From the NCBI GenBank assembly GCA_024276195.1, contig JAJRXR010000042.1, positions 124,001 to 188,000 on the forward strand: a stretch of DNA of 64,000 nucleotides. Direction: 5' to 3'. Positions 1-64,000 of this stretch are shown here, one piece after another (the stretch's first letter is position 1; each line of letters starts with the position of its first letter). Origin of the DNA: Planctomycetota bacterium (GTDB taxonomy: Bacteria > Planctomycetota > Phycisphaerae > Phycisphaerales > UBA1924). Position numbers and translations under genes: made by a program. A model generated the notes under the pieces. The model searched no databases. It was not told the origin of the DNA and was given only the letters and a program-made list of their open reading frames with translations.

Positions 1-603
1 GCGAAGGGCAAGCCGATCCGCAAGGGCATCACCATCGTCTCCGATCGCCCGCGCAAAAGGACACCCCAGAAAAAGAAGGTCGCTAGGTTCCCGCCCACCG
101 GCCCCCGCCTGCTCGGCCCCGATTCACCGATCCGCAAGCCGCTGATCCCGTCCGGACCCGGGCGAGCGCAGGAGGTCAGCCGCCAGCGAAAGGCGGCGGC
201 CCCGAACGAGAAAAAAATCAAAAGCCCCTTCAACAAACGCGAGCTCGACAAGTTCAAGGCGATCCTGATCGCCAAGCGGGGCGAGCTGTTCGGCGACATG
301 TCGCAGATGGAGAGCGGGGCGCTCCGCTCCGATTCGGGCGCCCTCAGCCGCACGCCCCAGCACCACGCCGAGCAGGGATCCGACAGCTACGACCAGTCGC
401 TCGCGCTCGATCTTGCCGCGGCGGACCGGCGCCTGATCCTTGAGATCGACGACGCGCTCCAGCGCATCGAGGACCGCACGTTCGGAATCTGCGAGCTGAC
501 GGGCAAGCCCATCAAGAAAACACGACTCGAAGAGCTCCCCTGGGCGCGCCACTCGATCGAGGCGGCCCGTGAGCTCGAACGTCAATCCGGGTTCCGCGCG
601 TGA
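1..603 (+). CDS. DksA/TraR-family zinc-finger-like protein (5' end outside window)
   Basis: The frame is open from base 1 and stops at the TGA 601-603, so 200 codons are visible and the start lies upstream. The first 70 or so visible residues are a basic Lys/Arg/Pro-rich stretch. A helical segment (FNKRELDKFKAIL) and a finger-like end (FGICELTGKPI, then LPWARHSIEA) follow, which is the layout of DksA/TraR proteins that enter the RNA polymerase secondary channel. Only one of the four usual finger cysteines is left, so zinc binding is doubtful. The stop overlaps the GTG of lspA (GTGA), so the two are probably co-transcribed. The family call is solid; a role in transcription control is inferred from the family. 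Confidence 0.85.
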   Translation, partial: AKGKPIRKGITIVSDRPRKRTPQKKKVARFPPTGPRLLGPDSPIRKPLIPSGPGRAQEVSRQRKAAAPNEKKIKSPFNKRELDKFKAILIAKRGELFGDMSQMESGALRSDSGALSRTPQHHAEQGSDSYDQSLALDLAAADRRLILEIDDALQRIEDRTFGICELTGKPIKKTRLEELPWARHSIEAARELERQSGFRA

Positions 604-1286
604 GCGTGGATCTGGCCCAGTCCACATCGCCACCCCCAGCATCTGATATCCCCAGCGCCGGGCGAAGCCCCGTCGCCTGGATCCTGCTCATCGGAGCGGT
701 TCTGATCGCGCTCGGGATCGACCTGGGCAGCAAACACCTCGCGTTCGAGCGCGTCGCTGGCGTACCCGTTCGGATCGACCGCCAGAGCGTCATCGACGCG
801 ACCTCGCTCGACACGCTCATCCCGTTCCACGACCCGGTTGTGGTGATCCCGAGCGTGCTCGAGTTCACGCTGGTGCTCAACCCGGGGGCCGTGTTTGGCA
901 TCGGCGCCGGGCAACGCTGGTTCTTCGTCGCCTTCACCGTCGGCGCCCTCGCCTTCGCGATGCTGATCTTCACCCGCTGGACGGGCGCCCGAGACCGCGT
1001 CGCCCACCTCGCGCTGTCCCTGCTGATCTCCGGCGGGCTGGGCAACCTCTACGACCGGATGCGCTTCGCGTGCGTGCGCGATTTCATCCACCCCCTGCCG
1101 GGCGTGAAGCTCCCGTTCGGGATCCACTGGCCCAGCGGGTCGCCCGAGGTCTGGCCCTACGTCTCGAACGTCGCCGACCTGTTTCTGCTCATCGGCATCG
1201 GCGTGCTGCTGGTCTACTCGTGGCGAAAGCCCGACCCGCAGCCCGAAGCCAAACCCGACCCGAAGCCCGAAGCGCCCGAGAGCTAG
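600..1286 (+). CDS. lspA: Signal peptidase II (prolipoprotein signal peptidase)
   Basis: An inner-membrane aspartyl protease that removes the signal peptide of diacylglyceryl-modified prolipoproteins. The 228-residue product has several hydrophobic segments (about 25-43, 105-125, 137-150, 192-207). It carries the family blocks LNPGAVFGIGAG (93-104), GGLGNLYDRM (145-154), VRDFI (catalytic Asp about 161) and NVADLF (second catalytic Asp about 193). It is longer than the usual 160-170 residues because of a Pro-rich N-terminus, a loop after the first membrane segment and a charged Pro/Lys-rich tail. The GTG start overlaps the stop of the DksA-like gene. Likely lipoprotein substrates are encoded nearby at 13.5-14.8 kb and 39.0-39.4 kb. 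Confidence 0.95.
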   Translation: MSVDLAQSTSPPPASDIPSAGRSPVAWILLIGAVLIALGIDLGSKHLAFERVAGVPVRIDRQSVIDATSLDTLIPFHDPVVVIPSVLEFTLVLNPGAVFGIGAGQRWFFVAFTVGALAFAMLIFTRWTGARDRVAHLALSLLISGGLGNLYDRMRFACVRDFIHPLPGVKLPFGIHWPSGSPEVWPYVSNVADLFLLIGIGVLLVYSWRKPDPQPEAKPDPKPEAPES

Positions 1287-1293
1287 CCCCCGC

Positions 1294-2247
1294 CTACGTC
1301 GCGGCCCCGGCCCGCGCTCGCACGCCCTCGATCATGTCCCGGATCTCCGCGGCCATCCGCGTGTTCGGGAACTCCGCCAGCACACGCTCCCCCGCATCGA
1401 GCGCCCGGCGCCAGTCCCGGTCCTGCACCGCGAGCTTGAACTGCACACCCAGGTTCTCGCGGGCCTTGCCGATCACGCCCCGCGCGACCTCGCGGAACGG
1501 CTCCGCCTCAGCCTCGGTCAGGTACGAATCGAGCTCCTTGACGAGCGCCAGGGCCTCGTCGTGCTGCTCGCCCTGGGCCGCGTGCAGGAACCGACGCTCC
1601 AGGTCCATCTTGTACCGCGTCCGCGCGTGCTCCACGCGGTGACGCAGCCCCTCAACCCGCGGCGAATCCGGGTACAGACGCGTCACGCGCCCGGCCTCCG
1701 TGAACGCCTCGTTCCATCGCAACTGCGTGATCAGACGGTCAACACTCCCCACCGCCTCGATCACACGCCGGTCCACGGTCTGGAACCGGGCCGTCTCGAT
1801 CCGCTCGCGGAACTCCTCGGCGTCCACCCGATACCCGAACCGCTCGGCCAGCTCTTTGACCAGCACCATCGCCGCGTCCCAGTCCTCGCTGATGATGTCC
1901 TCCTCGATCGCCTTGCGCAGCAGCTCACGCTCGCGCTTCCGGTTGAGCACGCGCCGGGCATCATCTGACAAGGCGCCCATCTCGCCGAGGCGCGCGATCT
2001 GTGCGCTCAGCTCCGCAACCTCGCGCCGCAGGGCGTTGCTCGGCTTGGCCTGACCTGGCCCCTTGTGCAGCATGAACGCGATCGGAGCCGCCGCCGCGAC
2101 AACCACCAGCCCCAGCGCCCCGATCGCGAGCAGGTCGAGGCTCGAGGTCGTTGCGCCCTGGACAATCAGGCCCAGCGCGATGAACGCGCCCGCGACGTAC
2201 GCCGCGATGGTCCAGTACGGGGTCGGGGGGCTTTGCTGGTCACTCAT
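1294..2247 (-). CDS. Membrane-anchored helical (TPR-like) protein of unknown function
   Basis: This 317-residue protein has two hydrophobic segments near the N-terminus (about 12-31 and 36-60). A long charged, mostly helical cytoplasmic or periplasmic part follows. The C-terminal part contains repeats such as EAGRVTRLYPDSPRVEGL and GERVLAEFPNTRMA, which look like TPR or Sel1-type helix pairs of the kind found in assembly and scaffold proteins. No catalytic motif is visible. It converges on lspA with 8 bp between the stops. I do not recognise a specific family; a membrane-tethered scaffold is inference only. Confidence 0.7.
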   Translation of the reverse strand: MSDQQSPPTPYWTIAAYVAGAFIALGLIVQGATTSSLDLLAIGALGLVVVAAAAPIAFMLHKGPGQAKPSNALRREVAELSAQIARLGEMGALSDDARRVLNRKRERELLRKAIEEDIISEDWDAAMVLVKELAERFGYRVDAEEFRERIETARFQTVDRRVIEAVGSVDRLITQLRWNEAFTEAGRVTRLYPDSPRVEGLRHRVEHARTRYKMDLERRFLHAAQGEQHDEALALVKELDSYLTEAEAEPFREVARGVIGKARENLGVQFKLAVQDRDWRRALDAGERVLAEFPNTRMAAEIRDMIEGVRARAGAAT

Positions 2248-2307
2248 GGCTTGCTCCGCGTCTCTCTGCTCTCATCGGGGTTTCAGCTAGGTCGGCTCGA
2301 ATCAGGC

Positions 2308-2685
2308 TCAGCTCGCGGGGACCGGGTCGCCGCAGTCGCGTGTCATCGGAACGGCGCACAAAAACCGCAGCCCCTCCCCCTGCGCATCGGCCCGAAACTG
2401 ATGCTCCTCCTCGACGGGAACGTAGATCACATCGCCCCCGCGGATCGCATGGCGCTCGCCCCCGAGCAAAATGTCGCCCCGCCCGGAGATGACGAAGACC
2501 TCGTGCTCGTAATCGTGCTGGTGCTGGGGCGTGTGCCCGCCGGGCTCGACGCAGATATGGCGGATCGCGAAGTTTGGGGCGCCGTCGGAGCGACCGACCA
2601 TGATCGCCATGCTCGCCCCGCGCACGCCCTCCATCTCGATCTCCGCCTGCTCGGCCTCGTCGATGTTTCGGATTACTGCGCTCAT
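2308..2685 (-). CDS. Small cupin-domain protein
   Basis: A single-domain cupin of 125 residues. Motif 1 is GGHTPQHQHDYEHEVFV, with the two His, the Glu and a further His that usually bind a metal. Motif 2 is GDVIYVPVEEEHQF, with the last metal His. These correspond to the conserved beta-barrel metal site. Such small cupins are mostly dioxygenases, isomerases or binding proteins, and the substrate cannot be read from sequence. It is divergent from the hydrolase at 2764 with a 78-bp gap that must hold both promoters. Confidence 0.85.
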   Translation of the reverse strand: MSAVIRNIDEAEQAEIEMEGVRGASMAIMVGRSDGAPNFAIRHICVEPGGHTPQHQHDYEHEVFVISGRGDILLGGERHAIRGGDVIYVPVEEEHQFRADAQGEGLRFLCAVPMTRDCGDPVPAS

Positions 2686-2763
2686 GCGTCCTCCCGTGCG
2701 AGCTTCGCCCGCCCCCTATCTTATCCGCAGTCCCGCCGCCCCCCGCCATCGAGAGGCCTCGAC

Positions 2764-3456
2764 ATGCCAGAATCCCCAGCAGCCCCGCCCCAGATCGTGT
2801 CCTTCCCCCTCGGGCCGTACGAAACCAACTGCTACGTCGTCCGCTCCCCCGGGGGCCAGATCCGGACGCCCAGCGGGCTCGAGGCCTGCTGGGTCGCGGA
2901 TCTCGGGATGCAGCCCGAGCCCCTGCTGGACTATCTCGGGCGTGAATCGCTCGAGCCGGTGGTGATCGTGCTCACGCACTGCCACGTCGATCACATCGCC
3001 GGGCTGTTCGAGGCCCGTTCGCGGTTTCCGGGCGTCCCGATCTGGGTCCACCCCGACGAGGCGCTGTGGCTTTCCGATCCGATGCTCAACCTCAGCGCCG
3101 CGGCGGGTATTCCGGTCACGGCCCCCGACGCGGATCGCCTCATCACCCACGCCGAGGTGCTCGATCTGCTCGACCAGCCCTGGGAAGTCCGCCACACACC
3201 CGGGCACTCACCCGGGAGCGTCAGCCTCGTCCACCGAGGCTAGCGCCAGGTCATCGCGGGCGATGCGCTCTTCGCTGGCTCGATCGGGCGCACCGACCTG
3301 CCCGGGGGCGACTTCGCAACCCTGGCCCACTCGATCCGCACGCGCCTGTACGACCTGAACGACGAAACAGTGGTCTACCCCGGGCACGGCCCCTCAACGA
3401 CGATCGGTCACGAGAAGCGGACCAACCCGTTTGTGCCCGCGCTCGCGCAGGCGTGA
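2764..3456 (+). pseudogene. Metallo-beta-lactamase-fold hydrolase (glyoxalase II-like) interrupted by an in-frame TAG
   Basis: Reading from ATG 2764 gives LTHCHVDHIAG (the HxHxDH zinc motif) and HTPGHSPGSVSLVHRG, then a TAG at 3241-3243. The same frame continues directly with [20 protein letters not shown], which holds the next metal Asp (GDALF), then [19 protein letters not shown] with the last metal His and a TGA at 3454-3456. Together the two halves make a normal 230-codon thiolesterase-type enzyme. The 159-residue product before the TAG would lack the later metal ligands and should be inactive. No frameshift is present, and one base change (for example TCG to TAG) would explain it. It is either a recent nonsense mutation, a sequence error, or much less likely readthrough. 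Confidence 0.85.
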
Positions 3457-3475
3457 GCGTCGCAGAGTCCGCGCC

Positions 3476-4003
3476 TCACAACGCCGAGCCGAGACCCATG
3501 AAGCGTCGCCAGGCGCTCACCTGCCCGAGGTGCATCATGACGTGGCTGGTGAGCAGGAAGTTGGCCGCGATGCCCAGCGTGGGAAAGATCTTCTTGTACG
3601 ACTCGCCGCCCTGGTGCGGGCCAGCAAGCGCCTCGTTGTCCCAGCTCGCGACGAGCTGGAGCGCGGCGCCGTACCCCTTCTGGAAGTTCTTGATGATCTC
3701 GTCCATCGCGGGGTAGATCGTCGCGTCAGGATCATCCACGCACTCGGCGCCGATCTTGAACAGCTCCTCGTACTCATCGGACAGCGCAACCTCCGACGGA
3801 TCAAGCCCGCCCAGGATGAAGATCCGCGACGGGTACAGGCTCAGATGCCCGAACACGAACGCGGGGTGGTTGGTCTGCACGGCCGCCCCGTCCTGGACGG
3901 GGAGGCGGGCGAACATCTCGGGGGTGATGCCCTGGATGAGCATCCCCGCGAGCCCGATGCCACGCGCGGCGGTTCCGTTGATCGTGTCTGCAGCCTGATT
4001 CAT
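3476..4003 (-). CDS. DinB-like (four-helix bundle) protein
   Basis: A 175-residue protein of the DinB/YfiT-like type, which are four-helix bundles with a His-based metal site. TNHPAFVFGHLSLYP supplies two His and HVMMHLGQVSAWRR two more at the C-terminus. The start is ATG 4003, which overlaps the TGA of the upstream paralogue (ATGA), so the pair is translationally coupled. It aligns along its whole length with the protein at 4000-4575, indicating a tandem duplication. Family members include thiol-transferases (bacillithiol, mycothiol, glutathione) and damage-inducible proteins; the actual substrate is unknown. Confidence 0.8.
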   Translation of the reverse strand: MNQAADTINGTAARGIGLAGMLIQGITPEMFARLPVQDGAAVQTNHPAFVFGHLSLYPSRIFILGGLDPSEVALSDEYEELFKIGAECVDDPDATIYPAMDEIIKNFQKGYGAALQLVASWDNEALAGPHQGGESYKKIFPTLGIAANFLLTSHVMMHLGQVSAWRRFMGLGSAL

Positions 4004-4575
4004 CGCAAATCTCCGTGTTCGCTGGCAGAGCGGAAGGCGTCGCTGGTCCACTCCGCCGAGGCGAGCCCCATGCAACGCCTCCAGGCGCTGACCTGCCCGA
4101 GGTGAAACATAGGGTGGTTGTTGAGAAGATAGTCCGCCGCAGCCCCGAGCGACAGAATCGTTGACCCCAGCTCCGGGCTCATCGTGTGCATCTCGCACAG
4201 ACGCTCATCGTCGATCGTGCGGATCCGGTCGCTCGTGTTGCGCACCGACAGGCGAAACTGCTCGACGATCTGGTCCCTTTCCGGGTAGATCTCCGCGAAC
4301 GGGTCGTCCTGGCAGATGGCGCCGGGCGAGAAGAGCTCGTCGTACCAGTAGGGCGCCGCCGCCTCGTCCGGGTCGAACCCCGCCATCTTGAGCACCCGGG
4401 CCGGGTACAGAGACAGATGCCCGTACACGAACGCCGGGTGGTTCATGAACACCGGCTGACCATCGACCAGCGCCAGGCGCGCAAACTGTTCGGGCGGGAT
4501 GTCCCGCGCCAGCGCCAGCCCGATCTCTCGCGTCCGGACCGTGTTGGCCCAGAGCATCTCAGCGATTTCGCCCAT
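4000..4575 (-). CDS. DinB-like protein, tandem paralogue
   Basis: 191 residues, clearly paralogous to the next gene: MNHPAFVYGHLSLYPARVL matches its TNHPAFVFGHLSLYP, and NHPMFHLGQVSAWRRCMGL matches its C-terminal His block. ATG 4575 was chosen because GGAG lies 7 bases upstream and the start lines up with the paralogue. An in-frame ATG at 4620 is possible but would overlap the ThiF-like gene and has no good ribosome site. It has a longer charged C-terminal tail than the paralogue. It is probably in one operon with the ThiF-like gene upstream. Confidence 0.8.
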   Translation of the reverse strand: MGEIAEMLWANTVRTREIGLALARDIPPEQFARLALVDGQPVFMNHPAFVYGHLSLYPARVLKMAGFDPDEAAAPYWYDELFSPGAICQDDPFAEIYPERDQIVEQFRLSVRNTSDRIRTIDDERLCEMHTMSPELGSTILSLGAAADYLLNNHPMFHLGQVSAWRRCMGLASAEWTSDAFRSASEHGDLR

Positions 4576-4606
4576 CCACCGGCTCCGCGCCGCCCGGGTC
4601 CCCCGG

Positions 4607-5680
4607 TCACCCGCCGACATACCGAGCGTACACACCCCTCGCCCGCTGGGGATCCGTCACGCCGCCCACAATCGCCCGCCCGTCGCTGAACACCGTCAGA
4701 CGCACGCGCCCGCCATCCTCAGAGCATTCCGCGTCGAGTGCGCCCCGGACACTCTCATGTTCGACGAGAAACCGTCCGTGGTTCTGGAGACTTTGGGCGA
4801 GCGAGGAGAGATCGATGGCCCGCGAGCCGGGCGCCGGGCTGATCTGCACCGAACCCTGCCCGCAGAGCGCGATCGCTCGCGCGGTCCGGGACGAATCAAG
4901 AAACTCAAACCGCCTCCGCCCGCAGCACACGCACCCGGGATCACGCGCGCCCAGCTCCACCCACCGCCGATCCAGCTCCCAGAGATCCAGCGACACCATC
5001 GCCGTGCTGGTCAGATCAACGCGCCCGAGCAACAGCTTGATCGCCTCGCTCGCCTGGAAGGCGCCCATCATCGCGGCGATCGGCCCGAGCACCCCCACCG
5101 TGTCGCACGTCTCACCGCCGCCGTCCTCGGGCGGGTCAAACTGGCAACGCAGGCAGGGCGTCTTGGGCGAGCGGACCGTCATGCTCACGCCCCGGCTCGC
5201 CACCGCCCCCGCGTACACCAGCGGGATCGCGTGCTTGACCGCGAGATCATTCACCAGAAACCGCGTCTCGAAGTTGTCCGTCGCGTCGAGCACCACGCCC
5301 GGGCGCCCGAGCGGCCCGTCGAGCACCGTCGCCTCGGCGCTGCAGGGTTCAAGATCGGTCCCGAGCGCCTCGATCCGGACCGACGAGTTGACCGAGACAA
5401 GACGCCTGCGGGCCGCCTCGACCTTCGGGCGCCCAGCCCGGGCGTCGTCCTCACAGTACAGCGTCTGACGCTGGAGGTTGGTCAGCTCGACCACGTCACG
5501 ATCGACCAGCGTGACCCGCCCGACCCCCGCGCGGACGAGCAGATCCGCCGCCGGGCACCCGAGCGCGCCCATCCCGACGACCATCGCGTGCCCCTCGCCC
5601 AGGCGGAGTTGCCCCGCCTGCCCCACCCCTTCAAGGAGCGTCTGGCGGTGATACCGGTACAGTGGGTCGGTCGGGTCCAC
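4607..5680 (-). CDS. ThiF/MoeB/HesA-family adenylyltransferase (E1-like)
   Basis: 357 residues if the GTG at 5680 is used; this leaves 31 bp to the divergent GNAT gene, whereas the in-frame ATG 5713 would overlap it. RYHRQTLL opens the domain, followed by the nucleotide loop GMGALG (36-41), VDRDVVELTNLQRQ (Asp and Arg of the ATP site), DATDNFETRFLVND, and CDTVGVLGPIAAMMG, whose Cys sits where MoeB/ThiF proteins have their active-site Cys. CLRC and CVCC supply the structural zinc site. The last 85 or so residues are not a rhodanese and are unassigned. The family activates the C-terminus of a ubiquitin-like sulfur carrier (ThiS/MoaD); which carrier is used here is not shown by context. Confidence 0.88.
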   Translation of the reverse strand: MDPTDPLYRYHRQTLLEGVGQAGQLRLGEGHAMVVGMGALGCPAADLLVRAGVGRVTLVDRDVVELTNLQRQTLYCEDDARAGRPKVEAARRRLVSVNSSVRIEALGTDLEPCSAEATVLDGPLGRPGVVLDATDNFETRFLVNDLAVKHAIPLVYAGAVASRGVSMTVRSPKTPCLRCQFDPPEDGGGETCDTVGVLGPIAAMMGAFQASEAIKLLLGRVDLTSTAMVSLDLWELDRRWVELGARDPGCVCCGRRRFEFLDSSRTARAIALCGQGSVQISPAPGSRAIDLSSLAQSLQNHGRFLVEHESVRGALDAECSEDGGRVRLTVFSDGRAIVGGVTDPQRARGVYARYVGG

Positions 5681-5711
5681 GCCCGATCGTAGCCCGAGGG
5701 AGCCCCAACGC

Positions 5712-6422
5712 ATGACCCACTGCCACTCCGAGACGCTCACGCCCGACACCGGCTTCGCCTGGAAAGAGCCAGCGGCGCTCGACCTGCGTGTCGAGACCGA
5801 GCGCGTCATTGTCCGCCCGTATGTGCTCGACGACGCCCAGCCGGTCTTCGAGGCGGTCAACCTCAGCCGCGACTCGCTCCTGCCCTGGATGCCCTGGGCC
5901 AGAACCGACCACCACGAGCTCGCGTCAACTGTGCACTACGTCTCGCAGCAGATCGTGCGCCTGTCCAAACCGCTGACCACCGAGGGCGTCGGCGTCGGCA
6001 TCTTCGACAAAGCCTCGGGCCAGTTCCTGGGCGGGACCGGCTTCCACGACCTCCGGCGCGACACCGCCAGCGTCGAGACCGGGTACTGGATCCGCGCCGA
6101 TCGCCGGCGTGAGGGGCTCTGCACCGAGGCCATGGCCCGCTGGCTCTCGAAAATGCTCGCCCCACAGAACAGTGGCGGCCTCGGGCTGCGCCGCATCAGA
6201 ATCTACTGCTCAAGTGGCAACACCCCCTCGACCCGTGTGCCCGAGAAGCTCGCCCTCCGGGGCGAGGTCATGCAGCGCCAGGACTACTACGTCCCCCACC
6301 ACGGCGTGACGGACCGCCTCGGCTGGGGCGTCATGCACGACGAGTGGGACTGCGTTCGCCACCGCGTCAAAGACAGCGGCGCAGAAAGAAACGGACCCCG
6401 GTTCGGGGTCCGCTCTGGGTGA
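5712..6422 (+). CDS. GNAT-family N-acetyltransferase (RimJ/RimL-like)
   Basis: 236 residues. After a short N-terminal tail come ETERVIVRPYVLDDAQPVFE and a central GTGFHDLRRDTASVETGYWI block. RADRRREGLCTEAMARWL is the acetyl-CoA pyrophosphate loop of RimJ/RimL-type acetyltransferases. SSGNTPSTRVPEKLALRGEV matches the N-x-x-S-x-x-v-x-e-K-L-G-f end of that family. The substrate may be a protein N-terminus or a small amine. The last codons run through a strong hairpin (6392-6412) that ends transcription of rpsG from the other side. Confidence 0.85.
   Translation: MTHCHSETLTPDTGFAWKEPAALDLRVETERVIVRPYVLDDAQPVFEAVNLSRDSLLPWMPWARTDHHELASTVHYVSQQIVRLSKPLTTEGVGVGIFDKASGQFLGGTGFHDLRRDTASVETGYWIRADRRREGLCTEAMARWLSKMLAPQNSGGLGLRRIRIYCSSGNTPSTRVPEKLALRGEVMQRQDYYVPHHGVTDRLGWGVMHDEWDCVRHRVKDSGAERNGPRFGVRSG
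6392..6412 (-). terminator. Intrinsic terminator of the rpsL-rpsG operon
   Basis: A perfect 9-bp stem (CGGACCCCG / CGGGGTCCG) with a 3-base loop. Read on the minus strand it is followed by TTTCTTTCTGC, so it fits an intrinsic terminator 30 bases after the rpsG stop. It lies inside the 3' coding end of the convergent GNAT gene. Confidence 0.75.
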
Positions 6423-6442
6423 ATCGTTGAAGCTGGTCCGCG

Positions 6443-6940
6443 TCAGCGGGCGTAGTGCGCGAACGCCTTGTTCGCCTCGGCCATCCGGTGCGTCTGCTCG
6501 CGGGTGGTCATCGCCTTGCCCTCGCCCCGGCTGGCGGCAAACAGCTCGTCGGCCAGCTTCATGTGCGCCGGACGACCCTTCTCAGAGCGCACGCTCGAGA
6601 TGATCCAGCGGAACGCGAGCGACTGCTGGCGGCTGGTCTTGACCGGCAGCGGGACCTGATAGTTGGCGCCGCCGATGCGCTTCGAGCGGACCTCAAGGTA
6701 CGGCTTGACGTTCTCGATGGCGCGCCGGAAGACATCGATGCCGTCCTTGGGTTTTTCCTCGACGTCGCCGACCTTCTCGAGCTTGACCTCGATCTCGTCG
6801 AGCGCGTTGTAGACAATCCGCTCGGCGGCGGTCTTCTTGCCATCCTGCATGATGCAGTTGATGAACTTCGCCAGAACCTTGTCGTTGAACTTCGGGTCCG
6901 GGCGGAGTTGCGCTTCTGAGTTGGTGATGCGTCCAGCCAT
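6443..6940 (-). CDS. rpsG: 30S ribosomal protein S7
   Basis: 165 residues, the primary 16S rRNA-binding protein that nucleates the head of the small subunit. RPDPKFNDKVLAKFINCIM at the start, KTAAERIVYNALDEI, GGANYQVPLPV and RWIISSVRSEKG are family blocks. It ends with ANKAFAHYAR. It is a few residues longer than the usual 156 through a loop around 60-70. It follows rpsL in the usual str-operon order, but neither fusA nor tuf follows; instead the operon ends at a terminator. Confidence 0.98.
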   Translation of the reverse strand: MAGRITNSEAQLRPDPKFNDKVLAKFINCIMQDGKKTAAERIVYNALDEIEVKLEKVGDVEEKPKDGIDVFRRAIENVKPYLEVRSKRIGGANYQVPLPVKTSRQQSLAFRWIISSVRSEKGRPAHMKLADELFAASRGEGKAMTTREQTHRMAEANKAFAHYAR

Positions 6941-7062
6941 GATGTGCTCCTTCGGCTCATCCCCCGCCGCGTGGCGGGCGTCTGTTCACCCCGTAGATCC
7001 GGCTGGAATCTCGGGATTACTTGCCTCGCGCCGGGCACCGCGCCCGGAGCGAACGGTCTGTC

Positions 7063-7434
7063 TTACTTGCCTCGCTTGGCGCCGTACTTCGAGCGACCCT
7101 GCTTGCGGTCCTCGACGCCCAGCGTGTCGAGCGAGCCTCGGACGATGTGGTACCGAACACCGGGAAGGTCACGCACACGCCCGCCGCGGACGAGCACGAT
7201 CGAGTGCTCCTGGAGGTTGTGCCCTTCACCACCGATGTAGGCGGTGATCTCCTTGCCGTTGGACAGGCGGACACGCGCGATCTTGCGAAGGGCCGAGTTG
7301 GGCTTCTTCGGGGTGGCGGTCTTGACGAACAAGCAGACGCCTCGCCGCTGGGGGCACTGATCGAGGTCGCGGACCTTCGACTTGACCTTGGGCGATTTAC
7401 GGGGCTTGCGGATGAGCTGGTTGATCGTCGGCAT
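7063..7434 (-). CDS. rpsL: 30S ribosomal protein S12
   Basis: 123 residues, the decoding-centre protein. [23 protein letters not shown], the [10 protein letters not shown] loop (streptomycin region, both Lys wild-type) and [14 protein letters not shown] are all intact. A 122-bp gap separates it from rpsG. Divergent from the MazG-like gene, with 136 bp between them holding a candidate promoter. Confidence 0.98.
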
Positions 7435-7459
7435 AAGTCTTCCGGGGTCACTGTGCGGA

Positions 7460-7489
7460 ACTATCCCACGGTCCTCCGTGGGGCTTCAA
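7460..7489 (-). promoter_or_regulatory. Candidate sigma70-type promoter for rpsL-rpsG
   Basis: On the minus strand, TTGAAG (7484-7489) and GATAGT (7460-7465) stand 18 bases apart, about 26 bases upstream of the rpsL start. The spacer is almost wholly a hairpin, CCCACGG-TCCT-CCGTGGG (7465-7482), which could be an operator. Matches to consensus are moderate. Confidence 0.4.
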
Positions 7490-7570
7490 TCGTAGCCCGC
7501 TCGCCCGCCCGGACAAGCCCCGTCCCCACTCCCTCCCGACGCCCGAGCCTGCCGGGCGTACCATCGGGCT

Positions 7571-7894
7571 GTGACCCAGACCGACCCCACCGGAATCACC
7601 ATCTCCGCCTTCCAGGATCTGATCCGAGAGCGGTATTTCGCCTCCGATTCGGCCCGCGGGACCGCCGGGACGTTTCTCTACCTCGCCGAAGAGTTTGGTG
7701 AGCTGGCCACCGCCCTGGCCGCCAACAACCGCCCGGGCAAGCCCCCCACCGACGCCGAGCGTGCGAACCTCGAAGAGGAGTTCGCCGACGTGCTCGCGTG
7801 GCTGGCGACGCTGGCCAACATCAATCGGGTGGACCTGGCCCAGACGCTGATCAAGTACACCGACCCGACCCGGGTCAACGGTGTCAAGGACTAA
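7571..7894 (+). CDS. MazG-like nucleotide pyrophosphohydrolase
   Basis: A 107-residue all-alpha protein of the MazG superfamily, which hydrolyses (d)NTPs to monophosphates and pyrophosphate. LAEEFGELATAL gives the ExxE half of the metal site (EEFGE), and EEEFADVLAWLATLAN the ExxD half. Size fits the short single-domain MazG or HisE-like group. The start is GTG 7571. It converges on the SpoIIE gene, and the two coding ends overlap by 11 bases. Confidence 0.85.
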   Translation: MTQTDPTGITISAFQDLIRERYFASDSARGTAGTFLYLAEEFGELATALAANNRPGKPPTDAERANLEEEFADVLAWLATLANINRVDLAQTLIKYTDPTRVNGVKD

Positions 7895-9404
7895 GCGCCC
7901 CAGCCCCCACACCGACCTCGTCCTCGTCGCGCTCCTCATCCTGCTGCCCGCCGACCGCCCCGAGCGGGCGGTACAGCTCGATGACGAGCGTGTCGTCCTC
8001 AGAGGGCAAACCCGCGCGGTGCGCTGTGACAAGATCAATCACACGCTCGGGCCACGACCCGTGCTCGACGGAGTCGCCCGAGGCGATCATGGACCGCAGG
8101 CCGCTGATGCGGACCATGCGCCCGGATTTGTCGCGGGCCTCGCTGGCGCCGTCGGTGTAGGCGATGATCGAGTCGCCCGGGTGGAAGGCGCAGGACTCCT
8201 CGACGGGGTCAAAGTCACGCTCGGCGCAGGCGCCCAGAACGAACGCGGTCGAGCCGAGCTCGTTGACGGTGCCATCCACGCCCCGGAGGAACGCGGGCGG
8301 GTGCCCGCCGCTGGACCACTCAACGACGCCCCGCTCGGTATCGACGCGCAGGCACAGCGCGGTGACAAACAGCGAGTGCTTGGCCATGGTCAGATAGACG
8401 TACCGGTTGAGGCGTTCGAGGATCTCGCCGGGCGAGATATCCGGGTCGTCGGCGAAGCGGAGTTCGATCTCACCGTGGAGGCGGTTGACGCTCAGGGCGG
8501 CGGGGATGCCGTGCCCGGTGACGTCCATGACGACAATGCTGACAATCTCGTGCCCGTCGGGCCTGGTGATGGTCTGGACGAACAGAAAGTCGCCGCCGAT
8601 CTGGCGCATGGGCTGGTACTGGTACGCGTACCGAACCGCGCCCGAGTCCTTGGGATCGGGGAAGACAGCCTCGTGGATCTGGCGCGCGTACGCGAGCTCC
8701 TGGCGGAGCATGCCGTATTTCTCGCGCAGAAACTTGTGGCTCGACTTCTGGAGGCGCTGAGAGTTTCGAAACCAGCAGATCCCGATGGCTGGCGCGGTCG
8801 TGAACAGGAACAACGCCGTGCTGAAGAACGTGTACGGGCTCCGCCCCTCGATGGTGAGCAGGCTGACCTGGCTCAGGCTCACAACAATCGCCAGCGGGAT
8901 CACCGCCTGGCGGACCGTCCACGGGAACACACAGCACGCGACGAGGTGGATGAACCAGAACATGGACAGGTTGCCAAACGGCACGCCCGCAGCACGCGCC
9001 ACAATCCCGAGCAACCCGTCCGCGACGATCAACGCCATGCTGAGCTGGACGATGCGCCGGTCAGACAGATTCGCCCGCCAGACGCGCCAGATGACCGAGC
9101 CGTAGAGCGCATACCAGGCGCCCGTGAGCAACACGAGCAACACCGTCCGCCACCCCGGCCCCAATGTATTGGCGACTGACTGCTGAACCGCCTGAAACAC
9201 CGACAGCGGGCTATCGGTCTCCGCAACGCCGGCAATGCTCTGCCAGGCGAGCAGCGCCAGGACACCGATCGAAACAACCGTGTTCACCCCCAGCCAGATG
9301 ACCGCGAACCAGAGCAATCGCCGGCGCAAGAGACGGTCCGTCTCTGCGCGAAACTCATGGCGAAACTCGAGGGTTTCCAGCCCGCCCGTCCTGCTCACGC
9401 TCAA
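7884..9404 (-). CDS. Membrane-anchored SpoIIE/RsbU-family PP2C phosphatase (copy 1)
   Basis: 506 residues. The N-terminal half has about six hydrophobic segments (roughly 30-52, 95-118, 135-155, 160-180, 185-205, 210-230). Then come REKYGMLRQELAYARQIHEA (the linker helix typical of these enzymes), GGDFLFVQ, VVMDVTGHGIPAALSVNRLH and IIAYTDGASEARD, with the Asp residues that hold the two manganese ions of PP2C serine phosphatases. Such enzymes usually act on anti-anti-sigma factors, but no STAS or anti-sigma gene is in view. It is a paralogue of the next gene upstream and is read in the same direction. Confidence 0.9.
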   Translation of the reverse strand: MSVSRTGGLETLEFRHEFRAETDRLLRRRLLWFAVIWLGVNTVVSIGVLALLAWQSIAGVAETDSPLSVFQAVQQSVANTLGPGWRTVLLVLLTGAWYALYGSVIWRVWRANLSDRRIVQLSMALIVADGLLGIVARAAGVPFGNLSMFWFIHLVACCVFPWTVRQAVIPLAIVVSLSQVSLLTIEGRSPYTFFSTALFLFTTAPAIGICWFRNSQRLQKSSHKFLREKYGMLRQELAYARQIHEAVFPDPKDSGAVRYAYQYQPMRQIGGDFLFVQTITRPDGHEIVSIVVMDVTGHGIPAALSVNRLHGEIELRFADDPDISPGEILERLNRYVYLTMAKHSLFVTALCLRVDTERGVVEWSSGGHPPAFLRGVDGTVNELGSTAFVLGACAERDFDPVEESCAFHPGDSIIAYTDGASEARDKSGRMVRISGLRSMIASGDSVEHGSWPERVIDLVTAHRAGLPSEDDTLVIELYRPLGAVGGQQDEERDEDEVGVGAGALSP

Positions 9405-9493
9405 CGCTCCGATCGGCTCTCGCGCGGGCGTGATTCGCCCGCATGATTCAGAAGATACCGCGCAACCCCCTCCGCGAGGGCGGGCGATTGAGA

Positions 9494-10903
9494 TTAGGCC
9501 TTCCCATCGCCCCCCGAGAGCACCCCCCCGCCCAGGGTCCGGAACAGCTCGACCACCAGCGTGTCGTCGTCCGACTCACCCTCGCGATACCGCTCGACCG
9601 CCTGGACCATCGCTGCGGGCCAACGCCCCTTGGCGTCCGCCCAGCCCGAGCGGTACACATCGCGGAGCCCCTCGATCCCGAGCATCTCCCCGTCACGTCC
9701 CCGGACCTCGATCGCGCCGTCTGTATACGCGACGATCGAGTCGCCCGGCCCCAGGCTATGAACGCCCTCGTCGATCATGTACTCCTCGTCCGGCAGCGCC
9801 CCGAGCACCATCGCCGTCGAGGCCAGCTCCTCGATCACCCCCGTCGAACCCCGCAAGAACGCGGGCGGGTGCCCGGCGCTGGCGTACTCGAGCACGTTGT
9901 CGCTCGGGTCCGCCCGCATGATAAACGCCGTCACAAACAGCGAGTGCTCCGACAGCGTGAGGTACACATACTTGTTGAGCGCGCGCAGCACGTCGATCGG
10001 ACGCAGGTCCGGGTCCTCGGCGTACAGGCGGCTCAGCTCCCCGTGCAGACGGTTGACCGTCAACGCCGCGGCGATCCCGTGCCCGGTCACATCGAGCAGC
10101 ACCAGACTCAGCGCCGGCTCCGTGGGCGAAGCGCCCCCGCCGACGTGCGCATGGAGATAGTCGCCCCCGATCTGGCTCATCGGTTCGTACACATAAGTGA
10201 ACTGCACCGAGCCCCGGCGGATCGCCTCGGGAAACGCGCCCTCGTGGATCCGCCTCGCGTCGAGCAGGTCCTGGTTGACCTCGTGGAAGCGGTGCGCATC
10301 GCCCGCGTCCGCCTCGCGCTCTTTCGACCCCGCGTCGCGCACCGCGCTGATCACAATCCCCGGAACGCCCGCGCCGAGGCTCACGGCGATCACGCCTGCG
10401 GAATCGAGCAGCCTCGCCGGCTCCCCGAGCGCCAATGCCAGTGTGCTGCCCAGGAACCAGACCCCGACGGGCACGAGGGCCTGCTGCGTCCGCCAGGGCA
10501 GCAGGGCGGCTGCCGCGCTGTGGATCACGAGAAAGCTGATCGCCGAGCCCACCCCGCCAAACTCGGCGCCGAGCGTCCGACGCACGACATCAATCACGCC
10601 GATGCCTGAGACCGCGACGACCGAGGCCAGCACCAGGCGGTGGTCATCGAGCTTGGGCGAGAGCACGGCCCCGACGAGCCCGCCCAAGACGCCCACCCAC
10701 GCAACGTCGGCGATCGCCCGCGCCCACGCCGGCGCCAGCGTCCAGCCCCGGTCCTCGCTCATCGGCGCCCCGACCAGCCAGTACACCGCGATGAGCACCA
10801 GCCCGAAGGCCGATGCCAGCAGCGCGAACTGGATCATGCGCTGGCGCAGCTCGCCCGCTGCGGTCTGGGCGTCTGGTCCTGCACCGGGCGTGGTCATGCT
10901 CAT
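9494..10903 (-). CDS. Membrane-anchored SpoIIE/RsbU-family PP2C phosphatase (copy 2)
   Basis: 469 residues from ATG 10903 (ATG 10897 is also possible). It has the same plan as copy 1: about six membrane segments in the first 190 residues, a linker helix (FHEVNQDLLDARRIHEGAFP), then GGDYLHAHV, LLDVTGHGIAAALTVNRLHG and IVAYTDGAIEVRG. The metal-binding Asp residues are kept. It is divergent enough from copy 1 that both are probably functional with different inputs. It starts 28 bp after the cobalamin adenosyltransferase stop. Confidence 0.9.
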   Translation of the reverse strand: MSMTTPGAGPDAQTAAGELRQRMIQFALLASAFGLVLIAVYWLVGAPMSEDRGWTLAPAWARAIADVAWVGVLGGLVGAVLSPKLDDHRLVLASVVAVSGIGVIDVVRRTLGAEFGGVGSAISFLVIHSAAAALLPWRTQQALVPVGVWFLGSTLALALGEPARLLDSAGVIAVSLGAGVPGIVISAVRDAGSKEREADAGDAHRFHEVNQDLLDARRIHEGAFPEAIRRGSVQFTYVYEPMSQIGGDYLHAHVGGGASPTEPALSLVLLDVTGHGIAAALTVNRLHGELSRLYAEDPDLRPIDVLRALNKYVYLTLSEHSLFVTAFIMRADPSDNVLEYASAGHPPAFLRGSTGVIEELASTAMVLGALPDEEYMIDEGVHSLGPGDSIVAYTDGAIEVRGRDGEMLGIEGLRDVYRSGWADAKGRWPAAMVQAVERYREGESDDDTLVVELFRTLGGGVLSGGDGKA

Positions 10904-10931
10904 CCCAATCGGCTCGTCGCGTTCGTGTCGG

Positions 10932-11570
10932 TCAATCGTTGGCGCCCGGGCTCTTGCCCTGGCCCTGACTCTGGCCCGGCTCCCAGAGCACGTCATCAGC
11001 GCCGTCGCTGTTGGCCACCCGGGCCATCACAAACAACAGATCACTCAGCCGGTTCACATACCGCACCGTCTCCGGGTTCGTCGCGTCCGCCTCCACCTGG
11101 AGCAGCGCCACAATCCCCCGCTCGGCCCGGCGCGCCTGCGCTCGCGCCACGTGCAGCGCCGCAGCCCCCGTCGAGCCCCCGGGCAGCACGAAGCTGGTCA
11201 ACGCCCCCAGGCGCGCGTTGAGCGTGTCGATGTCCCGCTCGAGCGCCTTGGTCTGAGGCGCGATCACCCGCAGGCGGGCGCCCGCCTGCTCATCTTTTTC
11301 AATGGGCGTACACAGATCCGCCCCGACGTCGAACAGATCGTTCTGGCAGCGCTTGAGCGTGCTCACGATCGAGCCGAGCACGTCATCAGCGCCACCCTGC
11401 GCCGCCTGCTGCTCGCACGCGACAATGGCGACGCCGAGAAACGCGTTCGCCTCGTCCACCGAGCCGTACGCTTCGACGCGGACCGAGGTCTTGAGAACCC
11501 GGGCGCCCGAGCCGAGGCCGGTGGTCCCGTCGTCGCCCGAGCGGGTATAGATCTTTGTGAGCTTGACCAT
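10932..11570 (-). CDS. pduO: PduO-type cob(I)alamin adenosyltransferase
   Basis: 212 residues. It transfers the adenosyl group of ATP to cob(I)alamin, the last step of coenzyme B12 formation. KIYTRSGDDGTTGLGSG is the N-terminal ATP-binding signature, VEAYGSVDEANAFLG follows, and FVLPGGS plus RAQARRAERGIV form the second half of the site. ATG 11570 was chosen because GAGGG lies just upstream and the signature starts at once. No cobalamin riboswitch is visible in the 119 bp before it. The last residues form a short Gly/Gln-rich tail. Confidence 0.93.
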   Translation of the reverse strand: MVKLTKIYTRSGDDGTTGLGSGARVLKTSVRVEAYGSVDEANAFLGVAIVACEQQAAQGGADDVLGSIVSTLKRCQNDLFDVGADLCTPIEKDEQAGARLRVIAPQTKALERDIDTLNARLGALTSFVLPGGSTGAAALHVARAQARRAERGIVALLQVEADATNPETVRYVNRLSDLLFVMARVANSDGADDVLWEPGQSQGQGKSPGAND

Positions 11571-11597
11571 GATCCCTCGCGTGCTTGTATGCTCGAG

Positions 11598-11627
11598 CGT
11601 TGGCGCCCGAGTGTGCGGACGCCAACG
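11598..11627. promoter_or_regulatory. Inverted repeat between divergent pduO and recJ
   Basis: CGTTGGCG (11598-11605) and CGCCAACG (11620-11627) form an 8-bp inverted repeat with a 14-base spacer. It sits in the 119-bp divergent gap, 28 bases upstream of pduO and 62 upstream of recJ. It may be an operator; there is no direct evidence for a binding protein. Confidence 0.3.
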
Positions 11628-11689
11628 CCTGAGACGTTCTGCTGTGTAGGCTAGCGGCTCACGCCGAGGATCGGCGCCCGAGGGGGACG

Positions 11690-13477
11690 ATGGTGACGCG
11701 AGGGCTGACAAGGGCGTGGAGCACTGGGGCGTCCCCCGCGCCGGGCGGGTCGCTGCTCGATCGCGTTCTCGAGGTCCGCGGGCTGACAGGACCAGAGCGG
11801 GAGGCGTTTCTTGAGCCCTCGCTCTCGGGGCTGCACGACCCGTCGCTGATCCCGGATCTGGATCTCGCCGCCGAGCGTCTGCTCGTCGCGGCCCTGGGCG
11901 ACGAACCGATCGTCATCTACGGCGACTACGACGTTGACGGCGTCACCGCCACGGCCATCCTGTTCCACACCATCCACGCCATCGCACCCAGCGCCGACGT
12001 GCGGACCTACGTCCCCCACCGCCTCGAAGAGGGCTACGGGCTCAACTCCACCGCCATCCGCACGCTCGCCGAGCAGGGCGCCCGGGTCATCGTCAGCGTG
12101 GACTGCGGCGTCACCGCGGTCGAGCCAGCGCACGTCGCCCGCGAGGTCGGTGTTGACCTGATCATCACCGACCACCACAACCCGCCTGCCGATGGCGACG
12201 AACTCCCCGACGCGTTCGCGCTGGTCCACCCACGCTCGCCCGGCTCGGCGTACCCGTTCGGAGAACTGTGCGGCGCCGGCGTGGCGTACAAGCTCGCGTG
12301 GCGCATGGCGACCATGCACTGCGCCTCGGACAAGGTCAGCCCGGAGCTGCGCCGGGTCTTGATTGACATGCTGGCGCCGTGCGCGCTGGGTGTGATCGCC
12401 GATGTCGTCCCGCTCGTGGGCGAGAACCGGGTGATCGCGCGGTACGGGCTGTCGATGGTCAAACGCTCGTCGCTGGTCGGGCTGCGGGCGCTGGTGCGGG
12501 CCGCGGGGCTTGACGGCGAGGACATCGACGCCGAGAAGGTCGGCTTCCGAATCGCCCCGCGCCTCAACGCCTGCGGGCGGATGGGGCACGCGCGAGAGGC
12601 GATCGAGCTGCTGACGACGACCGACGAGAAGAAGGCGCGCCGCATCGCCGAGGATCTGACCGTGCTCAACGACGACCGGCGGCGCGTCGAGCGGAAGATC
12701 CTCGAACAGGCGTGCGAGATGGCCGAGGCAAGCGGCATGACCGGGTCCGGCGCGCGCGCCATTGTTCTTGCGCACAAAGACTGGCACCCGGGCGTGGTCG
12801 GCATCGTCTGCTCGCGCCTCGTCGATCGGTACGCCAGACCCGCGATCCTCCTCCAGGACCAGGGCGACATCCTGACCGGCTCGGGGCGGTCGATCGACGC
12901 CTTCAACCTGCACGGGGCGCTCGGGGCCTGCGCCGAACACCTGATCGGGTTCGGCGGGCACGACATGGCCGCGGGCCTGCGCCTGGACCCAGCCAATCTC
13001 GGCGCCTTCACCGACGCGATGCTCGCCTACGCGGGCGCTGCGCTTGATGAGGATGATCTCATACTCGGGCTCCGCTACGACTGCGAGGCGAGGCCGGACG
13101 AGCTGACCCCGGCGCTTATTCGGGGACTCGAAACGCTCGCGCCGTTCGGACGATCGAACCCGCGAGTGCGTGTGCGCCTCAACGGGCTTCGCATCGCGGG
13201 GCAGGTGCGTGTGTTAGGCAAGCTCGGCGCCCACCTGAACATCATGCTCGAAAACCGCGACGCTGGCCCGCGCGCGTTCGGGACCGTCGCGTGGGGCTGG
13301 GCGGAGCACGCCGAGCGGTTGCCTCGCGGGACGTGTGTGGACGCCGTGGTGTCGCCCCGGATCTCGGATTACTCGGGGCGGGTCGAGCCGGAGCTGCTGG
13401 ATCTGCGTGTGTACAGCGCGCACAAAGAAGCCGCCCCCGGGAACCCCGAGGGCGGCGCTGTGGTCTTCACTGATTGA
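11690..13477 (+). CDS. recJ: Single-strand DNA-specific exonuclease RecJ
   Basis: 595 residues, a DHH-family 5'-3' exonuclease acting in recombination and mismatch repair. The metal motifs are complete: YGDYDVDGVTAT (78-89), VDCGVTA (138-143), TDHHNPP (160-166), then FGGHDMAAGLRL of the DHHA1 domain near residue 420. The C-terminal OB-like part follows. ATG 11690 is preceded by GAGGGGGACG. The gene converges on the TPR lipoprotein gene with 9 bp between the stops. Confidence 0.96.
   Translation: MVTRGLTRAWSTGASPAPGGSLLDRVLEVRGLTGPEREAFLEPSLSGLHDPSLIPDLDLAAERLLVAALGDEPIVIYGDYDVDGVTATAILFHTIHAIAPSADVRTYVPHRLEEGYGLNSTAIRTLAEQGARVIVSVDCGVTAVEPAHVAREVGVDLIITDHHNPPADGDELPDAFALVHPRSPGSAYPFGELCGAGVAYKLAWRMATMHCASDKVSPELRRVLIDMLAPCALGVIADVVPLVGENRVIARYGLSMVKRSSLVGLRALVRAAGLDGEDIDAEKVGFRIAPRLNACGRMGHAREAIELLTTTDEKKARRIAEDLTVLNDDRRRVERKILEQACEMAEASGMTGSGARAIVLAHKDWHPGVVGIVCSRLVDRYARPAILLQDQGDILTGSGRSIDAFNLHGALGACAEHLIGFGGHDMAAGLRLDPANLGAFTDAMLAYAGAALDEDDLILGLRYDCEARPDELTPALIRGLETLAPFGRSNPRVRVRLNGLRIAGQVRVLGKLGAHLNIMLENRDAGPRAFGTVAWGWAEHAERLPRGTCVDAVVSPRISDYSGRVEPELLDLRVYSAHKEAAPGNPEGGAVVFTD
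13430..13456 (-). terminator. Candidate terminator for the secretin/TPR operon
   Basis: GCCGCCC (13430-13436) pairs with GGGCGGC (13450-13456). On the minus strand the stem is followed by TTCTTTGTG. It lies inside the 3' end of recJ, 31 bases after the stop of the TPR lipoprotein gene. Confidence 0.45.
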
Positions 13478-13486
13478 GCCTCTGGC

Positions 13487-14758
13487 TTAGTTGTCGTCCT
13501 CGGTCGGAACCGTCGCGACAACCCCGTCGCCCGCGGCGATGAGGTCGTTCACATCGCCCAGGAGCTGGCTGAAGGTCCGGTTGCCCGGGTCGATGTTCGA
13601 GGCCGAGGCCAGGCTGCTGCGGGCCTGGTCGAGCTGGCCCATCTCCATCAGGAGCACACCCTCGAAGGCAAGCAGGTCGGCGTCCCGCGGCGATGCGTTG
13701 ATCGCGTCGCGAGCGCTCTCGAGCGCGCTGGCGTTGTCGCCCTTGTTGCGGAACCACAGGGCGGTCAGCGAGTAGCCCTCGTGACGCTCGGGCGCCAGGG
13801 CCACAACGCGCGAGGCCGAGCGTCGCAGCGAGCGAGAATCAGACAGCACATACGAGACGTTGCCCAGGCCAACCCAGGCATCGATGTCGGCCTGCCCGGC
13901 CTGGTCCTTGGTCAGCGAGAAGTAGATCTTGCGCGCCTCGACCGGGCGGTCCAGCGCCATCAGGCACGTCGCCCGCATGTGCTGAAGATCGCGCGGAGAC
14001 TCATGCTCCTCGTTGCTGAGCATGGTGGCCAGGTTGTACTCCGCCTTGCGGTACTGCTCGGTCGTCATCTGCGCCCGGATCAGACCCTCGAGCACCACCT
14101 CATCAGTCGGTGCAAGCAGAAGCGCCTCCTCGAACAGCGACACGGCCTTCTCGGGGGCGCCCTGCATCAGCGCGATGTGCCCCAGGGTCTGGCGCACGCC
14201 CGGGTGATGCTCGAACGCCGGCCCGTCGTTCATGTACGCCTCGGCCTCGTCCAAACGCCCGAGATCCACGAGCATCTCGGCCGCAGCGACGGCGTAGTCC
14301 GGGTTGTAGTTGTCCAGCTCGGACGCCAGCGCGTACGAGGCCCACGCCTCTTCGGTCTTGCCCAGGCGCTCTTGAATCACGCCCAGGTAGTAGTGCGCAT
14401 CAACGAACTCCGGGTCGATCGCCTCGGCGGTGCGGAGGCTCTCGATCGCGGCGCCGATGTCGCCCTGCTCAAACTCGATCCGCCCCCTAAGCACATAGCT
14501 CTTGGGCACCTGATCGTTGTGCGCCAGCGAGGTGTTGACCTTGGTGAGCGCCTTGTCCAGGTCGCCGGCGAGGAAGGCCTGGCGGGCCATGCTCCACTCC
14601 GTCGCGGCCTTCATGATGCTCATCTTCTGCTTGGCGAGGCTGGCATGCTCGGAGGTGTACCCGCCGTTGCTTGCGCACCCCGAGGCCAGCAGCGCCATCC
14701 CCATCATCCCACCCGCCAGGGCGACGAGTCCGATCCGATTCATGCGCTCAGTGAGCAT
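13487..14758 (-). CDS. TPR-repeat lipoprotein of the secretin cluster
   Basis: 423 residues. A lipoprotein signal peptide ends in LLASGC with the lipid-bearing Cys at 28. About ten TPR-like helix pairs follow, for example AFLAGDLDKALTKVNTSLAH, VDAHYYLGVIQERLGKTEEA and DADLLAFEGVLLMEMGQLDQ, up to an acidic C-terminus. ATG 14758 was chosen because GGAG lies 6 bases before it; ATG 14770 is possible. It begins 59 bp after the secretin stop on the same strand. By analogy with PilF/PilW-type pilotins of type IV pilus and type II secretion systems it may help secretin assembly; that is inference from context. Confidence 0.87.
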   Translation of the reverse strand: MLTERMNRIGLVALAGGMMGMALLASGCASNGGYTSEHASLAKQKMSIMKAATEWSMARQAFLAGDLDKALTKVNTSLAHNDQVPKSYVLRGRIEFEQGDIGAAIESLRTAEAIDPEFVDAHYYLGVIQERLGKTEEAWASYALASELDNYNPDYAVAAAEMLVDLGRLDEAEAYMNDGPAFEHHPGVRQTLGHIALMQGAPEKAVSLFEEALLLAPTDEVVLEGLIRAQMTTEQYRKAEYNLATMLSNEEHESPRDLQHMRATCLMALDRPVEARKIYFSLTKDQAGQADIDAWVGLGNVSYVLSDSRSLRRSASRVVALAPERHEGYSLTALWFRNKGDNASALESARDAINASPRDADLLAFEGVLLMEMGQLDQARSSLASASNIDPGNRTFSQLLGDVNDLIAAGDGVVATVPTEDDN

Positions 14759-14817
14759 CGGTGTCTCCATCACGGGGCGGGTAAACGCACGCCCGTCGTG
14801 TCTTTGCGTGCGTCTGT

Positions 14818-17754
14818 TCAGTCTTCGATTTCGCCCTGCACGCCCCCGTCGGTCGGGACGCTGACGAAGTTGTCCCCGAGCGGGTAGCCCCGCTCGAACA
14901 CCTGGAACGAGCCCGAGCCGGTCAGGGGGATGCGGAGCATCTGCCCGTTGGGGATCGGGATCCAGAGAACCTCGGCGCCCGCCGGGGCGAGCACGGGGCC
15001 AAGCACCGGCCCGGTCGCCTGGGGCTGGCCCCATTCGATCAGCGCGCCGGAGTTGTTGTCGAACTGCAGGCCCTCGATCTGCGAAGGCCTGAAGAAGTTG
15101 ATGTTCGAGCCCGAGGCGCTCTTGCGCCCGCCGGCCTGCTCGTTGAAGAACATGTCCGCCGGGCTGGCGCCGGTCGTCACGGGCTCGATGAACCTCGCGT
15201 CGGGCAGCTCAGGGGTTGAGATCTGCTCGTTGATGAACACGTCGGAGTGGTGGTCATCGGAGAACGAATCATCGAGGTCCACGAGCGCCCGCGGAGCGTT
15301 CGCGTCGAAGGCCTCGATCGGTGTGATGTCCTCGATGTACTCCATGTACTCGGGGTTCACGCCCTGCGAGCTGGCGCTGGGCTCAAAGCCCTGGGCCTCG
15401 CCCTGGCCGACCACGTCCTCGTCGAAGAAGGAATCGCTCTCGAACCCACCGTTCGGCGCGTCGAAGGAGTCGAGATCAATCTCGGCCTCGGGCGCCGTCT
15501 CGTCGAAGCTCAGGCTCTCGCCCGAACCCTCAGGCATGATCTCGGAAATCTCGGAAATCTCGGAAATCTCGGTGATCTCCTCGATCGACTCGATGAAGGC
15601 GTTGTTGACGCCGCCCTCGTTCGTCCCGGCTTCGGGCTCGAACTCGGCGTTGAACTCGGCATCGAAGCCGGAGTTCTCTCCCGTTTCAATCTCGGCGACG
15701 GGCTCGATAAACACATCATCGACATCAGCGTTGGATCCGAACCCGGTCTTGCCCGTGACCTCGAAGGTCTCTTCAAAGCTCTCCTGTACGGGGATACCGA
15801 TGTTCTCGCTGGGCGCCGCGGATCCTGCGTCCACATTCAGATCGCTCATGGAGCGGGCGTTGCGGGGGGCGACAAGGAACTCCTTGCCCCAGACCGCGTC
15901 GAGAACGGAGTTGCTGGGTGTCACCGTCTGCGTGCCGCGAAGCTCGGCGAGCATCTTGCGAACCTCGGGCGACTGCGGACGCAGCGTCAGGGCGCGGTCG
16001 AGCGCGAAGATGGCCTTGTCGGTCTCGCCATTGGCGGCGTGCTCGCGGGCCTTGATGAGAAACTGGCCCACACGGCGTTCGCGGCTGAACCTGAGCAGCC
16101 CCTCGCGGGCGCCGGCGCGGGTGTTGGCGAGGAAGTCGTTCCCCTCTTCGCCGGCAAGCGTGATATCAGCGTCGTTGACGAGCGAGGGCGTGATCATGAA
16201 GATGATCTCGCTGCGCCGTGTGCTGTCCTCGTTGCCACGGAACGCGGCTCCGATGAGCGGGATATCGCCCAGCACGGGCACCTGGCGGCGCGTCGCGGTT
16301 GTGGTCTCGGTGAAGAGGCCGCCGAGGACAACGGTCTGCCCGTCGCGGACCATGACGTTGGTGACGAGCTCGGTCGTCTCCTCGTCGGGGATGGTGACGG
16401 GGCCGCCGTTGGCGCCTGTGGTCTCACGCAGCTTGAAGTTGGAGACCTGCGGCTTGAGCTCGAGACGGATGATGCCGTTGGACGCGACGAACGGACGCAG
16501 CGAGAGCTGCGTGCCGGTGTCGAGAAAGGCGACCGTCTCGGTGGTGGAGGTCTGGGTGGTCGTGGTGTTGAGGTAGCCGACGCGGGTACCGACGAGCACG
16601 CGGGCTGGCTGGCGGTTGAGCGTCAGGATCTTGGGGTTGGACACGACGGTGACGTCCGTCACCTCGTCGAGCAAACGCAGGAACACGGCGACGTCGTCGG
16701 TGATGATGCCGCCCCGGATCGAGGCGCTCCCGCTGATGTTGCCAAAGCTCGACGTGACCGCGCCCGTGGTGCTGTTCACCTGGGACAGGTCAACCGCGGT
16801 GCCGTCGAGCGTGGTGCCGACGCCCTTAATAAACTGGTTGGCGACGCTCAGCGGGCCGCCGACGCCGGCGAAGTCCGCAAAGTCGAGATCACCCAGGATC
16901 GAGAAGTCCACGCCGAAGGCGTTGTCCTCGGTCAGGCTCGTCTGCAGGATGGTCGCCTCGACGAGCACCTGGACGGGCTTGGTGTCGAGCTGCTCAAGGA
17001 GTGTGAAGATCGACTCGACGTTCTCCTCAAAGTCCGTGATGACAACAATCGCCTCGTTGGCGTAGGTGTCGGCGCCCGCAGGGTTAGAATCATCGAGACT
17101 GAACGGCTCAGCAGCGGCGCTGGTCTTGATGACCCCGCTCTCGCTGAGCAGCTGCTGGACAAACTCCGCCGCGTCCACCGCGTTGAGGTAGTCCAGGGTG
17201 TACACCCGGGTCACCGGGGTCCGGAGGGACTGCTCGATGGCGGTGATCTCTTCGCTGGTGTAGACGTGGATGAAGTTGCCCTGCTCGATGTAGCCGTAGC
17301 CGTTGACGTGCAGGATGGCGTCGAGCGCCTCGTAGAACGTCACGCCGTAGAGATCGGCGGTGATGGTCGCCGAGACCGCGTTGCTCGCGACGATGTTCCG
17401 CTCGCTCTGGATCGAGAGCAGCTGGAGAACACGTCCGAGATCCTCGTCGTTGACGTGGAGATCGACCAGGTCGTACTTATCGACGCTGACGTCGAGCCCG
17501 CCCGTCCCGTCGAGGTCCTCCTCGAAGAACTCCGGGTCCGCAAACTCCATCCCCTCGGCTCCGATATCGCCCTCGATCACGGGCTGGTCGGAACCGCCGC
17601 TGAACGCCTCTGCGGCGAGTTCGTTCAGGGAGGATGTTTGGGCCAGGCCCTGGGACGTACCCGCCAGGAGCACGAGCATGGCCGCTGCAGCCACGCTCAC
17701 ACGCTGAACGACCACGGGGAGGGACGACTCGGAAACGGTTTGACGCTGATCCAT
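14818..17754 (-). CDS. Secretin (GspD/PilQ-type) with long acidic C-terminal extension
   Basis: 978 residues from ATG 17754 (an adjacent GTG at 17757 is possible; GAGG lies upstream). A signal peptide ends near AGTSQGLAQ. An STN/N0-like domain (about 85-170, LHVNDEDLGRVLQLLSIQS) and an N1-like domain (about 180-280, TRVYTLDYLNAVDAAEFVQQ) follow. The secretin core (about 350-530) includes VPVLGDIPLIGAAFRG and EIIFMITPSLV. The core forms the outer-membrane gate of type II secretion or type IV pili. After it come a TPR-like pair (GETDKAIFALDRALTLRPQS) and about 330 very acidic residues with few hydrophobics, including an EIS repeat, which ordinary secretins lack. A conserved-looking C-terminal block (IPIPNGQMLRIPLTGSGSF) ends the protein. 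Confidence 0.93.
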   Translation of the reverse strand: MDQRQTVSESSLPVVVQRVSVAAAAMLVLLAGTSQGLAQTSSLNELAAEAFSGGSDQPVIEGDIGAEGMEFADPEFFEEDLDGTGGLDVSVDKYDLVDLHVNDEDLGRVLQLLSIQSERNIVASNAVSATITADLYGVTFYEALDAILHVNGYGYIEQGNFIHVYTSEEITAIEQSLRTPVTRVYTLDYLNAVDAAEFVQQLLSESGVIKTSAAAEPFSLDDSNPAGADTYANEAIVVITDFEENVESIFTLLEQLDTKPVQVLVEATILQTSLTEDNAFGVDFSILGDLDFADFAGVGGPLSVANQFIKGVGTTLDGTAVDLSQVNSTTGAVTSSFGNISGSASIRGGIITDDVAVFLRLLDEVTDVTVVSNPKILTLNRQPARVLVGTRVGYLNTTTTQTSTTETVAFLDTGTQLSLRPFVASNGIIRLELKPQVSNFKLRETTGANGGPVTIPDEETTELVTNVMVRDGQTVVLGGLFTETTTATRRQVPVLGDIPLIGAAFRGNEDSTRRSEIIFMITPSLVNDADITLAGEEGNDFLANTRAGAREGLLRFSRERRVGQFLIKAREHAANGETDKAIFALDRALTLRPQSPEVRKMLAELRGTQTVTPSNSVLDAVWGKEFLVAPRNARSMSDLNVDAGSAAPSENIGIPVQESFEETFEVTGKTGFGSNADVDDVFIEPVAEIETGENSGFDAEFNAEFEPEAGTNEGGVNNAFIESIEEITEISEISEISEIMPEGSGESLSFDETAPEAEIDLDSFDAPNGGFESDSFFDEDVVGQGEAQGFEPSASSQGVNPEYMEYIEDITPIEAFDANAPRALVDLDDSFSDDHHSDVFINEQISTPELPDARFIEPVTTGASPADMFFNEQAGGRKSASGSNINFFRPSQIEGLQFDNNSGALIEWGQPQATGPVLGPVLAPAGAEVLWIPIPNGQMLRIPLTGSGSFQVFERGYPLGDNFVSVPTDGGVQGEIED
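15541..15576. repeat. 9-bp tandem repeat in the secretin tail
   Basis: Four units of CTCGGAAAT (the last one CTCGGTGAT) in a row. On the coding strand they give repeated E-I-S, in the acidic tail of the secretin. Slippage here would change tail length by three residues without breaking the frame. Confidence 0.85.
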
Positions 17755-18018
17755 CACTTGTGTCCTCGCACTAGAGCAACTCGCTCGGACGGTTGTGCAA
17801 TCGTTTCGCTGGCGATGCCCGTGATCCCTCGGATCTACACATGTGGAGGGGCGCCCCCGGCGGTCTGCGTAGACCTTTTCGGCCGCTTCGATTGGAGACT
17901 TTGGGACGATTCCGCTTTGGCCCGATCATCTCCGTCCCCACCCCGTTCCCGGGGGGATCTCTCCAGATAATGGGCTGATTTCAGGGTTCCAGACCTCGAT
18001 CACGCCCGCAAAAACGTG

Positions 18019-18246
18019 TCAGTCCGAGAGCACGGCGTCCACCGGCTCATCGATCGAGACCGGGTTCTCGGGCTTCTCGGGCGCCTCTGCATCCGGCTCG
18101 CCCTCGTCGTCGATCACATGCGGAACCGCGTACGCGCTGCGTGGCAGATCGCTCACCAGACGCAGCTTCGTCCAGATCAACAGCCCCGCGAGCGCCCCGA
18201 TACTCAGTGTCGTGCTCAGGGCGTAGCGTCCGCGTCGCTGTTTCAT
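18019..18246 (-). CDS. Small single-pass membrane protein in the pseudopilin cluster
   Basis: 75 residues from ATG 18246. A basic start (MKQRRGRY) is followed by one hydrophobic segment (about 9-27, ALSTTLSIGALAGLLIWTKL) and an acidic Pro/Glu-rich C-terminus, so the tail should be outside the cytoplasm. It sits between the pseudopilin and secretin genes on the same strand, which suggests a part in the same apparatus. No family is recognised. Confidence 0.6.
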   Translation of the reverse strand: MKQRRGRYALSTTLSIGALAGLLIWTKLRLVSDLPRSAYAVPHVIDDEGEPDAEAPEKPENPVSIDEPVDAVLSD

Positions 18247-18350
18247 GGCGTCCCTCGGGTCCAAGCCGGTCCCCGCCCCCGTCAGATCCGGCGGCGTTTC
18301 ATCCTCTTTCGGCCCATCGGACGCGTGACTTCTTCAGGATTGCCTCGAAC

Positions 18351-18902
18351 TCACGGCGCCGTGACTTCGGTCACCGTCACCTTCCCGCTGAACGCGGCGA
18401 TATCGATCCTCCACGTCGAGGTCGGCCCCGCGACCTCCAGCGACCCGCCCGAAGACAGCACGTCCGATCCCGGCGCCGTCACCGGTCCGCCGATCTCGTC
18501 AAAGATCAGCGTTGAATCACCGTCAAAGTTCACGTTCTGGATCACGGCCCCGCCGTACCGCGGATCGTCCAGCATCACGATGAACTGCTGGCCCGGCCCC
18601 GAAGGCGAGTACAGCGTGTCGTTGGCCGGGTCGAGCGTCAGGCCCGTCACCTCCAGCAGCGAGTACGAGTTCGTCCCCGCGTCAAACACCACCGCCCGCC
18701 CGGACTGGTACGCCAGCGCATCGTACTGCGCATAGGTAATGTCCGAGATGATCGTCCGCACCGCCGCCTGCACCCGCAGCACATGCGTCTGCCCCAGCGA
18801 CGGGATCACCAGCGCCGCCGCGATCCCCATGACCGTGATCACGATCAGGATCTCGATCAGCGTGTACCCGCGCCGTGCTTGCTCGTGTTGATGCTGGGCC
18901 AT
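18351..18902 (-). CDS. GspH/FimT-like minor pseudopilin
   Basis: 183 residues. RRGYTLIEILIVITVMGI is the prepilin peptidase site with Glu at +5 and the hydrophobic helix that packs the pilus core. The rest is beta-rich, as in GspH/FimT minor pseudopilins (VRTIISDITYAQYDALAYQS follows the helix). The cleaved residue pair is G-Y rather than G-F, which is allowed in this family. It starts 23 bp after the stop of the GspG-like gene and is probably co-transcribed with it. Confidence 0.88.
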   Translation of the reverse strand: MAQHQHEQARRGYTLIEILIVITVMGIAAALVIPSLGQTHVLRVQAAVRTIISDITYAQYDALAYQSGRAVVFDAGTNSYSLLEVTGLTLDPANDTLYSPSGPGQQFIVMLDDPRYGGAVIQNVNFDGDSTLIFDEIGGPVTAPGSDVLSSGGSLEVAGPTSTWRIDIAAFSGKVTVTEVTAP

Positions 18903-18925
18903 GGTGTTGCTCTCTCTGACCCGGT

Positions 18926-19354
18926 TTACTGCGGGATGGGCTCGTCGTTGAGGTCAAACCCCCCGGCCCAGATCGTGCCGGTCGCGCTGTCAAAGACCCA
19001 GGCGTAATCCGTCTGGTACGCCACGTCCGGCGTCGCCCGGATCAGGATCGTCCGCGCGTTGGCCCCGCCCACATACGGGTTGAAAGGCGACGCCTTGAGG
19101 TACTCGCCCGTCGTGCCGACCAGCGCCCCCCACGTCCCGTTGCCCGCCGTGATCACCGGAAACTCGTTGTTGTTGCGGACTTGGTAGACCTCCACCGCCC
19201 GGCGCAGCTTCTGCAGCTCGGAGTACGTCGTCCCGGCCGCCGCCTCATCGCGCGCCGACGCGAACCTCGGCACGACCACCGCCGCAAGGATCCCCAGGAT
19301 CACCACCACAATCAGAATCTCAACCAACGTGAATCCGCGCCGTGTGCAACGCAT
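18926..19354 (-). CDS. GspG-like pseudopilin
   Basis: 142 residues from ATG 19354 (the frame is open further upstream, but this Met gives the normal short leader). MRCTRRGFTLVEILIVVVIL is a class III signal peptide with cleavage between G and F. After the helix the protein is short and ends in a loop with DYAWVFDSATGTIWAG, like type II secretion GspG or type IV pilins. It is paralogous to the next pilin upstream: both share FTLVEILIVVVILGILAA and a terminal sequence of the form Y/W-x-Y/F-D-x-A-T-G-x-I. Confidence 0.9.
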   Translation of the reverse strand: MRCTRRGFTLVEILIVVVILGILAAVVVPRFASARDEAAAGTTYSELQKLRRAVEVYQVRNNNEFPVITAGNGTWGALVGTTGEYLKASPFNPYVGGANARTILIRATPDVAYQTDYAWVFDSATGTIWAGGFDLNDEPIPQ

Positions 19355-19417
19355 CGTCACTTCCCTTTCAGAACACGCCCGCTGCCGAGCGATTCCACGC
19401 TGTTCCCCCCGCAAAGC

Positions 19418-19443
19418 GCCCAGGCCCCTTTCGGGGCCTGGGC
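19418..19443 (-). terminator. Strong stem-loop after the major-type pilin gene
   Basis: A perfect 11-bp stem, GCCCAGGCCCC (19418-19428) with GGGGCCTGGGC (19433-19443), and a 4-base loop. It lies 32 bases after the pilin stop and before the GspG-like gene. It has little of a U-run, so it may be a processing or attenuation hairpin that makes the first pilin mRNA more abundant than the downstream genes. Confidence 0.65.
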
Positions 19444-19475
19444 GAAGTTGATCGTCAGATCAGGTGAACCCGTGT

Positions 19476-19937
19476 TTACGGGATCGGGTCGGGGGCGCCA
19501 GCGGCACGGATCAAGCCGGTGGCACGGTCGTAGAGCCAGCCCTGGTCGGGGTTGGCAGCGGCCGCAGCGGTGTCGGCGGCGTCCGGATCGGCCATCACGA
19601 CTGCGTTCACGTCGGTCGCGTTGGCGGCGGGCGAGAACGGGTTGCGGGGTGCAGCCTTGACGTAGTCCTCGCCGATCATGGTGTTGGCCGTGCCAGCCGC
19701 GCCCCAGCCATCAGTAGCGAGATCGGGGTACGTTCCGCCGTTGCGGGCGGCCCACAGCTCGAGCTGGGTTTCCAGGGTGGTGATCTGGGTCTGGACGTTG
19801 CCGCCGCGGGCTTCATCAGCAGCGCTGGTGAACTGCGGGACGACAATGGCGGCCAGAATACCGAGGATCACGACCACGATCAGGATTTCGACCAGGGTGA
19901 ACGCCCCGGCCCGGTTGTGCTTCCGATTCGCACGCAT
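19476..19937 (-). CDS. Type IV pilin/GspG-like major pseudopilin
   Basis: 153 residues. MRANRKHNRAGAFTLVEIL gives a basic leader, the cleavage site A-F in place of the usual G-F, and Glu at +5. The hydrophobic helix continues to AAIVVPQFTSAADEA. The Ala in place of the usual Gly before the mature Phe is unusual and may slow cleavage. AAGGAG stands 8 bases before ATG 19937, a very good ribosome site, and a strong hairpin follows the gene, so it is probably the most expressed member of the cluster. It heads the minus-strand run of pseudopilins, secretin and TPR lipoprotein. Confidence 0.9.
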   Translation of the reverse strand: MRANRKHNRAGAFTLVEILIVVVILGILAAIVVPQFTSAADEARGGNVQTQITTLETQLELWAARNGGTYPDLATDGWGAAGTANTMIGEDYVKAAPRNPFSPAANATDVNAVVMADPDAADTAAAAANPDQGWLYDRATGLIRAAGAPDPIP

Positions 19938-20268
19938 GCTTGATTCTCCTTGAACACATTCGACTCGCGAGAACAAATGACCCGGGTCCCCCGGGGGTTC
20001 GGCCCATTGCCGCAGCCCGCAAGGGCGTTCTCCTCCGAACGCCCGCACGAACCAGCCTGTCGTGGCCCCGCTCGTCTCCCCGCACTCACGAGAAGACGGG
20101 CGGCGACCACCACTGGCATCTAAACCATCGACACCAGAATCAACCCGGATGAAGGTCGAGACACGATCCCCCCCCGAACCGGGCGCCGTCTGTGACGCCT
20201 GGGCCAAGCGTCCGGGCGGGCAGGGGCGTACTCGGACGAAGCGATCACTCCGTTCGACCGCGCACAAA

Positions 20269-20294
20269 CAAGCGGGCCAATCCTGGCCCGCTTG
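20269..20294 (-). terminator. Intrinsic terminator after the HEAT-repeat gene
   Basis: An 11-bp perfect stem, CAAGCGGGCCA (20269-20279) with TGGCCCGCTTG (20284-20294), and a 4-base loop. On the minus strand it is followed by TTTGTG. It lies about 100 bases after the stop at 20391, past a repeat copy. Confidence 0.7.
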
Positions 20295-20320
20295 CGTTGG
20301 TCTTCGTTGAGTTATCGAGC

Positions 20321-20355
20321 GGGTGCCGTGGAGACGCCGCCGCAGCTTCTCCACG
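20321..20355. repeat. Palindromic repeat family A, copy 1 (left hairpin, right half decayed)
   Basis: GGGTGCCGTGGAGACGCC begins the copy. CGTGGAGA and TCTCCACG form the stem of a hairpin around a GC-rich centre. The left 35 bases match the copies at 32380, 37666 and 41982; the right half seen in the 82-bp copies is only weakly recognisable. Confidence 0.8.
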
Positions 20356-20390
20356 AGCGAGCGCAGAGCGTGCCAGAAGACTCGCGTCTC

Positions 20391-22610
20391 TTACGGGCGT
20401 CGCGCCCGCGCCGAGCGATCCTCAAACTCCCCGAACATGATCGGGAGCAGGTCCTCGTTGGGAAGCTGCATCGCGCCCATCACCGCCGCGGCGGAGGTCG
20501 CCAGGGCATAGTCCGTGCTCCGCGCCAGCTCCACAAGGCGGCGCGTCTGGCGGTCGTCGAGGAAGTTGCCGTGGCGTTTGCCCGAGTCGCCCACCAGCCC
20601 CAGCATCGCACGCTGCTCATCCCCCGAGAGCTCAAACGCCCGGTTGATCAGGGCGCCCTGGGCCCGGGGCTGGTTGATATGCGCCAATACCTCGCCGATA
20701 TCGAGCATCACCCGCCCGCTCTGGTCGCCCATGACAAAGATCAACGGCGCTGCGGCATCCGAGACGTTCAGCACCCGGTTCTCGGACACCGCCAGATCAC
20801 GCAGAGCGCTGATCGCCCGGTCGGCGTACGCCTCGGCCTCGTCCTGCGAGATCGCCCCGCCCGAGGCCGACTCGATCAGGTCGCTCGTCGCCCGGACAAA
20901 CATCGAGCTGTCGATGCCCGTTCGCCTGACCATGACGCTGTGGTCTCGCCGGTACAGGCGTGAGAGGTATTCCAGCTCGTCGGCGGGCGCCATCGCCAGC
21001 ACCGGGGTGACAGAGAGCTTGTTGTCGGAGCGGACAAGCTCGATGAGTGCCCGCGTCGCGTCGGCGCCGAGCGAGGTCACAATCAGATCCACACCCGGGG
21101 CCTCGGCGATCGCCGCACGAAGATCCTCGAGCCCACGCTCCGCCGGCGGCAGCACGATGTACCCCTCGCCCTCGAGCATCCGTCGCCGCCCGTCGTACTC
21201 CTCCCGGTCAGACCCCGTCAGCACGATCGCGTACCGCGCCGCAGCGTCGCGCACCGCGCTCGCCAGCAGCGGCACCACCCGGTCCGACCCCTCAAACCCG
21301 CTCACGGGCTGGGCCGCACCGAGCGCCAAGGCCGCCTCGTACTGCACGCGCCGGTTCGGGTACGACAACGCCTCGAGCAGCGGGCGACGCTGCCCAGGCC
21401 CCCAGAGCGACTGGCCCCCGGCCGTCATCTCGATCGCCGCGATTGCCCGACGCGTCAGCGGCGTATCCCCGTCATCAATCCCCCGCGCCAAAACGCGCTG
21501 CGAGATATCCGTGCCCGCCGCCACCGCAAAGTATTCCGCGTCACGACGCTCCGGCGGATACGCCGGGTTCGCGTACCCCTCGGGCGAGTCAATCTCACGC
21601 GAATAGTTCGACGCGATCCACAGCGCCACCGCCTCGGTCACGCCCGGGTCCAGGCGCAGCGCCTCCTCGGCCATCCGCATCGCCATCGCCTCGTGATACG
21701 CCTCGGTCAGGATCGGCGTCGGGATCAGCCCGATCGTCGGCTCGAACTCCCACAGAAGCTGGAACTTCTCGCCCGAGAAGCTCGTCAGCTCCGACCGCTC
21801 GTCGTAGTACGCCTCGCCCAGGCTGTAATACAGGTTCGCCACGTCCATGTTCGGGCTGCCCTCGAGACGCCCGATCGACCACGCGCACGCCTCCCGCACA
21901 GACTCGACCTCCGTCTCCTGGTACAGCCTCGTCAGGAACGGCAAGCTCGAGCGGTAATCAATCAGGCCCAGAAGCTCGGCCACCGCCTCCTGGCGGGCCG
22001 GGTCCAGGCTGGGAAGCGCCGCCGCCATCGGCATGATCGCCTGACGACCCATCTCCACGATCACCTTCTGCACCTCGGCCTTCAGACGCGGGTTTCCCTG
22101 CGCCAGGTACGCCTCGAGCAGCTGCGGCATCGCGTACTCACCCGCCGACAGCAGGCGGGCCCTGGCAAGCGATCTCGCCAGCATCCCTCCGTCAGCAAGG
22201 AAGTTGATGTTCCGTGTCACCTCGTCGGGCATCCTCGCCCGCGCGAGCTTGCCGTTGCGGTACGCCCGGTCCATCTCCGCAGCCAGCGCCTCGAGCTGCG
22301 GGGCGCGCATCGCCGCTGCGACCGCCTCGGGAAACCGGTCTCGCTCGCGCGTCCGCTCGACGAGTTCGACAAACTCGATGTCCGTCAGGCCCCGGTCGAG
22401 CAGCTCACCGGCGATCCCCTCGGCCACGTCGTACGCCCCGAGGGTGACAAAGTGGTTGAAGTCTCGCAGCAGCTCTATTTCTGTTTTTTCCGCAGCGTCG
22501 TGCTGCGCCGCCGCCTCCGACGAAAGGCCCGGCAACACTGGCACGCAGACCAGTGACCCGGCAAACAACACCAGCGACAGGCAAGAGATTCCGCAAGTGG
22601 CTCTGGGCAC
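20391..22610 (-). CDS. Secreted HEAT-repeat protein with receiver-like segment
   Basis: 739 residues from GTG 22610, chosen because GGAG stands 6 bases before it and a signal peptide starts at once (hydrophobic 8-27, ending near SSEAAAQ). The middle is built of helical HEAT-like repeats, for example QEAVAELLGLIDYRSSLPFL and VESVREACAWSIGRLEGS. A segment near residue 500 (RYAIVLTGSDREEYDGRRRM, then VDLIVTSLGADATRAL) has the alternating strand-helix pattern of a receiver or Rossmann-like domain, but no clear phospho-acceptor context. The last part is helical again. No enzyme signature is seen; a periplasmic scaffold is inference. Confidence 0.82.
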   Translation of the reverse strand: MPRATCGISCLSLVLFAGSLVCVPVLPGLSSEAAAQHDAAEKTEIELLRDFNHFVTLGAYDVAEGIAGELLDRGLTDIEFVELVERTRERDRFPEAVAAAMRAPQLEALAAEMDRAYRNGKLARARMPDEVTRNINFLADGGMLARSLARARLLSAGEYAMPQLLEAYLAQGNPRLKAEVQKVIVEMGRQAIMPMAAALPSLDPARQEAVAELLGLIDYRSSLPFLTRLYQETEVESVREACAWSIGRLEGSPNMDVANLYYSLGEAYYDERSELTSFSGEKFQLLWEFEPTIGLIPTPILTEAYHEAMAMRMAEEALRLDPGVTEAVALWIASNYSREIDSPEGYANPAYPPERRDAEYFAVAAGTDISQRVLARGIDDGDTPLTRRAIAAIEMTAGGQSLWGPGQRRPLLEALSYPNRRVQYEAALALGAAQPVSGFEGSDRVVPLLASAVRDAAARYAIVLTGSDREEYDGRRRMLEGEGYIVLPPAERGLEDLRAAIAEAPGVDLIVTSLGADATRALIELVRSDNKLSVTPVLAMAPADELEYLSRLYRRDHSVMVRRTGIDSSMFVRATSDLIESASGGAISQDEAEAYADRAISALRDLAVSENRVLNVSDAAAPLIFVMGDQSGRVMLDIGEVLAHINQPRAQGALINRAFELSGDEQRAMLGLVGDSGKRHGNFLDDRQTRRLVELARSTDYALATSAAAVMGAMQLPNEDLLPIMFGEFEDRSARARRP

Positions 22611-23109
22611 GATCTTCTCCTGCTGATCCTGGATCTCAGTCGATCCGGCGATGGGCGTCCGCGAGCGCGCGGATTCGGTGTATGTCTTCGATCCCCCCGA
22701 AGGCCCGGTCCGGTCCCATACGCCCCCAAGAGCGTCTGGATGCCGCTGGACCGACAATCCGAGGGCAGGCACTCTATCGAAGGCGGGAGAGGGGTGTCAA
22801 CGTCGCGCCAACATCGGCCGCTCCAGAGCCCAGGCCCCCCGCCCATGATCGGACCCCCCAATCGCCCGGTACCGATCGCCCCTGAGCGGGCTGCGGGCGA
22901 GTTCGGAGAGATCGAGAGGACGCCAAGCTCCTGATTCTCGGCCCGGGGGCGGGGCGCCCGGGCACGTCCCAAAACGGGAATCTCGGTTGATTCCGGGACA
23001 GAACGGTGCTGAGCGTCAAGCGTCAGGCGGTTTGCGACGATGCTGCGGCAGCCGAGGGGCGTGCCATTTGGGACGCCGTCCGCCGATGTGTTTAGTGAGG
23101 TGAGACGAC
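22611..23109. other. 499-bp divergent intergenic region
   Basis: It separates the minus-strand HEAT-protein gene from the plus-strand HTH-receiver gene, so it holds both promoters. The sequence is GC-rich, and no clear consensus promoter, tRNA or hairpin family copy is visible. Short open frames here have no ribosome sites and no recognisable products. Confidence 0.5.
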
Positions 23110-23688
23110 ATGCCGCTTGACAAAGACGTACTGACGACCGGAGAGGTCGCCAAGATCTGCAACGTTGCCCCCCGAACCGTGTCGAAGTGGTTCGACTCGG
23201 GCCAGCTCAAGGGATACCGAATCCCCGGGTCCAAGGACCGCCGGATCCCGGTCGCCGAGCTCTACCGGTTCATGAAAGAGCACCAGATCCCGATGGACGG
23301 GATCACCTCGGGCCAGACCCGGGTGCTGATCGTGGACTCGGACGCCGAGATCGTTGACGCCCTCGAGCGTGTGCTCACCGAGCAGACCAACTACGAGGTC
23401 CAGACCGCGACCACCGGCTTCCAGGCCGGGCTTGAGTGCGAACGCTTCCGCCCCCACGTCGTCCTCATCGATGTCCACCTGTCCGACACCGACGCGAGCA
23501 ACATCACCAACATGATCCGCTCGTCGAGCTCGATGCAGATGACCCGCATCATCGCCATGAGCGGCAAGCTCACCGACGGCCAGGCCCAGGGCCTCCGCCA
23601 GTCCGGCTACGACAGCTTCCTCAAAAAGCCCTTCCAGGTCCGCCAGGTCGTCGATTCCATCGAGAACGTCACCTCGATCGCCGCCTGA
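23110..23688 (+). CDS. Response regulator with N-terminal BldC/MerR-like HTH and C-terminal receiver
   Basis: 192 residues. LTTGEVAKICNVAPRTVSKW with GYRIPGSKDRRIPVAELYRF (about 9-60) is an excisionase/BldC-like winged helix that binds DNA. A receiver follows: VLIVDSDAEIVDALE (acidic pocket), VVLIDVHLSD with the likely phospho-Asp, and SFLKKPFQVR with the conserved Lys. The order is the reverse of ordinary response regulators, which carry the receiver first. No histidine kinase is nearby, so it is an orphan. An AGTGAGGTGAGACGAC stretch before the ATG supplies the ribosome site. Confidence 0.88.
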   Translation: MPLDKDVLTTGEVAKICNVAPRTVSKWFDSGQLKGYRIPGSKDRRIPVAELYRFMKEHQIPMDGITSGQTRVLIVDSDAEIVDALERVLTEQTNYEVQTATTGFQAGLECERFRPHVVLIDVHLSDTDASNITNMIRSSSSMQMTRIIAMSGKLTDGQAQGLRQSGYDSFLKKPFQVRQVVDSIENVTSIAA

Positions 23689-23725
23689 GCCCACGCCCGG
23701 AAGCTAATCCCAGACTCCTTCGCAG

Positions 23726-23750
23726 GACCCGCCTACATCTTCGGCGGGTC
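23726..23750 (+). terminator. Terminator after the HTH-receiver gene
   Basis: GACCCGCC (23726-23733) pairs with GGCGGGTC (23743-23750) across a 9-base loop, followed by TTGCATTTGG. A second weaker hairpin (ACCCGCG / CGCGGGT, 23777-23806) with TTGCGTTTG after it follows. Confidence 0.6.
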
Positions 23751-23832
23751 TTGCATTTGGACGACCCACACACCCGACCCGCGTCAGGCCAACGCCCGGC
23801 GCGGGTTTGCGTTTGCGCCCCCGGTGGCCCGG

Positions 23833-24924
23833 CTACTTCTTGGAGCCGAGGTACGCCGCGAGCACGTCGCACGCCGCGTTCAGATCGCGCTTGTGAATCA
23901 TCTCTGTCACGGTGTGGATGTACCGCGTCCCGACGGTGATGCCCACGGCCTTGGCGCCCGCCGCCGCCTGCTGCGCCGCCGCCCCGTCCTGCCCGCCCGC
24001 GCCCAGGATCGACCGCTGATACGGGATCCGCTTCTTCTTGGCCAGCGCCTCGACCTCACGCACGAGCGCCGCGTCGGAGATGAACGACCCGTCCTTGATG
24101 TGCAGCGCAAAGCCCTCGCCCTGGGCCGTCACCTTCTCGGCCTCGGGCACGCCCGGCGTGTCGCACGCGAGCGTGACGTCGATGCCGAAGCCGATATCGG
24201 GGCGGACCGCGAACGACGCGGTCTTGGCGCCTCGCAGGCCAACTTCTTCCTGCGTCGTAAACGCGACGATGACCTCGCACGTATTCCCGGTCCCGCTCTT
24301 CTCCAGCTTGCGGACGGCCTCGATCCCGAGCCAGCACGCCACGCGGTTGTCCAGCGCCTTGCTGACGATCTTGTCGCCCATCTCCACCAGCGGCTCGTCC
24401 ATCACGATCGAATCACCGATCTGCACGCGCTTCTTCACGTCCTTCGCGTCGAGCCCGATGTCAACAAAGAACTCCTTGACCTCCGGCACCTTCTTCCGAT
24501 CCTCGGCGCTGGCGATGTGTACCGGGCGCCCGCCCGGGTTCATCACCCCCTTGTAATCACCCGAGTCCGTGCACACCAGCACGCGTCGGCTAAACAGGTT
24601 CCGCGTATCAAACCCGCCCGCAGCGTTCACCCACAAAAAGCCCCGGTCGTCGATCGAGGAAATGTAAAACCCGATCTCGTCCATGTGGCACAGCAGCATG
24701 ACCTTGGTCGCTCCGTCAACGGGTTTCGGCTTCGTCGCCCGCCCGCTCTTCTTCGCGCCCCGCCCCGGGCGCGGGTACCGCCGGCAGATCAGCGAGCCCA
24801 TCGCGTCGGTCTCAACCTTATCAAAGAGCCCCTTCACCTCGGTCTCGATGAGCGCTCGGACGCGCTCTTCGCGTCCGGGCACGCCTGGGGTCTCGCACAA
24901 ACGCCTGAGCAGATCGGTATTCAC
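23833..24924 (-). CDS. M42-family metallo-aminopeptidase
   Basis: 363 residues from GTG 24924, which AAGGAG precedes by 6 bases. M42 peptidases are large cytoplasmic assemblies with a two-metal site, here visible as LLCHMDEIG (His 80), ALDNRV (Asp 192), TQEEVGLRG (Glu 226-227), FGIDVTLACD (Asp 249) and RYIHTVTEM (His 337). They trim short peptides from the N-terminus; specificity is not readable. A Lys/Arg/Pro-rich insert (about 50-72) is not typical of the family. Confidence 0.92.
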   Translation of the reverse strand: MNTDLLRRLCETPGVPGREERVRALIETEVKGLFDKVETDAMGSLICRRYPRPGRGAKKSGRATKPKPVDGATKVMLLCHMDEIGFYISSIDDRGFLWVNAAGGFDTRNLFSRRVLVCTDSGDYKGVMNPGGRPVHIASAEDRKKVPEVKEFFVDIGLDAKDVKKRVQIGDSIVMDEPLVEMGDKIVSKALDNRVACWLGIEAVRKLEKSGTGNTCEVIVAFTTQEEVGLRGAKTASFAVRPDIGFGIDVTLACDTPGVPEAEKVTAQGEGFALHIKDGSFISDAALVREVEALAKKKRIPYQRSILGAGGQDGAAAQQAAAGAKAVGITVGTRYIHTVTEMIHKRDLNAACDVLAAYLGSKK

Positions 24925-25004
24925 GGGCACTCCTTTCGGGTCGGTCCCGAGCATAGGACCACGCTCCGACCAGCACCCGGGCGTACCGTTGCTCGATTGG
25001 AGCC

Positions 25005-26234
25005 ATGATGACCGCAGACCACCCGCTGCTCGCCCAGCACCAGTCCCGCGACGCGCTGCTCAGCGTCTACGGCCCCGACCGCTCGGGCGCCCCCATCGTG
25101 CAGACCTTCGGGCAGCTCGACCTGGAATACGCCGCCCTGCGCACACACTGCGTCCTGTTCGACGCCGCCCACCGGGCGACCCTGGAAATCACCGGCGCCG
25201 ACCGCCTCACGTTCCTCAACGCCATGGTGACCCAGCGCGTCGGCGACATGACCCCCGGGACCGTCCGCGAGACGTTCTGGCTGAATCGCAAGGGGCGGAT
25301 CATCGCCGACCTGCGCCTCATCGAGCTGGGCGACCGGATGCTCGTCGATCTCGACACGCTCGTCGCGGGCGAGACCGCCGCCTCGCTGAGCGAGTTCCTC
25401 TTCAGCGAGGACGCCGCCATCACTGACAAAACGAATGGCCTCCGCCGCCTCTGGCTGATCGGCCCGACCGCGCCAGCGCTCTTGAACGAGGCGACCGGCT
25501 TGCCCAAAGCCGCGTCGATCGAGACGGTTCGCGCCTGCGAGACCACCATCAACGGGGCGCCGATCGTGATCGCGCGATCAACGTTGGGCGACGTCCCCCT
25601 GTTCGAACTGACGGTCGCCAGCGCAAACGTCGAGGAGGTCTACGAGCGCCTCCTGACGCTGGGTCAGAGCGAGACCGAACCGGGCGAACCCGCTGCGGGC
25701 TCTCCCTCGGACTCGATCCGCCTCCGCCCGACCGGCTGGCACGCGATCAACGTCGCCCGGATCGAGTCCGGCGTCCCCATGTTCAACCTCGACTTCGCCT
25801 CGACCAACCTCCCCGCAGAGACCTCCCTGCTCGCCTCGCGCGTTGACTTCAAAAAGGGCTGCTACCTGGGCCAGGAGATCGTCGCGCGGATGGACGCGCT
25901 GGGCAAGCCGACGCGGTCGCTCGTCGCCCTGCGGATCGAGGCCAGCGACGCCCAGGACCAGCCCCCGCAAGCCCAGACCCCCCAAGCCGAGACCGGCGCC
26001 GAGCTGTTCCCGATCGACAACCCAGAAAAATCCGTTGGCGCGGTCACAAGCTCGTGCATCTCCCCGATGCTCTCCGCCGCCTCGATCTGCTTCGCGATGG
26101 TCCGATGGGGTTCCCACGAGCCCGGGACGCGCCTGTCGCTCACCGCCGAGGGGCGCGACGCGATCGCGACGGTTCAGCCCTCGCTGACGTTCTGGCCGCG
26201 CGCCGAGCAGGACGGATCCGCCGAGCGCCGGTAG
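25005..26234 (+). CDS. ygfZ: YgfZ/GcvT-like folate-binding protein (Fe-S repair factor)
   Basis: 409 residues. The signature K-G-C-Y-x-G-Q-E appears as KKGCYLGQEIVARM near residue 285, with its conserved Cys. YgfZ binds tetrahydrofolate and helps maintain or assemble certain [4Fe-4S] proteins. N-terminal GcvT-like parts include RATLEITGADRLTFLNAMVT and RETFWLNRKGRIIADLRL. A Gln/Pro-rich stretch (about 315-330) interrupts the C-terminal barrel. Its 3' end overlaps the ribD coding end by 61 bp in convergent orientation. Confidence 0.9.
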   Translation: MMTADHPLLAQHQSRDALLSVYGPDRSGAPIVQTFGQLDLEYAALRTHCVLFDAAHRATLEITGADRLTFLNAMVTQRVGDMTPGTVRETFWLNRKGRIIADLRLIELGDRMLVDLDTLVAGETAASLSEFLFSEDAAITDKTNGLRRLWLIGPTAPALLNEATGLPKAASIETVRACETTINGAPIVIARSTLGDVPLFELTVASANVEEVYERLLTLGQSETEPGEPAAGSPSDSIRLRPTGWHAINVARIESGVPMFNLDFASTNLPAETSLLASRVDFKKGCYLGQEIVARMDALGKPTRSLVALRIEASDAQDQPPQAQTPQAETGAELFPIDNPEKSVGAVTSSCISPMLSAASICFAMVRWGSHEPGTRLSLTAEGRDAIATVQPSLTFWPRAEQDGSAERR

Positions 26235-27337
26235 GTCAGCTCGACATCATCCCCGATCGGCTTGACCCGCCAGAGCCCCATGCGTTTGCCCATGCTCAGC
26301 GTCGGAGCCGATCGCCCGCGGACCGACGCCAGCGCCTCGTCATCGCCCAGGACCATCGGCGCCACATACACGACCGCCTCGTCCACGAGATCGTCCTCGA
26401 ACAGCGACCCGATCAGCGCCGGCCCCGCCTCGACGAGCACATTCGTCACATCATGCCGCTGCGCGAGCGCCTCAAACACCGGCAAAAGCCGCAAACGCCC
26501 ACCCTCCGCCGGCGCCCCCAAAATCTCGACCCCCGCGCCCTCAAGCGCGGCGCGCCGTTCATTCTCGCCGCTTGGCGCTGCCAGGTCCGCAGCGCACACG
26601 ATCAGCGTTGGAAACTCACGCGCCGTCCGCACCAGCTTTGAATCAAGCGGCGTTTTCAGGCTCGAATCAACCACGACCCGCTTGGCGATCCGCCGGACCC
26701 GAACCCCCCGCGCCGTCAGCATCGGATCATCGGCAAGCACCGTGCCCGAGCCCGTCAGCACCGCGTCCACCCGCCCGCGCAGGCGATGCACCCGCGCCCG
26801 CGAGCGTGCCGAGCTGATCCACTGGCTCTCGCCCGTCCGCGTCGCGATGCGCCCGTCGATCGTCTGAGCCCACTTGACGATGATCCAAGGGCGCCCGCGC
26901 TGCACGCGCATCACAAACGGATCGCTCAATCGCGCCGCGCTCTCACTCGCCCCGCTCAGCTCGGCCTCGATCCCTGCGGCGCGCAGCACCGCACGCCCCC
27001 CGCCCGAAACCTCGTGCGGATCCGGGCGCGCGTAGACCACCCGCGCAATCCCGCGCTCGATCAACGCCTCGGTGCACGGCGGCTGCTTGCCCGTATGGCA
27101 GCACGGCTCGAGCGTGCAGTACACCGTCGCCCCGCGCGGGTCGTTCCCCTGCGCCAAGCAGCTTGCGATCGCCTCGCGCTCGGCGTGCAACGCCCCATAC
27201 ACACGATGATGCCCCAGCCCGATGACCCGCCCATCGCGCACCACCACCGCCCCCACCATCGGGTTCGGCTCGACGCGCCCCGCGCCCCGGAGCGCCACCC
27301 GCGCCGCCAGGTCCAGCATCTTCTTCGCCTCGTCCAC
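26174..27337 (-). CDS. ribD: Bifunctional riboflavin deaminase/reductase RibD
   Basis: 387 residues, two riboflavin-pathway steps in one chain. The N-terminal deaminase has the zinc site HAE (51-53) and EPCCHTGKQPPC (Cys 79 and 88). The C-terminal reductase begins near GRPWIIVKWAQTIDGRIAT and carries VLTGSGTVLADDPMLTAR and VLVEAGPALIGSLFEDDLVD. Both domains look complete. Its coding end overlaps that of ygfZ by 61 bp. It starts 8 bp after the stop of the RNase HII-like gene and may be translated from the same message. Confidence 0.96.
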   Translation of the reverse strand: MDEAKKMLDLAARVALRGAGRVEPNPMVGAVVVRDGRVIGLGHHRVYGALHAEREAIASCLAQGNDPRGATVYCTLEPCCHTGKQPPCTEALIERGIARVVYARPDPHEVSGGGRAVLRAAGIEAELSGASESAARLSDPFVMRVQRGRPWIIVKWAQTIDGRIATRTGESQWISSARSRARVHRLRGRVDAVLTGSGTVLADDPMLTARGVRVRRIAKRVVVDSSLKTPLDSKLVRTAREFPTLIVCAADLAAPSGENERRAALEGAGVEILGAPAEGGRLRLLPVFEALAQRHDVTNVLVEAGPALIGSLFEDDLVDEAVVYVAPMVLGDDEALASVRGRSAPTLSMGKRMGLWRVKPIGDDVELTYRRSADPSCSARGQNVSEG

Positions 27338-27345
27338 GCCCGAGC

Positions 27346-28314
27346 CTACGCCTTGCGAACCATCATCGCCCGCTCGTCGCCCGAGACCACACCCTCGCTG
27401 TCACGCAGCCACCGGCGCGCGTCCGTCACATACCCCGCCGTCGGCTTCAGCTCCGGCGCCCGCGCCGACCAGTACCGATTGAACCGCGCCATCGCCAGCT
27501 CGCGGATGTACTTGGCCGTCATCGAGGCCAACGCCACCGGCAAATGCCCGTCCTCCGCCTCGGGCAAAAACAACACCCCGACATCCCGGTCGCCCGCCAC
27601 ATACCGGCTCGCGCGCGAAGACTGCTCGAGCGTCTCGAAGCCGTCCCCAAGAACCGCTCTCACCATGTTCGAATAATCCGTCCGCCCGCTCTGCCGATCG
27701 CAGACCAGGCGCACGCCCGCGCCCTCGCCCCCGAACTTCTCGAGAGCGCTGCGCATCAACGCCACCACCGCGTCGCCAACCACCGCCGCCTTCGACCCCC
27801 GCGCCCGCAGCACCTCGTTGAACCGCCCCTCGCAGATGGTCAGGCACCGGATCCCGAGCAGCTCGACGCCGCTCTCAACCATCGCGCTGCGCACCACGTT
27901 GCTCGCGATCCGAATCTGGTCGGCGCTGGTGCTCACGGGCAGCTCCGGCGCCCCGCCAACGTACCACGCCGCCCCCTCGAGCCTCGCCCCGACGCGCTCA
28001 CACAGCCCCGCCTCGTCCCACGCCTCCTGCCCCGCCGCGCCCAGAAACGAGAGCACACCCCGCTCAAGATGCGTCAGCGGGTGCTTGGTCTTGAGCTGGT
28101 TCGAGAGCTTGAGTTTCTTCGAATCCGCAACCGGAACGCGCCCGCGCGCGCCGCGCACCGCCCGGCACACGCCCTTGTCCAGCACCGCCCACAGGTCCGG
28201 CGCCCCATCCCCCGCCGCCCAACCCTCCACCCGGAACACCGACGCGCTCACGCACAGCGGCCCGAGCATCGGCCCGTACCCCGCCTCATCAATCCCCCAG
28301 TAGATCAGCGCCAC
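27346..28314 (-). CDS. RNase HII-like protein
   Basis: 322 residues from GTG 28314, giving WGIDEAGYGPMLGPLCVSAS at the start. This matches the G-x-D-E-x-G-x-G-P opening of RNase HII with the first two acidic active-site residues. ADSKKLKLSN corresponds to the family DSKKL block. LVCDRQSG supplies a third acidic residue, and ASMTAKYIRE matches the S-x-x-A-K-x-x-R-D/E helix. It is about 100 residues longer than common RNase HII proteins and has Tyr in place of the usual Arg after EAG (DEAGYG versus DEAGRG), so substrate choice may differ. Confidence 0.75.
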   Translation of the reverse strand: MALIYWGIDEAGYGPMLGPLCVSASVFRVEGWAAGDGAPDLWAVLDKGVCRAVRGARGRVPVADSKKLKLSNQLKTKHPLTHLERGVLSFLGAAGQEAWDEAGLCERVGARLEGAAWYVGGAPELPVSTSADQIRIASNVVRSAMVESGVELLGIRCLTICEGRFNEVLRARGSKAAVVGDAVVALMRSALEKFGGEGAGVRLVCDRQSGRTDYSNMVRAVLGDGFETLEQSSRASRYVAGDRDVGVLFLPEAEDGHLPVALASMTAKYIRELAMARFNRYWSARAPELKPTAGYVTDARRWLRDSEGVVSGDERAMMVRKA

Positions 28315-28361
28315 GCCGACACAATACACGGAGCGGGCGCTGCGCGCCCGCCCCGCATTCT

Positions 28362-29369
28362 CTACGGGCACCCGGCCCCAAACGCCGCCAGGAACGCGAC
28401 CACATCGCTGAAATCGAACACGCCGAACGGCGGAGCCAGATCCGCCTGCGCCTCCTCCATCTCAAACGCCACGAGGAACGCGATCACGTCGGAGAAATCC
28501 AGCACGCCGAACGGCTCGCGCAGATCCGCCTCGTTGCACCCCTGGCTCTGACCCAGATCGCTCAGCGAGATCGAGATCTGCAGGAACGGGTCCGAGTCGG
28601 GCGTCTCACACGTCCCGCCCTGCACGAGGTTCCCCGCAGGCCCGATCAGGTCAGGCCCGACCCCCTGCGCCGCCGGCGCCGGCGCAAACTCAGGACCCGA
28701 AAGCGAGATCGAGGTCGCGCCAGTCAAACCGTCCGGCACATCAAACCGCACCGCGTACCCGAAGTCGTGCAGCCCATCAGCGTCCAGATCAACCCCGCCG
28801 AACGGAACGAAGTTCCCCGTGTTCGTGACCCCGTCGGTATCGCCAAGCTCGAACGATTCGCCCGCAAAGTCGCCCGTGAGCTCGATCGTCAGCGTGTAGA
28901 CCGCGAACGACGGCAACTGCGGGCTCGCCCCGGGCAGCCCCGTGATCTCGATCGAGTTGACCAGCTGCGCCCCCCCCGCGCCGTTGAACGAGTCAAAGAA
29001 GAACAGCGTCAGCCCATAGCCCGGAACCCCGGGCTCCCCCACATCCACGACCGACGTCCCGTACGTCAGCGTGATCCGCCGGACGCTCGTGTCGAACGCG
29101 ATATCGCCCCAGTCCGTGTACGGGGCGCCAGAGAGCACATCCAGCGTCGCCCCCACGCCCCCACAGTTCGGGGCCTCGGCGACCCACACCGGCTCGAACA
29201 CATGCGCCCCGCGCTGCCCCGACTCGCTCGCGGGCGCCCGCGCCCCCGCAACCGCATCAACCCGGTGCGCGGTCCACCCGTTCCCCGTCACCTCACCACC
29301 GACACTCCCCGCGCAGACCCCTCCGAGAACCGCACAAACCGTTACAACGCGTGATCCGATCATTCGCAT
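28362..29369 (-). CDS. Secreted protein with tandem C-terminal dockerin-like motifs
   Basis: 335 residues. An N-terminal signal peptide (hydrophobic 8-24) is followed by a beta-rich body with Asp-rich turns (GGVDLDADGLHDFGYAVRF). The C-terminus holds two copies of one motif: ADLREPFGVLDFSDVIAFL and ADLAPPFGVFDFSDVVAFL, ending AAFGAGCP. The spacing of Asp residues resembles an EF-hand or dockerin loop, and duplicated copies are how dockerins occur. This kind of tail is what I know from secreted proteins of Phycisphaerae; its partner is unknown to me. Function of the body is unknown. Confidence 0.75.
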   Translation of the reverse strand: MRMIGSRVVTVCAVLGGVCAGSVGGEVTGNGWTAHRVDAVAGARAPASESGQRGAHVFEPVWVAEAPNCGGVGATLDVLSGAPYTDWGDIAFDTSVRRITLTYGTSVVDVGEPGVPGYGLTLFFFDSFNGAGGAQLVNSIEITGLPGASPQLPSFAVYTLTIELTGDFAGESFELGDTDGVTNTGNFVPFGGVDLDADGLHDFGYAVRFDVPDGLTGATSISLSGPEFAPAPAAQGVGPDLIGPAGNLVQGGTCETPDSDPFLQISISLSDLGQSQGCNEADLREPFGVLDFSDVIAFLVAFEMEEAQADLAPPFGVFDFSDVVAFLAAFGAGCP

Positions 29370-29614
29370 TTCTAGACCCTTTCACTGCTGCCCCACGAGC
29401 GCATGGAGAACAACGCGCACCCAAACCCGGGTGTGCAAAACGGAATCAGATTTGACGTATCCAAAGCGAACACAGAACCGGCCCGCTTGTGTCAGACCCC
29501 ATCTTTTCGCCGGAACAACTCGGGTGGTTCCACTGGTCTCCCGATTTTATAAGACCCCGCCCGCCGCTGGGTCATCGCGCCAAAAAAACACCGCCCCCAG
29601 CCCGCAAAAACACA

Positions 29615-29638
29615 GCCGGGCCTCCGAAGAGGCCCGGC
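29615..29638 (-). terminator. Terminator after tRNA-Leu
   Basis: A perfect 10-bp stem GCCGGGCCTC / GAGGCCCGGC with a CGAA loop. On the minus strand TGTGTTTTTG follows. It lies 10 bases after the tRNA 3' end. Confidence 0.85.
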
Positions 29639-29647
29639 GATCTTCAG

Positions 29648-29733
29648 TGCGGGCGAGAGGGCTCGAACCTCCACGGGGTTTTACCCCCACTAGGACCTGA
29701 ACCTAGCGCGTCTGCCAATTCCGCCACGCCCGC
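29648..29733 (-). tRNA. tRNA-Leu(CAG)
   Basis: On the minus strand the acceptor 5' arm GCGGGCG (29733-29727) pairs with CGCCCGC at the 3' end, with A as discriminator base, typical of tRNA-Leu. The D-arm is GCGGAATTGGCAGACGC. The anticodon arm is CTAGG-TTCAGGT-CCTAG with anticodon CAG. A long variable arm (GGGG-TAAA-CCCC type) and the T-arm GGAGGTTCGAGCCCTC follow. The CCA end is not encoded (CTG follows). It decodes CUG. Confidence 0.97.
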
Positions 29734-29750
29734 TCGCGTACCGAATGCCA

Positions 29751-29779
29751 AGCGTAGACCCCCCCCCCGCAAGCGGCAA
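29751..29779 (-). promoter_or_regulatory. Candidate promoter of tRNA-Leu
   Basis: TTGCCG (29774-29779) and TACGCT (29751-29756) on the minus strand are 17 bases apart, ending 17 bases before the tRNA. The spacer contains ten G in a row. Confidence 0.5.
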
Positions 29780-29829
29780 CACGCCCGCCGCCCATCCCCC
29801 GCGCCCTCCCATCATCGCGAACAAAAAGA

Positions 29830-29858
29830 TGGCCCCGGGATCTGAATCTCCGGGGCCA
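29830..29858 (-). terminator. Intrinsic terminator of recA
   Basis: TGGCCCCGG (29830-29838) pairs with CCGGGGCCA (29850-29858) across an 11-base loop. On the minus strand ATCTTTTTGTT follows. It starts 30 bases after the recA stop. Confidence 0.85.
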
Positions 29859-29887
29859 CCCTCTGGTGTCAACGTGTTGATACGCGA

Positions 29888-31066
29888 TCAGTCCTGATCG
29901 CTGGGCGCAGTCTCCGCCTTCTTCGCGGGCAGACGCTTGGCCAGGATCTTCGCCCGGATCTCCTCGAAAAGCTCCGGGTTCTCGCGCAGGAAGTCCTTGG
30001 CCCGCTCGCGCCCCTGCCCGAGGCGCAGCTCACCATACGAATACCACGCGCCGGCCTTCTCAATGACATCGTCCACGACGGCCATATCCACCAAGTCGCC
30101 CGAGGTGCTGATGCCCTCGTTGAACATGATGTCGAACTCCGCCATCCGGAACGGCGGCGCCACCTTGTTCTTCACGACCTTCACCCGCACGTGGTTGCCC
30201 ACGGGCACGTCCCCGTCCTTGAGCGTGCCGGTCCGCCGAATATCCAGGCGGACCGACGCGTAGAACTTGAGCGCCCGCCCGCCCGGCGTCGTCTCGGGCG
30301 AGCCGAACATCACGCCGATTTTCTCGCGGATCTGGTTGATAAAGACCACCGTGCAACTGCTCCGAGCGATCACGCCCGTGAGCTTGCGCATCGCCTGCGA
30401 CATCAGACGCGCCTGGAGCCCGACGTGCGTGTCGCCCATGTCCCCGTCGATCTCGGCACGCGGGATCAACGCCGCCACCGAGTCCACCACGATCACGTCC
30501 ACCGCGTTCGAGCGCACCAGCAGCTCGCAGATCTCGAGGGCCTGCTCGCCGTTGTCCGGCTGGCTCACGAGCAGATCGTCAATGTTGACGCCGATCTTTC
30601 TCGCCCACGTCGGGTCGAGCGCGTGCTCGGCGTCGATGAACGCCGCCACCCCCCCGCCCTTCTGCGCCTGCGCGATCACCGTCAACGCCAGCGTGGTCTT
30701 GCCCGATGATTCCGGCCCAAAGATCTCGACGATGCGCCCGCGCGGGATGCCCTTGCCGCCGAGGGCGAGATCCAGGCTCAGCGCCCCGGTGGAGATGCCC
30801 GGGATACTCAGGTACGCGTCCTCGTCGAGGCGCATGATCGAGCCCTTGCCGAACGCCTTGTCGATCTGGGACAAGGCCCGGTCGAGGGCCTGGGCTTTCT
30901 GCGGGTTGGGCTTGGGCGCCTCGGGGGCCTTACTCGGAGCCTTCACCTCAACGGGCGCCGTCGGCTTCGGCCCCGTCTTCCCGCCCGCCTTCGGGGCCAG
31001 CTTCGGGGCCTTGCCACTCGTGGGAGCCTCGGTCGCCGTCGCTCCGTTGGAATCTGCGCGTGCCAT
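29888..31066 (-). CDS. recA: Recombinase RecA
   Basis: 392 residues. The ATPase core has Walker [10 protein letters not shown] (117-125), the LPDNGEQ-type block as [12 protein letters not shown], Walker [11 protein letters not shown], and [14 protein letters not shown] of loop L2. It forms the filament for homologous recombination and for induction of LexA self-cleavage. About the first 55 residues are an added Lys/Pro/Ala-rich disordered stretch not found in standard RecA. The C-terminal acidic end is short. A promoter (31242-31270) and terminator (29830-29858) suggest a single-gene unit. Confidence 0.98.
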
Positions 31067-31241
31067 ATCTGAACCGTCCTTTCGCGACCGTGCGGGCCTC
31101 AGGCGCTGTTGGGGCGGCGGGCCAAAGCCCGGATCCCCTCAGCCGTGCGGGCGCACGGGGCTCGGCGCGAGTTCGTCCGATGGTGCTCATTGCCCACCGA
31201 TCCGACCCGGGGGCGCCGCCGCTCGCGAGCCCGGTTCTAGG

Positions 31242-31270
31242 ACGGTACCAGACCCCAAACGCCCTGTCAA
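31242..31270 (-). promoter_or_regulatory. Sigma70-type promoter of recA
   Basis: A perfect TTGACA (-35, 31265-31270) and TACCGT (-10, 31242-31247) with a 17-base spacer on the minus strand. It would give a leader of about 170 bases before the recA ATG. I see no certain LexA box of the known types overlapping it. The 343-bp gap 31067-31409 holds nothing else recognisable. Confidence 0.65.
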
Positions 31271-31409
31271 CCTGTACGGGTCCCGCTCGCCTCACGGGCA
31301 CCAACCCGCCCCCCGCCCACCCTCGCTCCACCCCTCACCCACCCCGCCTCACGCGGCCCCCTGCACAGGCCGATACACGACACAATCGCCGCCTGCCAGG
31401 AGAGATCCC

Positions 31410-32297
31410 ATGCCAGATTCAGGCCCCTACGCCCTCGACACATGGATCGCGATCGATGTCGGCGGCGTGCAGTACCTGATCAACGCCGGGCACATCTCCG
31501 AGATGCTCCAGCTCTCGAGCATCGAGGTCACGCCGCTGCCAACCCTCCCCGACGAATACGCGGGCGTCATGCAGCTCCGCCACGGCGCCGTCACCCTGCT
31601 CGACCTACGCCGGGCGTTCTTGCTCCCGCCCTTGAGCGATGAGACCAGCACGCTCCTGCAGATGTTCACCGACCGCGAGCAGGACCACGTCAACTGGCTC
31701 AAGGAACTCGAACTCTCCGTCAACGAGAACCGCCCGTTCCAGCTCGCCACCGACCCGCACAAGTGCAAGTTCGGTCGCTGGTACGACGAGATCATGAGCG
31801 ACGACACCAAACGCCTCAAGATCACACGCGACAACAGCTCGTTCAACCGCCTGCTGATCGACTTCGACAAGCCGCACCAGAGCATCCACGCCATCGCGCA
31901 CGATGTCATCGAACTCGTCGCCCACGAAAAACAGTCCGAAGCCCTCGCGCTCATCCACGCGACACGCGACTCCACCCTGCACCGCATGATCGACATGTTC
32001 GACCGCGTCCGCCGCCTCGTCACCGAGCTGCACGTCTCCATGGTCGTCCTGCTCGAAACCGAGCACGCCACCCTCGGCATCCAGGTCGATCAGATCAACT
32101 CCATCGTTCGCATGACGCCCGACGAGATCGCCCCACTCCCCGCGGGCGTGCCCAAGACGGCGCTCATCCGCGGCCTCCACAAGAACCAGACCTCCGACTC
32201 GCACCGAATCTCGTACATCCTTGATATCGACGCCCTCGCCCTGCACATCCGGACCGCCGCCGAGCCCAGCGCCCCGGTGCTCGGGCAGGCCGTGTAA
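31410..32297 (+). CDS. CheW-domain protein with a nested CZB zinc-binding domain
   Basis: 295 residues from ATG 31410, with CAGGAGAG 5-12 bases before it. Residues about 10-75 are the first half of a CheW fold (IDVGGVQYLINAGHISEML, then VMQLRHGAVTLLDLRRAF). Residues about 85-200 are a chemoreceptor zinc-binding domain with likely ligands His 93, Cys 119 (HKCKFGRWYDE), His 156 and His 160. Residues about 210-275 return to CheW (LGIQVDQINSIVRM, RISYILDIDAL). CheW couples receptors to CheA; CZB domains sense zinc or hypochlorite. No che genes are nearby, so its partner kinase is encoded elsewhere. Confidence 0.85.
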   Translation: MPDSGPYALDTWIAIDVGGVQYLINAGHISEMLQLSSIEVTPLPTLPDEYAGVMQLRHGAVTLLDLRRAFLLPPLSDETSTLLQMFTDREQDHVNWLKELELSVNENRPFQLATDPHKCKFGRWYDEIMSDDTKRLKITRDNSSFNRLLIDFDKPHQSIHAIAHDVIELVAHEKQSEALALIHATRDSTLHRMIDMFDRVRRLVTELHVSMVVLLETEHATLGIQVDQINSIVRMTPDEIAPLPAGVPKTALIRGLHKNQTSDSHRISYILDIDALALHIRTAAEPSAPVLGQAV

Positions 32298-32340
32298 ACG
32301 AATCCTGGCGCCCGCTTCCCAGCCGCGCATCCCACCCTCA

Positions 32341-32364
32341 GTGGTACGGGCTTCCATCCCGTAC
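32341..32364. repeat. Palindromic repeat family C, variant copy (GTACGGG hairpin)
   Basis: GTACGGG (32344-32350) pairs with CCCGTAC (32358-32364) across CTTCCAT. It resembles the GTGGCACGGGCG hairpin at 37271. It lies directly before the family A copy at 32380. Confidence 0.6.
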
Positions 32365-32379
32365 AACATCCCTTTCTGC

Positions 32380-32461
32380 GGGTGCCGTGGAGACGCCGCT
32401 TCGGCTTCTCCACGATCAGGCGCCTCGCGTGCAGAAGGCTGTCGCCGCCTGCACGCCACCC
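32380..32461. repeat. Palindromic repeat family A, copy 2 (full 82 bp)
   Basis: It starts with GGGTG and ends with CACCC. Inside are two hairpins: CGTGGAGA / TCTCCACG around GCCG-CTT-CGGC, and GCGTGCAG / CTGCACGC. The ends pair as well, so the unit could fold as a three-way junction or cruciform. It is about 90% identical to the copy at 37666-37747. Confidence 0.9.
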
Positions 32462-32470
32462 ATTCTTCGA

Positions 32471-32492
32471 CACTGACCAGAAGACGGGTCAG
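32471..32492. repeat. Palindromic repeat family B, copy 1
   Basis: CACTGACCAG-AAGA-CGGGTCAG, an imperfect version of the CACTGACCCG / CGGGTCAGTG hairpin seen at 42140. It lies 19 bases from the stop of the DUF2231 gene. Confidence 0.65.
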
Positions 32493-32510
32493 CAGCAAGC
32501 CAAGGCCAAC

Positions 32511-33068
32511 CTAGTCGTCGCGCTCAGCGTCACCCTCGTCTGAACCCGCCGCCGTTGACACCGGGCTCGCGGGCGCCATCGGCGCCCGAACCCCATACGC
32601 ATGCACCAGCTCCGCGCCCATGTGCCCCGCCCAGGCCAGGCGCGTCGATGCGAACCCGTACACACCCAGGAAAATGACCCCGCCGACGATCAGTGTGATC
32701 TTGCGTCCCTTGCCCTTCTTGAGCCCAACGCCGAGCCCGAACACGACCACGAACAGCGCCGTCGCCGCAACGAACATCGTTCGGGCGAACTCGCCCATCT
32801 CCTCGTGATCGTGGACAACCCGCTCGATCAGCTCGCTGGTGATGACCGCCTTGTCCTCGGTCGCCTCCCCGCTCATCACCGCGACAAACGCAGCCCCCGT
32901 CCCCGCCAGCAACATCAGCAGCGCCCCCGCCATCCAGACCCAGCGCCGCCGCCAGTCAATCAGCCCGATCACCATCGGAACCCACGCCAGCAACAGCAGC
33001 ACCAGCGGAAAGTGGACAACCAGCGGGTGAGCGCTCTCCCACGTCGGCAGCGGCGGCATGATCTCCAT
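32511..33068 (-). CDS. DUF2231-like membrane protein
   Basis: 185 residues with four hydrophobic segments (about 18-38, 45-65, 98-118, 125-143). It opens with HPLVVHFPLVLLLLAWVPM, the H-P-x-x-V-H-F-P signature of the DUF2231 family of inner-membrane proteins. The signature His residues may bind haem or metal, which is speculative. The C-terminal tail is acidic. Family members often sit near redox or cytochrome genes, but none is seen here. Confidence 0.8.
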   Translation of the reverse strand: MEIMPPLPTWESAHPLVVHFPLVLLLLAWVPMVIGLIDWRRRWVWMAGALLMLLAGTGAAFVAVMSGEATEDKAVITSELIERVVHDHEEMGEFARTMFVAATALFVVVFGLGVGLKKGKGRKITLIVGGVIFLGVYGFASTRLAWAGHMGAELVHAYGVRAPMAPASPVSTAAGSDEGDAERDD

Positions 33069-33523
33069 TCACTCTCTCCTCTTACGGTGCTCGCCAGTGT
33101 ACCTGGCGCGAAACCTTGCGCCGCCCAGACGCGGCTCCCCGGTTCTCAACCCGCATGCCCATCAAACCGGGTCCGCCAGAGTAGCGCTCGCAATGGACGG
33201 ATCGATGCGGATGCGAAGAGAAACACTCCCCGGCAAACATCTTCAACCTCTTGACATCTCCGCGTTCTTCGCGCCCCTCCGCGCACTCCGCATGCTCATC
33301 CCCCACAAAAACCACACCGCCCTACGCCTCGATCGCCGCGATCATCTCGTCCATGTCCTTGTTGATGCACTTGACCATCGTTCCCTTCATCAAAAACCCC
33401 AACGGCGCCATCAGCTTCGCCCCCTAGCCCATGCCTCAACTCCCCGTACCGCCCACCGCACCACGCGCCGGGCCACTATCCTCTGTTTCCCCGCCCAGCC
33501 TACCCGCACGAGACCCATCGATC
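33069..33523. other. 455-bp gap with one gene remnant
   Basis: Apart from the SRPBCC remnant at 33322-33423 I see no gene or strong signal. It separates the DUF2231 gene from the carboxylase gene; open frames that cross it lack ribosome sites. Confidence 0.5.
33322..33423 (-). pseudogene. C-terminal remnant of an SRPBCC/polyketide cyclase-like gene
   Basis: On the minus strand, 33 sense codons between two in-frame stops read GAKLMAPLGFLMKGTMVKCI then NKDMDEMIAAIEA. This matches the end of SRPBCC (START-like) domain proteins, where a hydrophobic helix is followed by N-K-D-L-x-x-L-x-x-x-x-E. The rest of the gene is missing upstream. It is probably a dead fragment left by deletion. Confidence 0.55.
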
Positions 33524-35395
33524 ATGCCCGACCCAAGCTCAAACCCGCTCCGCTCCACCACCGCCGCCTTCCTCGAAACCGAGGCGACTATCCGCCAGGG
33601 CGGCGGCCCCAAGGCCATCGGACGCCAGCACGCCAAAGCTCGCCTCACCGCCCGCGAGCGCATCGCCAAACTCATCGACGACGACGCCAGCTTCCAAGAG
33701 CTCGCCCTCTGGTCCGCCCACGGCATGTACGCCGAGCATGGCGGAGCCCCCGCCGCTGGCGTCGTCACCGGCGTCGCCCGCGTCCAAGGGCGCCCCCACA
33801 TGCTCATCGCCAACGACGCCACCGTCAAAGCCGGCGCCTTCTTCCCCATGACCTGCAAGAAAATCATCCGCGCCCAGACCATCGCCCGCATGGCCCGCCT
33901 CCCCCTCATCTACCTCGTCGATTCCGCCGGCGTCTTCCTCCCCATGCAAGAAGACGTCTTCCCCGACACCGACGACTTCGGCCGGATTTTCTTCCTGAAC
34001 TCGAAGATCAGCGCCGAGGGCATCCCCCAGATCGCCGCCATCATGGGCTACTGCGTCGCCGGCGGCGGCTACCTCCCCGTCCTCTGCGACACCCTCATCA
34101 TGACCGAAGGCTCTGGCCTCTACCTCGCAGGCCCGGCGCTCGTCAAAGCCGCCATAGGCCAGGACGTCACCGACGAAGAACTCGGCGGCGCCTCCATGCA
34201 CAGCTCCATCTCCGGCACCATCGACTTCAAAGAACCCGACGACGACGCCGCCATCGCCCGCGTCCGAAACCTCGTCGCAAAATACCCAAGCTCCTACGTC
34301 TCGTCGGATGCTTCGAGATTCTTCGATCAGTTCCGGGATGAGGCGCAGGACGACCTGACCGAGGCGCAGAAGATTCGGATCGAGTCCATTCTCCAAGACT
34401 CCAAGGGTCGATGTTGCCCCCGCGCCCCCTTCCGCGACCCCCAAGACATCTACTCCATCTTCACCGACGAGCCCGCCAAGCAGTACGACGTCAAGGACAT
34501 CCTCGCCTGCATCGTCGATTCCAGGGTAGATCGGCTCTCCGAGCCGATCCGTTCCCCCTCCGACACCGACTCAAAAAACCAACCCGCCCCCATCGGCTCG
34601 GAGAGCCGACCTGCGCGCATCGGCTCGGAGAGCCGATCTACCCTTGAGACCCTCGCCCCCGACCTCGACGAGTACAAACCCGACTACGGCGCCTCCCTCG
34701 TCTGCGCCTACGCCACCATCGCCGGGCGCCCCGTTGCCATCCTCGCCAACCAGGGCAAGCTCACACACCAATCCACACCCGGCGGCAAATCCGGCCCCTC
34801 CACCTCCGCCAACATGCCCCGCGTCATCTACGAAGAGTCCGCCAACAAGGCCGCCCGTTTCATCATGGACGCCAACCAGCGCAAGATCCCACTCATCTTC
34901 TTCCACGACACCACCGGCTTCATGGTCGGACGCGACTCCGAACAAGGCGGCATCATCCGCGCCGGCGCCAAAATGGTCAACGCCGTCTCCAACTCCGTCG
35001 TACCCAAAATCGTCGTCATCATCGGCGGGTCCTACGGCGCCGGAAACTACGCCATGTGCGGCCGCGCCTTTGACCAGTTCCTCTCCCTCGCATGGCCCTC
35101 CGCCAAGTGCTCCGTCATGGGCGCAAGCCAAGCCGCCGGCGTCCTCGCCACCATCGAGGAACGCTCACGAAAGCGAAAGGGCGAAGAGATCGACAAGACA
35201 ACCCACGACCAGATCCTTGCCGCCATCCGCGAGAGCTACAACGAGCAGCAAGACATCCGCCACGCCGCCAGCCGCGGCTGGATCGACCGCATCATCGAAC
35301 CCCACAACACCCGCCAAGAACTCATCGCCGCCCTCGACGCGGCCAGCGGATGGGACTACTCGCGGGAGTTCAAAACTGGTGTACTGCAGACATGA
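33524..35395 (+). CDS. Acyl-CoA carboxylase, carboxyltransferase (beta) subunit with an in-frame palindromic insert
   Basis: 623 residues from ATG 33524. The two crotonase-fold halves are clear: ARLTARERIAKLIDD and GVVTGVARVQGRPHMLIAND, then ASLVCAYATIAGRPVAILAN, FFHDTTGFMVGRD and VVIIGGSYGAGNYAMCGRAF. It is of the propionyl-/methylcrotonyl-CoA carboxylase type; TTGFMVG and GAGNYAMCGRA favour methylcrotonyl-CoA. Residues 334-374 come from an inserted palindromic element (34523-34644) between the halves, so this member is longer than usual. No biotin carboxylase subunit is in the window. Together with HMG-CoA lyase at 45.6 kb it fits leucine breakdown. The stop overlaps the next ATG (ATGA). 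Confidence 0.93.
   Translation: MPDPSSNPLRSTTAAFLETEATIRQGGGPKAIGRQHAKARLTARERIAKLIDDDASFQELALWSAHGMYAEHGGAPAAGVVTGVARVQGRPHMLIANDATVKAGAFFPMTCKKIIRAQTIARMARLPLIYLVDSAGVFLPMQEDVFPDTDDFGRIFFLNSKISAEGIPQIAAIMGYCVAGGGYLPVLCDTLIMTEGSGLYLAGPALVKAAIGQDVTDEELGGASMHSSISGTIDFKEPDDDAAIARVRNLVAKYPSSYVSSDASRFFDQFRDEAQDDLTEAQKIRIESILQDSKGRCCPRAPFRDPQDIYSIFTDEPAKQYDVKDILACIVDSRVDRLSEPIRSPSDTDSKNQPAPIGSESRPARIGSESRSTLETLAPDLDEYKPDYGASLVCAYATIAGRPVAILANQGKLTHQSTPGGKSGPSTSANMPRVIYEESANKAARFIMDANQRKIPLIFFHDTTGFMVGRDSEQGGIIRAGAKMVNAVSNSVVPKIVVIIGGSYGAGNYAMCGRAFDQFLSLAWPSAKCSVMGASQAAGVLATIEERSRKRKGEEIDKTTHDQILAAIRESYNEQQDIRHAASRGWIDRIIEPHNTRQELIAALDAASGWDYSREFKTGVLQT
34523..34644. repeat. Palindromic element inserted in frame within the carboxylase gene
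   Basis: The ends are perfect 26-bp inverted repeats (34523-34548 and 34619-34644), built on GGGTAGATCGGCTCTCCG. A further copy of ATCGGCTCGGAGAGCCGA lies at 34592-34609, and each such core is itself a hairpin (ATCGGCT-CGGAG-AGCCGAT). The element adds about 40 codons without stop or frameshift. Its peptide (SESR / LSEP repeats) does not resemble the family at this place. Confidence 0.9.
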
Positions 35396-35940
35396 GCCAA
35401 ACGGAGGACACCACCGAATCCCGTCCGATCCCGACAACGGATTACTTTGCTCGGGCCGAGGTGGTTCTTGATTCACACCACAGACTCTTCACTGGGATCT
35501 ACACCAGTGTCATAGCGGGCTCCATTCTCCTCTTATTCCAAAAGGAGCTCTCACCGTGGGCTGGAGCATTCTTCTTGATCGCTCTAATCCTGTTCGTACT
35601 TGGGCTCGGCCACACTCTGCTGCATGGACTCTTTCACGCAAAGCTGCTTTTGCTGCTTGAGAATCTTGTGAACGGGTCAACTCACGTTCCGAACATACTC
35701 GATGAGGAGGAGCCAACCCAGGATGCCTATGCGAAAATGCTGCGACACTCCAGGCGAGCGTTCGCAGGGTCGCTCTACTACCTGTTTCTAGGCATTAGCG
35801 TTTGCGTGCCGGGAGTCGTGATCGAGCTATGGACGTATTCGTGTCCTGCACTTGTGGTGCTTTCCATCGCACTTGGCATCCTGCTTGCCACAGCTCTACT
35901 TCTGAGAGTGTGGGCACGACCGCGCGCTTCAGATCTGTAG
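35392..35940 (+). CDS. Four-segment membrane protein of unknown function, lower GC
   Basis: 182 residues; hydrophobic segments at about 33-48, 55-78, 124-143 and 148-170. The start ATG overlaps the carboxylase stop (ATGA). Base composition is clearly lower in GC than the genes around it, and codon use is less biased, which points to recent acquisition with the next gene. HHRLFTGIYTSVIAGSILLL precedes the first segment. No family is recognised. Confidence 0.7.
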   Translation: MSQTEDTTESRPIPTTDYFARAEVVLDSHHRLFTGIYTSVIAGSILLLFQKELSPWAGAFFLIALILFVLGLGHTLLHGLFHAKLLLLLENLVNGSTHVPNILDEEEPTQDAYAKMLRHSRRAFAGSLYYLFLGISVCVPGVVIELWTYSCPALVVLSIALGILLATALLLRVWARPRASDL

Positions 35941-36066
35941 CAAACTCGCTAGGCCACATGGCGCGGGCGCAATGCGGAAACCTAGCGACCAAGTCGAATG
36001 CCACTCGACTTCTTCTTGCGTACAGCGCCTCGGTGTCTGTATGCGCTTCTCAAAGATGAAATGCCA

Positions 36067-36993
36067 TCACAACTCCCCGCGGTCAATCAGAGATCGATAG
36101 AACTGTGCGCCAGTTCTGAACTGGTCTGGAATCGCCTCCCCACGTTCATGGTTATACCAATGCGCAAGAACACGCCTGCGGAGTTCCCATGGAAGTGGTT
36201 GCTCTTCGTCACTCTCGATGGTTGGCAACTTCTGCCCAAAGCGAACACACCTTCGCGCACATATCACTGCTCCTCGCTGTGCATCACCTACCTGTTGTAT
36301 GATTGTGTATGCTATCGCCATCATCGCATAATCCTGCATGAGCGCGATGAGCAACTGCTTGGCGATATGTGAATCGTGCCATTCCCGAAAATCGCTCTCG
36401 GTCGCACCCTCAGCGAGTGCCGATTCAAATCGGTTCATCATCTCAGGGTCTGCATCCCCCTCTGCTCGTTGCTTGAGGAATCGCGAGCCTCTACCAGTAG
36501 GTTGTTCAAGATTGAGCTGAAATGTATCTGAAGAATCTAAAAAGTCTCTGATAGCCATATCGGCTGCAAGTTCGCGCTGCTCTGGAGGAAGAGGAAGGAC
36601 AAGAAGATCAATCATCAACTCGCCACGCATGTACTGCGCTAGCTTCTCTTCGTTCGCTTGATTTGCGCTGGGGACTGCCTGCGGTGGAGTTTCGGAATGG
36701 GCTAGAGACGCAAGTGCAGACTCCCACGCTCCGAGGCGCCGCGTGACCTGCATCAGATTGGGATGCGTATTGGGCCGAGCGACACCATGAACGTGATCGA
36801 GCAGCACAGAGAGGATACGTTCGCCTTCGGCAATGTTTCTACGAACCTCGGACGCAAACCGGGGATCGGCATCGGCACCTGGGATCGATTGTTGCAGCAG
36901 CCGCAAGCTCTCCTGCACTCTTGGAACAGTTATCGCAGCGCCGCGTTTCAACAGCGGAACTTTCCTGCCACATCCACACGGGCACTTTGCCAT
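36067..36993 (-). CDS. Unknown protein with N-terminal Cys-rich knuckle, lower GC
   Basis: 308 residues from ATG 36993 (a Met four residues earlier is possible). MAKCPCGCGRKVPLLKRG starts with a small Cys cluster that could bind zinc. The rest is mostly helical (RVQESLRLLQQSIPG, LMIDLLVLPLPPEQRELAAD, LAHWYNHERGEAIPDQFRTG). GC content is near one half, well below the window average. It converges on the membrane protein at 35392, separated by 126 bp, and a family B hairpin stands just upstream. I do not recognise a function. Confidence 0.7.
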   Translation of the reverse strand: MAKCPCGCGRKVPLLKRGAAITVPRVQESLRLLQQSIPGADADPRFASEVRRNIAEGERILSVLLDHVHGVARPNTHPNLMQVTRRLGAWESALASLAHSETPPQAVPSANQANEEKLAQYMRGELMIDLLVLPLPPEQRELAADMAIRDFLDSSDTFQLNLEQPTGRGSRFLKQRAEGDADPEMMNRFESALAEGATESDFREWHDSHIAKQLLIALMQDYAMMAIAYTIIQQVGDAQRGAVICARRCVRFGQKLPTIESDEEQPLPWELRRRVLAHWYNHERGEAIPDQFRTGAQFYRSLIDRGEL

Positions 36994-37054
36994 GATCAAC
37001 TCCACTCGGCCGCAAGATCAACTGCATTGTATCGTTCTCATTGCCGGGTGCCTT

Positions 37055-37086
37055 CACTGACCCGAAGACGCGTCAGTGGCACGATA
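37055..37086. repeat. Palindromic repeat family B, copy 2
   Basis: CACTGACCCG-AAGA-CGCGTCAGTG followed by GCACGATA. It differs from the copy at 42140-42171 by one base in the stem. It lies upstream of the minus-strand gene at 36067-36993. Confidence 0.85.
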
Positions 37087-37270
37087 ATCTCCCCCCCACT
37101 CACTGCCTGCGCGCGCAACATCCTTGCCCTCCCCCTCCCCCCGCTCGACACCGCACGCCGCCGCTCTACCGTGCCCCATGCACGACCAGAACCGCGCCGC
37201 TCAGCCCGACCATCTCGACGCCATCGCCGCCCTCGACGCGCCTTCCTCCCTCTCCCCCCTCCCCCCCCTC

Positions 37271-37293
37271 GTGGCACGGGCGTCCCGCCCGTG
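37271..37293. repeat. Palindromic repeat family C (GTGGCACGGGCG hairpin)
   Basis: CACGGGCG (37275-37282) pairs with CGCCCGTG (37286-37293) across TCC, preceded by GTGG. It is read through in frame by the gene at 37178. Confidence 0.8.
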
Positions 37294-37327
37294 TTCTCCT
37301 CTTCCTCCTCCTCCTACCTCCCCTCCC

Positions 37328-37357
37328 CCCAATGCCCAATGCCTGATCCCCGATGCC
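37328..37357 (-). repeat. 30-bp repeat family D, copy 1
   Basis: On the minus strand it reads GGCATCGGGGATCAGGCATT then GGGCATTGGG. It matches the copy at 53417-53446 at 27 of 30 positions. Confidence 0.8.
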
Positions 37358-37665
37358 CAGCAACGCTCCGCGTTGCTTCGCGATTACCTCGACGGCGCCC
37401 CCGACCTCTTCTCCCTCGCCGAGCTGCACGACCTCGACCTCGACACGCTGCTCGATTTCCTTGAGCACCCCGACACCCGCGCCCGCCTCGACCGCCTCAC
37501 CCGCCTCGCCGACGAACGGGCAAGCCGCGTCGCCCGCGCAGCCAGTGCCGAAGCCCTCGTCACCCTCCGCGACCTGACCCGCCGCCAGCTGCGCACACCG
37601 ACCGACGCCACCATCGCCTGCCGCGCCGCGAGCACCCTGCTCCGCGAATCCAGGCATGACCCAAA

Positions 37666-37747
37666 GGGTGCCGTGGAGACGCCGCCGCGGCTTCTCCACG
37701 AACTGGCGCCTCCCGTGCAGAAGGCTGGCGCCGTCTGCACGCCACCC
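37666..37747. repeat. Palindromic repeat family A, copy 3 (full 82 bp)
   Basis: The same length and ends (GGGTG ... CACCC) as the copy at 32380, with both hairpins kept: CGTGGAGA / TCTCCACG and CGTGCAG / CTGCACG. It disrupts the 3' part of the gene at 37178. Confidence 0.9.
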
Positions 37748-37859
37748 TGTGGCGCCGCGTTCTGCCACCCCCACCAAAACCAGCAGCGGCGACCCAGAGG
37801 AGCCGCCGCCGCCGATCTGATTCGATTGTCAAGCCGCGGGCGCCTGAGCGCCCCCCGCC

Positions 37860-38570
37860 CTACTGCTTGTCCGGCGCCATGGTCGAGAGGTACAGCGACA
37901 CATCCAGCGCCACCTCGTTGGCGACCTTATCCCCGATGACCGGGTGGCTCACGCCGTAGTCGCTGAGCCTGACCGAGAACTTGGTCCGCACCAGCATCAG
38001 GTCACCCTTGGCGACCTTCTGCGTCGCGCTGCTCTCGTTCATCACAGTAACGCTCGATTCCGGGATGCTGACGGTGTGCGTCACGCCATGGAGCGTGACA
38101 TCGACAACAAGCGTGCCCGAGTAGGCGGTAAACGCCGCCGACCGGCGCGTCTCGCGGAACTGCTTGGACTCGCGCACCTGCACGATAATGTCCGGGTACG
38201 AGCCAGAATCGAGCCAGTCTGACCCGCTCAGGTGCTTGTCGCGCAGCTTGATGCCCGTCCGCATCGACTTGACCGGCATTCGCCACTCGCCAGCGCTCAG
38301 CCCGCCCGAGCCGCCATGGGCCAGCACCGCGTACCCGATCACCTGGTTGCTCTGGCCCTTGATTTTTTCGAGCGGCGCGTCGGACTCAAAGTAGACCTGA
38401 CGGTCACGATCAGTCAGCGCGAAATAGACCGTGCCCATGGAGCGGTGGGCGTCGGGCACGACAAGGGTCTTGCCGTCGCGGGTCCGCTCGGAGACGGGCA
38501 TGCCCGGCTGGGCGAGCGAGCCGACGGAGGCCGCGACGATCGCCGCGCCGATGAGTGAGACAAAGTTCAT
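37860..38570 (-). CDS. Secreted YceI-like protein
   Basis: 236 residues from ATG 38570, with GAGGAG 7 bases before it. A signal peptide (MNFVSLIGAAIVAASVGSLA) leads into a lipocalin-like YceI fold. SMGTVYFALTDRDRQVYFES, WLDSGSYPDIIVQVRESKQF, YSGTLVVDVTLHGVTHTVSI and VRLSDYGVSHPVIGDKVANE match the family pattern. YceI proteins bind isoprenoid-type lipids in the periplasm. It may form a unit with the two genes upstream on the same strand. Confidence 0.9.
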   Translation of the reverse strand: MNFVSLIGAAIVAASVGSLAQPGMPVSERTRDGKTLVVPDAHRSMGTVYFALTDRDRQVYFESDAPLEKIKGQSNQVIGYAVLAHGGSGGLSAGEWRMPVKSMRTGIKLRDKHLSGSDWLDSGSYPDIIVQVRESKQFRETRRSAAFTAYSGTLVVDVTLHGVTHTVSIPESSVTVMNESSATQKVAKGDLMLVRTKFSVRLSDYGVSHPVIGDKVANEVALDVSLYLSTMAPDKQ

Positions 38571-38616
38571 GGTCGTTCTCCTCGATCGGGCGCCGACGGC
38601 GCCCGGGGGAAACGGA

Positions 38617-38985
38617 TCACGCGCTTGGCGCGCTCTCCGATGTTGCAGAGACTTTGGCGCGGGCACGCCGCCCGCGCCACCACAGGAATCCGAGCGCAAC
38701 CAGCGCCGGGCCAGAGAGGGTTGCGACCGAAAGCGACGCCAAGCCAGGCCCAGAAGGCAGCAGCCCGATCGCGTTGACACTCTCGACGACGCCGGCATCT
38801 TCTGCCGCTTCGTCACTGGTGTCGGAGAAAAGATCCGACAGGTCCGTCTCGGCGTTGGCCTGCTCGATCGCTTCATCGCGGAAGCGTGTGTACGGACGCA
38901 TGCCGGTCGCGACGAACGCGACGAGTGATCCGAAGATCGCGACCAGACACACAACGATCACACCGGTACGCACGTGCCGAGCCAT
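38617..38985 (-). CDS. Small two-segment membrane protein
   Basis: 122 residues with hydrophobic segments at about 8-28 and 84-104, an acidic loop between them (NAETDLSDLFSDTSDEAAED) and a basic stop-transfer (WWRGRRARAK). It lies between the YceI gene and the LEA14-like lipoprotein gene on the same strand. No family is recognised. Composition and codon use fit a real gene. Confidence 0.65.
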   Translation of the reverse strand: MARHVRTGVIVVCLVAIFGSLVAFVATGMRPYTRFRDEAIEQANAETDLSDLFSDTSDEAAEDAGVVESVNAIGLLPSGPGLASLSVATLSGPALVALGFLWWRGRRARAKVSATSESAPSA

Positions 38986-39013
38986 CCAGACACCTCCTGG
39001 AAACAGGTTCGAG

Positions 39014-39448
39014 CTAGCGATTGACCGGGGTGGTCACGACGAACGAGGCCTCGTCGAGCGACGAGGCGCCCGAGGCCATGTCGAGACGACCGGAGAACTC
39101 GATCTCGCTGGCTGCGGGGTCGAGCGAGGGGGAGGTGAAGACGATCTGCTTTGAGAAGCTGTGGGCGCCCTTGCTCGGGATGTTCACGCCCATGTCCCAC
39201 GTCCCGTCGGCGACGGGCAGGGGGCCTTGGACCAGCGTCCAGTCGATGGAATCGACGCGAACGTCCATGCTGCTCGGATTGTCGATCCGCATGTCGAGCG
39301 TGGCCCGATCGCCCTGGACACTGGCCCGGCTGATCGAGAGCGTGGGGTTGGACGAGTCGGGCATGGAGCATCCACCGAGCGCCAGCGCGAGCACGGTTGT
39401 GGTTGCCGCTGCGGAAAGCGAGCGGAGAGGACGAGCAGGACGGGTCAT
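39014..39448 (-). CDS. LEA14-like (LEA type 2) lipoprotein
   Basis: 144 residues. A lipoprotein signal peptide ends in ALGGC with Cys 27. A single beta-sandwich of the LEA-2/WHy type follows: LSISRASVQGDRATLDMRID, NPSSMDVRVDSIDWTL, then KGAHSFSKQIVFTSPSL. Such domains are linked to desiccation or envelope stress. It is probably processed by LspA and is read in the same direction as the YceI gene. Confidence 0.82.
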   Translation of the reverse strand: MTRPARPLRSLSAAATTTVLALALGGCSMPDSSNPTLSISRASVQGDRATLDMRIDNPSSMDVRVDSIDWTLVQGPLPVADGTWDMGVNIPSKGAHSFSKQIVFTSPSLDPAASEIEFSGRLDMASGASSLDEASFVVTTPVNR

Positions 39449-39906
39449 GGGCGATCCCTCGCGAGTTGCCTTGGGTCACTGAAGTACAGCCGCGCGTGCG
39501 GCGGTGGCCCGGCGAAACCGCTGGCTCACGGGGTGTATTCCGACAATCCCCGGTGATCGAATATTTTCGAGGCGGCGTAGGCGCAATGGGCGGCGGCGCC
39601 AGCGCGGACCAAGTGAATCCCCCCGGCCTGCGGTCTATTCCGGCGAGGGCGAACATTCGCAACTCCCACCTGAGAACGGTTGGGGGCGGCAATGGATCGG
39701 GCATGGGCAATTGCCAGGGCAGTAGCGTCTGCGCCCTGGTTGTGCAACGATTACGCACGCGGAAGGGGGAGGAGATCAACAACGGAGCCCAAAAACTCAT
39801 ATCCTGAGCTTGGCGTGCGAGTGGCAGCGAGCAGCAGGACAGCCCCGACACCAAAGAAGACGGATCGGGATTGTTGGAGAGCGTTCAGGGGCGGAGAGTT
39901 GCAGAC
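39449..39906. other. 458-bp divergent intergenic region
   Basis: It lies between the LEA-like lipoprotein gene and the pentapeptide/channel gene. An AT-richer stretch (GATCGAATATTTTCGAGG, about 39557) could belong to a promoter, but I cannot assign boxes. The open frames crossing it have no ribosome site or recognisable product. Confidence 0.45.
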
Positions 39907-41976
39907 ATGAGCCGATCAACCACCCCGCCCGGCTCGCCGCCGCCGAGTCCCCCGCCGAGTTCTCCTCGGTGGAAGATCGGCGATTGGGAGTTCGATCCCA
40001 AACGTCCCGACTGGGACAACCCGAAAATCAAGCGCCTCATCATCGACGATCCGCAGGAGTACAAAGCCCTCGGCGACGCCGTTGTCCGCGGCGCCTCGGT
40101 CTGCTATTGCGTGATCGAAGACCTCCGCGCCCTCGTCGATGCGGTGCAGAGCCACCCGGACGCGAAGCTCGCTCGGGCGACAAAGCCCGACGCCAAAGGG
40201 CTCATCCATCCCGACGGCGTGTTCCGCGCCAACGCCCGCCTGCCCGACGACGCCGAGGCGACCGAGTTGACGCTGCACGCCTGTGTTGTGGAGCGCTGCG
40301 AGTTCTCGGATCTTGACATCGGGTGTACACTCACAGCGAGGGTCCGATTCGACCGGGTCGCGGGGTTCGACGGGGCCGCCTTCGCCGGGGACGCGGGGTT
40401 CATCGAGGCCGCCTTCGCCGGGGTCGCGCGGTTCGAGGGGGCCGCCTTCGCCGGGGACGCGTGGTTCATCGAGGCCGCCTTCGCCGGGGTCGCGGGGTTC
40501 GACGGGGCCGCCTTCGCCGGGGACGCGTGGTTCATCGAGGCCGCCTTCGCCGGGGACGCGTGGTTCATCGAGGCCGCCTTCGCCGGGGACGCGGGGTTCA
40601 TCGAGGCCGCCTTCGCCGGGGTCGCGCGGTTCGGCGGGGCCGCCTTCGCCGGGGACGCGTGGTTCGAGGGGGCCGCCTTCGCCGGGGACGCGTGGTTCAT
40701 CGAGGCCGCCTTCGCCGGGGTCGCGGGGTTCGGCGGGGCCGCCTTCGCCGGGGACGCGCGGTTCGGCGGGGCCGCCTTCGCCGGGGACGCGGGGTTCGGC
40801 GGGGCCGCCTTCGCCGGGGACGCGCAGTTCGACGGGGTTCATGTGAGGCGATCGGCGACTCTCTTTTTTCTATCTGTTCGAATCAAACAGAGCCTCTCAT
40901 TCAACAAGGAATCCGACGAGCGTCCCGACGAGCGTCCCTCGATCATCCAAGGCGCGCTCTATTTTACCGACTCCAAACTCGATGAACGCCTCACGTTCGA
41001 CGGCGCGCTGTTCGGGCGAGACGCCCGCCTCGGCTTCAACCGCTTCCTGGCCCGCGCTGGCGCCACGGTCGAACTCACCAACGCCCAGCTCACCCGCAAT
41101 CGCCACGACCGAGCCATTCTCGCGTACGCTCAACTTACCAGCAATCCCCACAGCCAAGCCCTTCTTGCGGATCTCAAGGAGGACCCCTCGCTCTCGAGCA
41201 GGCGACGCCGCACGCCGGGGCGCATCCTGGCGTTCGCACTCGAGAGAACCATCGTACCGTGCTTGCGTGCCGCCGGTCTCTGGCGCGGCGCGCCGCTGAT
41301 CAAGGGCGAGGACACCTGGGACGCGGACAAGCTCGACCGGGGCGCGGACGATTACGAAATACTCGCCTCGAACTACACCAGGCTCCCCGCAACGGACAAC
41401 GCCGAGGACCATTGCCGCTGGCGCGCCCACGATCTTCGGGCGCGATCGGATCTGCTCCGGCGTCTCAACCGCATCCGCGAGTCCAGGAATCCCGCCGCGA
41501 TTCTCTGGAACTCATTCTTGGTCATTGCGGATGACGTCTTCTTCCGCTGGCTCATCATGCGCAACGCCATCGGGTACCTGCTCTATCTCCGTCGCATCGT
41601 CATCACGGGCGCGGTCCTGATCGCGGGCTCGGCCGCGCTCTACACGCTCGGGGCAAGCCCGAACACAATCGCCTACAACGGGTCTGTCCCGAATCCGCTC
41701 CCACCCGAGGCGACCGCGCTCAAAGACACGCTCATCCAGGGCGGGTACACCCCGACGGACGCGCAGGCCTACGGGCTCTGGCTCTGGAACCAACCCGAAG
41801 CGTTCGGGCTCGATTTTTCTGGCTTCTACTTCTCCCTGACGACCTTCGTCACCCTCGGCTACGGCGACTTCGCCCCGCTCGGCTGGTTCAAGCTCGTCAC
41901 CGGGCTCGAAGCCCTCTTCGGCGTGACGCTGCTCGCTCTATTCACCGTCGCCTGGGGTCGGAAGATGGTGCGCTGA
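39907..41976 (+). CDS. Pentapeptide-type repeat protein fused to a two-helix ion channel
   Basis: 689 residues from ATG 39907 (GGAG 10 bases before). After a Pro/Ser-rich start and a leading domain, residues 154-307 are 14 units of 11 residues of the form F-x-x-A-A-F-A-G-x-A-x, the pattern of Pentapeptide_3-like right-handed beta-helices. A helical linker follows. Then come one membrane segment (about 560-580) and a pore: GLDFSGFYFSLTTFVTLGYG with the K+-type filter TLGYGD (649-654), then a last membrane helix (about 665-683). Pentapeptide repeats joined to such pores are known, but the near-perfect DNA repeats here are not usual. Confidence 0.88.
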   Translation: MSRSTTPPGSPPPSPPPSSPRWKIGDWEFDPKRPDWDNPKIKRLIIDDPQEYKALGDAVVRGASVCYCVIEDLRALVDAVQSHPDAKLARATKPDAKGLIHPDGVFRANARLPDDAEATELTLHACVVERCEFSDLDIGCTLTARVRFDRVAGFDGAAFAGDAGFIEAAFAGVARFEGAAFAGDAWFIEAAFAGVAGFDGAAFAGDAWFIEAAFAGDAWFIEAAFAGDAGFIEAAFAGVARFGGAAFAGDAWFEGAAFAGDAWFIEAAFAGVAGFGGAAFAGDARFGGAAFAGDAGFGGAAFAGDAQFDGVHVRRSATLFFLSVRIKQSLSFNKESDERPDERPSIIQGALYFTDSKLDERLTFDGALFGRDARLGFNRFLARAGATVELTNAQLTRNRHDRAILAYAQLTSNPHSQALLADLKEDPSLSSRRRRTPGRILAFALERTIVPCLRAAGLWRGAPLIKGEDTWDADKLDRGADDYEILASNYTRLPATDNAEDHCRWRAHDLRARSDLLRRLNRIRESRNPAAILWNSFLVIADDVFFRWLIMRNAIGYLLYLRRIVITGAVLIAGSAALYTLGASPNTIAYNGSVPNPLPPEATALKDTLIQGGYTPTDAQAYGLWLWNQPEAFGLDFSGFYFSLTTFVTLGYGDFAPLGWFKLVTGLEALFGVTLLALFTVAWGRKMVR
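40366..40827 (+). repeat. 33-bp tandem repeat array (14 units) coding 11-residue repeats
   Basis: Each unit is based on TTCGACGGGGCCGCC then TTCGCCGGGGACGCG with a variable third triplet (GGG, TGG, CGG, CAG). Units differ mainly at codons 2-3 (GAC GGG, ATC GAG, GAG GGG, GGC GGG) and codon 9 (GAC or GTC). The high DNA identity points to recent expansion or gene conversion. Confidence 0.95.
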
Positions 41977-41981
41977 GCGCC

Positions 41982-42019
41982 GGGCGCCGTGGAGACGCCG
42001 TATTCGGCTTCTCCACGAT
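41982..42019. repeat. Palindromic repeat family A, copy 4 (left hairpin only)
   Basis: GGGCGCCGTGGAGACGCC then TATTCGGC and TTCTCCACGAT. It keeps the CGTGGAGA / TCTCCACG stem. It begins 5 bases after the stop of the channel gene and could act as its terminator. Confidence 0.8.
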
Positions 42020-42139
42020 CCCCACTCCATTCCCCAACCGCCATGCGAGGGAATCCAAAGGCATCCTCGCTTGCGCTTCGGGCTCGCCATTCACTGTGCC
42101 GCTGACCGGTTGGCCGGTCGGTACTCTCTCCCCCCGCCG

Positions 42140-42171
42140 CACTGACCCGAAGACGGGTCAGTGGCACGATA
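42140..42171. repeat. Palindromic repeat family B, copy 3 (perfect hairpin)
   Basis: CACTGACCCG-AAGA-CGGGTCAGTG, a perfect 10-bp stem, followed by GCACGATA. It lies 20 bases before the -35 box of arsR. Confidence 0.9.
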
Positions 42172-42190
42172 CACCATATTTCGACGGAGC

Positions 42191-42219
42191 TTGACCGCAT
42201 CGATCTCGCATGGTACACT
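42191..42219 (+). promoter_or_regulatory. Sigma70-type promoter of arsR-arsM
   Basis: TTGACC (42191-42196) and TACACT (42214-42219) with exactly 17 bases between them. The expected start of transcription is about 42225-42227, which is on the start codon of arsR, so the message would be leaderless. Confidence 0.75.
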
Positions 42220-42242
42220 TGCATGATGGCACAATCATGCAA
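42219..42242. promoter_or_regulatory. ArsR operator
   Basis: A perfect 9-bp inverted repeat, TTGCATGAT (42219-42227) and ATCATGCAA (42234-42242), with a 6-base centre. It begins at the last base of the -10 box and covers the start codons of arsR. This is the place and form expected for autorepression by an ArsR/SmtB dimer that lets go on binding arsenite. Confidence 0.7.
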
Positions 42243-42594
42243 ACTTCCGTCCGCGACCCCGCGCCAGGCGTCTCGCAAGCGGAGCCCGGTTGATCGGTTG
42301 CTCGATCCGGCGCTGTTCAAGGCGCTGGGCGACCCGACACGGGTGCGGCTGCTCGCGTGCGTCTCGAAGTGTTCGCGCGAGTGCGCCGTGACCGAGATCG
42401 CGCAGGGTTGCAGCGTGGACCTGTCGGTCGTCTCGCGGCACCTGGCGACGATGGAGCGGGCGGGCTTGGTTGAATCCCGGCGTGAGGGACGGACGGTGTA
42501 TTACCGGGTGCGGTACGCGGATCTGTGCGCGCACCTGCGCGACCTGGCCGACGCGCTTGAATCATGCCAGCCTGACTGCGATTGCGACTGCTGA
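42223..42594 (+). CDS. arsR: ArsR/SmtB-family metalloregulator
   Basis: 123 residues (or 122 from ATG 42226). Winged helix: FKALGDPTRVRLLACVSKCS, EIAQGCSVDLSVVSRHLATM (recognition helix) and GLVESRREGRTVYYRVRYAD (wing). Candidate arsenite ligands are the Cys of CVSKCSREC near the start of the DNA-binding helices and the C-terminal CQPDCDCDC. The exact ligand set cannot be assigned from sequence. It is followed after 42 bp by arsM. There is no ribosome site because the predicted transcript begins at the start codon. Confidence 0.92.
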   Translation: MMAQSCKLPSATPRQASRKRSPVDRLLDPALFKALGDPTRVRLLACVSKCSRECAVTEIAQGCSVDLSVVSRHLATMERAGLVESRREGRTVYYRVRYADLCAHLRDLADALESCQPDCDCDC

Positions 42595-42636
42595 CTGACA
42601 CGCTGATCCCTTTCACTTCTGTCCGGAGGAATACCA

Positions 42637-43578
42637 ATGACCGCTGAGAACAACGAGAACGCATCGAGCTGCTGCTCCGACAATTGCTGCTCGGACGCGG
42701 GCGACATCCGCGACACTGTTCGGGACGCCTACGCCAAGATCGCGCGATCCGGGCGGTGGTCTTCTGTCGGCGCTGACTCTGCGTCCGACTCTGGATGCGG
42801 GTGTGGGACTGGTGGCGGGGGCGGGGGCGGGGGGTGCTGCGGCCCGACGTCGCTGACGCCCGATCAGGTCGCGGGGAGCGTGGGGTATGCGCAGGCTGAG
42901 CTGGGCGCTGTCCCCGAGGGCGCCAACATGGGGTTGTCGTGCGGCAACCCGACGGCGCTGGCCTCGCTCAGGGCGGGCGAGGTCATGCTCGACCTGGGCT
43001 CTGGAGCGGGGTTTGACTGCTTCATCGCTGGGCCAAAGGTCGGCGCGGGCGGGCGCGTCATCGGCGTGGACATGACTCCCGATATGCTCAGCAAGGCCCG
43101 CGGGGCGCTTGCGTCGTATCGCACGAGCTCGGGGCTGGACAACGTCGAGTTTCGCCTGGGCGAGATCGAGCACTTGCCCGTTGCGGACGCGAGCGTGGAC
43201 GTCGTGATCTCCAACTGCGTGCTGAACCTGTCGCCGGACAAGGCGCGGGTGTGGCGGGAGATTGCGCGTGTGCTGCGCCCCGGCGGGCGGGTGGCGATTT
43301 CTGACCTGGCGCTGCTCAAGGCGCTCCCGCAGGGTGTGCTTGAAGATGTGGAGGCGTTGATCGGGTGCGTGGCGGGCGCGTCGTTGGTTGAGGACATCCG
43401 TCGAGACGCCGAGGCGGCGGGGCTGGTTGAGATCGAGTTGGATTCCAAGCCCGAGTACATCGCGGCGATGACGGACTGGCAGGACCCGTTGTACCGGAGC
43501 ATCCTTGAGCGTTTGGCGGAGGGGTCGTCGGCGAGTGATTACATCACGAGCCTGGACATCAGCGCTCGGCGGCGTTAG
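42637..43578 (+). CDS. arsM: Arsenite methyltransferase ArsM
   Basis: 313 residues. It methylates As(III) with S-adenosylmethionine to mono-, di- and trimethyl forms. The SAM site is DLGSGAGFD (119-127). The three conserved Cys of ArsM are present: LSCGNPTAL (102), SNCVLNLSPDK (194) and IGCVAGA (244). An unusual Cys-rich start (SSCCSDNCCSD) and a Gly run between CGCG and CCG add up to eight more Cys, possibly a metalloid-holding tail. GGAGGAA precedes ATG 42637. No arsenite pump gene is in the window. It overlaps the convergent DUF6768-like gene by 4 bases. Confidence 0.95.
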   Translation: MTAENNENASSCCSDNCCSDAGDIRDTVRDAYAKIARSGRWSSVGADSASDSGCGCGTGGGGGGGGCCGPTSLTPDQVAGSVGYAQAELGAVPEGANMGLSCGNPTALASLRAGEVMLDLGSGAGFDCFIAGPKVGAGGRVIGVDMTPDMLSKARGALASYRTSSGLDNVEFRLGEIEHLPVADASVDVVISNCVLNLSPDKARVWREIARVLRPGGRVAISDLALLKALPQGVLEDVEALIGCVAGASLVEDIRRDAEAAGLVEIELDSKPEYIAAMTDWQDPLYRSILERLAEGSSASDYITSLDISARRR

Positions 43579-43958
43579 TCAGTACGCGAGCCGATCCGTG
43601 CCGACAGACGGGCGAGTTGCAGTTCCATGCGCTTGATCTCGCGCGTGATGGAGTTTTTGTACAGTTCCATCCAGTACCAGGTCTTGAGCAGGCCCACGGC
43701 CTGCATGCCGACGACGAAGCCCAGCCCCCAGGCGATCGCCTCGCGATCGGTCCCGGCCCGGAAGAACTGCACGGCGCAGACGATCGACGCCGCGAAGATC
43801 ACGAGTGACCAGAAGAAGACCAGCGCGATCAGCCAGCGCTGGCGCGAGCGGAAGCTGTCGATCACCATCTGGGCCATGGACTGCTCGCCGAGCGTGTCGA
43901 AGGCTTCGGCGTCCTCGTGGATCATGGCCTTGCGGATCGTGTCATCAAGATCGTTCAT
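43575..43958 (-). CDS. Small DUF6768-like membrane protein next to an ECF sigma factor
   Basis: 127 residues with two hydrophobic segments (about 44-63 and 73-92), an acidic N-terminal helix (MNDLDDTIRKAMIHEDAEAF) inside the cytoplasm and a basic C-terminal helix. Its ATG lies inside the end of the sigma gene (14-bp overlap), so the two are coupled. Proteins of this shape accompany ECF sigma factors and could act on them, but no zinc anti-sigma motif is seen. Confidence 0.75.
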   Translation of the reverse strand: MNDLDDTIRKAMIHEDAEAFDTLGEQSMAQMVIDSFRSRQRWLIALVFFWSLVIFAASIVCAVQFFRAGTDREAIAWGLGFVVGMQAVGLLKTWYWMELYKNSITREIKRMELQLARLSARIGSRTD

Positions 43959-44502
43959 CGCGATTCTCCTGGTGTTCGAGTGTGCGGCGCAGCTCTTCGC
44001 GGGCCGCGTGCAGGCGTGACTTGACCGTGCCGACGGGTATGCCCAGCGCCTCGCTGATCGCCCCGTCGGTCATCGAGTCCGAGTAGCGCAGGGCCAGGAT
44101 CGCCCGGCGCTCGGGCGGGAGCCTGCGCAGCGCCGCGCGGACCTCGAGCGTGCGTTCATCTTCTCCGGCGTGCGGCGCACCCAGCTCTTCGACAGGGCGG
44201 GCGTCGCAGTTTGAGCGTTCGCGGCGCTGGCGGCGGACCCAGTCGGCGCACTTGTTGGAGACGATGCGCTGAGCCCAGGCGGGGAAGCGGGCGGGGTCGT
44301 CGAGGGAGCGGATGCCGCGGGCGATGGCGAGGAGCGAATCCTGAACGATGTCCGGGGCGGCGCTGGGGCTGGAGAGGTAGGCGGCGTGGCGCGAGAGGCG
44401 GGGCGCCCAGCGGCGGACGAGCTCTTCGAGCGCCTCGGTGTCGCCGCCCTGGGCGAAGACGACGAGCAGTTCCTCGAAAATCTGATCCTGATCCCTGGGC
44501 AT
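43945..44502 (-). CDS. ECF-family RNA polymerase sigma factor
   Basis: 185 residues from ATG 44502. Region 2 holds EELVRRWAPRLSRHAAYLSS, PDIVQDSLLAIARGI and FPAWAQRIVSNKCADWVRRQ. Region 4 holds LRRLPPERRAILALRYSDSM and GIPVGTVKSRLHAAREELRR. All parts of a minimal group 4 sigma factor are present. The overlap with the downstream membrane protein suggests paired expression; the signal and target promoters are unknown. Confidence 0.93.
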   Translation of the reverse strand: MPRDQDQIFEELLVVFAQGGDTEALEELVRRWAPRLSRHAAYLSSPSAAPDIVQDSLLAIARGIRSLDDPARFPAWAQRIVSNKCADWVRRQRRERSNCDARPVEELGAPHAGEDERTLEVRAALRRLPPERRAILALRYSDSMTDGAISEALGIPVGTVKSRLHAAREELRRTLEHQENRDERS

Positions 44503-44623
44503 CACACCTCCGCGTCGCACCGCTGGTCTCCGCCCGGGTCGGGCGGTTCACGAATCTGAGCGATTGTGCCCACTACCATCGGGGCGTGCCGCCCAGATGG
44601 GCGAACCCCGCACGGAGGCGAGC

Positions 44624-45592
44624 GTGACCCCACCACCTACCCCACCCGACTCCCCTCCACTGTCTTCATCATCCCGAGCATCCCCCCGCCTGGCCCTTAC
44701 CACCTGCGCCGCCCATCCGGGGATGATTGCGCACGACGACGAGGCGTTGATCGAGCGGCTCGTTCCGATGGGCTTTGTCTGCGAGCGCCCGCGCTGGGAC
44801 GATCCCTCGGTTGACTGGGCTTCGTTCGACATGATTCTGATCCGCACGACCTGGGACTATCAGGAGCACCTTGGCGCGTTCCTGGCCTGGGTAGACCGCG
44901 CGGGCGCCCTGGCGCCGATGCACAACCCGCCCGAGATTGTCCGGGCGAACATCGACAAGCGATACATGCGGACGCTTGAGCGGGCGGGGGTTCCGATCGT
45001 GCCGACGGTGTGGTTCGAGCGGCGGACTGATCCTGAGACGCTGGCGGGAGCGCTCGATGCGCTCGGGGCGGCGGCGGGTGGGACGGCGGGAGCACTCAAG
45101 CCCGCGGTCGGGGCCGGGGCGTCGGGGCTGCTGCTGTTTTCGCGCGACGAGCTGGACCGGGCCTCGGTCCACGCGAACGAGCAGATCGGCGTTTGCGGGT
45201 GTGTGCTGCTCCAGCCGGCGATCGGCAGCGTCCGGACGCGGGGCGAGCTGAGCGTTGTGCTGATCGATGGTGAGGTGACGCACGCGGTGCGGAAGGTCCC
45301 AGCGGCGGGCGAGTGGCGGGTGCAGATCGAGTTCGGGGGGCGGTACACGCTTGAGGAGGCGGGCGAGACGGAGCTTGGGATCGCGCGGCGCGCCGTTGCG
45401 GCGCTCGCGGGCGACGAGGCGCCGCTGTACGCGCGGATCGATCTGGTAGAGGTCGATGGGCTCGGCCCGGCGGTGATTGAGGTTGAGCTGATCGAGCCGG
45501 AGCTGTTCTTCGCCAGGGCGGCGGACGGGGCGGACCGGTTCGGGCGGGCGGTCGCGCGCCGGCTCGCGTTCGAGCTACCATCTGTTCTATGA
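44624..45592 (+). CDS. ATP-grasp-type ligase (RimK-like)
   Basis: 322 residues from GTG 44624, which GGAGG precedes by 5 bases. MILIRTTWDYQEHLGAFLAW, NPPEIVRANIDKRYMRTLER, GALKPAVGAGASGLLLF (nucleotide loop Lys) and VEVDGLGPAVIEVELIEPEL (metal-binding acidic residues) follow the ATP-grasp plan. This subgroup includes the cycloserine ligase-like and glutathione synthetase-like proteins. It joins a carboxylate to an amine; substrates are unknown. Its stop overlaps the start of the HMG-CoA lyase gene (ATGA), so it is part of the metabolic operon. Confidence 0.82.
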   Translation: MTPPPTPPDSPPLSSSSRASPRLALTTCAAHPGMIAHDDEALIERLVPMGFVCERPRWDDPSVDWASFDMILIRTTWDYQEHLGAFLAWVDRAGALAPMHNPPEIVRANIDKRYMRTLERAGVPIVPTVWFERRTDPETLAGALDALGAAAGGTAGALKPAVGAGASGLLLFSRDELDRASVHANEQIGVCGCVLLQPAIGSVRTRGELSVVLIDGEVTHAVRKVPAAGEWRVQIEFGGRYTLEEAGETELGIARRAVAALAGDEAPLYARIDLVEVDGLGPAVIEVELIEPELFFARAADGADRFGRAVARRLAFELPSVL

Positions 45593-46533
45593 GCGAGCGT
45601 GTCCGGATCACCGATGTCGCCCCGAGGGACGGGCTCCAGAACGAGCCGGGCCGCGTCGCGACGCGCGACAAGGCCTCGCTCGTCCGCCTGCTGATCAGAT
45701 CCGGCGTCGATGAGATCGAGGTCTCGAGCTTTGTCAGCCCGAAGTGGATCCCGCAGCTTGGCGACGCGGGCGAGCTGCTCGCCATGCTCGCGGGCGACAA
45801 GCCAGCCGGGATGGTTTTTTCTGCGCTCGTGCCCAACGAGCGGGGCCTGGACGCGGCCCTGGCGGTCAACGAGCGGGCGGGCGCTCGTCTGATCGACAAG
45901 GTCTCGGTCTTCACCGCGGCGAGCGAGACGTTCAGCGAGAAGAACACCAACGCGACGATCGCGCAGACCATCGAGCGTTTCCGCCCGGTCATCGCCCGGG
46001 CGAACGGTGCGGGGCTGCGGGTGCGCGGGTATGTCTCGTGCGTGATCGCGTGCCCGTTCGAGGGCGAGATCCCGCCGGCGCGGGTCGCGGATGTCAGCGC
46101 TCGCCTGCTCGATCTCGGGATCGACGAGCTGGATCTGGGCGATACGATCGGGCAGGGTGCGCCCGACTCGATCGAGGCGATGCTCATCGATGTTCTTGAG
46201 CGGACCAACCTCGCGCCGAGCACACGAGACGGCGACCCGAGCCTGACGCTGCACCTGCACGACACCTTCGGGCGGGCCAGCTCGTACGTCGAGCGGGCGC
46301 TGGAGCTGGGCGTGCGCTCGTTCGACGGGGCAGCGGGCGGGCTCGGGGGGTGCCCATACGCATCGACGGCGCAGCGCCGGGCGCCGGGCAACATCGCGAC
46401 CGAGGCGCTCGTCGATGTGGTCACAGCGAGCGGGTACACCACGGGCGTTGATCTCGACGCGCTGCGCGAGGCGGCCTCGTTCGCCCGCACACTCTCGGCG
46501 CCGACGGAGCCAACGCCGGGAGACGCCCCGTGA
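45589..46533 (+). CDS. mvaB: Hydroxymethylglutaryl-CoA lyase
   Basis: 314 residues, a TIM-barrel enzyme that cleaves HMG-CoA to acetyl-CoA and acetoacetate, the last step of leucine breakdown. ITDVAPRDGLQNEP opens the barrel with the metal Asp and catalytic Arg. IEVSSFVSPKWIPQLGD follows, then LHLHDTFGRA (metal His pair), and GGLGGCPYA with the catalytic Cys, then APGNIATE. The start overlaps the ATP-grasp stop, and its stop overlaps the next GTG. It fits with the methylcrotonyl-type carboxylase at 33.5 kb. Confidence 0.95.
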   Translation: MSERVRITDVAPRDGLQNEPGRVATRDKASLVRLLIRSGVDEIEVSSFVSPKWIPQLGDAGELLAMLAGDKPAGMVFSALVPNERGLDAALAVNERAGARLIDKVSVFTAASETFSEKNTNATIAQTIERFRPVIARANGAGLRVRGYVSCVIACPFEGEIPPARVADVSARLLDLGIDELDLGDTIGQGAPDSIEAMLIDVLERTNLAPSTRDGDPSLTLHLHDTFGRASSYVERALELGVRSFDGAAGGLGGCPYASTAQRRAPGNIATEALVDVVTASGYTTGVDLDALREAASFARTLSAPTEPTPGDAP

Positions 46534-47285
46534 TCCGCCTGGAGACTGATGGTGGGGTCAGCGTTCTGACGCTCGATCGCCCGGAGCGGCGCAATGCGCT
46601 GACGCCCGAGATGCTCGACGAGCTGATCGCCCGCATCGGGCAGTGCGCCGGCGCGCGGGCGGTGGCGCTTGTGGGCGCGGGGAGCGTGTTCTGCGCGGGG
46701 TTTGATCTGAAGCGGTGCGCCGATGATCCGTCGGGCGAGACGCTCGGGGCGTTGCTGCGCGGGCTCAGCCGGGCGATTGCGGCGCTGCGTGGGCTCGATG
46801 CGCCGGTTGTGGTCGGGGTACACGGCGGCGCGATCGCGGGCGGGGCGGCCCTGCTGGGGGCGGGCGATGTGGTTCTCGCCGGGCGCGACACGACAATCGG
46901 ATACCCCGTGGTCAAGATCGGGGTTTCGCCCGCGGTCTCGGCCCCGTTTCTTGAATCGAGCATCGCGGGGATGGTGCGAGAGCGGCTGCTTGATCCCGAT
47001 CTGATCGACGGTGTTCGTGCGCACGAGATCGGGCTTGTGCATGAGCTGGTCGATGAGCAAACCGACGTGCGAGAGATCGCGATAAGCATGGCCCGGCGTC
47101 TGAGCGAGAAGCCCGCGGGCGGGATGAGCGCGACCAAGCGATGGGTTGATGAGATTCACAGCGCGCAGTCTCCGCTTGGAGAGCGTGCGCCGCAGCGTGC
47201 GCTCGACGCGAGCCTGTCCATCGTCGGGTGTGATGAAGAACGCGAGCGCCTGGGCGCGATCTGGGGAAAGGGAGCTCAAGGATGA
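46530..47285 (+). CDS. Enoyl-CoA hydratase/isomerase family protein 1
   Basis: 251 residues from GTG 46530, overlapping the HMG-CoA lyase stop. Crotonase fold: LTLDRPERRNALTPEMLDEL, SVFCAGFDLKRC (oxyanion-hole strand) and GVHGGAIAGGAALLGAGDVV (second oxyanion-hole Gly). ISPAVSAPFLESS-type sequence replaces the usual catalytic Glu loop, so hydratase activity is uncertain. Overlaps the next gene by 4 bases. Confidence 0.88.
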   Translation: MIRLETDGGVSVLTLDRPERRNALTPEMLDELIARIGQCAGARAVALVGAGSVFCAGFDLKRCADDPSGETLGALLRGLSRAIAALRGLDAPVVVGVHGGAIAGGAALLGAGDVVLAGRDTTIGYPVVKIGVSPAVSAPFLESSIAGMVRERLLDPDLIDGVRAHEIGLVHELVDEQTDVREIAISMARRLSEKPAGGMSATKRWVDEIHSAQSPLGERAPQRALDASLSIVGCDEERERLGAIWGKGAQG

Positions 47286-48049
47286 CCGATCTGGCCCTGC
47301 TGCGTGTTGATGGCGGCGTCGCCACGCTGACACTCAACCGACCCGAGCAGCACAATGCGCTGTGTATCGAGCTGCTCGACGCCCTGCATGAACGGATGAG
47401 TGAGGTCGAGAGGCTCACGGATGTCCGCGTGCTCGTGGTCACGGGCAGCGGGCGATCGTTCTGCGCGGGTATGGACCTGAAGCAGGTTGTCATCGAGCGG
47501 TCGGGGGATGCGGGGCTGGCGCTGCGGTTGCTGTCGTCGCTGGGGGAGCTGACGTTGCGGGTGCGCCGGGCGGCGATGGTGACGGTGGCGCAGATCAACG
47601 GCGCCGCGATCGGGGGCGGGTGTGGGCTGACGTGTGTGTGCGATATTTCCGTGACGCACGCGCGGGCGAAGCTCGGGTTCCCGGAGGTTGATCTCGGGCT
47701 GTGCCCGGCGGTCGTGGCGCCGTGGGTTGTGCGGAAGGTCGGGGCGGGGATGGCGCGCAAGATACTGCTCACGGGCGGGCTCATCAGCCCGGTCGAGGCG
47801 CAGCGCATGGGCCTGGTCAACGCGGTGCTGGATTCGCCCGAGGCGCTCGGGGCGCACGCGGGTGAGCTTGGCGAGAGGCTTGCGAGCGGCGGCCCGCGCG
47901 CGCTTGCGGCTACCAAGAAGCTGCTCAATGAGCTGGACGGTTCGCTCGATGAGGCGTTGATCCGGCGCGGCGCGGAGCTGTCGGCATCGGTCTTGTGCTC
48001 GCCCGAGGCGCAACTCATCCTCGCGGAGCGTCTCGACTCGTCGGGATGA
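47282..48049 (+). CDS. Enoyl-CoA hydratase family protein 2 (methylglutaconyl-CoA hydratase-like)
   Basis: 255 residues. LTLNRPEQHNALCIELLDAL, RSFCAGMDLKQV and QINGAAIGGGCGLTCVCDIS are the crotonase blocks, and FPEVDLGLCPAVVAPWVVRK has the Glu usual in hydratases. In a cluster with HMG-CoA lyase and a methylcrotonyl-type carboxylase elsewhere, 3-methylglutaconyl-CoA hydration is a reasonable guess, but short-chain enoyl-CoA cannot be excluded. The ATG overlaps the stop of family protein 1. Confidence 0.88.
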   Translation: MTDLALLRVDGGVATLTLNRPEQHNALCIELLDALHERMSEVERLTDVRVLVVTGSGRSFCAGMDLKQVVIERSGDAGLALRLLSSLGELTLRVRRAAMVTVAQINGAAIGGGCGLTCVCDISVTHARAKLGFPEVDLGLCPAVVAPWVVRKVGAGMARKILLTGGLISPVEAQRMGLVNAVLDSPEALGAHAGELGERLASGGPRALAATKKLLNELDGSLDEALIRRGAELSASVLCSPEAQLILAERLDSSG

Positions 48050-48102
48050 TGGTTCTCGCCCGGACAGGCGCCAACCAGAGCCCCGATGATGCCCAATCGG
48101 CC

Positions 48103-48108
48103 TATACT
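48103..48108 (+). promoter_or_regulatory. Possible -10 element before the third hydratase gene
   Basis: TATACT stands 68 bases before ATG 48177 in the only real gap of this block. No good -35 box is seen 17 bases upstream (GCCCCG region). Confidence 0.3.
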
Positions 48109-48176
48109 GTGCGGACCCGTGCGGGCGTTCCGGCGAGCCCCGGCGACGGACCTGCGGGCGAGTGAACAGGAGTCCG

Positions 48177-49088
48177 ATGGGCGAGCAACCGCTGCCAATC
48201 CGGTTTGACGGTCAGGGCGATCAGGCCCGAATCGCGACGTTGGTTCTTGAACAGGGCGGGCGCCCGGTTGTGGTGATTGACAAGAGCTTGGTTGCGCGTC
48301 TGGACCAGGCGATCGACGCGCTGCCGGACGATCTCGACGGGCTGATCCTGGCCTCGGGGTCGAAGAAGGTCTTTGTCGCGGGCGCTGATCTGGGCGAGAT
48401 CGACCGGAGCGATGACAACGAGCTGCGTGAGTATCTTGAGGACGCGGCGCGGGTGTTCCAGCGGTTGAGCAAGCTGCCATGCTGGACGGCGGCGGCGATC
48501 AACGGCGCGGCCCTGGGCGGGGGGCTTGAGCTTGCCATGCACTGCGACGGGCTGATCGGGGCTCCGGCGGAGGACGACCGCCCCTATATGGTGGGGCTGC
48601 CCGAGGCGGGTTTGTCGATCTGCCCGGGCTGGGGGGGGACGAACCTGCTGCCGGCGAGGATTGAGCCTTGCGACGGGATCTTGCGCGCCGCGACGGGCAA
48701 GGCGATGACGTTTGACGAGAGCGTGAAAGCGGGGCTGTTTGATGTCGCGTGCGTGATGTCGGAAGAACTGCACGACGCGGCCCGGTTCTGGATCGGCGAA
48801 CAGAACGGGAAGGGGCGTCCGGAGCGAGACGGGGCGCCGAGCCGGTGGATCGGGAGACCCAGCTCGATTGAGGGCGTGCGGCACGGGCTCAAGATGTGCA
48901 AGGGAACGCTGCCCAAGACCCAGGCGGCGCAGGCTGTTGCTGAGTGTGTAGAGATTGGCCTGAGCGAGGGCTGGAGCGAGGCGATCCGGGGCGAGCGAGG
49001 GCGTCTGATCAAGCTGCGTCACACGCCGGAGGCCAAGGAAGCGATCGCGCGGTTCTTCGCCAAGAGCGCCAAGAGCGCGCGTCGCTGA
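48177..49088 (+). CDS. Enoyl-CoA hydratase/isomerase family protein 3 (FadB/FadJ-like N-domain)
   Basis: 303 residues from ATG 48177 (AGGAG 4 bases before; GTG 48162 is the alternative). ASGSKKVFVAGADLGEI and AINGAALGGGLELAMHCDGL resemble the hydratase domain of the multifunctional beta-oxidation alpha subunit. VGLPEAGLSICPGWGGTNLL places the catalytic Glu. The C-terminal helical part is longer than in simple hydratases, but there is no dehydrogenase domain. It precedes the acyl-CoA dehydrogenase gene. Confidence 0.87.
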   Translation: MGEQPLPIRFDGQGDQARIATLVLEQGGRPVVVIDKSLVARLDQAIDALPDDLDGLILASGSKKVFVAGADLGEIDRSDDNELREYLEDAARVFQRLSKLPCWTAAAINGAALGGGLELAMHCDGLIGAPAEDDRPYMVGLPEAGLSICPGWGGTNLLPARIEPCDGILRAATGKAMTFDESVKAGLFDVACVMSEELHDAARFWIGEQNGKGRPERDGAPSRWIGRPSSIEGVRHGLKMCKGTLPKTQAAQAVAECVEIGLSEGWSEAIRGERGRLIKLRHTPEAKEAIARFFAKSAKSARR

Positions 49089-49218
49089 TTCGGGATCGCG
49101 CCGCCCCGTCGGGCGAACGCGGAAGGACAATCGGACCCGATCGTGTCCGTTCTCGCCCATGAGCGCTCAGCGAGCGCTGAGCGCGGCGGGCGACACGACA
49201 CTGCGGAGGAAAGCGTCG

Positions 49219-51174
49219 ATGGCCGACCTGAAGACGATGAAGGGCGTGTCCGAGAAGGACCGCAGGATGATCGCGGATGCCGAGACGCTGCTCGGTCCAG
49301 AGCCGGATTCGATGGGCGTGGTAAAGAACTATTTCTGGGGCAACCTGCGCCAGGAGTTGCTGTTCCCGTACCCGGATATCGCGCACGACAGCCCGCAGGA
49401 GACGGCCGAGTGTGACCAGCTGCTGGCACGCCTTGAGGAGTACCTCAAGAACGAGCACCCGGCGCTGGAGATCGACCAGGACCAGCATTTGCCGGAGTGG
49501 GTGATCCAGAGGCTGTTCGAGCTGGGGGTGCTGGGGCTGACGATCCCCAAGGAGATGGGCGGGCTGGGGATGGGGATTACGAGTTATAACCGCGTGCTGG
49601 AGATGATCGGCAAGTACTGCGGCTCGACGGCGGTTGTGGTGTCGGCGCACCAGTCGATCGGGTGCAAGGCCGTGATGCTGTTCGGGACGCCCGAGCAGAA
49701 GGAGCGGTGGCTGCCCAAGCTGGCGCGGGACTGGCTCAGCGCGTTCTGCCTGTCCGAGCCCAACGTGGGGTGCGACGCGGGCGGGCAGGAGACGCACTGC
49801 GAGATCAGCGAGGACGGGGAGCACCTGATCCTCAACGGCGAGAAGAAGTGGGCGACGTCCGGCGCCATCTCGGGCCTGTTTACGGTCATGGCCAAGCAGA
49901 CGATCAACGGCAAGGAACGGGTCACCGCGATCGTGTGTACGCCCGACATGGAAGGCATCGACATCTTCCAGAAGAACCGCGCCAAGTGCGGCATCCGGGG
50001 GACCTGGCAGGCGCGCATCCGGTTCACCAATGTCAAAGTCCCGCGCAGCAACGTCCTGCACAAAGAGGGGCACGGGCTCAAGGTCGCGCTCACCTGCCTG
50101 AACTACGGGCGGTGCACGCTGAGCGCGGGGATGCTGGGCGGGGCCAAGCGGGCCAAGGACCAGGCCATCAAGTGGGCGCAGACGCGCTACCAGTTCCAGC
50201 GCCCGCTGGCGGAGTTTGAGCTGGTGCAGGAGATGATCGCGCACATGAGCTCGCTGTGCTTCGCGATGGATTCGGTCCTCTATATGACGACGGGGATGCT
50301 CGATCGGCACGATGAGGACATCATGCTTGAGACGGCGATCTGCAAGGTCTTCTGCTCGGAGATGGGGTGGCAGTCGGTCAACGACGCGGTCCAGATCATG
50401 GGCGGCGAGGGGTACATGACCGAGAATGAGGTCGAGCGGATCTTCCGCGACTCGCGGATCAACACGATCGTCGAGGGCGCCAACGAGGTGATGCAGGGGT
50501 TCATCTTCGGGTACGGCGCCAAGCAGCTGGCCGAGCAGATGCTCGGTGTGAAGGAGGCGGTGGACGACTTCAGGTTCTCGCCGGCGGTCATCCGGGCGGC
50601 GATCCCGCTCGCGTCCGAGGTGCTCCTGGGCATCCGCAGGCGATCGCCGGACGCGCCGAGTGTATCGGACGAGCTGCGCCCGCACGCGGAGCGTTTGTGC
50701 CGCCAGATTTCGGAGCTGACGTATCAGTTCAAGAAGGCGAGCCAGAAGCACGACGCGAAGATCATCGAGCGTCAGTGCGTGCAGGCGCGGATCGCCGACG
50801 CGGCGATCTACATCCACGCGTGGGCGTGCACGCTGAGCCGCCTGGACCGCGATATCCGCGCGGGGACCGACGGGACGGAGTTTGAGGCGAACAAGGCGGC
50901 GGCGCTGCACTTCTTCGAGATCGCCGAGCTTGAGATTGCGAATCGGTACCGCGGGCTGTACGAGAACGCGGACAAGTCGATGCTCAAGGCCGCATCGGCG
51001 GCGCTCAAGCACGCGGACACCTTGCCCAACTCGGACTACTTCATCCACGAGAAATCGCCCAACGCGCAGGACACGGGCATGGCGCCCAAGCAGGACAGCA
51101 TCAAGCAGTTCCCGGGCCATCATCACTACGTCGCGGGCGGCACAGGGCGAGAGGCCATGGAATCGGCGGGCTGA
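49219..51174 (+). CDS. Long acyl-CoA dehydrogenase (VLCAD/ACAD9-like, with C-terminal extension)
   Basis: 651 residues from ATG 49219, which GGAGG precedes by 9 bases. FAD-dependent alpha,beta-dehydrogenation of an acyl-CoA. FCLSEPNVGCDAGGQETHCE, GEKKWATSGAISGLFTVMAK and RYQFQRPLAEFELVQEMIAH are family blocks, and INTIVEGANEVMQGF holds the catalytic Glu (419) at the VLCAD place. The extra C-terminal 200 residues form another helical domain as in VLCAD/ACAD9. It stands between the hydratases and the oxo-acid dehydrogenase genes on one strand. Confidence 0.92.
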   Translation: MADLKTMKGVSEKDRRMIADAETLLGPEPDSMGVVKNYFWGNLRQELLFPYPDIAHDSPQETAECDQLLARLEEYLKNEHPALEIDQDQHLPEWVIQRLFELGVLGLTIPKEMGGLGMGITSYNRVLEMIGKYCGSTAVVVSAHQSIGCKAVMLFGTPEQKERWLPKLARDWLSAFCLSEPNVGCDAGGQETHCEISEDGEHLILNGEKKWATSGAISGLFTVMAKQTINGKERVTAIVCTPDMEGIDIFQKNRAKCGIRGTWQARIRFTNVKVPRSNVLHKEGHGLKVALTCLNYGRCTLSAGMLGGAKRAKDQAIKWAQTRYQFQRPLAEFELVQEMIAHMSSLCFAMDSVLYMTTGMLDRHDEDIMLETAICKVFCSEMGWQSVNDAVQIMGGEGYMTENEVERIFRDSRINTIVEGANEVMQGFIFGYGAKQLAEQMLGVKEAVDDFRFSPAVIRAAIPLASEVLLGIRRRSPDAPSVSDELRPHAERLCRQISELTYQFKKASQKHDAKIIERQCVQARIADAAIYIHAWACTLSRLDRDIRAGTDGTEFEANKAAALHFFEIAELEIANRYRGLYENADKSMLKAASAALKHADTLPNSDYFIHEKSPNAQDTGMAPKQDSIKQFPGHHHYVAGGTGREAMESAG

Positions 51175-51253
51175 ACGCGCCGGCGGCGCACCGGCGCTAC
51201 GCTCTGTCCCGGGATCGCCGGGTTCAAGTGACACTCACCACACGGAGGCGGTC

Positions 51254-52381
51254 ATGCCCCGACGCAAGGCCTACGAGGCCAAGATCGACTATCTCCAGAT
51301 CCTCGACGAGAACGGCAAGTTCGACGCCCGCCTCGGCAAGGACACGCTGACGGACAAGCAGGTCATCGACGCGTACGAGCAGATGTGGATCTGCCGCGAG
51401 CTTGATGAGACGGCGTTCAAGCTCCAACGCTCCGGGCGGATGGGCACGTACCCGCAGAACAAGGGGCAGGAGGCGGCGGCGGTGGGCTCTGCGCTGGCGA
51501 TGACCAAGGGCAAGGACTGGCTTGTGCCGTGCTACCGGGAGAACGCGGCGCTGTTCATGCACGGGCTGCCGATGCACTACATCCTGCTGCACTGGATGGG
51601 CGACGAGCGGGGCAACCAGATCCCCGAGGGTGTGAACCAGACGCCGCTGTCGATCCCGATCGGGACACACATGCTCCACGCGACGGGCATCGCGTGGGCG
51701 ATGAAGCTGCGCAAGGAGAAGGACAAGGCCGTCATCACCTACTTTGGAGATGGCGCGACGAGCGAGGGCGACTTCCACGGCGCCATGAACTTCGCGTCCA
51801 CGCTGAAAGTTCCGGTGGTGTTCTTCTGCCAGAACAACGAGTGGGCGATCTCGGTGCCGCGGCACGAGCAGATGAACTCCCCCACCGTCGCGCAGAAGGC
51901 GATCGCGTACGAGATGCCGACGATCCGGGTGGACGGGAACGATATCTTTGCGGTCTACAAGGCGGTCAAGGACGCGCGCGACCGGGCGGTCGAGGGCGAT
52001 GGGCCGAGCTTTATTGAGGCCGTGACGTACCGCCTGGGCGACCACACGACGGCCGACGACGCGCGGCGGTACCGCGATCAGAAGGAACTGGACGCGTGGC
52101 TGGAGAAGGACCCGCTGATCCGGACGCGGATGTTCCTTGAGTCAAAGGATCTGTGGAGCGAGAAGCAGCAGAAGAAGCTGGGCGAGCGGGCGAAGAAGAT
52201 TGTTTCGGAGGTGGTCAAGACCGCCGAGGGGATCGAGGATCCGACGACCAACGATATCTTCGATTACACCTACGCCGAGTTGTGCGATGATCTGAAGACG
52301 CAGCGCGACACGATGCAGACGCACTCGCTTGGGCAGTTTCCGGAGCAGGCGGGGCTCAAGGCGCAGTCGCAGCGGGTGTAA
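51254..52381 (+). CDS. 2-oxo acid dehydrogenase E1 component, alpha subunit
   Basis: 375 residues from ATG 51254 (GGAGG upstream). A thiamine diphosphate enzyme that decarboxylates a 2-oxo acid and passes the acyl group to lipoyl-E2. The TPP motif is YFGDGATSEGDFHGAMNFAS to FFCQNNEWAIS. GTYPQNKGQEAAAVGSALAM and TYRLGDHTTADDARRYR (phosphorylation-loop region) match the pyruvate and branched-chain E1-alpha type. Substrate is not certain: the local block favours branched-chain 2-oxo acids, while the sequence resembles Gram-positive-type PdhA. Confidence 0.94.
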   Translation: MPRRKAYEAKIDYLQILDENGKFDARLGKDTLTDKQVIDAYEQMWICRELDETAFKLQRSGRMGTYPQNKGQEAAAVGSALAMTKGKDWLVPCYRENAALFMHGLPMHYILLHWMGDERGNQIPEGVNQTPLSIPIGTHMLHATGIAWAMKLRKEKDKAVITYFGDGATSEGDFHGAMNFASTLKVPVVFFCQNNEWAISVPRHEQMNSPTVAQKAIAYEMPTIRVDGNDIFAVYKAVKDARDRAVEGDGPSFIEAVTYRLGDHTTADDARRYRDQKELDAWLEKDPLIRTRMFLESKDLWSEKQQKKLGERAKKIVSEVVKTAEGIEDPTTNDIFDYTYAELCDDLKTQRDTMQTHSLGQFPEQAGLKAQSQRV

Positions 52382-52434
52382 GCAGAAGAGACGGAGTGAT
52401 CCGGTTGGAAACCGGCTCTACTGAGGAACGATAC

Positions 52435-53409
52435 ATGGCTCAACTGACACTTGTTCAGGCGATCAATCAGGCTCTTGACCAGGAGATGGAGCGCGACGAG
52501 CGCGTCATCATTCTGGGCGAGGATGTCGGTGTCAACGGCGGGGTTTTCCGTGTGACGGAGGGGCTGGCCGAGAAGCACGGGCAGCACCGGGTGCAGAACA
52601 CGCCGCTGGATGAGTCGGGGATCATGGGCTCGGCGGTCGGTCTGGCGATGGCGGGCATGCGCCCGATCCCGGAGATCCAGTTCGAGGGCTTCCTTGGCCC
52701 GGCGTACGACCAGCTCGTCAACCACGCGGCGCGGTTCCGCACACGCACACGCGGGGCGATCACGATCCCGCTGACCGTGCGCGTGCCCGTCGGCGGGGGC
52801 ATCCACGCGCCGGAGCTGCACTCGGACTCGCCCGAGGCGATCTACGCGCACCACCCGGGGCTGAAGGTGCTGATGCCGAGCACGCCGCACGATGCGAAGG
52901 GGATGCTCATCAGCGCGATCCGCGACCCGGACCCGTGCGTGTTCTTCGAGCCCAAGCGGGTGTACCGCTCATTCCGCGAGGAGGTGCCCGAGGAGGAGTA
53001 CACGATCCCGATCGGCAAAGCGAAGATCGTCTCCGAGGGTGACGACCTGACGATCGTGTCGTGGGGCGCGAGCGTGTTCCAGTGCCTGGAGATGATGGAT
53101 GAGCTTCCCGAGGATGTGAGTGTCGAGCTGATCGACCTGCGGACGATTTATCCGATGGATATTGACACGGTGGCTGCGAGTGTCGAGAAGACGGGGCGGT
53201 GCGTGATTGTGCATGAGGCGCCGAAGACGTGCGGGCTGGGCGCCGAGCTGACGGCGCGGATTCAGGAGCGGTGCTTCCTGCACATGGAGGCGCCGGTCCA
53301 GCGGGTGGCGGGGTTTGACACGGTGATGCCGTATTACAAGCTGGAGCTGGATTACCTGCCCGACGCGGAGCGGATCGGGGCGGGTGTGAAGGCGTGTCTG
53401 GCGTACTGA
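52435..53409 (+). CDS. 2-oxo acid dehydrogenase E1 component, beta subunit
   Basis: 324 residues from ATG 52435. A transketolase-like pyrimidine-binding domain (ILGEDVGVNGGVFRVTEGLA, NTPLDESGIMGSAVGLAMAG) is followed by the C-terminal domain (VELIDLRTIYPMDIDTVAAS, RVAGFDTVMPYYKLELDYLP). It pairs with the alpha subunit 53 bp upstream as an alpha2beta2 E1. The gap to the E2 gene carries a family D repeat. Confidence 0.95.
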   Translation: MAQLTLVQAINQALDQEMERDERVIILGEDVGVNGGVFRVTEGLAEKHGQHRVQNTPLDESGIMGSAVGLAMAGMRPIPEIQFEGFLGPAYDQLVNHAARFRTRTRGAITIPLTVRVPVGGGIHAPELHSDSPEAIYAHHPGLKVLMPSTPHDAKGMLISAIRDPDPCVFFEPKRVYRSFREEVPEEEYTIPIGKAKIVSEGDDLTIVSWGASVFQCLEMMDELPEDVSVELIDLRTIYPMDIDTVAASVEKTGRCVIVHEAPKTCGLGAELTARIQERCFLHMEAPVQRVAGFDTVMPYYKLELDYLPDAERIGAGVKACLAY

Positions 53410-53416
53410 AGAAGAA

Positions 53417-53446
53417 GGCATCGGGGATCGGGCATTAGGCATTAGG
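53417..53446 (+). repeat. 30-bp repeat family D, copy 2
   Basis: GGCATCGGGGATCGGGCATT then AGGCATTAGG, filling most of the 44 bp between the E1-beta stop and the E2 start. Its last bases (ATTAGGAAG) provide the only purine-rich stretch near the E2 ATG. Confidence 0.8.
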
Positions 53447-53453
53447 AAGAACA

Positions 53454-54866
53454 ATGGCGCACGCGAAGAGCACAGATCCCAATATTTTCATCCTTCCCGA
53501 TCTCGGCGAGGGTGTGCACGAGGCCGAGCTGATCTCGTGGAAGGTCAGCGAGGGCGACACGGTCGAGGAGCACCAGATCCTGGCCGAGATGGAGACGGAC
53601 AAGGCGCTTGTTGAGGTGCCGAGCCCGCGGGCGGGGACGATCAAGACGCTGCATGGAAGCGATGGTGAGATCCTGTTTGTCGGCAACCCGCTGGTGACGT
53701 ACGAGGGCGGCGGGGATGACACGCCAAGCGACGCCCCATCCAAGCCCGCGTCCAGCAAGTCCAAAGCGCCAGCGAAGGGTTCTTCTTCAACCAACAACGG
53801 CGCCCCCAGCGAAGAGCGCGAAGACGCGGGAACCGTTGTCGGCGCCATGGGCGCTGACCTCGGGGGCGTGTCGGCGAAGGACGGCAAGGCGCTGGCGACG
53901 CCGGCCGTGCGCCGGCTCGCGCGCGATATGGGTATCGACATCAACACGGTCATCGGCTCGGGCATGGGCGGGCGGGTGCTGGCGAAGGATGTGAAGGCAT
54001 TCACCGGCGGCGGTGCGATCACGCGCGCCCCCGGAGGCGAGGGCTTGCAGCCCTCGCTGGCGACGGCGCCGGGGTTTGCGGGGGGGCTGGAAGCCCCCCC
54101 CTCCGGGAGGGCGGCTGCGCCTCCTCCTGCGCAGCAGGCGCAGATTCCGGCGGGGGCGGACACGGCGCGGATCCCGCTGCGGGGTGTGCGCCGAACCATC
54201 GCCAACCGCCTGCGCGAGAGCGTCAACAGCGCCGTCCACTTTACGGTGATGGATGAGGCGGACGTGAGCGCGCTCGACGCGCTGCGCAAGCAGCTCGGCG
54301 CGGCGTCGGGCGAAAAGGTCAGCTTCCTCCCGTTCGTCTGCTCGGCCGTCGCGCGAGCGCTCACCGGGCAGTTCGGCTCGCTCAACGCGACCGTCGAGGG
54401 CGAGGGCACGGACGAGATGGCGATCCTCCAGCACCGGGCGGTGCACATGGGCATCGCGACGGACACCGAATCGGGGCTGATGGTCACGGTGTTGCGCGAT
54501 TGCGACAAGCTGGGCGTGCTCGAGATCGGGCGTCAGATCGGCGCCATCGCGGGCGCGGCGCGGAGCCGGTCTATCCCGCGTGAGCAGCTCATGGGGTCCA
54601 CTTTTACGATCAGCAACGTGGGGAGCTATGCGGGTCGGTTCGCGACGCCGGTGATCAACACGCCGGAGGTTGCGATTCTGGCGGTCGGGCGGAACCGCGA
54701 GGGGATGGTGGTCAAGGACGGGTGGTTCAGGGCGGGCAAGCTGATGCCGCTGAGCTTGGCGTGCGATCACCGGGTGGTGGACGGGGCGACGGCGGCGCTG
54801 TGCTTGGCGGAGATTGTGCGTCTGCTGGAGAGCCCAAACCAGCTTCTGACGCCCGCCAGGGGGTAA
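53454..54866 (+). CDS. 2-oxo acid dehydrogenase E2 component (dihydrolipoyl acyltransferase)
   Basis: 470 residues. One lipoyl domain (about 10-85) with the lipoylated Lys 50 in AEMETDKALVEVPSP, a Ser/Lys/Ala linker, and a peripheral-subunit binding domain (148-182, ATPAVRRLARDMGIDINTVI). A second linker that contains a palindrome-derived insert (about 190-222) follows. The catalytic domain starts near 238, with ACDHRVVDGATAAL (His 439, Asp 443). It transfers the acyl group to CoA. The E3 gene is not in the window. Confidence 0.95.
   Translation: MAHAKSTDPNIFILPDLGEGVHEAELISWKVSEGDTVEEHQILAEMETDKALVEVPSPRAGTIKTLHGSDGEILFVGNPLVTYEGGGDDTPSDAPSKPASSKSKAPAKGSSSTNNGAPSEEREDAGTVVGAMGADLGGVSAKDGKALATPAVRRLARDMGIDINTVIGSGMGGRVLAKDVKAFTGGGAITRAPGGEGLQPSLATAPGFAGGLEAPPSGRAAAPPPAQQAQIPAGADTARIPLRGVRRTIANRLRESVNSAVHFTVMDEADVSALDALRKQLGAASGEKVSFLPFVCSAVARALTGQFGSLNATVEGEGTDEMAILQHRAVHMGIATDTESGLMVTVLRDCDKLGVLEIGRQIGAIAGAARSRSIPREQLMGSTFTISNVGSYAGRFATPVINTPEVAILAVGRNREGMVVKDGWFRAGKLMPLSLACDHRVVDGATAALCLAEIVRLLESPNQLLTPARG
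54037..54098. repeat. Two adjacent palindromes inside the E2 linker coding region
   Basis: GCGAGGGCT-TGC-AGCCCTCGC (54037-54057) and GGGGGGCT-GGA-AGCCCCCC (54081-54098 region). They lie in frame in the flexible linker after the subunit-binding domain and look like intergenic hairpin repeats rather than linker sequence. Confidence 0.7.
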
Positions 54867-54988
54867 TCCAGGGGGCAGGATGGGAATCTTGTCAGGTCTG
54901 GGCGGGTTTGGGCGGTAGCTCACTAGACATGCTGCGGCCTTTCCCGCAGGATGTATGGGACAGCTCCTCAGACCGGAAGGAGACCGCC

Positions 54989-56974
54989 ATGCGCGGACGC
55001 CTGCTCACCGTCGGAATCATCGCACTCGCAACCATGGGCGGTGACGCCCTGGGCCAGCTCGGCTCCAAGGGTCGCCCGGGCCAGCGGTCGTCGCACCGCC
55101 AGAGCACGGCGCACCGACAGCCAGCCGCTCGCTCGGCGCCCTCCCGGGCGCAGGCGCAGCGTCAGCCCGCCCGCGCTTCGCGCCAGAGCGCCCAGCGAGC
55201 GTCGTCTCGCGCGGCGCCGCCGCGCCGGAGCGCTCAATCTTCCCGCTCATCGCACCGCTCGGGCGCCGTCAGATCGCGCTCGGGTTCGTCGCGCCAGCCC
55301 GCGATCAACCGCGGCTCACAAGGGCGCCACCAGGCCTCGCGCCCGGCGCCCCAGCGGCGCCCGAGCCTCAGACCATCCTCGGGCTCGCGCCCGAACATCG
55401 GCGCCAACCGGACGCAACGCCGCAACTCTGCGGGCGCAGTCCGCAACTCTGCGCCCAGAACCAGCGCTCGCACAAGCGGGTCAAACCGGGGTAGCAGCCT
55501 GCGCAGGGCGCCAACGTCGCGTTCACCTGCAACCCGCGCTCCTACATTGCGGCGCACCCCCACGGCGCGCCCGTCCGTCTCACGCACACCCGCGTCGCGT
55601 CCTTCGGTGACGCGCGCTCCGACAAGGCGTCCTACCAGCAGAACCCCCGCGCTGCGCCGGAACACGGTGACTCGCGTGCAGCCTCGCCCGCAGGTCAATA
55701 AAGCACCTGCGCGTCCACGGCCGCAGGTCGACAAGGCGCCCGAACGTCCGCGTCCGCAGGTTCAGAATCGCCCGTCGAAGAACGCGGGGTCTGGGCTGGG
55801 CGTCAAGCGCCCAGGCTCGGCCAACCGCCCGGTCAACAAACGCCCGAGCGTGACCAGCGTCACGCCGCGCCCCAATAACTCGGCCAACCACAGACCCAAC
55901 GGCTCTGGTGTCGTCAAGCGCAACACCGGGCTCGGCTCACGGCGCGCCATCACCAACGCCACCCCGCGTCCGTCTCGCCCCGCTGGCCCTACGGGCACGG
56001 GTGGGCGAGGCTCCGGGTTCGTCGGCGCCAAGGCCGCACGCCCGAGCATGCGACGCCCCGTCAACAACGGTGGCGGACACGACGGAGGAAACGGATCTGG
56101 TCATAACGACGGATACGGCGACCACGGTGGCTCCGGCGGTGACCACAACATCTACAACGACAACTCCTACAACGATTACTCGTATAACAACTACAGCAGC
56201 TACAACAACTACGGCTACGGCGGCTACGGTGGCCACAGCTACTACAACAGCTACTACGGGCACTACAAGCACGGGTACTACAACACCCACTACTACGGCT
56301 ACCACCCCTACACCCACGGCTCCTACTTCCTCCACAGCGGCTACTCACTGGGCCTCTGGATCGGCTACCGCGGGTCGAGCTGGTACTACAACCCCACCTA
56401 CCGCACGGGCTCGTACGTCTATGCCAGCCCCGTCTACAACACGCACTACTACTACGGCGCCGGCTCGGGATCGAGCGCGGACAGCGCTGTTGCCGCGGTC
56501 GATCAGGGCTGGGTGGATCTCGAGAGCGGGCGTCCCGATCTCGCCCGGCGTGAGTTCGCCAAGGCCGCGAGCCTGACGCCCTCGTGGGGCCTGCCGCGCA
56601 TCGGGTACGCGATCGCGCTGAGCGCCTCGGGCTACCAGCGTTCTGCGGCGCCGCAGATCCGGCGCGCTCTCAGTGAAGACCCCTACGCCCTGCTCGAGGT
56701 CCCCTGGTCCGATTCGCTCGGCTCGCTCATCGTTGAGCTCGACTCGGAGTTCACGACGTACGCGTACAACGGCGTCGAGACGCCCGACTCGTGGCTGCTG
56801 GCCGGGGCCATGCGGGTGCTGCTCGGTGATGCGGACGCGGCGGCCGAGGCCGCGTTCAATGCGGAGACCGCGGGCGCCTCGTCGAGCGCGGTCGAGGGGC
56901 TGTTGCAGGTGATCGCGGGCTACGAAGCCCCGGTCGCTCCGGCAACGCCGGATGTGGTTGAGATCGTCGAATAA
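54989..56974 (+). CDS. Secreted, very basic Arg/Ser/Pro-rich protein with Tyr/Asn/Gly-rich middle and TPR end
   Basis: 661 residues from ATG 54989, with AAGGAG 7 bases before it. A signal peptide (ends near GGDALGQ) leads to about 330 residues made mostly of Arg, Ser, Pro, Ala and Gln with short repeats such as RPRPQVDKAPE and TRAPTLRRTP. A Gly/Asn/Tyr/His-rich section (about 365-485; YNDYSYNNYSSYNNYGYGG) follows. The last 160 residues are folded and TPR-like (VDQGWVDLESGRPDLARREF). The basic part could bind polyanions such as DNA, polysaccharide or the cell wall; this is inference. Ends with a strong terminator. Confidence 0.85.
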   Translation: MRGRLLTVGIIALATMGGDALGQLGSKGRPGQRSSHRQSTAHRQPAARSAPSRAQAQRQPARASRQSAQRASSRAAPPRRSAQSSRSSHRSGAVRSRSGSSRQPAINRGSQGRHQASRPAPQRRPSLRPSSGSRPNIGANRTQRRNSAGAVRNSAPRTSARTSGSNRGSSLRRAPTSRSPATRAPTLRRTPTARPSVSRTPASRPSVTRAPTRRPTSRTPALRRNTVTRVQPRPQVNKAPARPRPQVDKAPERPRPQVQNRPSKNAGSGLGVKRPGSANRPVNKRPSVTSVTPRPNNSANHRPNGSGVVKRNTGLGSRRAITNATPRPSRPAGPTGTGGRGSGFVGAKAARPSMRRPVNNGGGHDGGNGSGHNDGYGDHGGSGGDHNIYNDNSYNDYSYNNYSSYNNYGYGGYGGHSYYNSYYGHYKHGYYNTHYYGYHPYTHGSYFLHSGYSLGLWIGYRGSSWYYNPTYRTGSYVYASPVYNTHYYYGAGSGSSADSAVAAVDQGWVDLESGRPDLARREFAKAASLTPSWGLPRIGYAIALSASGYQRSAAPQIRRALSEDPYALLEVPWSDSLGSLIVELDSEFTTYAYNGVETPDSWLLAGAMRVLLGDADAAAEAAFNAETAGASSSAVEGLLQVIAGYEAPVAPATPDVVEIVE

Positions 56975-57001
56975 GTACGAGCAAGGTTGAGCACACATCT
57001 G

Positions 57002-57029
57002 GCGGGCGAGGGCTTCGGCCCTCGCCCGC
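57002..57029 (+). terminator. Intrinsic terminator with UUCG loop
   Basis: A 12-bp perfect stem GCGGGCGAGGGC / GCCCTCGCCCGC closed by a C(TTCG)G tetraloop, followed by TTTCGTTTTT. It stands 27 bases after the stop of the secreted basic protein. Confidence 0.95.
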
Positions 57030-57064
57030 TTTCGTTTTTAGGCTTTCCTCTCAGGCTTTTGTTC

Positions 57065-57907
57065 TCAGGGAGATGGGCTCAGCCCTTGGCCCGCCATTGC
57101 GAGGATCGCCTTGGTGTACGCGAGCGTGAACCCGAGGCGGAGCGCGTTGCGTTCGGTCGGGATGGCGGGCTTGGACTGGATGCAGACAAGCTCGGCGTGG
57201 CGCTGGCGGGCTCTTTCCATCCGCGCAACCATCAACGCCTGCTGTATCCCTCTGCGTCTGAACTCGGGCAGGACACTGGCGCCGAACAGGCAGGCGCCGC
57301 GCCGCCCCCGGATCGGGTCCGAGGTCTCCATGCCCCCGCCCGCGGCGACGTGACCGTCTACGAACGCGAGGAAGCTGTCGCTGCGCGGGTGGCGCACCAC
57401 GCGGGTCGAGAGCTCGATGAAGTGGTCCTCGACCTTCTCACCCGGGTCGCGGAAGCCCGAGCCGGAGACATCGACGTACTGACGCACGATCTCGTCGTCG
57501 CCCGGGTCTACCAGACGGACTTCAAGCCCGTCGGGCCAGCCAAACGGCATGGACGCGCGGAGGTCTTCGCCCGCTGGCAGTGGGCGTGCAAGGGTGTTGA
57601 CAAACTCGCGCAGCGTGAACCCGCGCTTGGCGAGCCCCAGGGTGAGCGACTCATCGGCGAACGGGCAAACCTCGATCTTGGGCTCGACGGCGCGCGAGAC
57701 GTAGAAATCGACAAGGCGGTCGAGATCGTCGTCCGAGACGGGGGCGTCGAGCCCGAGGCCGCACGCCTGGTTGGACCATGAGCCCGGCGCGGTGAAGGCC
57801 ATGACCCCGCCGGCGATGGGTTCGGATTCGAGCGCGACCTCGCCCGTGCCGATGGCCTGGCGTTGCTCTTCGATCCTGGCGATCTCGGGTAGGTCCAGCT
57901 CGTTCAT
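57065..57907 (-). CDS. GNAT-family acetyltransferase
   Basis: 280 residues. The C-terminal GNAT domain shows LAFVDGHVAAGGGMETSDPI, then CLFGASVLPEFRRRGIQQAL (acetyl-CoA loop R-x-x-G-I/x-x-x-L) and ALRLGFTLAYTKAIL. The N-terminal 110 residues form a second, weaker GNAT-like half (AGGVMAFTAPGSWSNQACGL). The substrate is unknown. It is divergent from the MBL-fold gene with 41 bp between the starts. Confidence 0.85.
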   Translation of the reverse strand: MNELDLPEIARIEEQRQAIGTGEVALESEPIAGGVMAFTAPGSWSNQACGLGLDAPVSDDDLDRLVDFYVSRAVEPKIEVCPFADESLTLGLAKRGFTLREFVNTLARPLPAGEDLRASMPFGWPDGLEVRLVDPGDDEIVRQYVDVSGSGFRDPGEKVEDHFIELSTRVVRHPRSDSFLAFVDGHVAAGGGMETSDPIRGRRGACLFGASVLPEFRRRGIQQALMVARMERARQRHAELVCIQSKPAIPTERNALRLGFTLAYTKAILAMAGQGLSPSP

Positions 57908-57948
57908 GCGGGCAGGGTACCCGCCCGGGCGGGGCGCTACCCTCTGGC

Positions 57949-58956
57949 ATGACCACCTACAACTGGAAACTGCTCCGCGCCGGGGCGATCAAGCTCGACG
58001 CCGGGGGAATGTTCGGCCTCATCCCCCGCGTCGTCTGGTCCCGCCTCGTCGAGATCGACGACCGGCACCGGATGACCCTGAGCCACAACTGCCTGCTGCT
58101 CGAGTCGAGCGAGCCCGATGCGCAGCTCGGGCGCCCGAGGCGCATCCTGATCGAGGCGGGCACGGGCGACAAGCTCGACGCGAAGATGCGGGACATTTTC
58201 GGTCTGGACGGGCGGACGATCGAGGCGGCTGTGGTCGAGACGGGCGTCCTTGCGAGCGAGATCGATCACACCATTGTGACGCACTTGCACTTTGACCACG
58301 CGGGGGGGCTGACGCGCCGCCCGCGCGAGGGGGAGACGCCGGACTGGTCGGCGACCAAGCCGGGCGCCGCGTCTGGCGACTGCCCGGATGTGATGTTCAC
58401 GTTCCCCAATGCCGAGCTGATCGTGCAGCGGCGTGAGTGGGTCGATGCGCGCAACAACGACTCCGTGATGACGAAGACGTACTACCGGGACCACATCCTG
58501 CCGTTCGAGGATGAGGCCAGGCCCTTGGCTGGCGGGCGCCCGCGTCTGCGGCTGCTTGACTCGCCCAGGCCCTTCCCGTCCAACCGCAAGCCATCGCGCG
58601 ACGAGGCGCCCAAGGCCAGCGTCGCTGAGCGGATGATCGAGGCGCTGCCGGGCATCCACACCTTCCTTGTGCCCGGGCACACCTGGGGGCAGCAGGCGAT
58701 CGCGTTCGAGGACACGCGGGGGCGCAAGATCGTCTTCTCGGCGGATCTGATCCCGACGGTCAACCATGTCGGCGCCTCGTACAGCCTGGGCTACGACGTG
58801 GAGCCATTCACATCGATGGTGACCAAGCGTTGGTTTCTTGAAGCCGCAGCCGAGGGCGGGTGGACCCTGGTGCTCGACCACGAGCCGGGCAACCCGCTCC
58901 AGAAGGTCGAAAGGACCGAGCGGGGGTGGTTCGAGCTGGTCCCGCAGGAGGCCTGA
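57949..58956 (+). CDS. Metallo-beta-lactamase-fold hydrolase (AHL lactonase/MBL type)
   Basis: 335 residues. HTIVTHLHFDHAGGL gives the HxHxDH zinc motif (His 112, His 114, Asp 116, His 117). FLVPGHTWGQQAIAFED holds the next His, VFSADLIPTVNHV the bridging Asp, and VLDHEPGNPLQ the last His. The arrangement fits the group with N-acyl homoserine lactonases and related hydrolases. Substrate unknown. The whole metal site is intact, unlike the interrupted enzyme at 2764. Confidence 0.9.
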   Translation: MTTYNWKLLRAGAIKLDAGGMFGLIPRVVWSRLVEIDDRHRMTLSHNCLLLESSEPDAQLGRPRRILIEAGTGDKLDAKMRDIFGLDGRTIEAAVVETGVLASEIDHTIVTHLHFDHAGGLTRRPREGETPDWSATKPGAASGDCPDVMFTFPNAELIVQRREWVDARNNDSVMTKTYYRDHILPFEDEARPLAGGRPRLRLLDSPRPFPSNRKPSRDEAPKASVAERMIEALPGIHTFLVPGHTWGQQAIAFEDTRGRKIVFSADLIPTVNHVGASYSLGYDVEPFTSMVTKRWFLEAAAEGGWTLVLDHEPGNPLQKVERTERGWFELVPQEA

Positions 58957-59059
58957 ATCGCCCCCGACGGGGACGGCGCCCGGCGCACTACAATGCCCCG
59001 ACGAAGCCCAGACGCGGTACCGACACGGAACCGATTGACCACCCGGAGACGTCCAGAGC

Positions 59060-59779
59060 GTGAGCGCCCCGCCAGCCAGCCCGACGAGCCCCAGCCCGAG
59101 CCCCTCCCCCGCCGGAGCCGACACTCCGGCGATTGACGCGCCCGCTCTGGCAGAATCGGACTCGGCCCCCGCAAGCCCAACGCCAGCACCGACCAAGGCG
59201 CGGGGCAAGCGATCCATGGTCGATCGGATCGAGGCGTACATCAGCCGCCTGAGCACGCGCAACCATTTCTGGCATCGCGTCTGCTCGCTGATCTGGCTGC
59301 CGTACGCCTTCCGCTCGGGCATCCGGATGAAGCAGATCGACACGAAGACCTTTTCGGCGACGCTCCCGTTCCGTCGGTTCAACCGGAACTGGTACAACGC
59401 GATGGCCGGGGCGGCGCTGCTGGGCAACTCGGAGATCGCGGGCGGGGCGTATGTCTTCGGGGTGTGCGGCGGGGACTACGAGGTCGTGTGCAAGAACCTG
59501 AGCTACCGGTTTCTCCGCCCCTGCTTCGGCCCGGCCGAGTATCGGATCACGCCGCAGGAGGACGTCCCCGCGCTCGTGGCGACTGGCGCCGAGTTCAACA
59601 TCACGATCGACATGGAGATCGTCCAGACCCTGCCGACGCTCAAGAAGAAGAAACGCGACAAGGGGCGTCCCAAGCGCCCGGGCGATCGCCTCGTCGGGCG
59701 CGAGAAGCGCGTCGGGCGATGCACGGCGACGTTCCACGTCACACCCAAGCAACACCAGAAGGTCAAGCGCCGGCGTTAG
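59060..59779 (+). CDS. DUF4442-like hotdog-fold protein
   Basis: 239 residues from GTG 59060. A Pro/Ser/Ala-rich start of about 50 residues precedes RIEAYISRLSTRNHFWHRVC. FSATLPFRRFNRNWYNAMAG then AALLGNSEIAGGAYVF resembles the hotdog helix of DUF4442 and thioesterase-like proteins, which bind acyl-CoA or acyl-ACP. The C-terminal part is Lys/Arg-rich. It is followed after 21 bp by the membrane protein gene. Confidence 0.75.
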   Translation: MSAPPASPTSPSPSPSPAGADTPAIDAPALAESDSAPASPTPAPTKARGKRSMVDRIEAYISRLSTRNHFWHRVCSLIWLPYAFRSGIRMKQIDTKTFSATLPFRRFNRNWYNAMAGAALLGNSEIAGGAYVFGVCGGDYEVVCKNLSYRFLRPCFGPAEYRITPQEDVPALVATGAEFNITIDMEIVQTLPTLKKKKRDKGRPKRPGDRLVGREKRVGRCTATFHVTPKQHQKVKRRR

Positions 59780-59800
59780 CCCGCTGGCCCCCCCGAGCCC

Positions 59801-61057
59801 ATGCCCGACCTCGAACCGACCCGGCGCGTTCCCCCGTTGCTCTGGGGCCTGTACCTCGGCGTGAGCTGGACGTGGTGCATCGGGATGTTCCTGCCGATTC
59901 TGCTCCTGCGCGACTATGGCTGGCCCGGGTTCCTGGCGTTCGCGCTGCCCAATGTTGTTTGCGCCGGGGCCATGGGCTGGGTTCTCCGGTCGCAAACGCT
60001 CAGCGCCCGCCTCGTCAGTACCCACGCCAGGGCCATGGGCGCGTTCAGCGCCGTCACCATCGCGTTCCATCTGTATTTCCTGCTCTGGCTCCTCTCGCTG
60101 ATCCGGGAGATATCCGTGCAGAGCTCGGTCGCGTTGCCTGATTGGGGCGTGGTTCTGATCGCGGCGCTCGGGATCGGGGCTGTCGTCGGTGTTCGTCAAG
60201 CCGTCGGGCTCGGTTCCCGCCCGACGACGCTCGCTGCCCTGCTGATCTGGGTGTTGTCCGTCGGTGTGCTCGCGGCCCTGCTGCTCGGGTCGGAGCCAAC
60301 ACCCTCCGCCGGCGTCATGCTCACCGAAACTTCGCGCTCGCAGCAGATCATCTGGCTGGCGCCGGTGTGCATCTTCGGCTTTGCGCTGTGCCCGTATCTA
60401 GATCTGACCTTCCACCACGCGCGCCAGAACACCTCCCCGACGGGCGCCCGCGTCGCGTTCACGCTCGGGTTCGGTGTGTTCTTTCTCGCGATGATCCTGC
60501 TGACGCTGGTCTACTCGGGCCTGTTCAACAGTGTCTTGGGCGGGTCCGGGGGCGGCGCATCGCTGGCGCCCTGGGCGCTCGTAGCGATCCTTGCGCACAT
60601 CCTCGTGCAGCTTGTCTTTACGGTCATCATCCACCAGGACCGCATCCGCGCGTCGCGCAACGCCTCGGCGGCTCTTGCGACGCTCGTTCTTGGCGCCGGC
60701 GCCATCGTCCTCGGGCTCGCCCATGATCGCCTGCCGAGCGTCGGAGGCCTCTCGGGCGGCGAGGTCGTGTACCGGTGCTTCATGGCTTTCTACGCCCTGA
60801 TCTTCCCCGCGTACGTCTGGCTCGCCATGATCCCCACCCGCGACGGGCACTCGGGCCTGGACGGGGCGCGGGGGCGGCGCAAGGGGCTGACGCTCGCGTT
60901 TGCGACCTCGATGGCGGCGCCGATGTTCTGGATGGGGTTCATCGCCGGGCACGAACTCTGGCTCGCGCCCGGGCTGGCGGTCGTGATGCTGAGCCGATTG
61001 ACGCTGCCGCGGCGCGCTCAGGCGCCGAGCGACGCGAGCACGTCCAGCGCTGTTTGA
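59801..61057 (+). CDS. Polytopic membrane protein, possible transporter
   Basis: 418 residues with about eleven hydrophobic segments. PLLWGLYLGVSWTWCIGMFL is the first, and GWPGFLAFALPNVVCAGAMG the second with helix-breaking Gly/Pro, as in sodium:solute or amino-acid permease folds. Charged loops are short. No transport signature can be named with certainty. The 3' end overlaps the queG coding end by 40 bp in convergent orientation. Confidence 0.75.
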   Translation: MPDLEPTRRVPPLLWGLYLGVSWTWCIGMFLPILLLRDYGWPGFLAFALPNVVCAGAMGWVLRSQTLSARLVSTHARAMGAFSAVTIAFHLYFLLWLLSLIREISVQSSVALPDWGVVLIAALGIGAVVGVRQAVGLGSRPTTLAALLIWVLSVGVLAALLLGSEPTPSAGVMLTETSRSQQIIWLAPVCIFGFALCPYLDLTFHHARQNTSPTGARVAFTLGFGVFFLAMILLTLVYSGLFNSVLGGSGGGASLAPWALVAILAHILVQLVFTVIIHQDRIRASRNASAALATLVLGAGAIVLGLAHDRLPSVGGLSGGEVVYRCFMAFYALIFPAYVWLAMIPTRDGHSGLDGARGRRKGLTLAFATSMAAPMFWMGFIAGHELWLAPGLAVVMLSRLTLPRRAQAPSDASTSSAV

Positions 61058-62124
61058 CGGACCATCTCATCCTCGCCCGCGTCGGCGCCGATCGCCTCCA
61101 GGCGCGCGCGCAGCTCGGGCAGATCCGCGTTGGCCAGCGCATTGCCCGCTGCGATTGCGGCGTTGCGCCGGATCATCGCGAGCGTCGCGCGTTTGAGCGA
61201 GGCGCCGCGGAAGGCATCCCTCCGGGCCTGCTCGTCCCAGGCGAGGACTTCGAGCAGGTCGAAGCCGTCGCGCACGGGCGCGTACGCCTCGTTCGCCTGG
61301 CCGGCGCCCACGCTCGGTGGGCGGGGCGAGTTGTGTGGGCAGACCTCCTGGCAGATGTCGCACCCGAAGATCCAGTCGCCAATCCGCAGGTAGAACGCGG
61401 GGTCGATTCGAGCCCGGCGCTCGATGGTCAGGTAGCTGATGCACCGGGAGGCGTCAACGGAGTAGGGCGTGATCGCGTCGGTCGGGCAGGCGTCGATGCA
61501 CCGGGAGCACGAGCCGCAGTGGTCGTCGATCGGTTTCTGGGTCTCGGGCTCTGCGAGTTCGAGCGTGGTCGCGACCCCACCGAGGAGCAGGTATGAGCCG
61601 AGGCGAGGGTGGATGATGAGGGTGTGCTTGCCGGTCCAGCCGATGGCGGCGCGGGCGGCGAGCTCGCGCTCGGGCACGGGGGCCGTATCGACAAACGCGC
61701 GGAACGCGGCGTCCGGGTACATCTCTCTCGCCCGCTCGCACAGCGCGTGCAGGCGTTTCTTCATGAGCTTGTGATAATCGCGCCCGCGCGCGTACCGCGC
61801 GATTCGCCCGCGCGCTCGCCCGGCCTCCTGCTTGGGCTCGGGGCGCGGGTCTGGCGGGTCGTTGCGCGTCGCGTACTGATCGGCGACGATCAGGAACGAG
61901 CGTGTACCTTCGAGCAGTTCACCCGGCTTTGTCCGGATCTGGGTGTTGCGCTCGAGGTACGCCATCGAGCCCTGGCGCCCGCCAGCGAGCCATGCCCGGA
62001 GCTGCTCGGCGTACTCGCTCGGGGCCGCGTCGCACACGCCGACGCGCGCAAAGCCCTGCGCCCGGGCCAGCTCGATGAGCTGGTCCGCCCGCCCGCCCGC
62101 GCTCTGCTCTGGCTCTGGGGTCAT
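61018..62124 (-). CDS. queG: Epoxyqueuosine reductase
   Basis: 368 residues, a cobalamin- and iron-sulfur-dependent enzyme for the last step of queuosine formation in tRNA. Two [4Fe-4S] sets are present: CGSCSRCIDACP (203-214) and CDICQEVCP (255-263). AFVDTAPVPERELA holds the catalytic Asp near 146, and RYARGRDYHKLMKKRL is the usual Y-x-x-G-x-D-Y-H block. The C-terminal HEAT-like helices bind tRNA. The cobalamin need fits the adenosyltransferase at 10.9 kb only loosely. Confidence 0.95.
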   Translation of the reverse strand: MTPEPEQSAGGRADQLIELARAQGFARVGVCDAAPSEYAEQLRAWLAGGRQGSMAYLERNTQIRTKPGELLEGTRSFLIVADQYATRNDPPDPRPEPKQEAGRARGRIARYARGRDYHKLMKKRLHALCERAREMYPDAAFRAFVDTAPVPERELAARAAIGWTGKHTLIIHPRLGSYLLLGGVATTLELAEPETQKPIDDHCGSCSRCIDACPTDAITPYSVDASRCISYLTIERRARIDPAFYLRIGDWIFGCDICQEVCPHNSPRPPSVGAGQANEAYAPVRDGFDLLEVLAWDEQARRDAFRGASLKRATLAMIRRNAAIAAGNALANADLPELRARLEAIGADAGEDEMVRQTALDVLASLGA

Positions 62125-62151
62125 GGCGCGTGCCGGGGGGGGGTGGGATGC

Positions 62152-63009
62152 TCAGGTGGTCCGCACACCCGCAGGGCTGGGCGTCGCGGCGCCGATCCAG
62201 CGGTACATTTTCTCGCAGGCATTTGTCAGGATGTCCGTGGGCTCGTCCAGCTCGCGCAGCCACAGGCGGGGCCACTCGTACACAAGCCATCCGGGGAATC
62301 CCATCTGTGCGAGTTCGGTGACAACGCGCTCGGCTCCTAGGTCGCCCTCGCCCAGGGTGACGGGAGCGCCTTGGCGATAGTCCGAGAGTTTGACGGACCA
62401 GAGGCGCGCCCCGAGCAGGCGGGCGCCCTCGATGGGGTCTTCGCCGCTCGCCTGGGCGACGGCCGGGTTGTAGGCGGCGTAGAGCAGTGGGCTGCCCGCG
62501 CGTTCGATGATCTCGCCGATGTCTTCGCCCAGCGGGAACGAGCCGGCGTTTTCGAGGATCAGCTTCACGCCCGTGTTCCGGCATGTGCTCAGCGCCATCT
62601 CGAGGCGCCCGAGCACACGCTTGATCCCCTTCTCTCGTTTTTCGCCCGGCGCCAGCTCGAACGCGAAGACACGCACCGCCTCCACCTCGCACTGGGCCGC
62701 GACCTCGACGAGCGACTTGGTCTGGCGCACCGGGCGCTCGGTGTCGGAGATCATGTGCCCGACGATCGGGGGCCAGACGGGCTTGTCGTACCGGATCGAG
62801 CTGGCCAGGCACAGGGGCGCCACGCCCGCGTCCTCGAACAGGTCGCGGATCTTGGACGGGCCGGTCTTGCACGGGTCGCAGGCCAACTCGGTCGAGGCGT
62901 GCCCGAAGGTGCGCAGCTCGACCCCCTGGTAGCCGGTCCGCCCGGCAAACTCGGCGACATCCTCGAGCGCCCACTCGGGACATGCGATGGTTGAGAATGC
63001 GGGTTTCAT
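62152..63009 (-). CDS. Sugar phosphate isomerase/epimerase-like TIM-barrel protein
   Basis: 285 residues from ATG 63009. AFSTIACPEWALEDVAEFAG and GYQGVELRTFG open the xylose isomerase-like barrel; LILENAGSFPLGEDIGEI and LWSVKLSDYRQGAPVTLGEG supply barrel strands with acidic and His/Lys residues; FPGWLVYEWPRLW is near the end. One strand lacks the standard metal His, so the exact chemistry is open. It lies 27 bp before queG on the same strand. Confidence 0.82.
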   Translation of the reverse strand: MKPAFSTIACPEWALEDVAEFAGRTGYQGVELRTFGHASTELACDPCKTGPSKIRDLFEDAGVAPLCLASSIRYDKPVWPPIVGHMISDTERPVRQTKSLVEVAAQCEVEAVRVFAFELAPGEKREKGIKRVLGRLEMALSTCRNTGVKLILENAGSFPLGEDIGEIIERAGSPLLYAAYNPAVAQASGEDPIEGARLLGARLWSVKLSDYRQGAPVTLGEGDLGAERVVTELAQMGFPGWLVYEWPRLWLRELDEPTDILTNACEKMYRWIGAATPSPAGVRTT

Positions 63010-63108
63010 CCGGGCTCCTGCTGGCGGTTGGTCCGAGCGTCCACTGGCGAACACCCTCGCCCCCATCGTATCGCCCGCGCGCCCCCCGCGTCGACGCCCA
63101 GCCCCGCT

Positions 63109-63951
63109 TTACCGCACCTGCGGCACACTCAGGCCCGCACGCAGCATGTCCGTGTGGGCGTCGCGCCTCGCCCAGGCGAGCAGGCGATTGTCCGACAAGC
63201 CTTCGACATGCCCCTCACTGAACCCGACGTCCGCGATCATCCGGCGTAGCGCCAGGGCGCTGGGCAAAAACCAGTTCCACCCGGACCGGGACAGCTCCGC
63301 CCGGCTCCCCGCGTGGAATACACCCGCACCCTCGTACCGGCACTCGGAGCCCTCGCTCTCGATCCCGGCCGTCTCGATCAGGCACGTCCCCCCGTCACGC
63401 AGCGCGTTGAAGCACAAACGCAGCGCCAGCACCGGGTCGGTCAGGTGGTACAGCACGCCGGCGAAAATGACGTAGTCGTACGCGTCCTGGTGCTCGGGGG
63501 CGGTCAGCTCATAGAGCGACATCGGCAGCACCCGGATCCGCCCGCTCAGCCCGAAGGCGTCGGCGAGATCCTGCGCACAGGAGGCGTACTTGCGGACCTC
63601 TTCGAGCGCGACGACCTCGGCGCCCATCGCTGCGAGCGCCAGGCAGGTTCCCCCGGTCCAGCACCCGATGTCGAGCACGCGCTTGCCCGTGAGATCCATT
63701 GGCAGAGCGGCGAGCCGATCGGCAAAGCCCGCGAGCAGCTCGAGGTGGCGCTCGCCCATCTGCCCGTCGAGCCTGAACGATCCGAAATCATGGTCGTGCC
63801 CGAAGCGGAACTTGATCGAGAGATCGCGCTGGCGAGCCGGGTCGTCGTAGCCCTCGACCTGGCTGTCAACGGTCCCTATCAGCCCGGTCAGGCGGGCCTG
63901 AAAATCCGCGGGCGAGACGCCCACAAGATGGTCTGTCGTGTAGCGGCGCAT
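63109..63951 (-). CDS. SAM-dependent methyltransferase (CmoB/DUF1698-like)
   Basis: 280 residues if ATG 63951 is the start. However, the frame stays open through the remaining 49 bases to the window edge (reading LPALDALRGL before this Met), so the true start may lie outside. GKRVLDIGCWTGGTCLALAA is the SAM loop with VVALEEV at the second strand. YDYVIFAGVLYHLTDPVLAL and GGTCLIETAG resemble the CmoB/DUF1698 group, in which related proteins modify wobble uridine of tRNA. It is 99 bp upstream of the TIM-barrel gene. Confidence 0.82.
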   Translation of the reverse strand: MRRYTTDHLVGVSPADFQARLTGLIGTVDSQVEGYDDPARQRDLSIKFRFGHDHDFGSFRLDGQMGERHLELLAGFADRLAALPMDLTGKRVLDIGCWTGGTCLALAAMGAEVVALEEVRKYASCAQDLADAFGLSGRIRVLPMSLYELTAPEHQDAYDYVIFAGVLYHLTDPVLALRLCFNALRDGGTCLIETAGIESEGSECRYEGAGVFHAGSRAELSRSGWNWFLPSALALRRMIADVGFSEGHVEGLSDNRLLAWARRDAHTDMLRAGLSVPQVR

Positions 63952-64000
63952 CAGGCCCCGGAGGGCGTCAAGAGCCGGGAGATGATCGGCGGCGGCGCTG

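Follow-up and report, generated by a model that had tools for sequence, protein, structure and literature searches.

A GTAG-type REP pair, probably translated, within a planctomycete carboxylase gene, and its likely mobiliser fused into leuS

A palindromic element within a carboxylase gene of a planctomycete is, with high probability, a REPIN tolerated as a translated loop of the enzyme, and its likely mobiliser is a RAYT (an HUH/Y1 transposase) that, elsewhere in this genome, sits between REPs of the same kind and is fused in frame into leuS. On this reading, a non-autonomous pair of GTAG REPs landed in the carboxylase linker that joins its two crotonase-fold halves. The RAYT belongs to a clade that, in this bacterial family, usually sits in frame in housekeeping genes, chiefly valS, leuS, and rdgB, where it would be produced as part of the enzyme.

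The element lies in a window of 64,000 nucleotides (the whole stretch of DNA that was analysed: positions 124,001 to 188,000 of contig JAJRXR010000042.1, assembly GCA_024276195.1). An earlier note, made from the letters of the window, had described a coding palindromic element in the carboxylase gene, with a likeness in principle to the palindromic elements (RPEs) of Rickettsia. This much stands: the element is real, its arms, its copies, and its open frame being confirmed. The GTAG REP nature of the element and the transposase fused into leuS were missed. Features of the gene and the element are collected in Table 1.

Table 1. The carboxylase gene and the parts of its insert, in positions of the window
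Feature	Position	Strand	Remark
Carboxyltransferase gene (acyl-/methylcrotonyl-CoA carboxylase beta-like) holding the element	33524..35395	+	alternative upstream ATG at 33431 possible
REP pair (REPIN-like) element	34523..34644	+	in frame; from arms, fold, and comparison with the nearest relative
Left REP	34524..34549	+	GTAG foot at 34526-34529, then hairpin ATCGGCTCTCCGAGCCGAT
Internal third REP copy	34592..34611	-	reverse orientation; degenerate foot, CTGC for CTAC
Right REP, inverted	34618..34643	-	CTAC foot at 34638-34641
GTAG REP hairpin sequence			GTAGATCGGCTC

The two arms of the element are 26 nt each, inverted, and complementary at 25 of 26 positions, one base short of the perfect repeats first described. 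Each folds on itself as a hairpin around TCGGCTCTCCGAGCCGA, and GTAG stands close to the outer end of both. The third, partial copy reported inside the element is indeed there, as a copy of the core. A REP is a GTAG-type foot followed by an imperfect palindrome, and a REPIN two such units, inverted and at short spacing; the element has all of these and is a GTAG-type REP pair. Its folding energy is -70.4 kcal/mol, as against -35.5 (sd 3.6) in 200 shuffles. The short core alone is not rare, since at three mismatches it occurs 3 times in the window against 2.98 expected by chance. The full 26-nt arm, allowed up to three mismatches, is matched twice in the window, by the two arms themselves, and never in 100 shuffles. 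The shuffles, together with the copies across the genome, exclude a chance palindrome.

The host gene has its best PDB match in 3u9r, methylcrotonyl-CoA carboxylase beta, and its sole NCBIfam match scores under the cutoff of that family. The insert maps between the weakly aligned 3u9r residues 333 and 335, at the junction of the two chain halves, in agreement with the place between crotonase-fold halves that was originally proposed. The reading frame runs through the element without stop or shift, as had also been read. Between CIVDS and ETLAP, the linker has 41 residues in the window gene and 8 in the same-genus orthologue L147, a net gain of about 33 codons; an insertion it is, smaller than the 40 or so codons claimed. 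A search for orthologues matched 39 of 51 genomes; among the matches listed are 30 loci, and 28 of the 29 outside the window cover the place of the insert. Nothing like the insert is found in 26 of these 28, which bears out the suspicion that its residues are foreign to the protein family. The remaining two, L153 (PGSESRATQG) and L148 (DRLGGAGFQSANDAEAES), carry different REP-like residues at the same place, so the carboxylase linker looks like a repeated landing place.

The core of the window element occurs in 29 exact copies at 13 places of the 3.04-Mb genome, and in no exact copy in the same-genus genomes G001, G002, and G003. The earlier note had named a lack of further copies as the outcome that would speak against a mobile element; the copies exist. 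Twelve of the 13 places were read (all except the one on C22), and eight of the twelve are intragenic, in the carboxylase gene, clpB, uvrA, serS, gltX, metG, carB, and leuS (host names from NCBIfam), so that aminoacyl-tRNA synthetases make up four of the eight hosts. The other places are intergenic, upstream of metG, or at the end of a gene. All eight intragenic copies are in frame and contain no stops. If frame were irrelevant, eight out of eight in frame would come about with a chance of about 1.5e-4, by arithmetic that leaves stops uncounted. Copies of the window REP family are thus inserted in frame in unrelated proteins, as RPEs are, and the likeness in principle to Rickettsia is upheld. 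No transposase is known to be linked to RPEs.

The genome also contains another REP family, GGCACGGGCGTCCCGCCCGT, with 58 sites at up to two mismatches, of which 30 were fetched, giving 25 clusters that were examined. Some of the clusters are in frame in asnS, purL, dusB, and carB, and others have no evident host (dusB and purL scored under cutoff on cut loci, and the part of dusB past the insert was assigned by eye). A copy of this family also sits in the window, at 37273-37292, and the same family flanks the valS RAYT described below. Several further places deserve mention. In L025 (3955-4140), three REP copies lie just 5' of the likely start of metG, in an open frame that may be translated. 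The carB genes of the source genome (G000) and of G027 (L046, L021) hold the window REP family at apparently the same place, and L041 and L052, valS-like by eye, hold it at a second synthetase place common to G027 and G024; both places look like recurrent REP landing sites. The gene beside the C57 place I take from its motifs to be folA-like.

In leuS of the source genome, two REPs of the window family, 613 bp apart from start to start, enclose a RAYT in the leuS frame. The result is one open frame of 1196 codons, whose product of 1196 aa exceeds the curated NCBIfam cutoffs both as LeuRS (935.6 vs 548.4 bits) and as RAYT (NF047646; 88.3 vs 80 bits). The RAYT is flanked by a 24-nt inverted repeat, GTAGATCGGCTCTCCGAGCCGATC, which is the same REP as that of the window element, and it is this RAYT that probably moves the REPs. 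No second leuS was found in G000 (assembly 91% complete), and the leuS insertion site is empty in the same-genus G001 and G002. The valS and rdgB genes of G000 each hold, in frame, a further RAYT of this clade with a REP pair of its own; these two RAYTs score 86.5 and 89.8 by NF047646 against the cutoff of 80, and the valS contig stops 45 codons past the RAYT, still in valS sequence. By the same cutoff, L091, L104, L105, and L193 are above and L118 (76.1), L120 (78.2), and L255 (68.5) below. Unlike NCBIfam, Pfam at E 1e-8 names no transposase domain in the leuS fusion. The sole PDB sequence match of the RAYT profile is TnpAREP of E. coli, 4er8, whose Y115 is presumably the catalytic tyrosine. 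G000 also has a distant, stand-alone RAYT (L060, 34 bits).

The fusion in leuS is one of many. In a survey of 164 genomes of the bacterial family, the strong clade was taken as all 74 RAYT matches of at least 120 bits, and 72 of the 74 lie in frame with an assigned host gene and do not form a gene of their own. They are spread over 60 of the 164 genomes, and their hosts are valS (32), rdgB (20), leuS (17, at two sites), and miaA, a dnaK-like gene, and a kbl-like gene (one each). The two exceptions are a contig edge (L131) and a run of N (L122). In 70 cases host sequence in the frame of the RAYT both precedes and follows it, 65 by motif and 5 by eye (L079, L142, L118, L090, L109); in L065 and L128 it is found upstream only, and their frames end at or soon past the RAYT. 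Hosts were named by motif patterns, and NCBIfam names the host in 8 of the 72 (L091, L104, L105, L141, L118, L142, L120, and L056, whose protein P0001 is the leuS fusion). From motifs, the host in L090 is presumably dnaK-like and that in L109 kbl/bioF-like. Host assignment set aside L057, L058, and L061, duplicates of loci of G000, and the distant L060. Matches below 100 bits lie mostly in frames of 160-390 codons, and no recognisable host gene surrounds the RAYT in the 11 of these examined (L133-L140, L143-L145). An rdgB-RAYT of this family is also present in L205 (RHKP01000029.1).

Most of the genomes surveyed are drafts, and assembly artefacts might be suspected in them, or chance palindromes. 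The probability of this is close to nil: the arm appears in none of the 100 shuffles, and the architecture recurs at 72 loci, including some in G110 and G135, each a single contig. As an account of the general pattern, artefact or chance is refuted.

The embedded RAYTs have the look of working transposases. The HUH histidines are kept in 73 of 73 and 72 of 73 RAYTs and the tyrosine in 71 of 72 in which it could be scored. In nine pairs, the dN/dS of embedded RAYTs is 0.09-0.17, indicating, at the level of sequence, purifying selection. Inverted repeats of at least 14 nt stand at the ends of 66 of 73 RAYT elements, as against 7 of 219 mismatched controls. The linkers between REPs and RAYT vary. 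Not one of 71 elements is antisense to its host, although the antisense frame is also open in 18. (L131 was left out of the residue and inverted-repeat counts, and L122, L128, and L131 out of the dN/dS and antisense sets.) It might be held that all these are ordinary intragenic REPs, selected for nothing but frame, and that the fused RAYTs are relics in decay that serve no purpose themselves. The variable linkers would fit such a view, as would the fact that intragenic GTAG REPs are already known, according to the available text of PMC3733652. Relics ought not to keep their catalytic residues under a low dN/dS, nor to avoid the antisense orientation where it is open to them, and an element nearly identical in two species (described below) argues for one that works. 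I consider the relic reading unlikely.

Are the inserts translated at all? RNA processing at the hairpins, or ribosomes that hop across them, might keep the inserts out of the finished enzyme, and there is something to be said for this. The window element folds into a very stable hairpin, and two REP inserts have stops. In valS of G002 (L091, 5116-5340), a second REP insert, of the GTGVPPG / GRDARAT type, contains two in-frame stops, and in leuS of G011 (L093), about 355 codons before TTRPDTIFGATYMV, tandem REPs have an in-frame stop between them; in both, the host frame resumes unshifted. Assembly errors or dying copies could account for these two small inserts, or they may hint that some inserts go untranslated. 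If inserts were regularly removed, however, frame and stops would be irrelevant, yet the eight intragenic copies of the window core and 72 of the 74 strong-clade RAYTs are all in frame. The low dN/dS points to RAYTs translated with their hosts, as does the scarcity of start codons: in 29 of the 72 embedded RAYTs, the stretch running from 40 codons ahead of the first codon of the RAYT domain to 10 codons past it contains no ATG. Nor did any Rfam family, intron or other, reach its gathering score when the window stretch and the RAYT loci L024, L141, L142, and L120 were scanned. With the in-frame rule against it and the two stop-bearing inserts for it, removal or hopping is kept as a weak rival, and a quite improbable one.

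The lack of start codons has a further consequence. The valS RAYT of G000 has neither ATG, GTG, nor TTG near the start of its domain, so that at least some of the RAYTs could hardly be made except within the host enzyme. Some ATG, GTG, or TTG is present near the start in 62 of the 72, 10 of them with an SD-like stretch, and where there is a start codon nearby a separate RAYT product is possible. I infer that the fusion of RAYT and host is made and that both parts work.

Embedded RAYTs are faithful to their sites, within limits. A RAYT tree clusters by host site: the four main states require only 7 changes, which suggests that sites are held long and changed rarely, and all ten host groups require 13, as against 41 when shuffled. 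The three copies at leuS site A, however, are scattered over the tree (3 changes, the same in every shuffle). The correlation of RAYT with host distances is moderate for valS (0.35, p 0.0025) and not clear for rdgB (0.15, p 0.08) or leuS (0.09, p 0.22), L128 being left out of this test; the signal may be blurred by the linkers and by sequence lying 5' of the start.

Movement is suggested by G110 and G112 (L120/L121), whose valS RAYTs are 99.8% identical, one base apart over 417 nt. From 1100 to 200 nt upstream, their valS genes are 69% identical, and near-identity starts at the left REP. The same valS site has no element in the same-genus G111 and G113. A near-identical RAYT in diverged valS genes, at a site empty in close relatives, suggests that the element was transferred recently, and to the same site. 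On the right, the flanks of G110 and G112 are identical at 96 of 96 bases. Co-transfer of flanking DNA with the element was considered and is unsupported, since the right flank of G111 is nearly as alike (94 of 96).

The recurrence of sites across genera, and the strong bias of hosts toward aminoacyl-tRNA synthetases and rdgB, might also suggest domestication, the host enzymes using the RAYT domain or the REP-coded loops themselves, in tRNA editing, for example, or in regulation. The patchy occupancy speaks against this: embedded RAYTs are in 60 of 164 genomes, 32 copies are in valS, and presence varies within genera. Domestication seems to me very improbable.

The preferred reading, that of REPs moved by a RAYT and tolerated by their hosts, has in its favour an association of the two across genomes, though a loose one. 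Among 9 genomes with a RAYT of the matching subclade, 7 have the exact window core, compared with 20 of the other 155 (Fisher p 4.5e-5, kinship not corrected). Six genomes have many cores and no RAYT of the matching subclade (G126, 52; G094, 47; G175, 31; G024, 19; G111, 12; G036, 8), the first three having RAYTs of other subclades only, and two (G178, G129) have a matching RAYT and no exact core. REP and RAYT are therefore not tightly linked, which counts against the reading.

In-frame residence is not confined to the family. Among 392 genomes of the phylum, 57 have a RAYT match at E 1e-25, and with up to ten candidates per genome scored, at least 89 matches fall outside the family, at least 22 of them in frames longer than 450 codons. 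Named genomes, when scanned, yielded 410 relatives; of the best 80, which were kept, 63 are in frames of at least 360 codons; the scan overlaps the family set (L176, for example, is G002:C9, both of 117363 bases). Hosts identified elsewhere by Pfam or NCBIfam are ileS (L193), alaS (L255, Verrucomicrobiales), priA (L252, Limisphaerales), purH (L211, L219), a DUF1156 protein (L212; L214, Desulfoferrobacter suflitae), and a type ISP enzyme (L215). In L212 (3331-6804), a single open frame encodes the DUF1156 protein together with a RAYT and a GIY-YIG domain, and the flanks recur by eye in L214, L225, L234, L246, and L251.

How much of this is new? The window element belongs to the known intragenic GTAG REPs. 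GTAG REPs inside genes, including uvrA and tRNA synthetases, were reported in PMC3733652, and as far as the available text of that paper goes, they share with the window REPs the GTAG foot and hairpin, the dimers of opposite orientation, the intragenic location, and the flanking of RAYT genes. That text reports no RAYT within the frame of another gene; here, the matching RAYT is fused into leuS. RAYTs lying between inverted REPs (REPtrons) were described in PMC2817692, whose available text presents them as open reading frames of their own, whereas those found here are in the frames of their hosts. The same text gives the usual copy number of REPs as above 100; the 29 cores of the source genome are dispersed as REPs are, though fewer. 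According to the available text of PMC6006769, a few unexpectedly long RAYT members were discarded as gene fusions or annotation errors. A literature search, extending to few subscription journals and not to bioRxiv, found no report of a RAYT or transposase within synthetase or housekeeping genes. As far as checked, then, the in-frame residence of the matching RAYT in leuS, and of a whole clade in housekeeping genes, is new for the REP-RAYT system.

Other systems offer partial parallels. RPEs, too, are palindromic inserts translated in frame in unrelated proteins (as the available text of PMC3733652 also has it, where the intragenic RPE-4 and RPE-6 are classed as CGTC repeats), though in a different phylum. 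Inteins and homing elements resemble embedded RAYTs in that they, too, occupy conserved genes in frame and at sites that recur, and spread to the same site in other species, as in inteins, is suggested here. Inteins carry a splicing domain and a homing endonuclease; the leuS fusion has a transposase instead. Pfam finds no splicing domain in P0001 at E 1e-8, and the intein was rejected on that ground. RAYTs share the Y1 HUH transposase superfamily with IS200/IS605 and IStrons, but the inserts, judging by their size, have no room for a TnpB in addition. Group I and group II introns and IStrons were rejected for want of an Rfam match at gathering score in the window stretch and four RAYT loci.

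I propose that such an element be viewed as a coding REPtron: a transposon that lives within essential enzymes as a domain that is translated and does not splice, and that has its own hairpin ends and no gene of its own, is expressed by its host, is protected because loss of frame kills the cell, spreads like an intein to the same site in other species, and seeds small coding hairpins elsewhere. A transposase lodged in an essential gene would be shielded from sloppy deletion as well as from frameshifts and stops. I lean toward this broader model by a little.

How coding palindromic elements spread, and how RAYTs persist for so long at low copy number, are open questions in the field. If the transposase that matches a REP family is itself translated inside leuS, the two questions are joined and both become testable. 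If the model is true, then ValRS, LeuRS, and like essential enzymes can bear a transposase domain of about 140 residues plus linkers, and surveys that drop gene fusions may overlook most members of such a RAYT clade.
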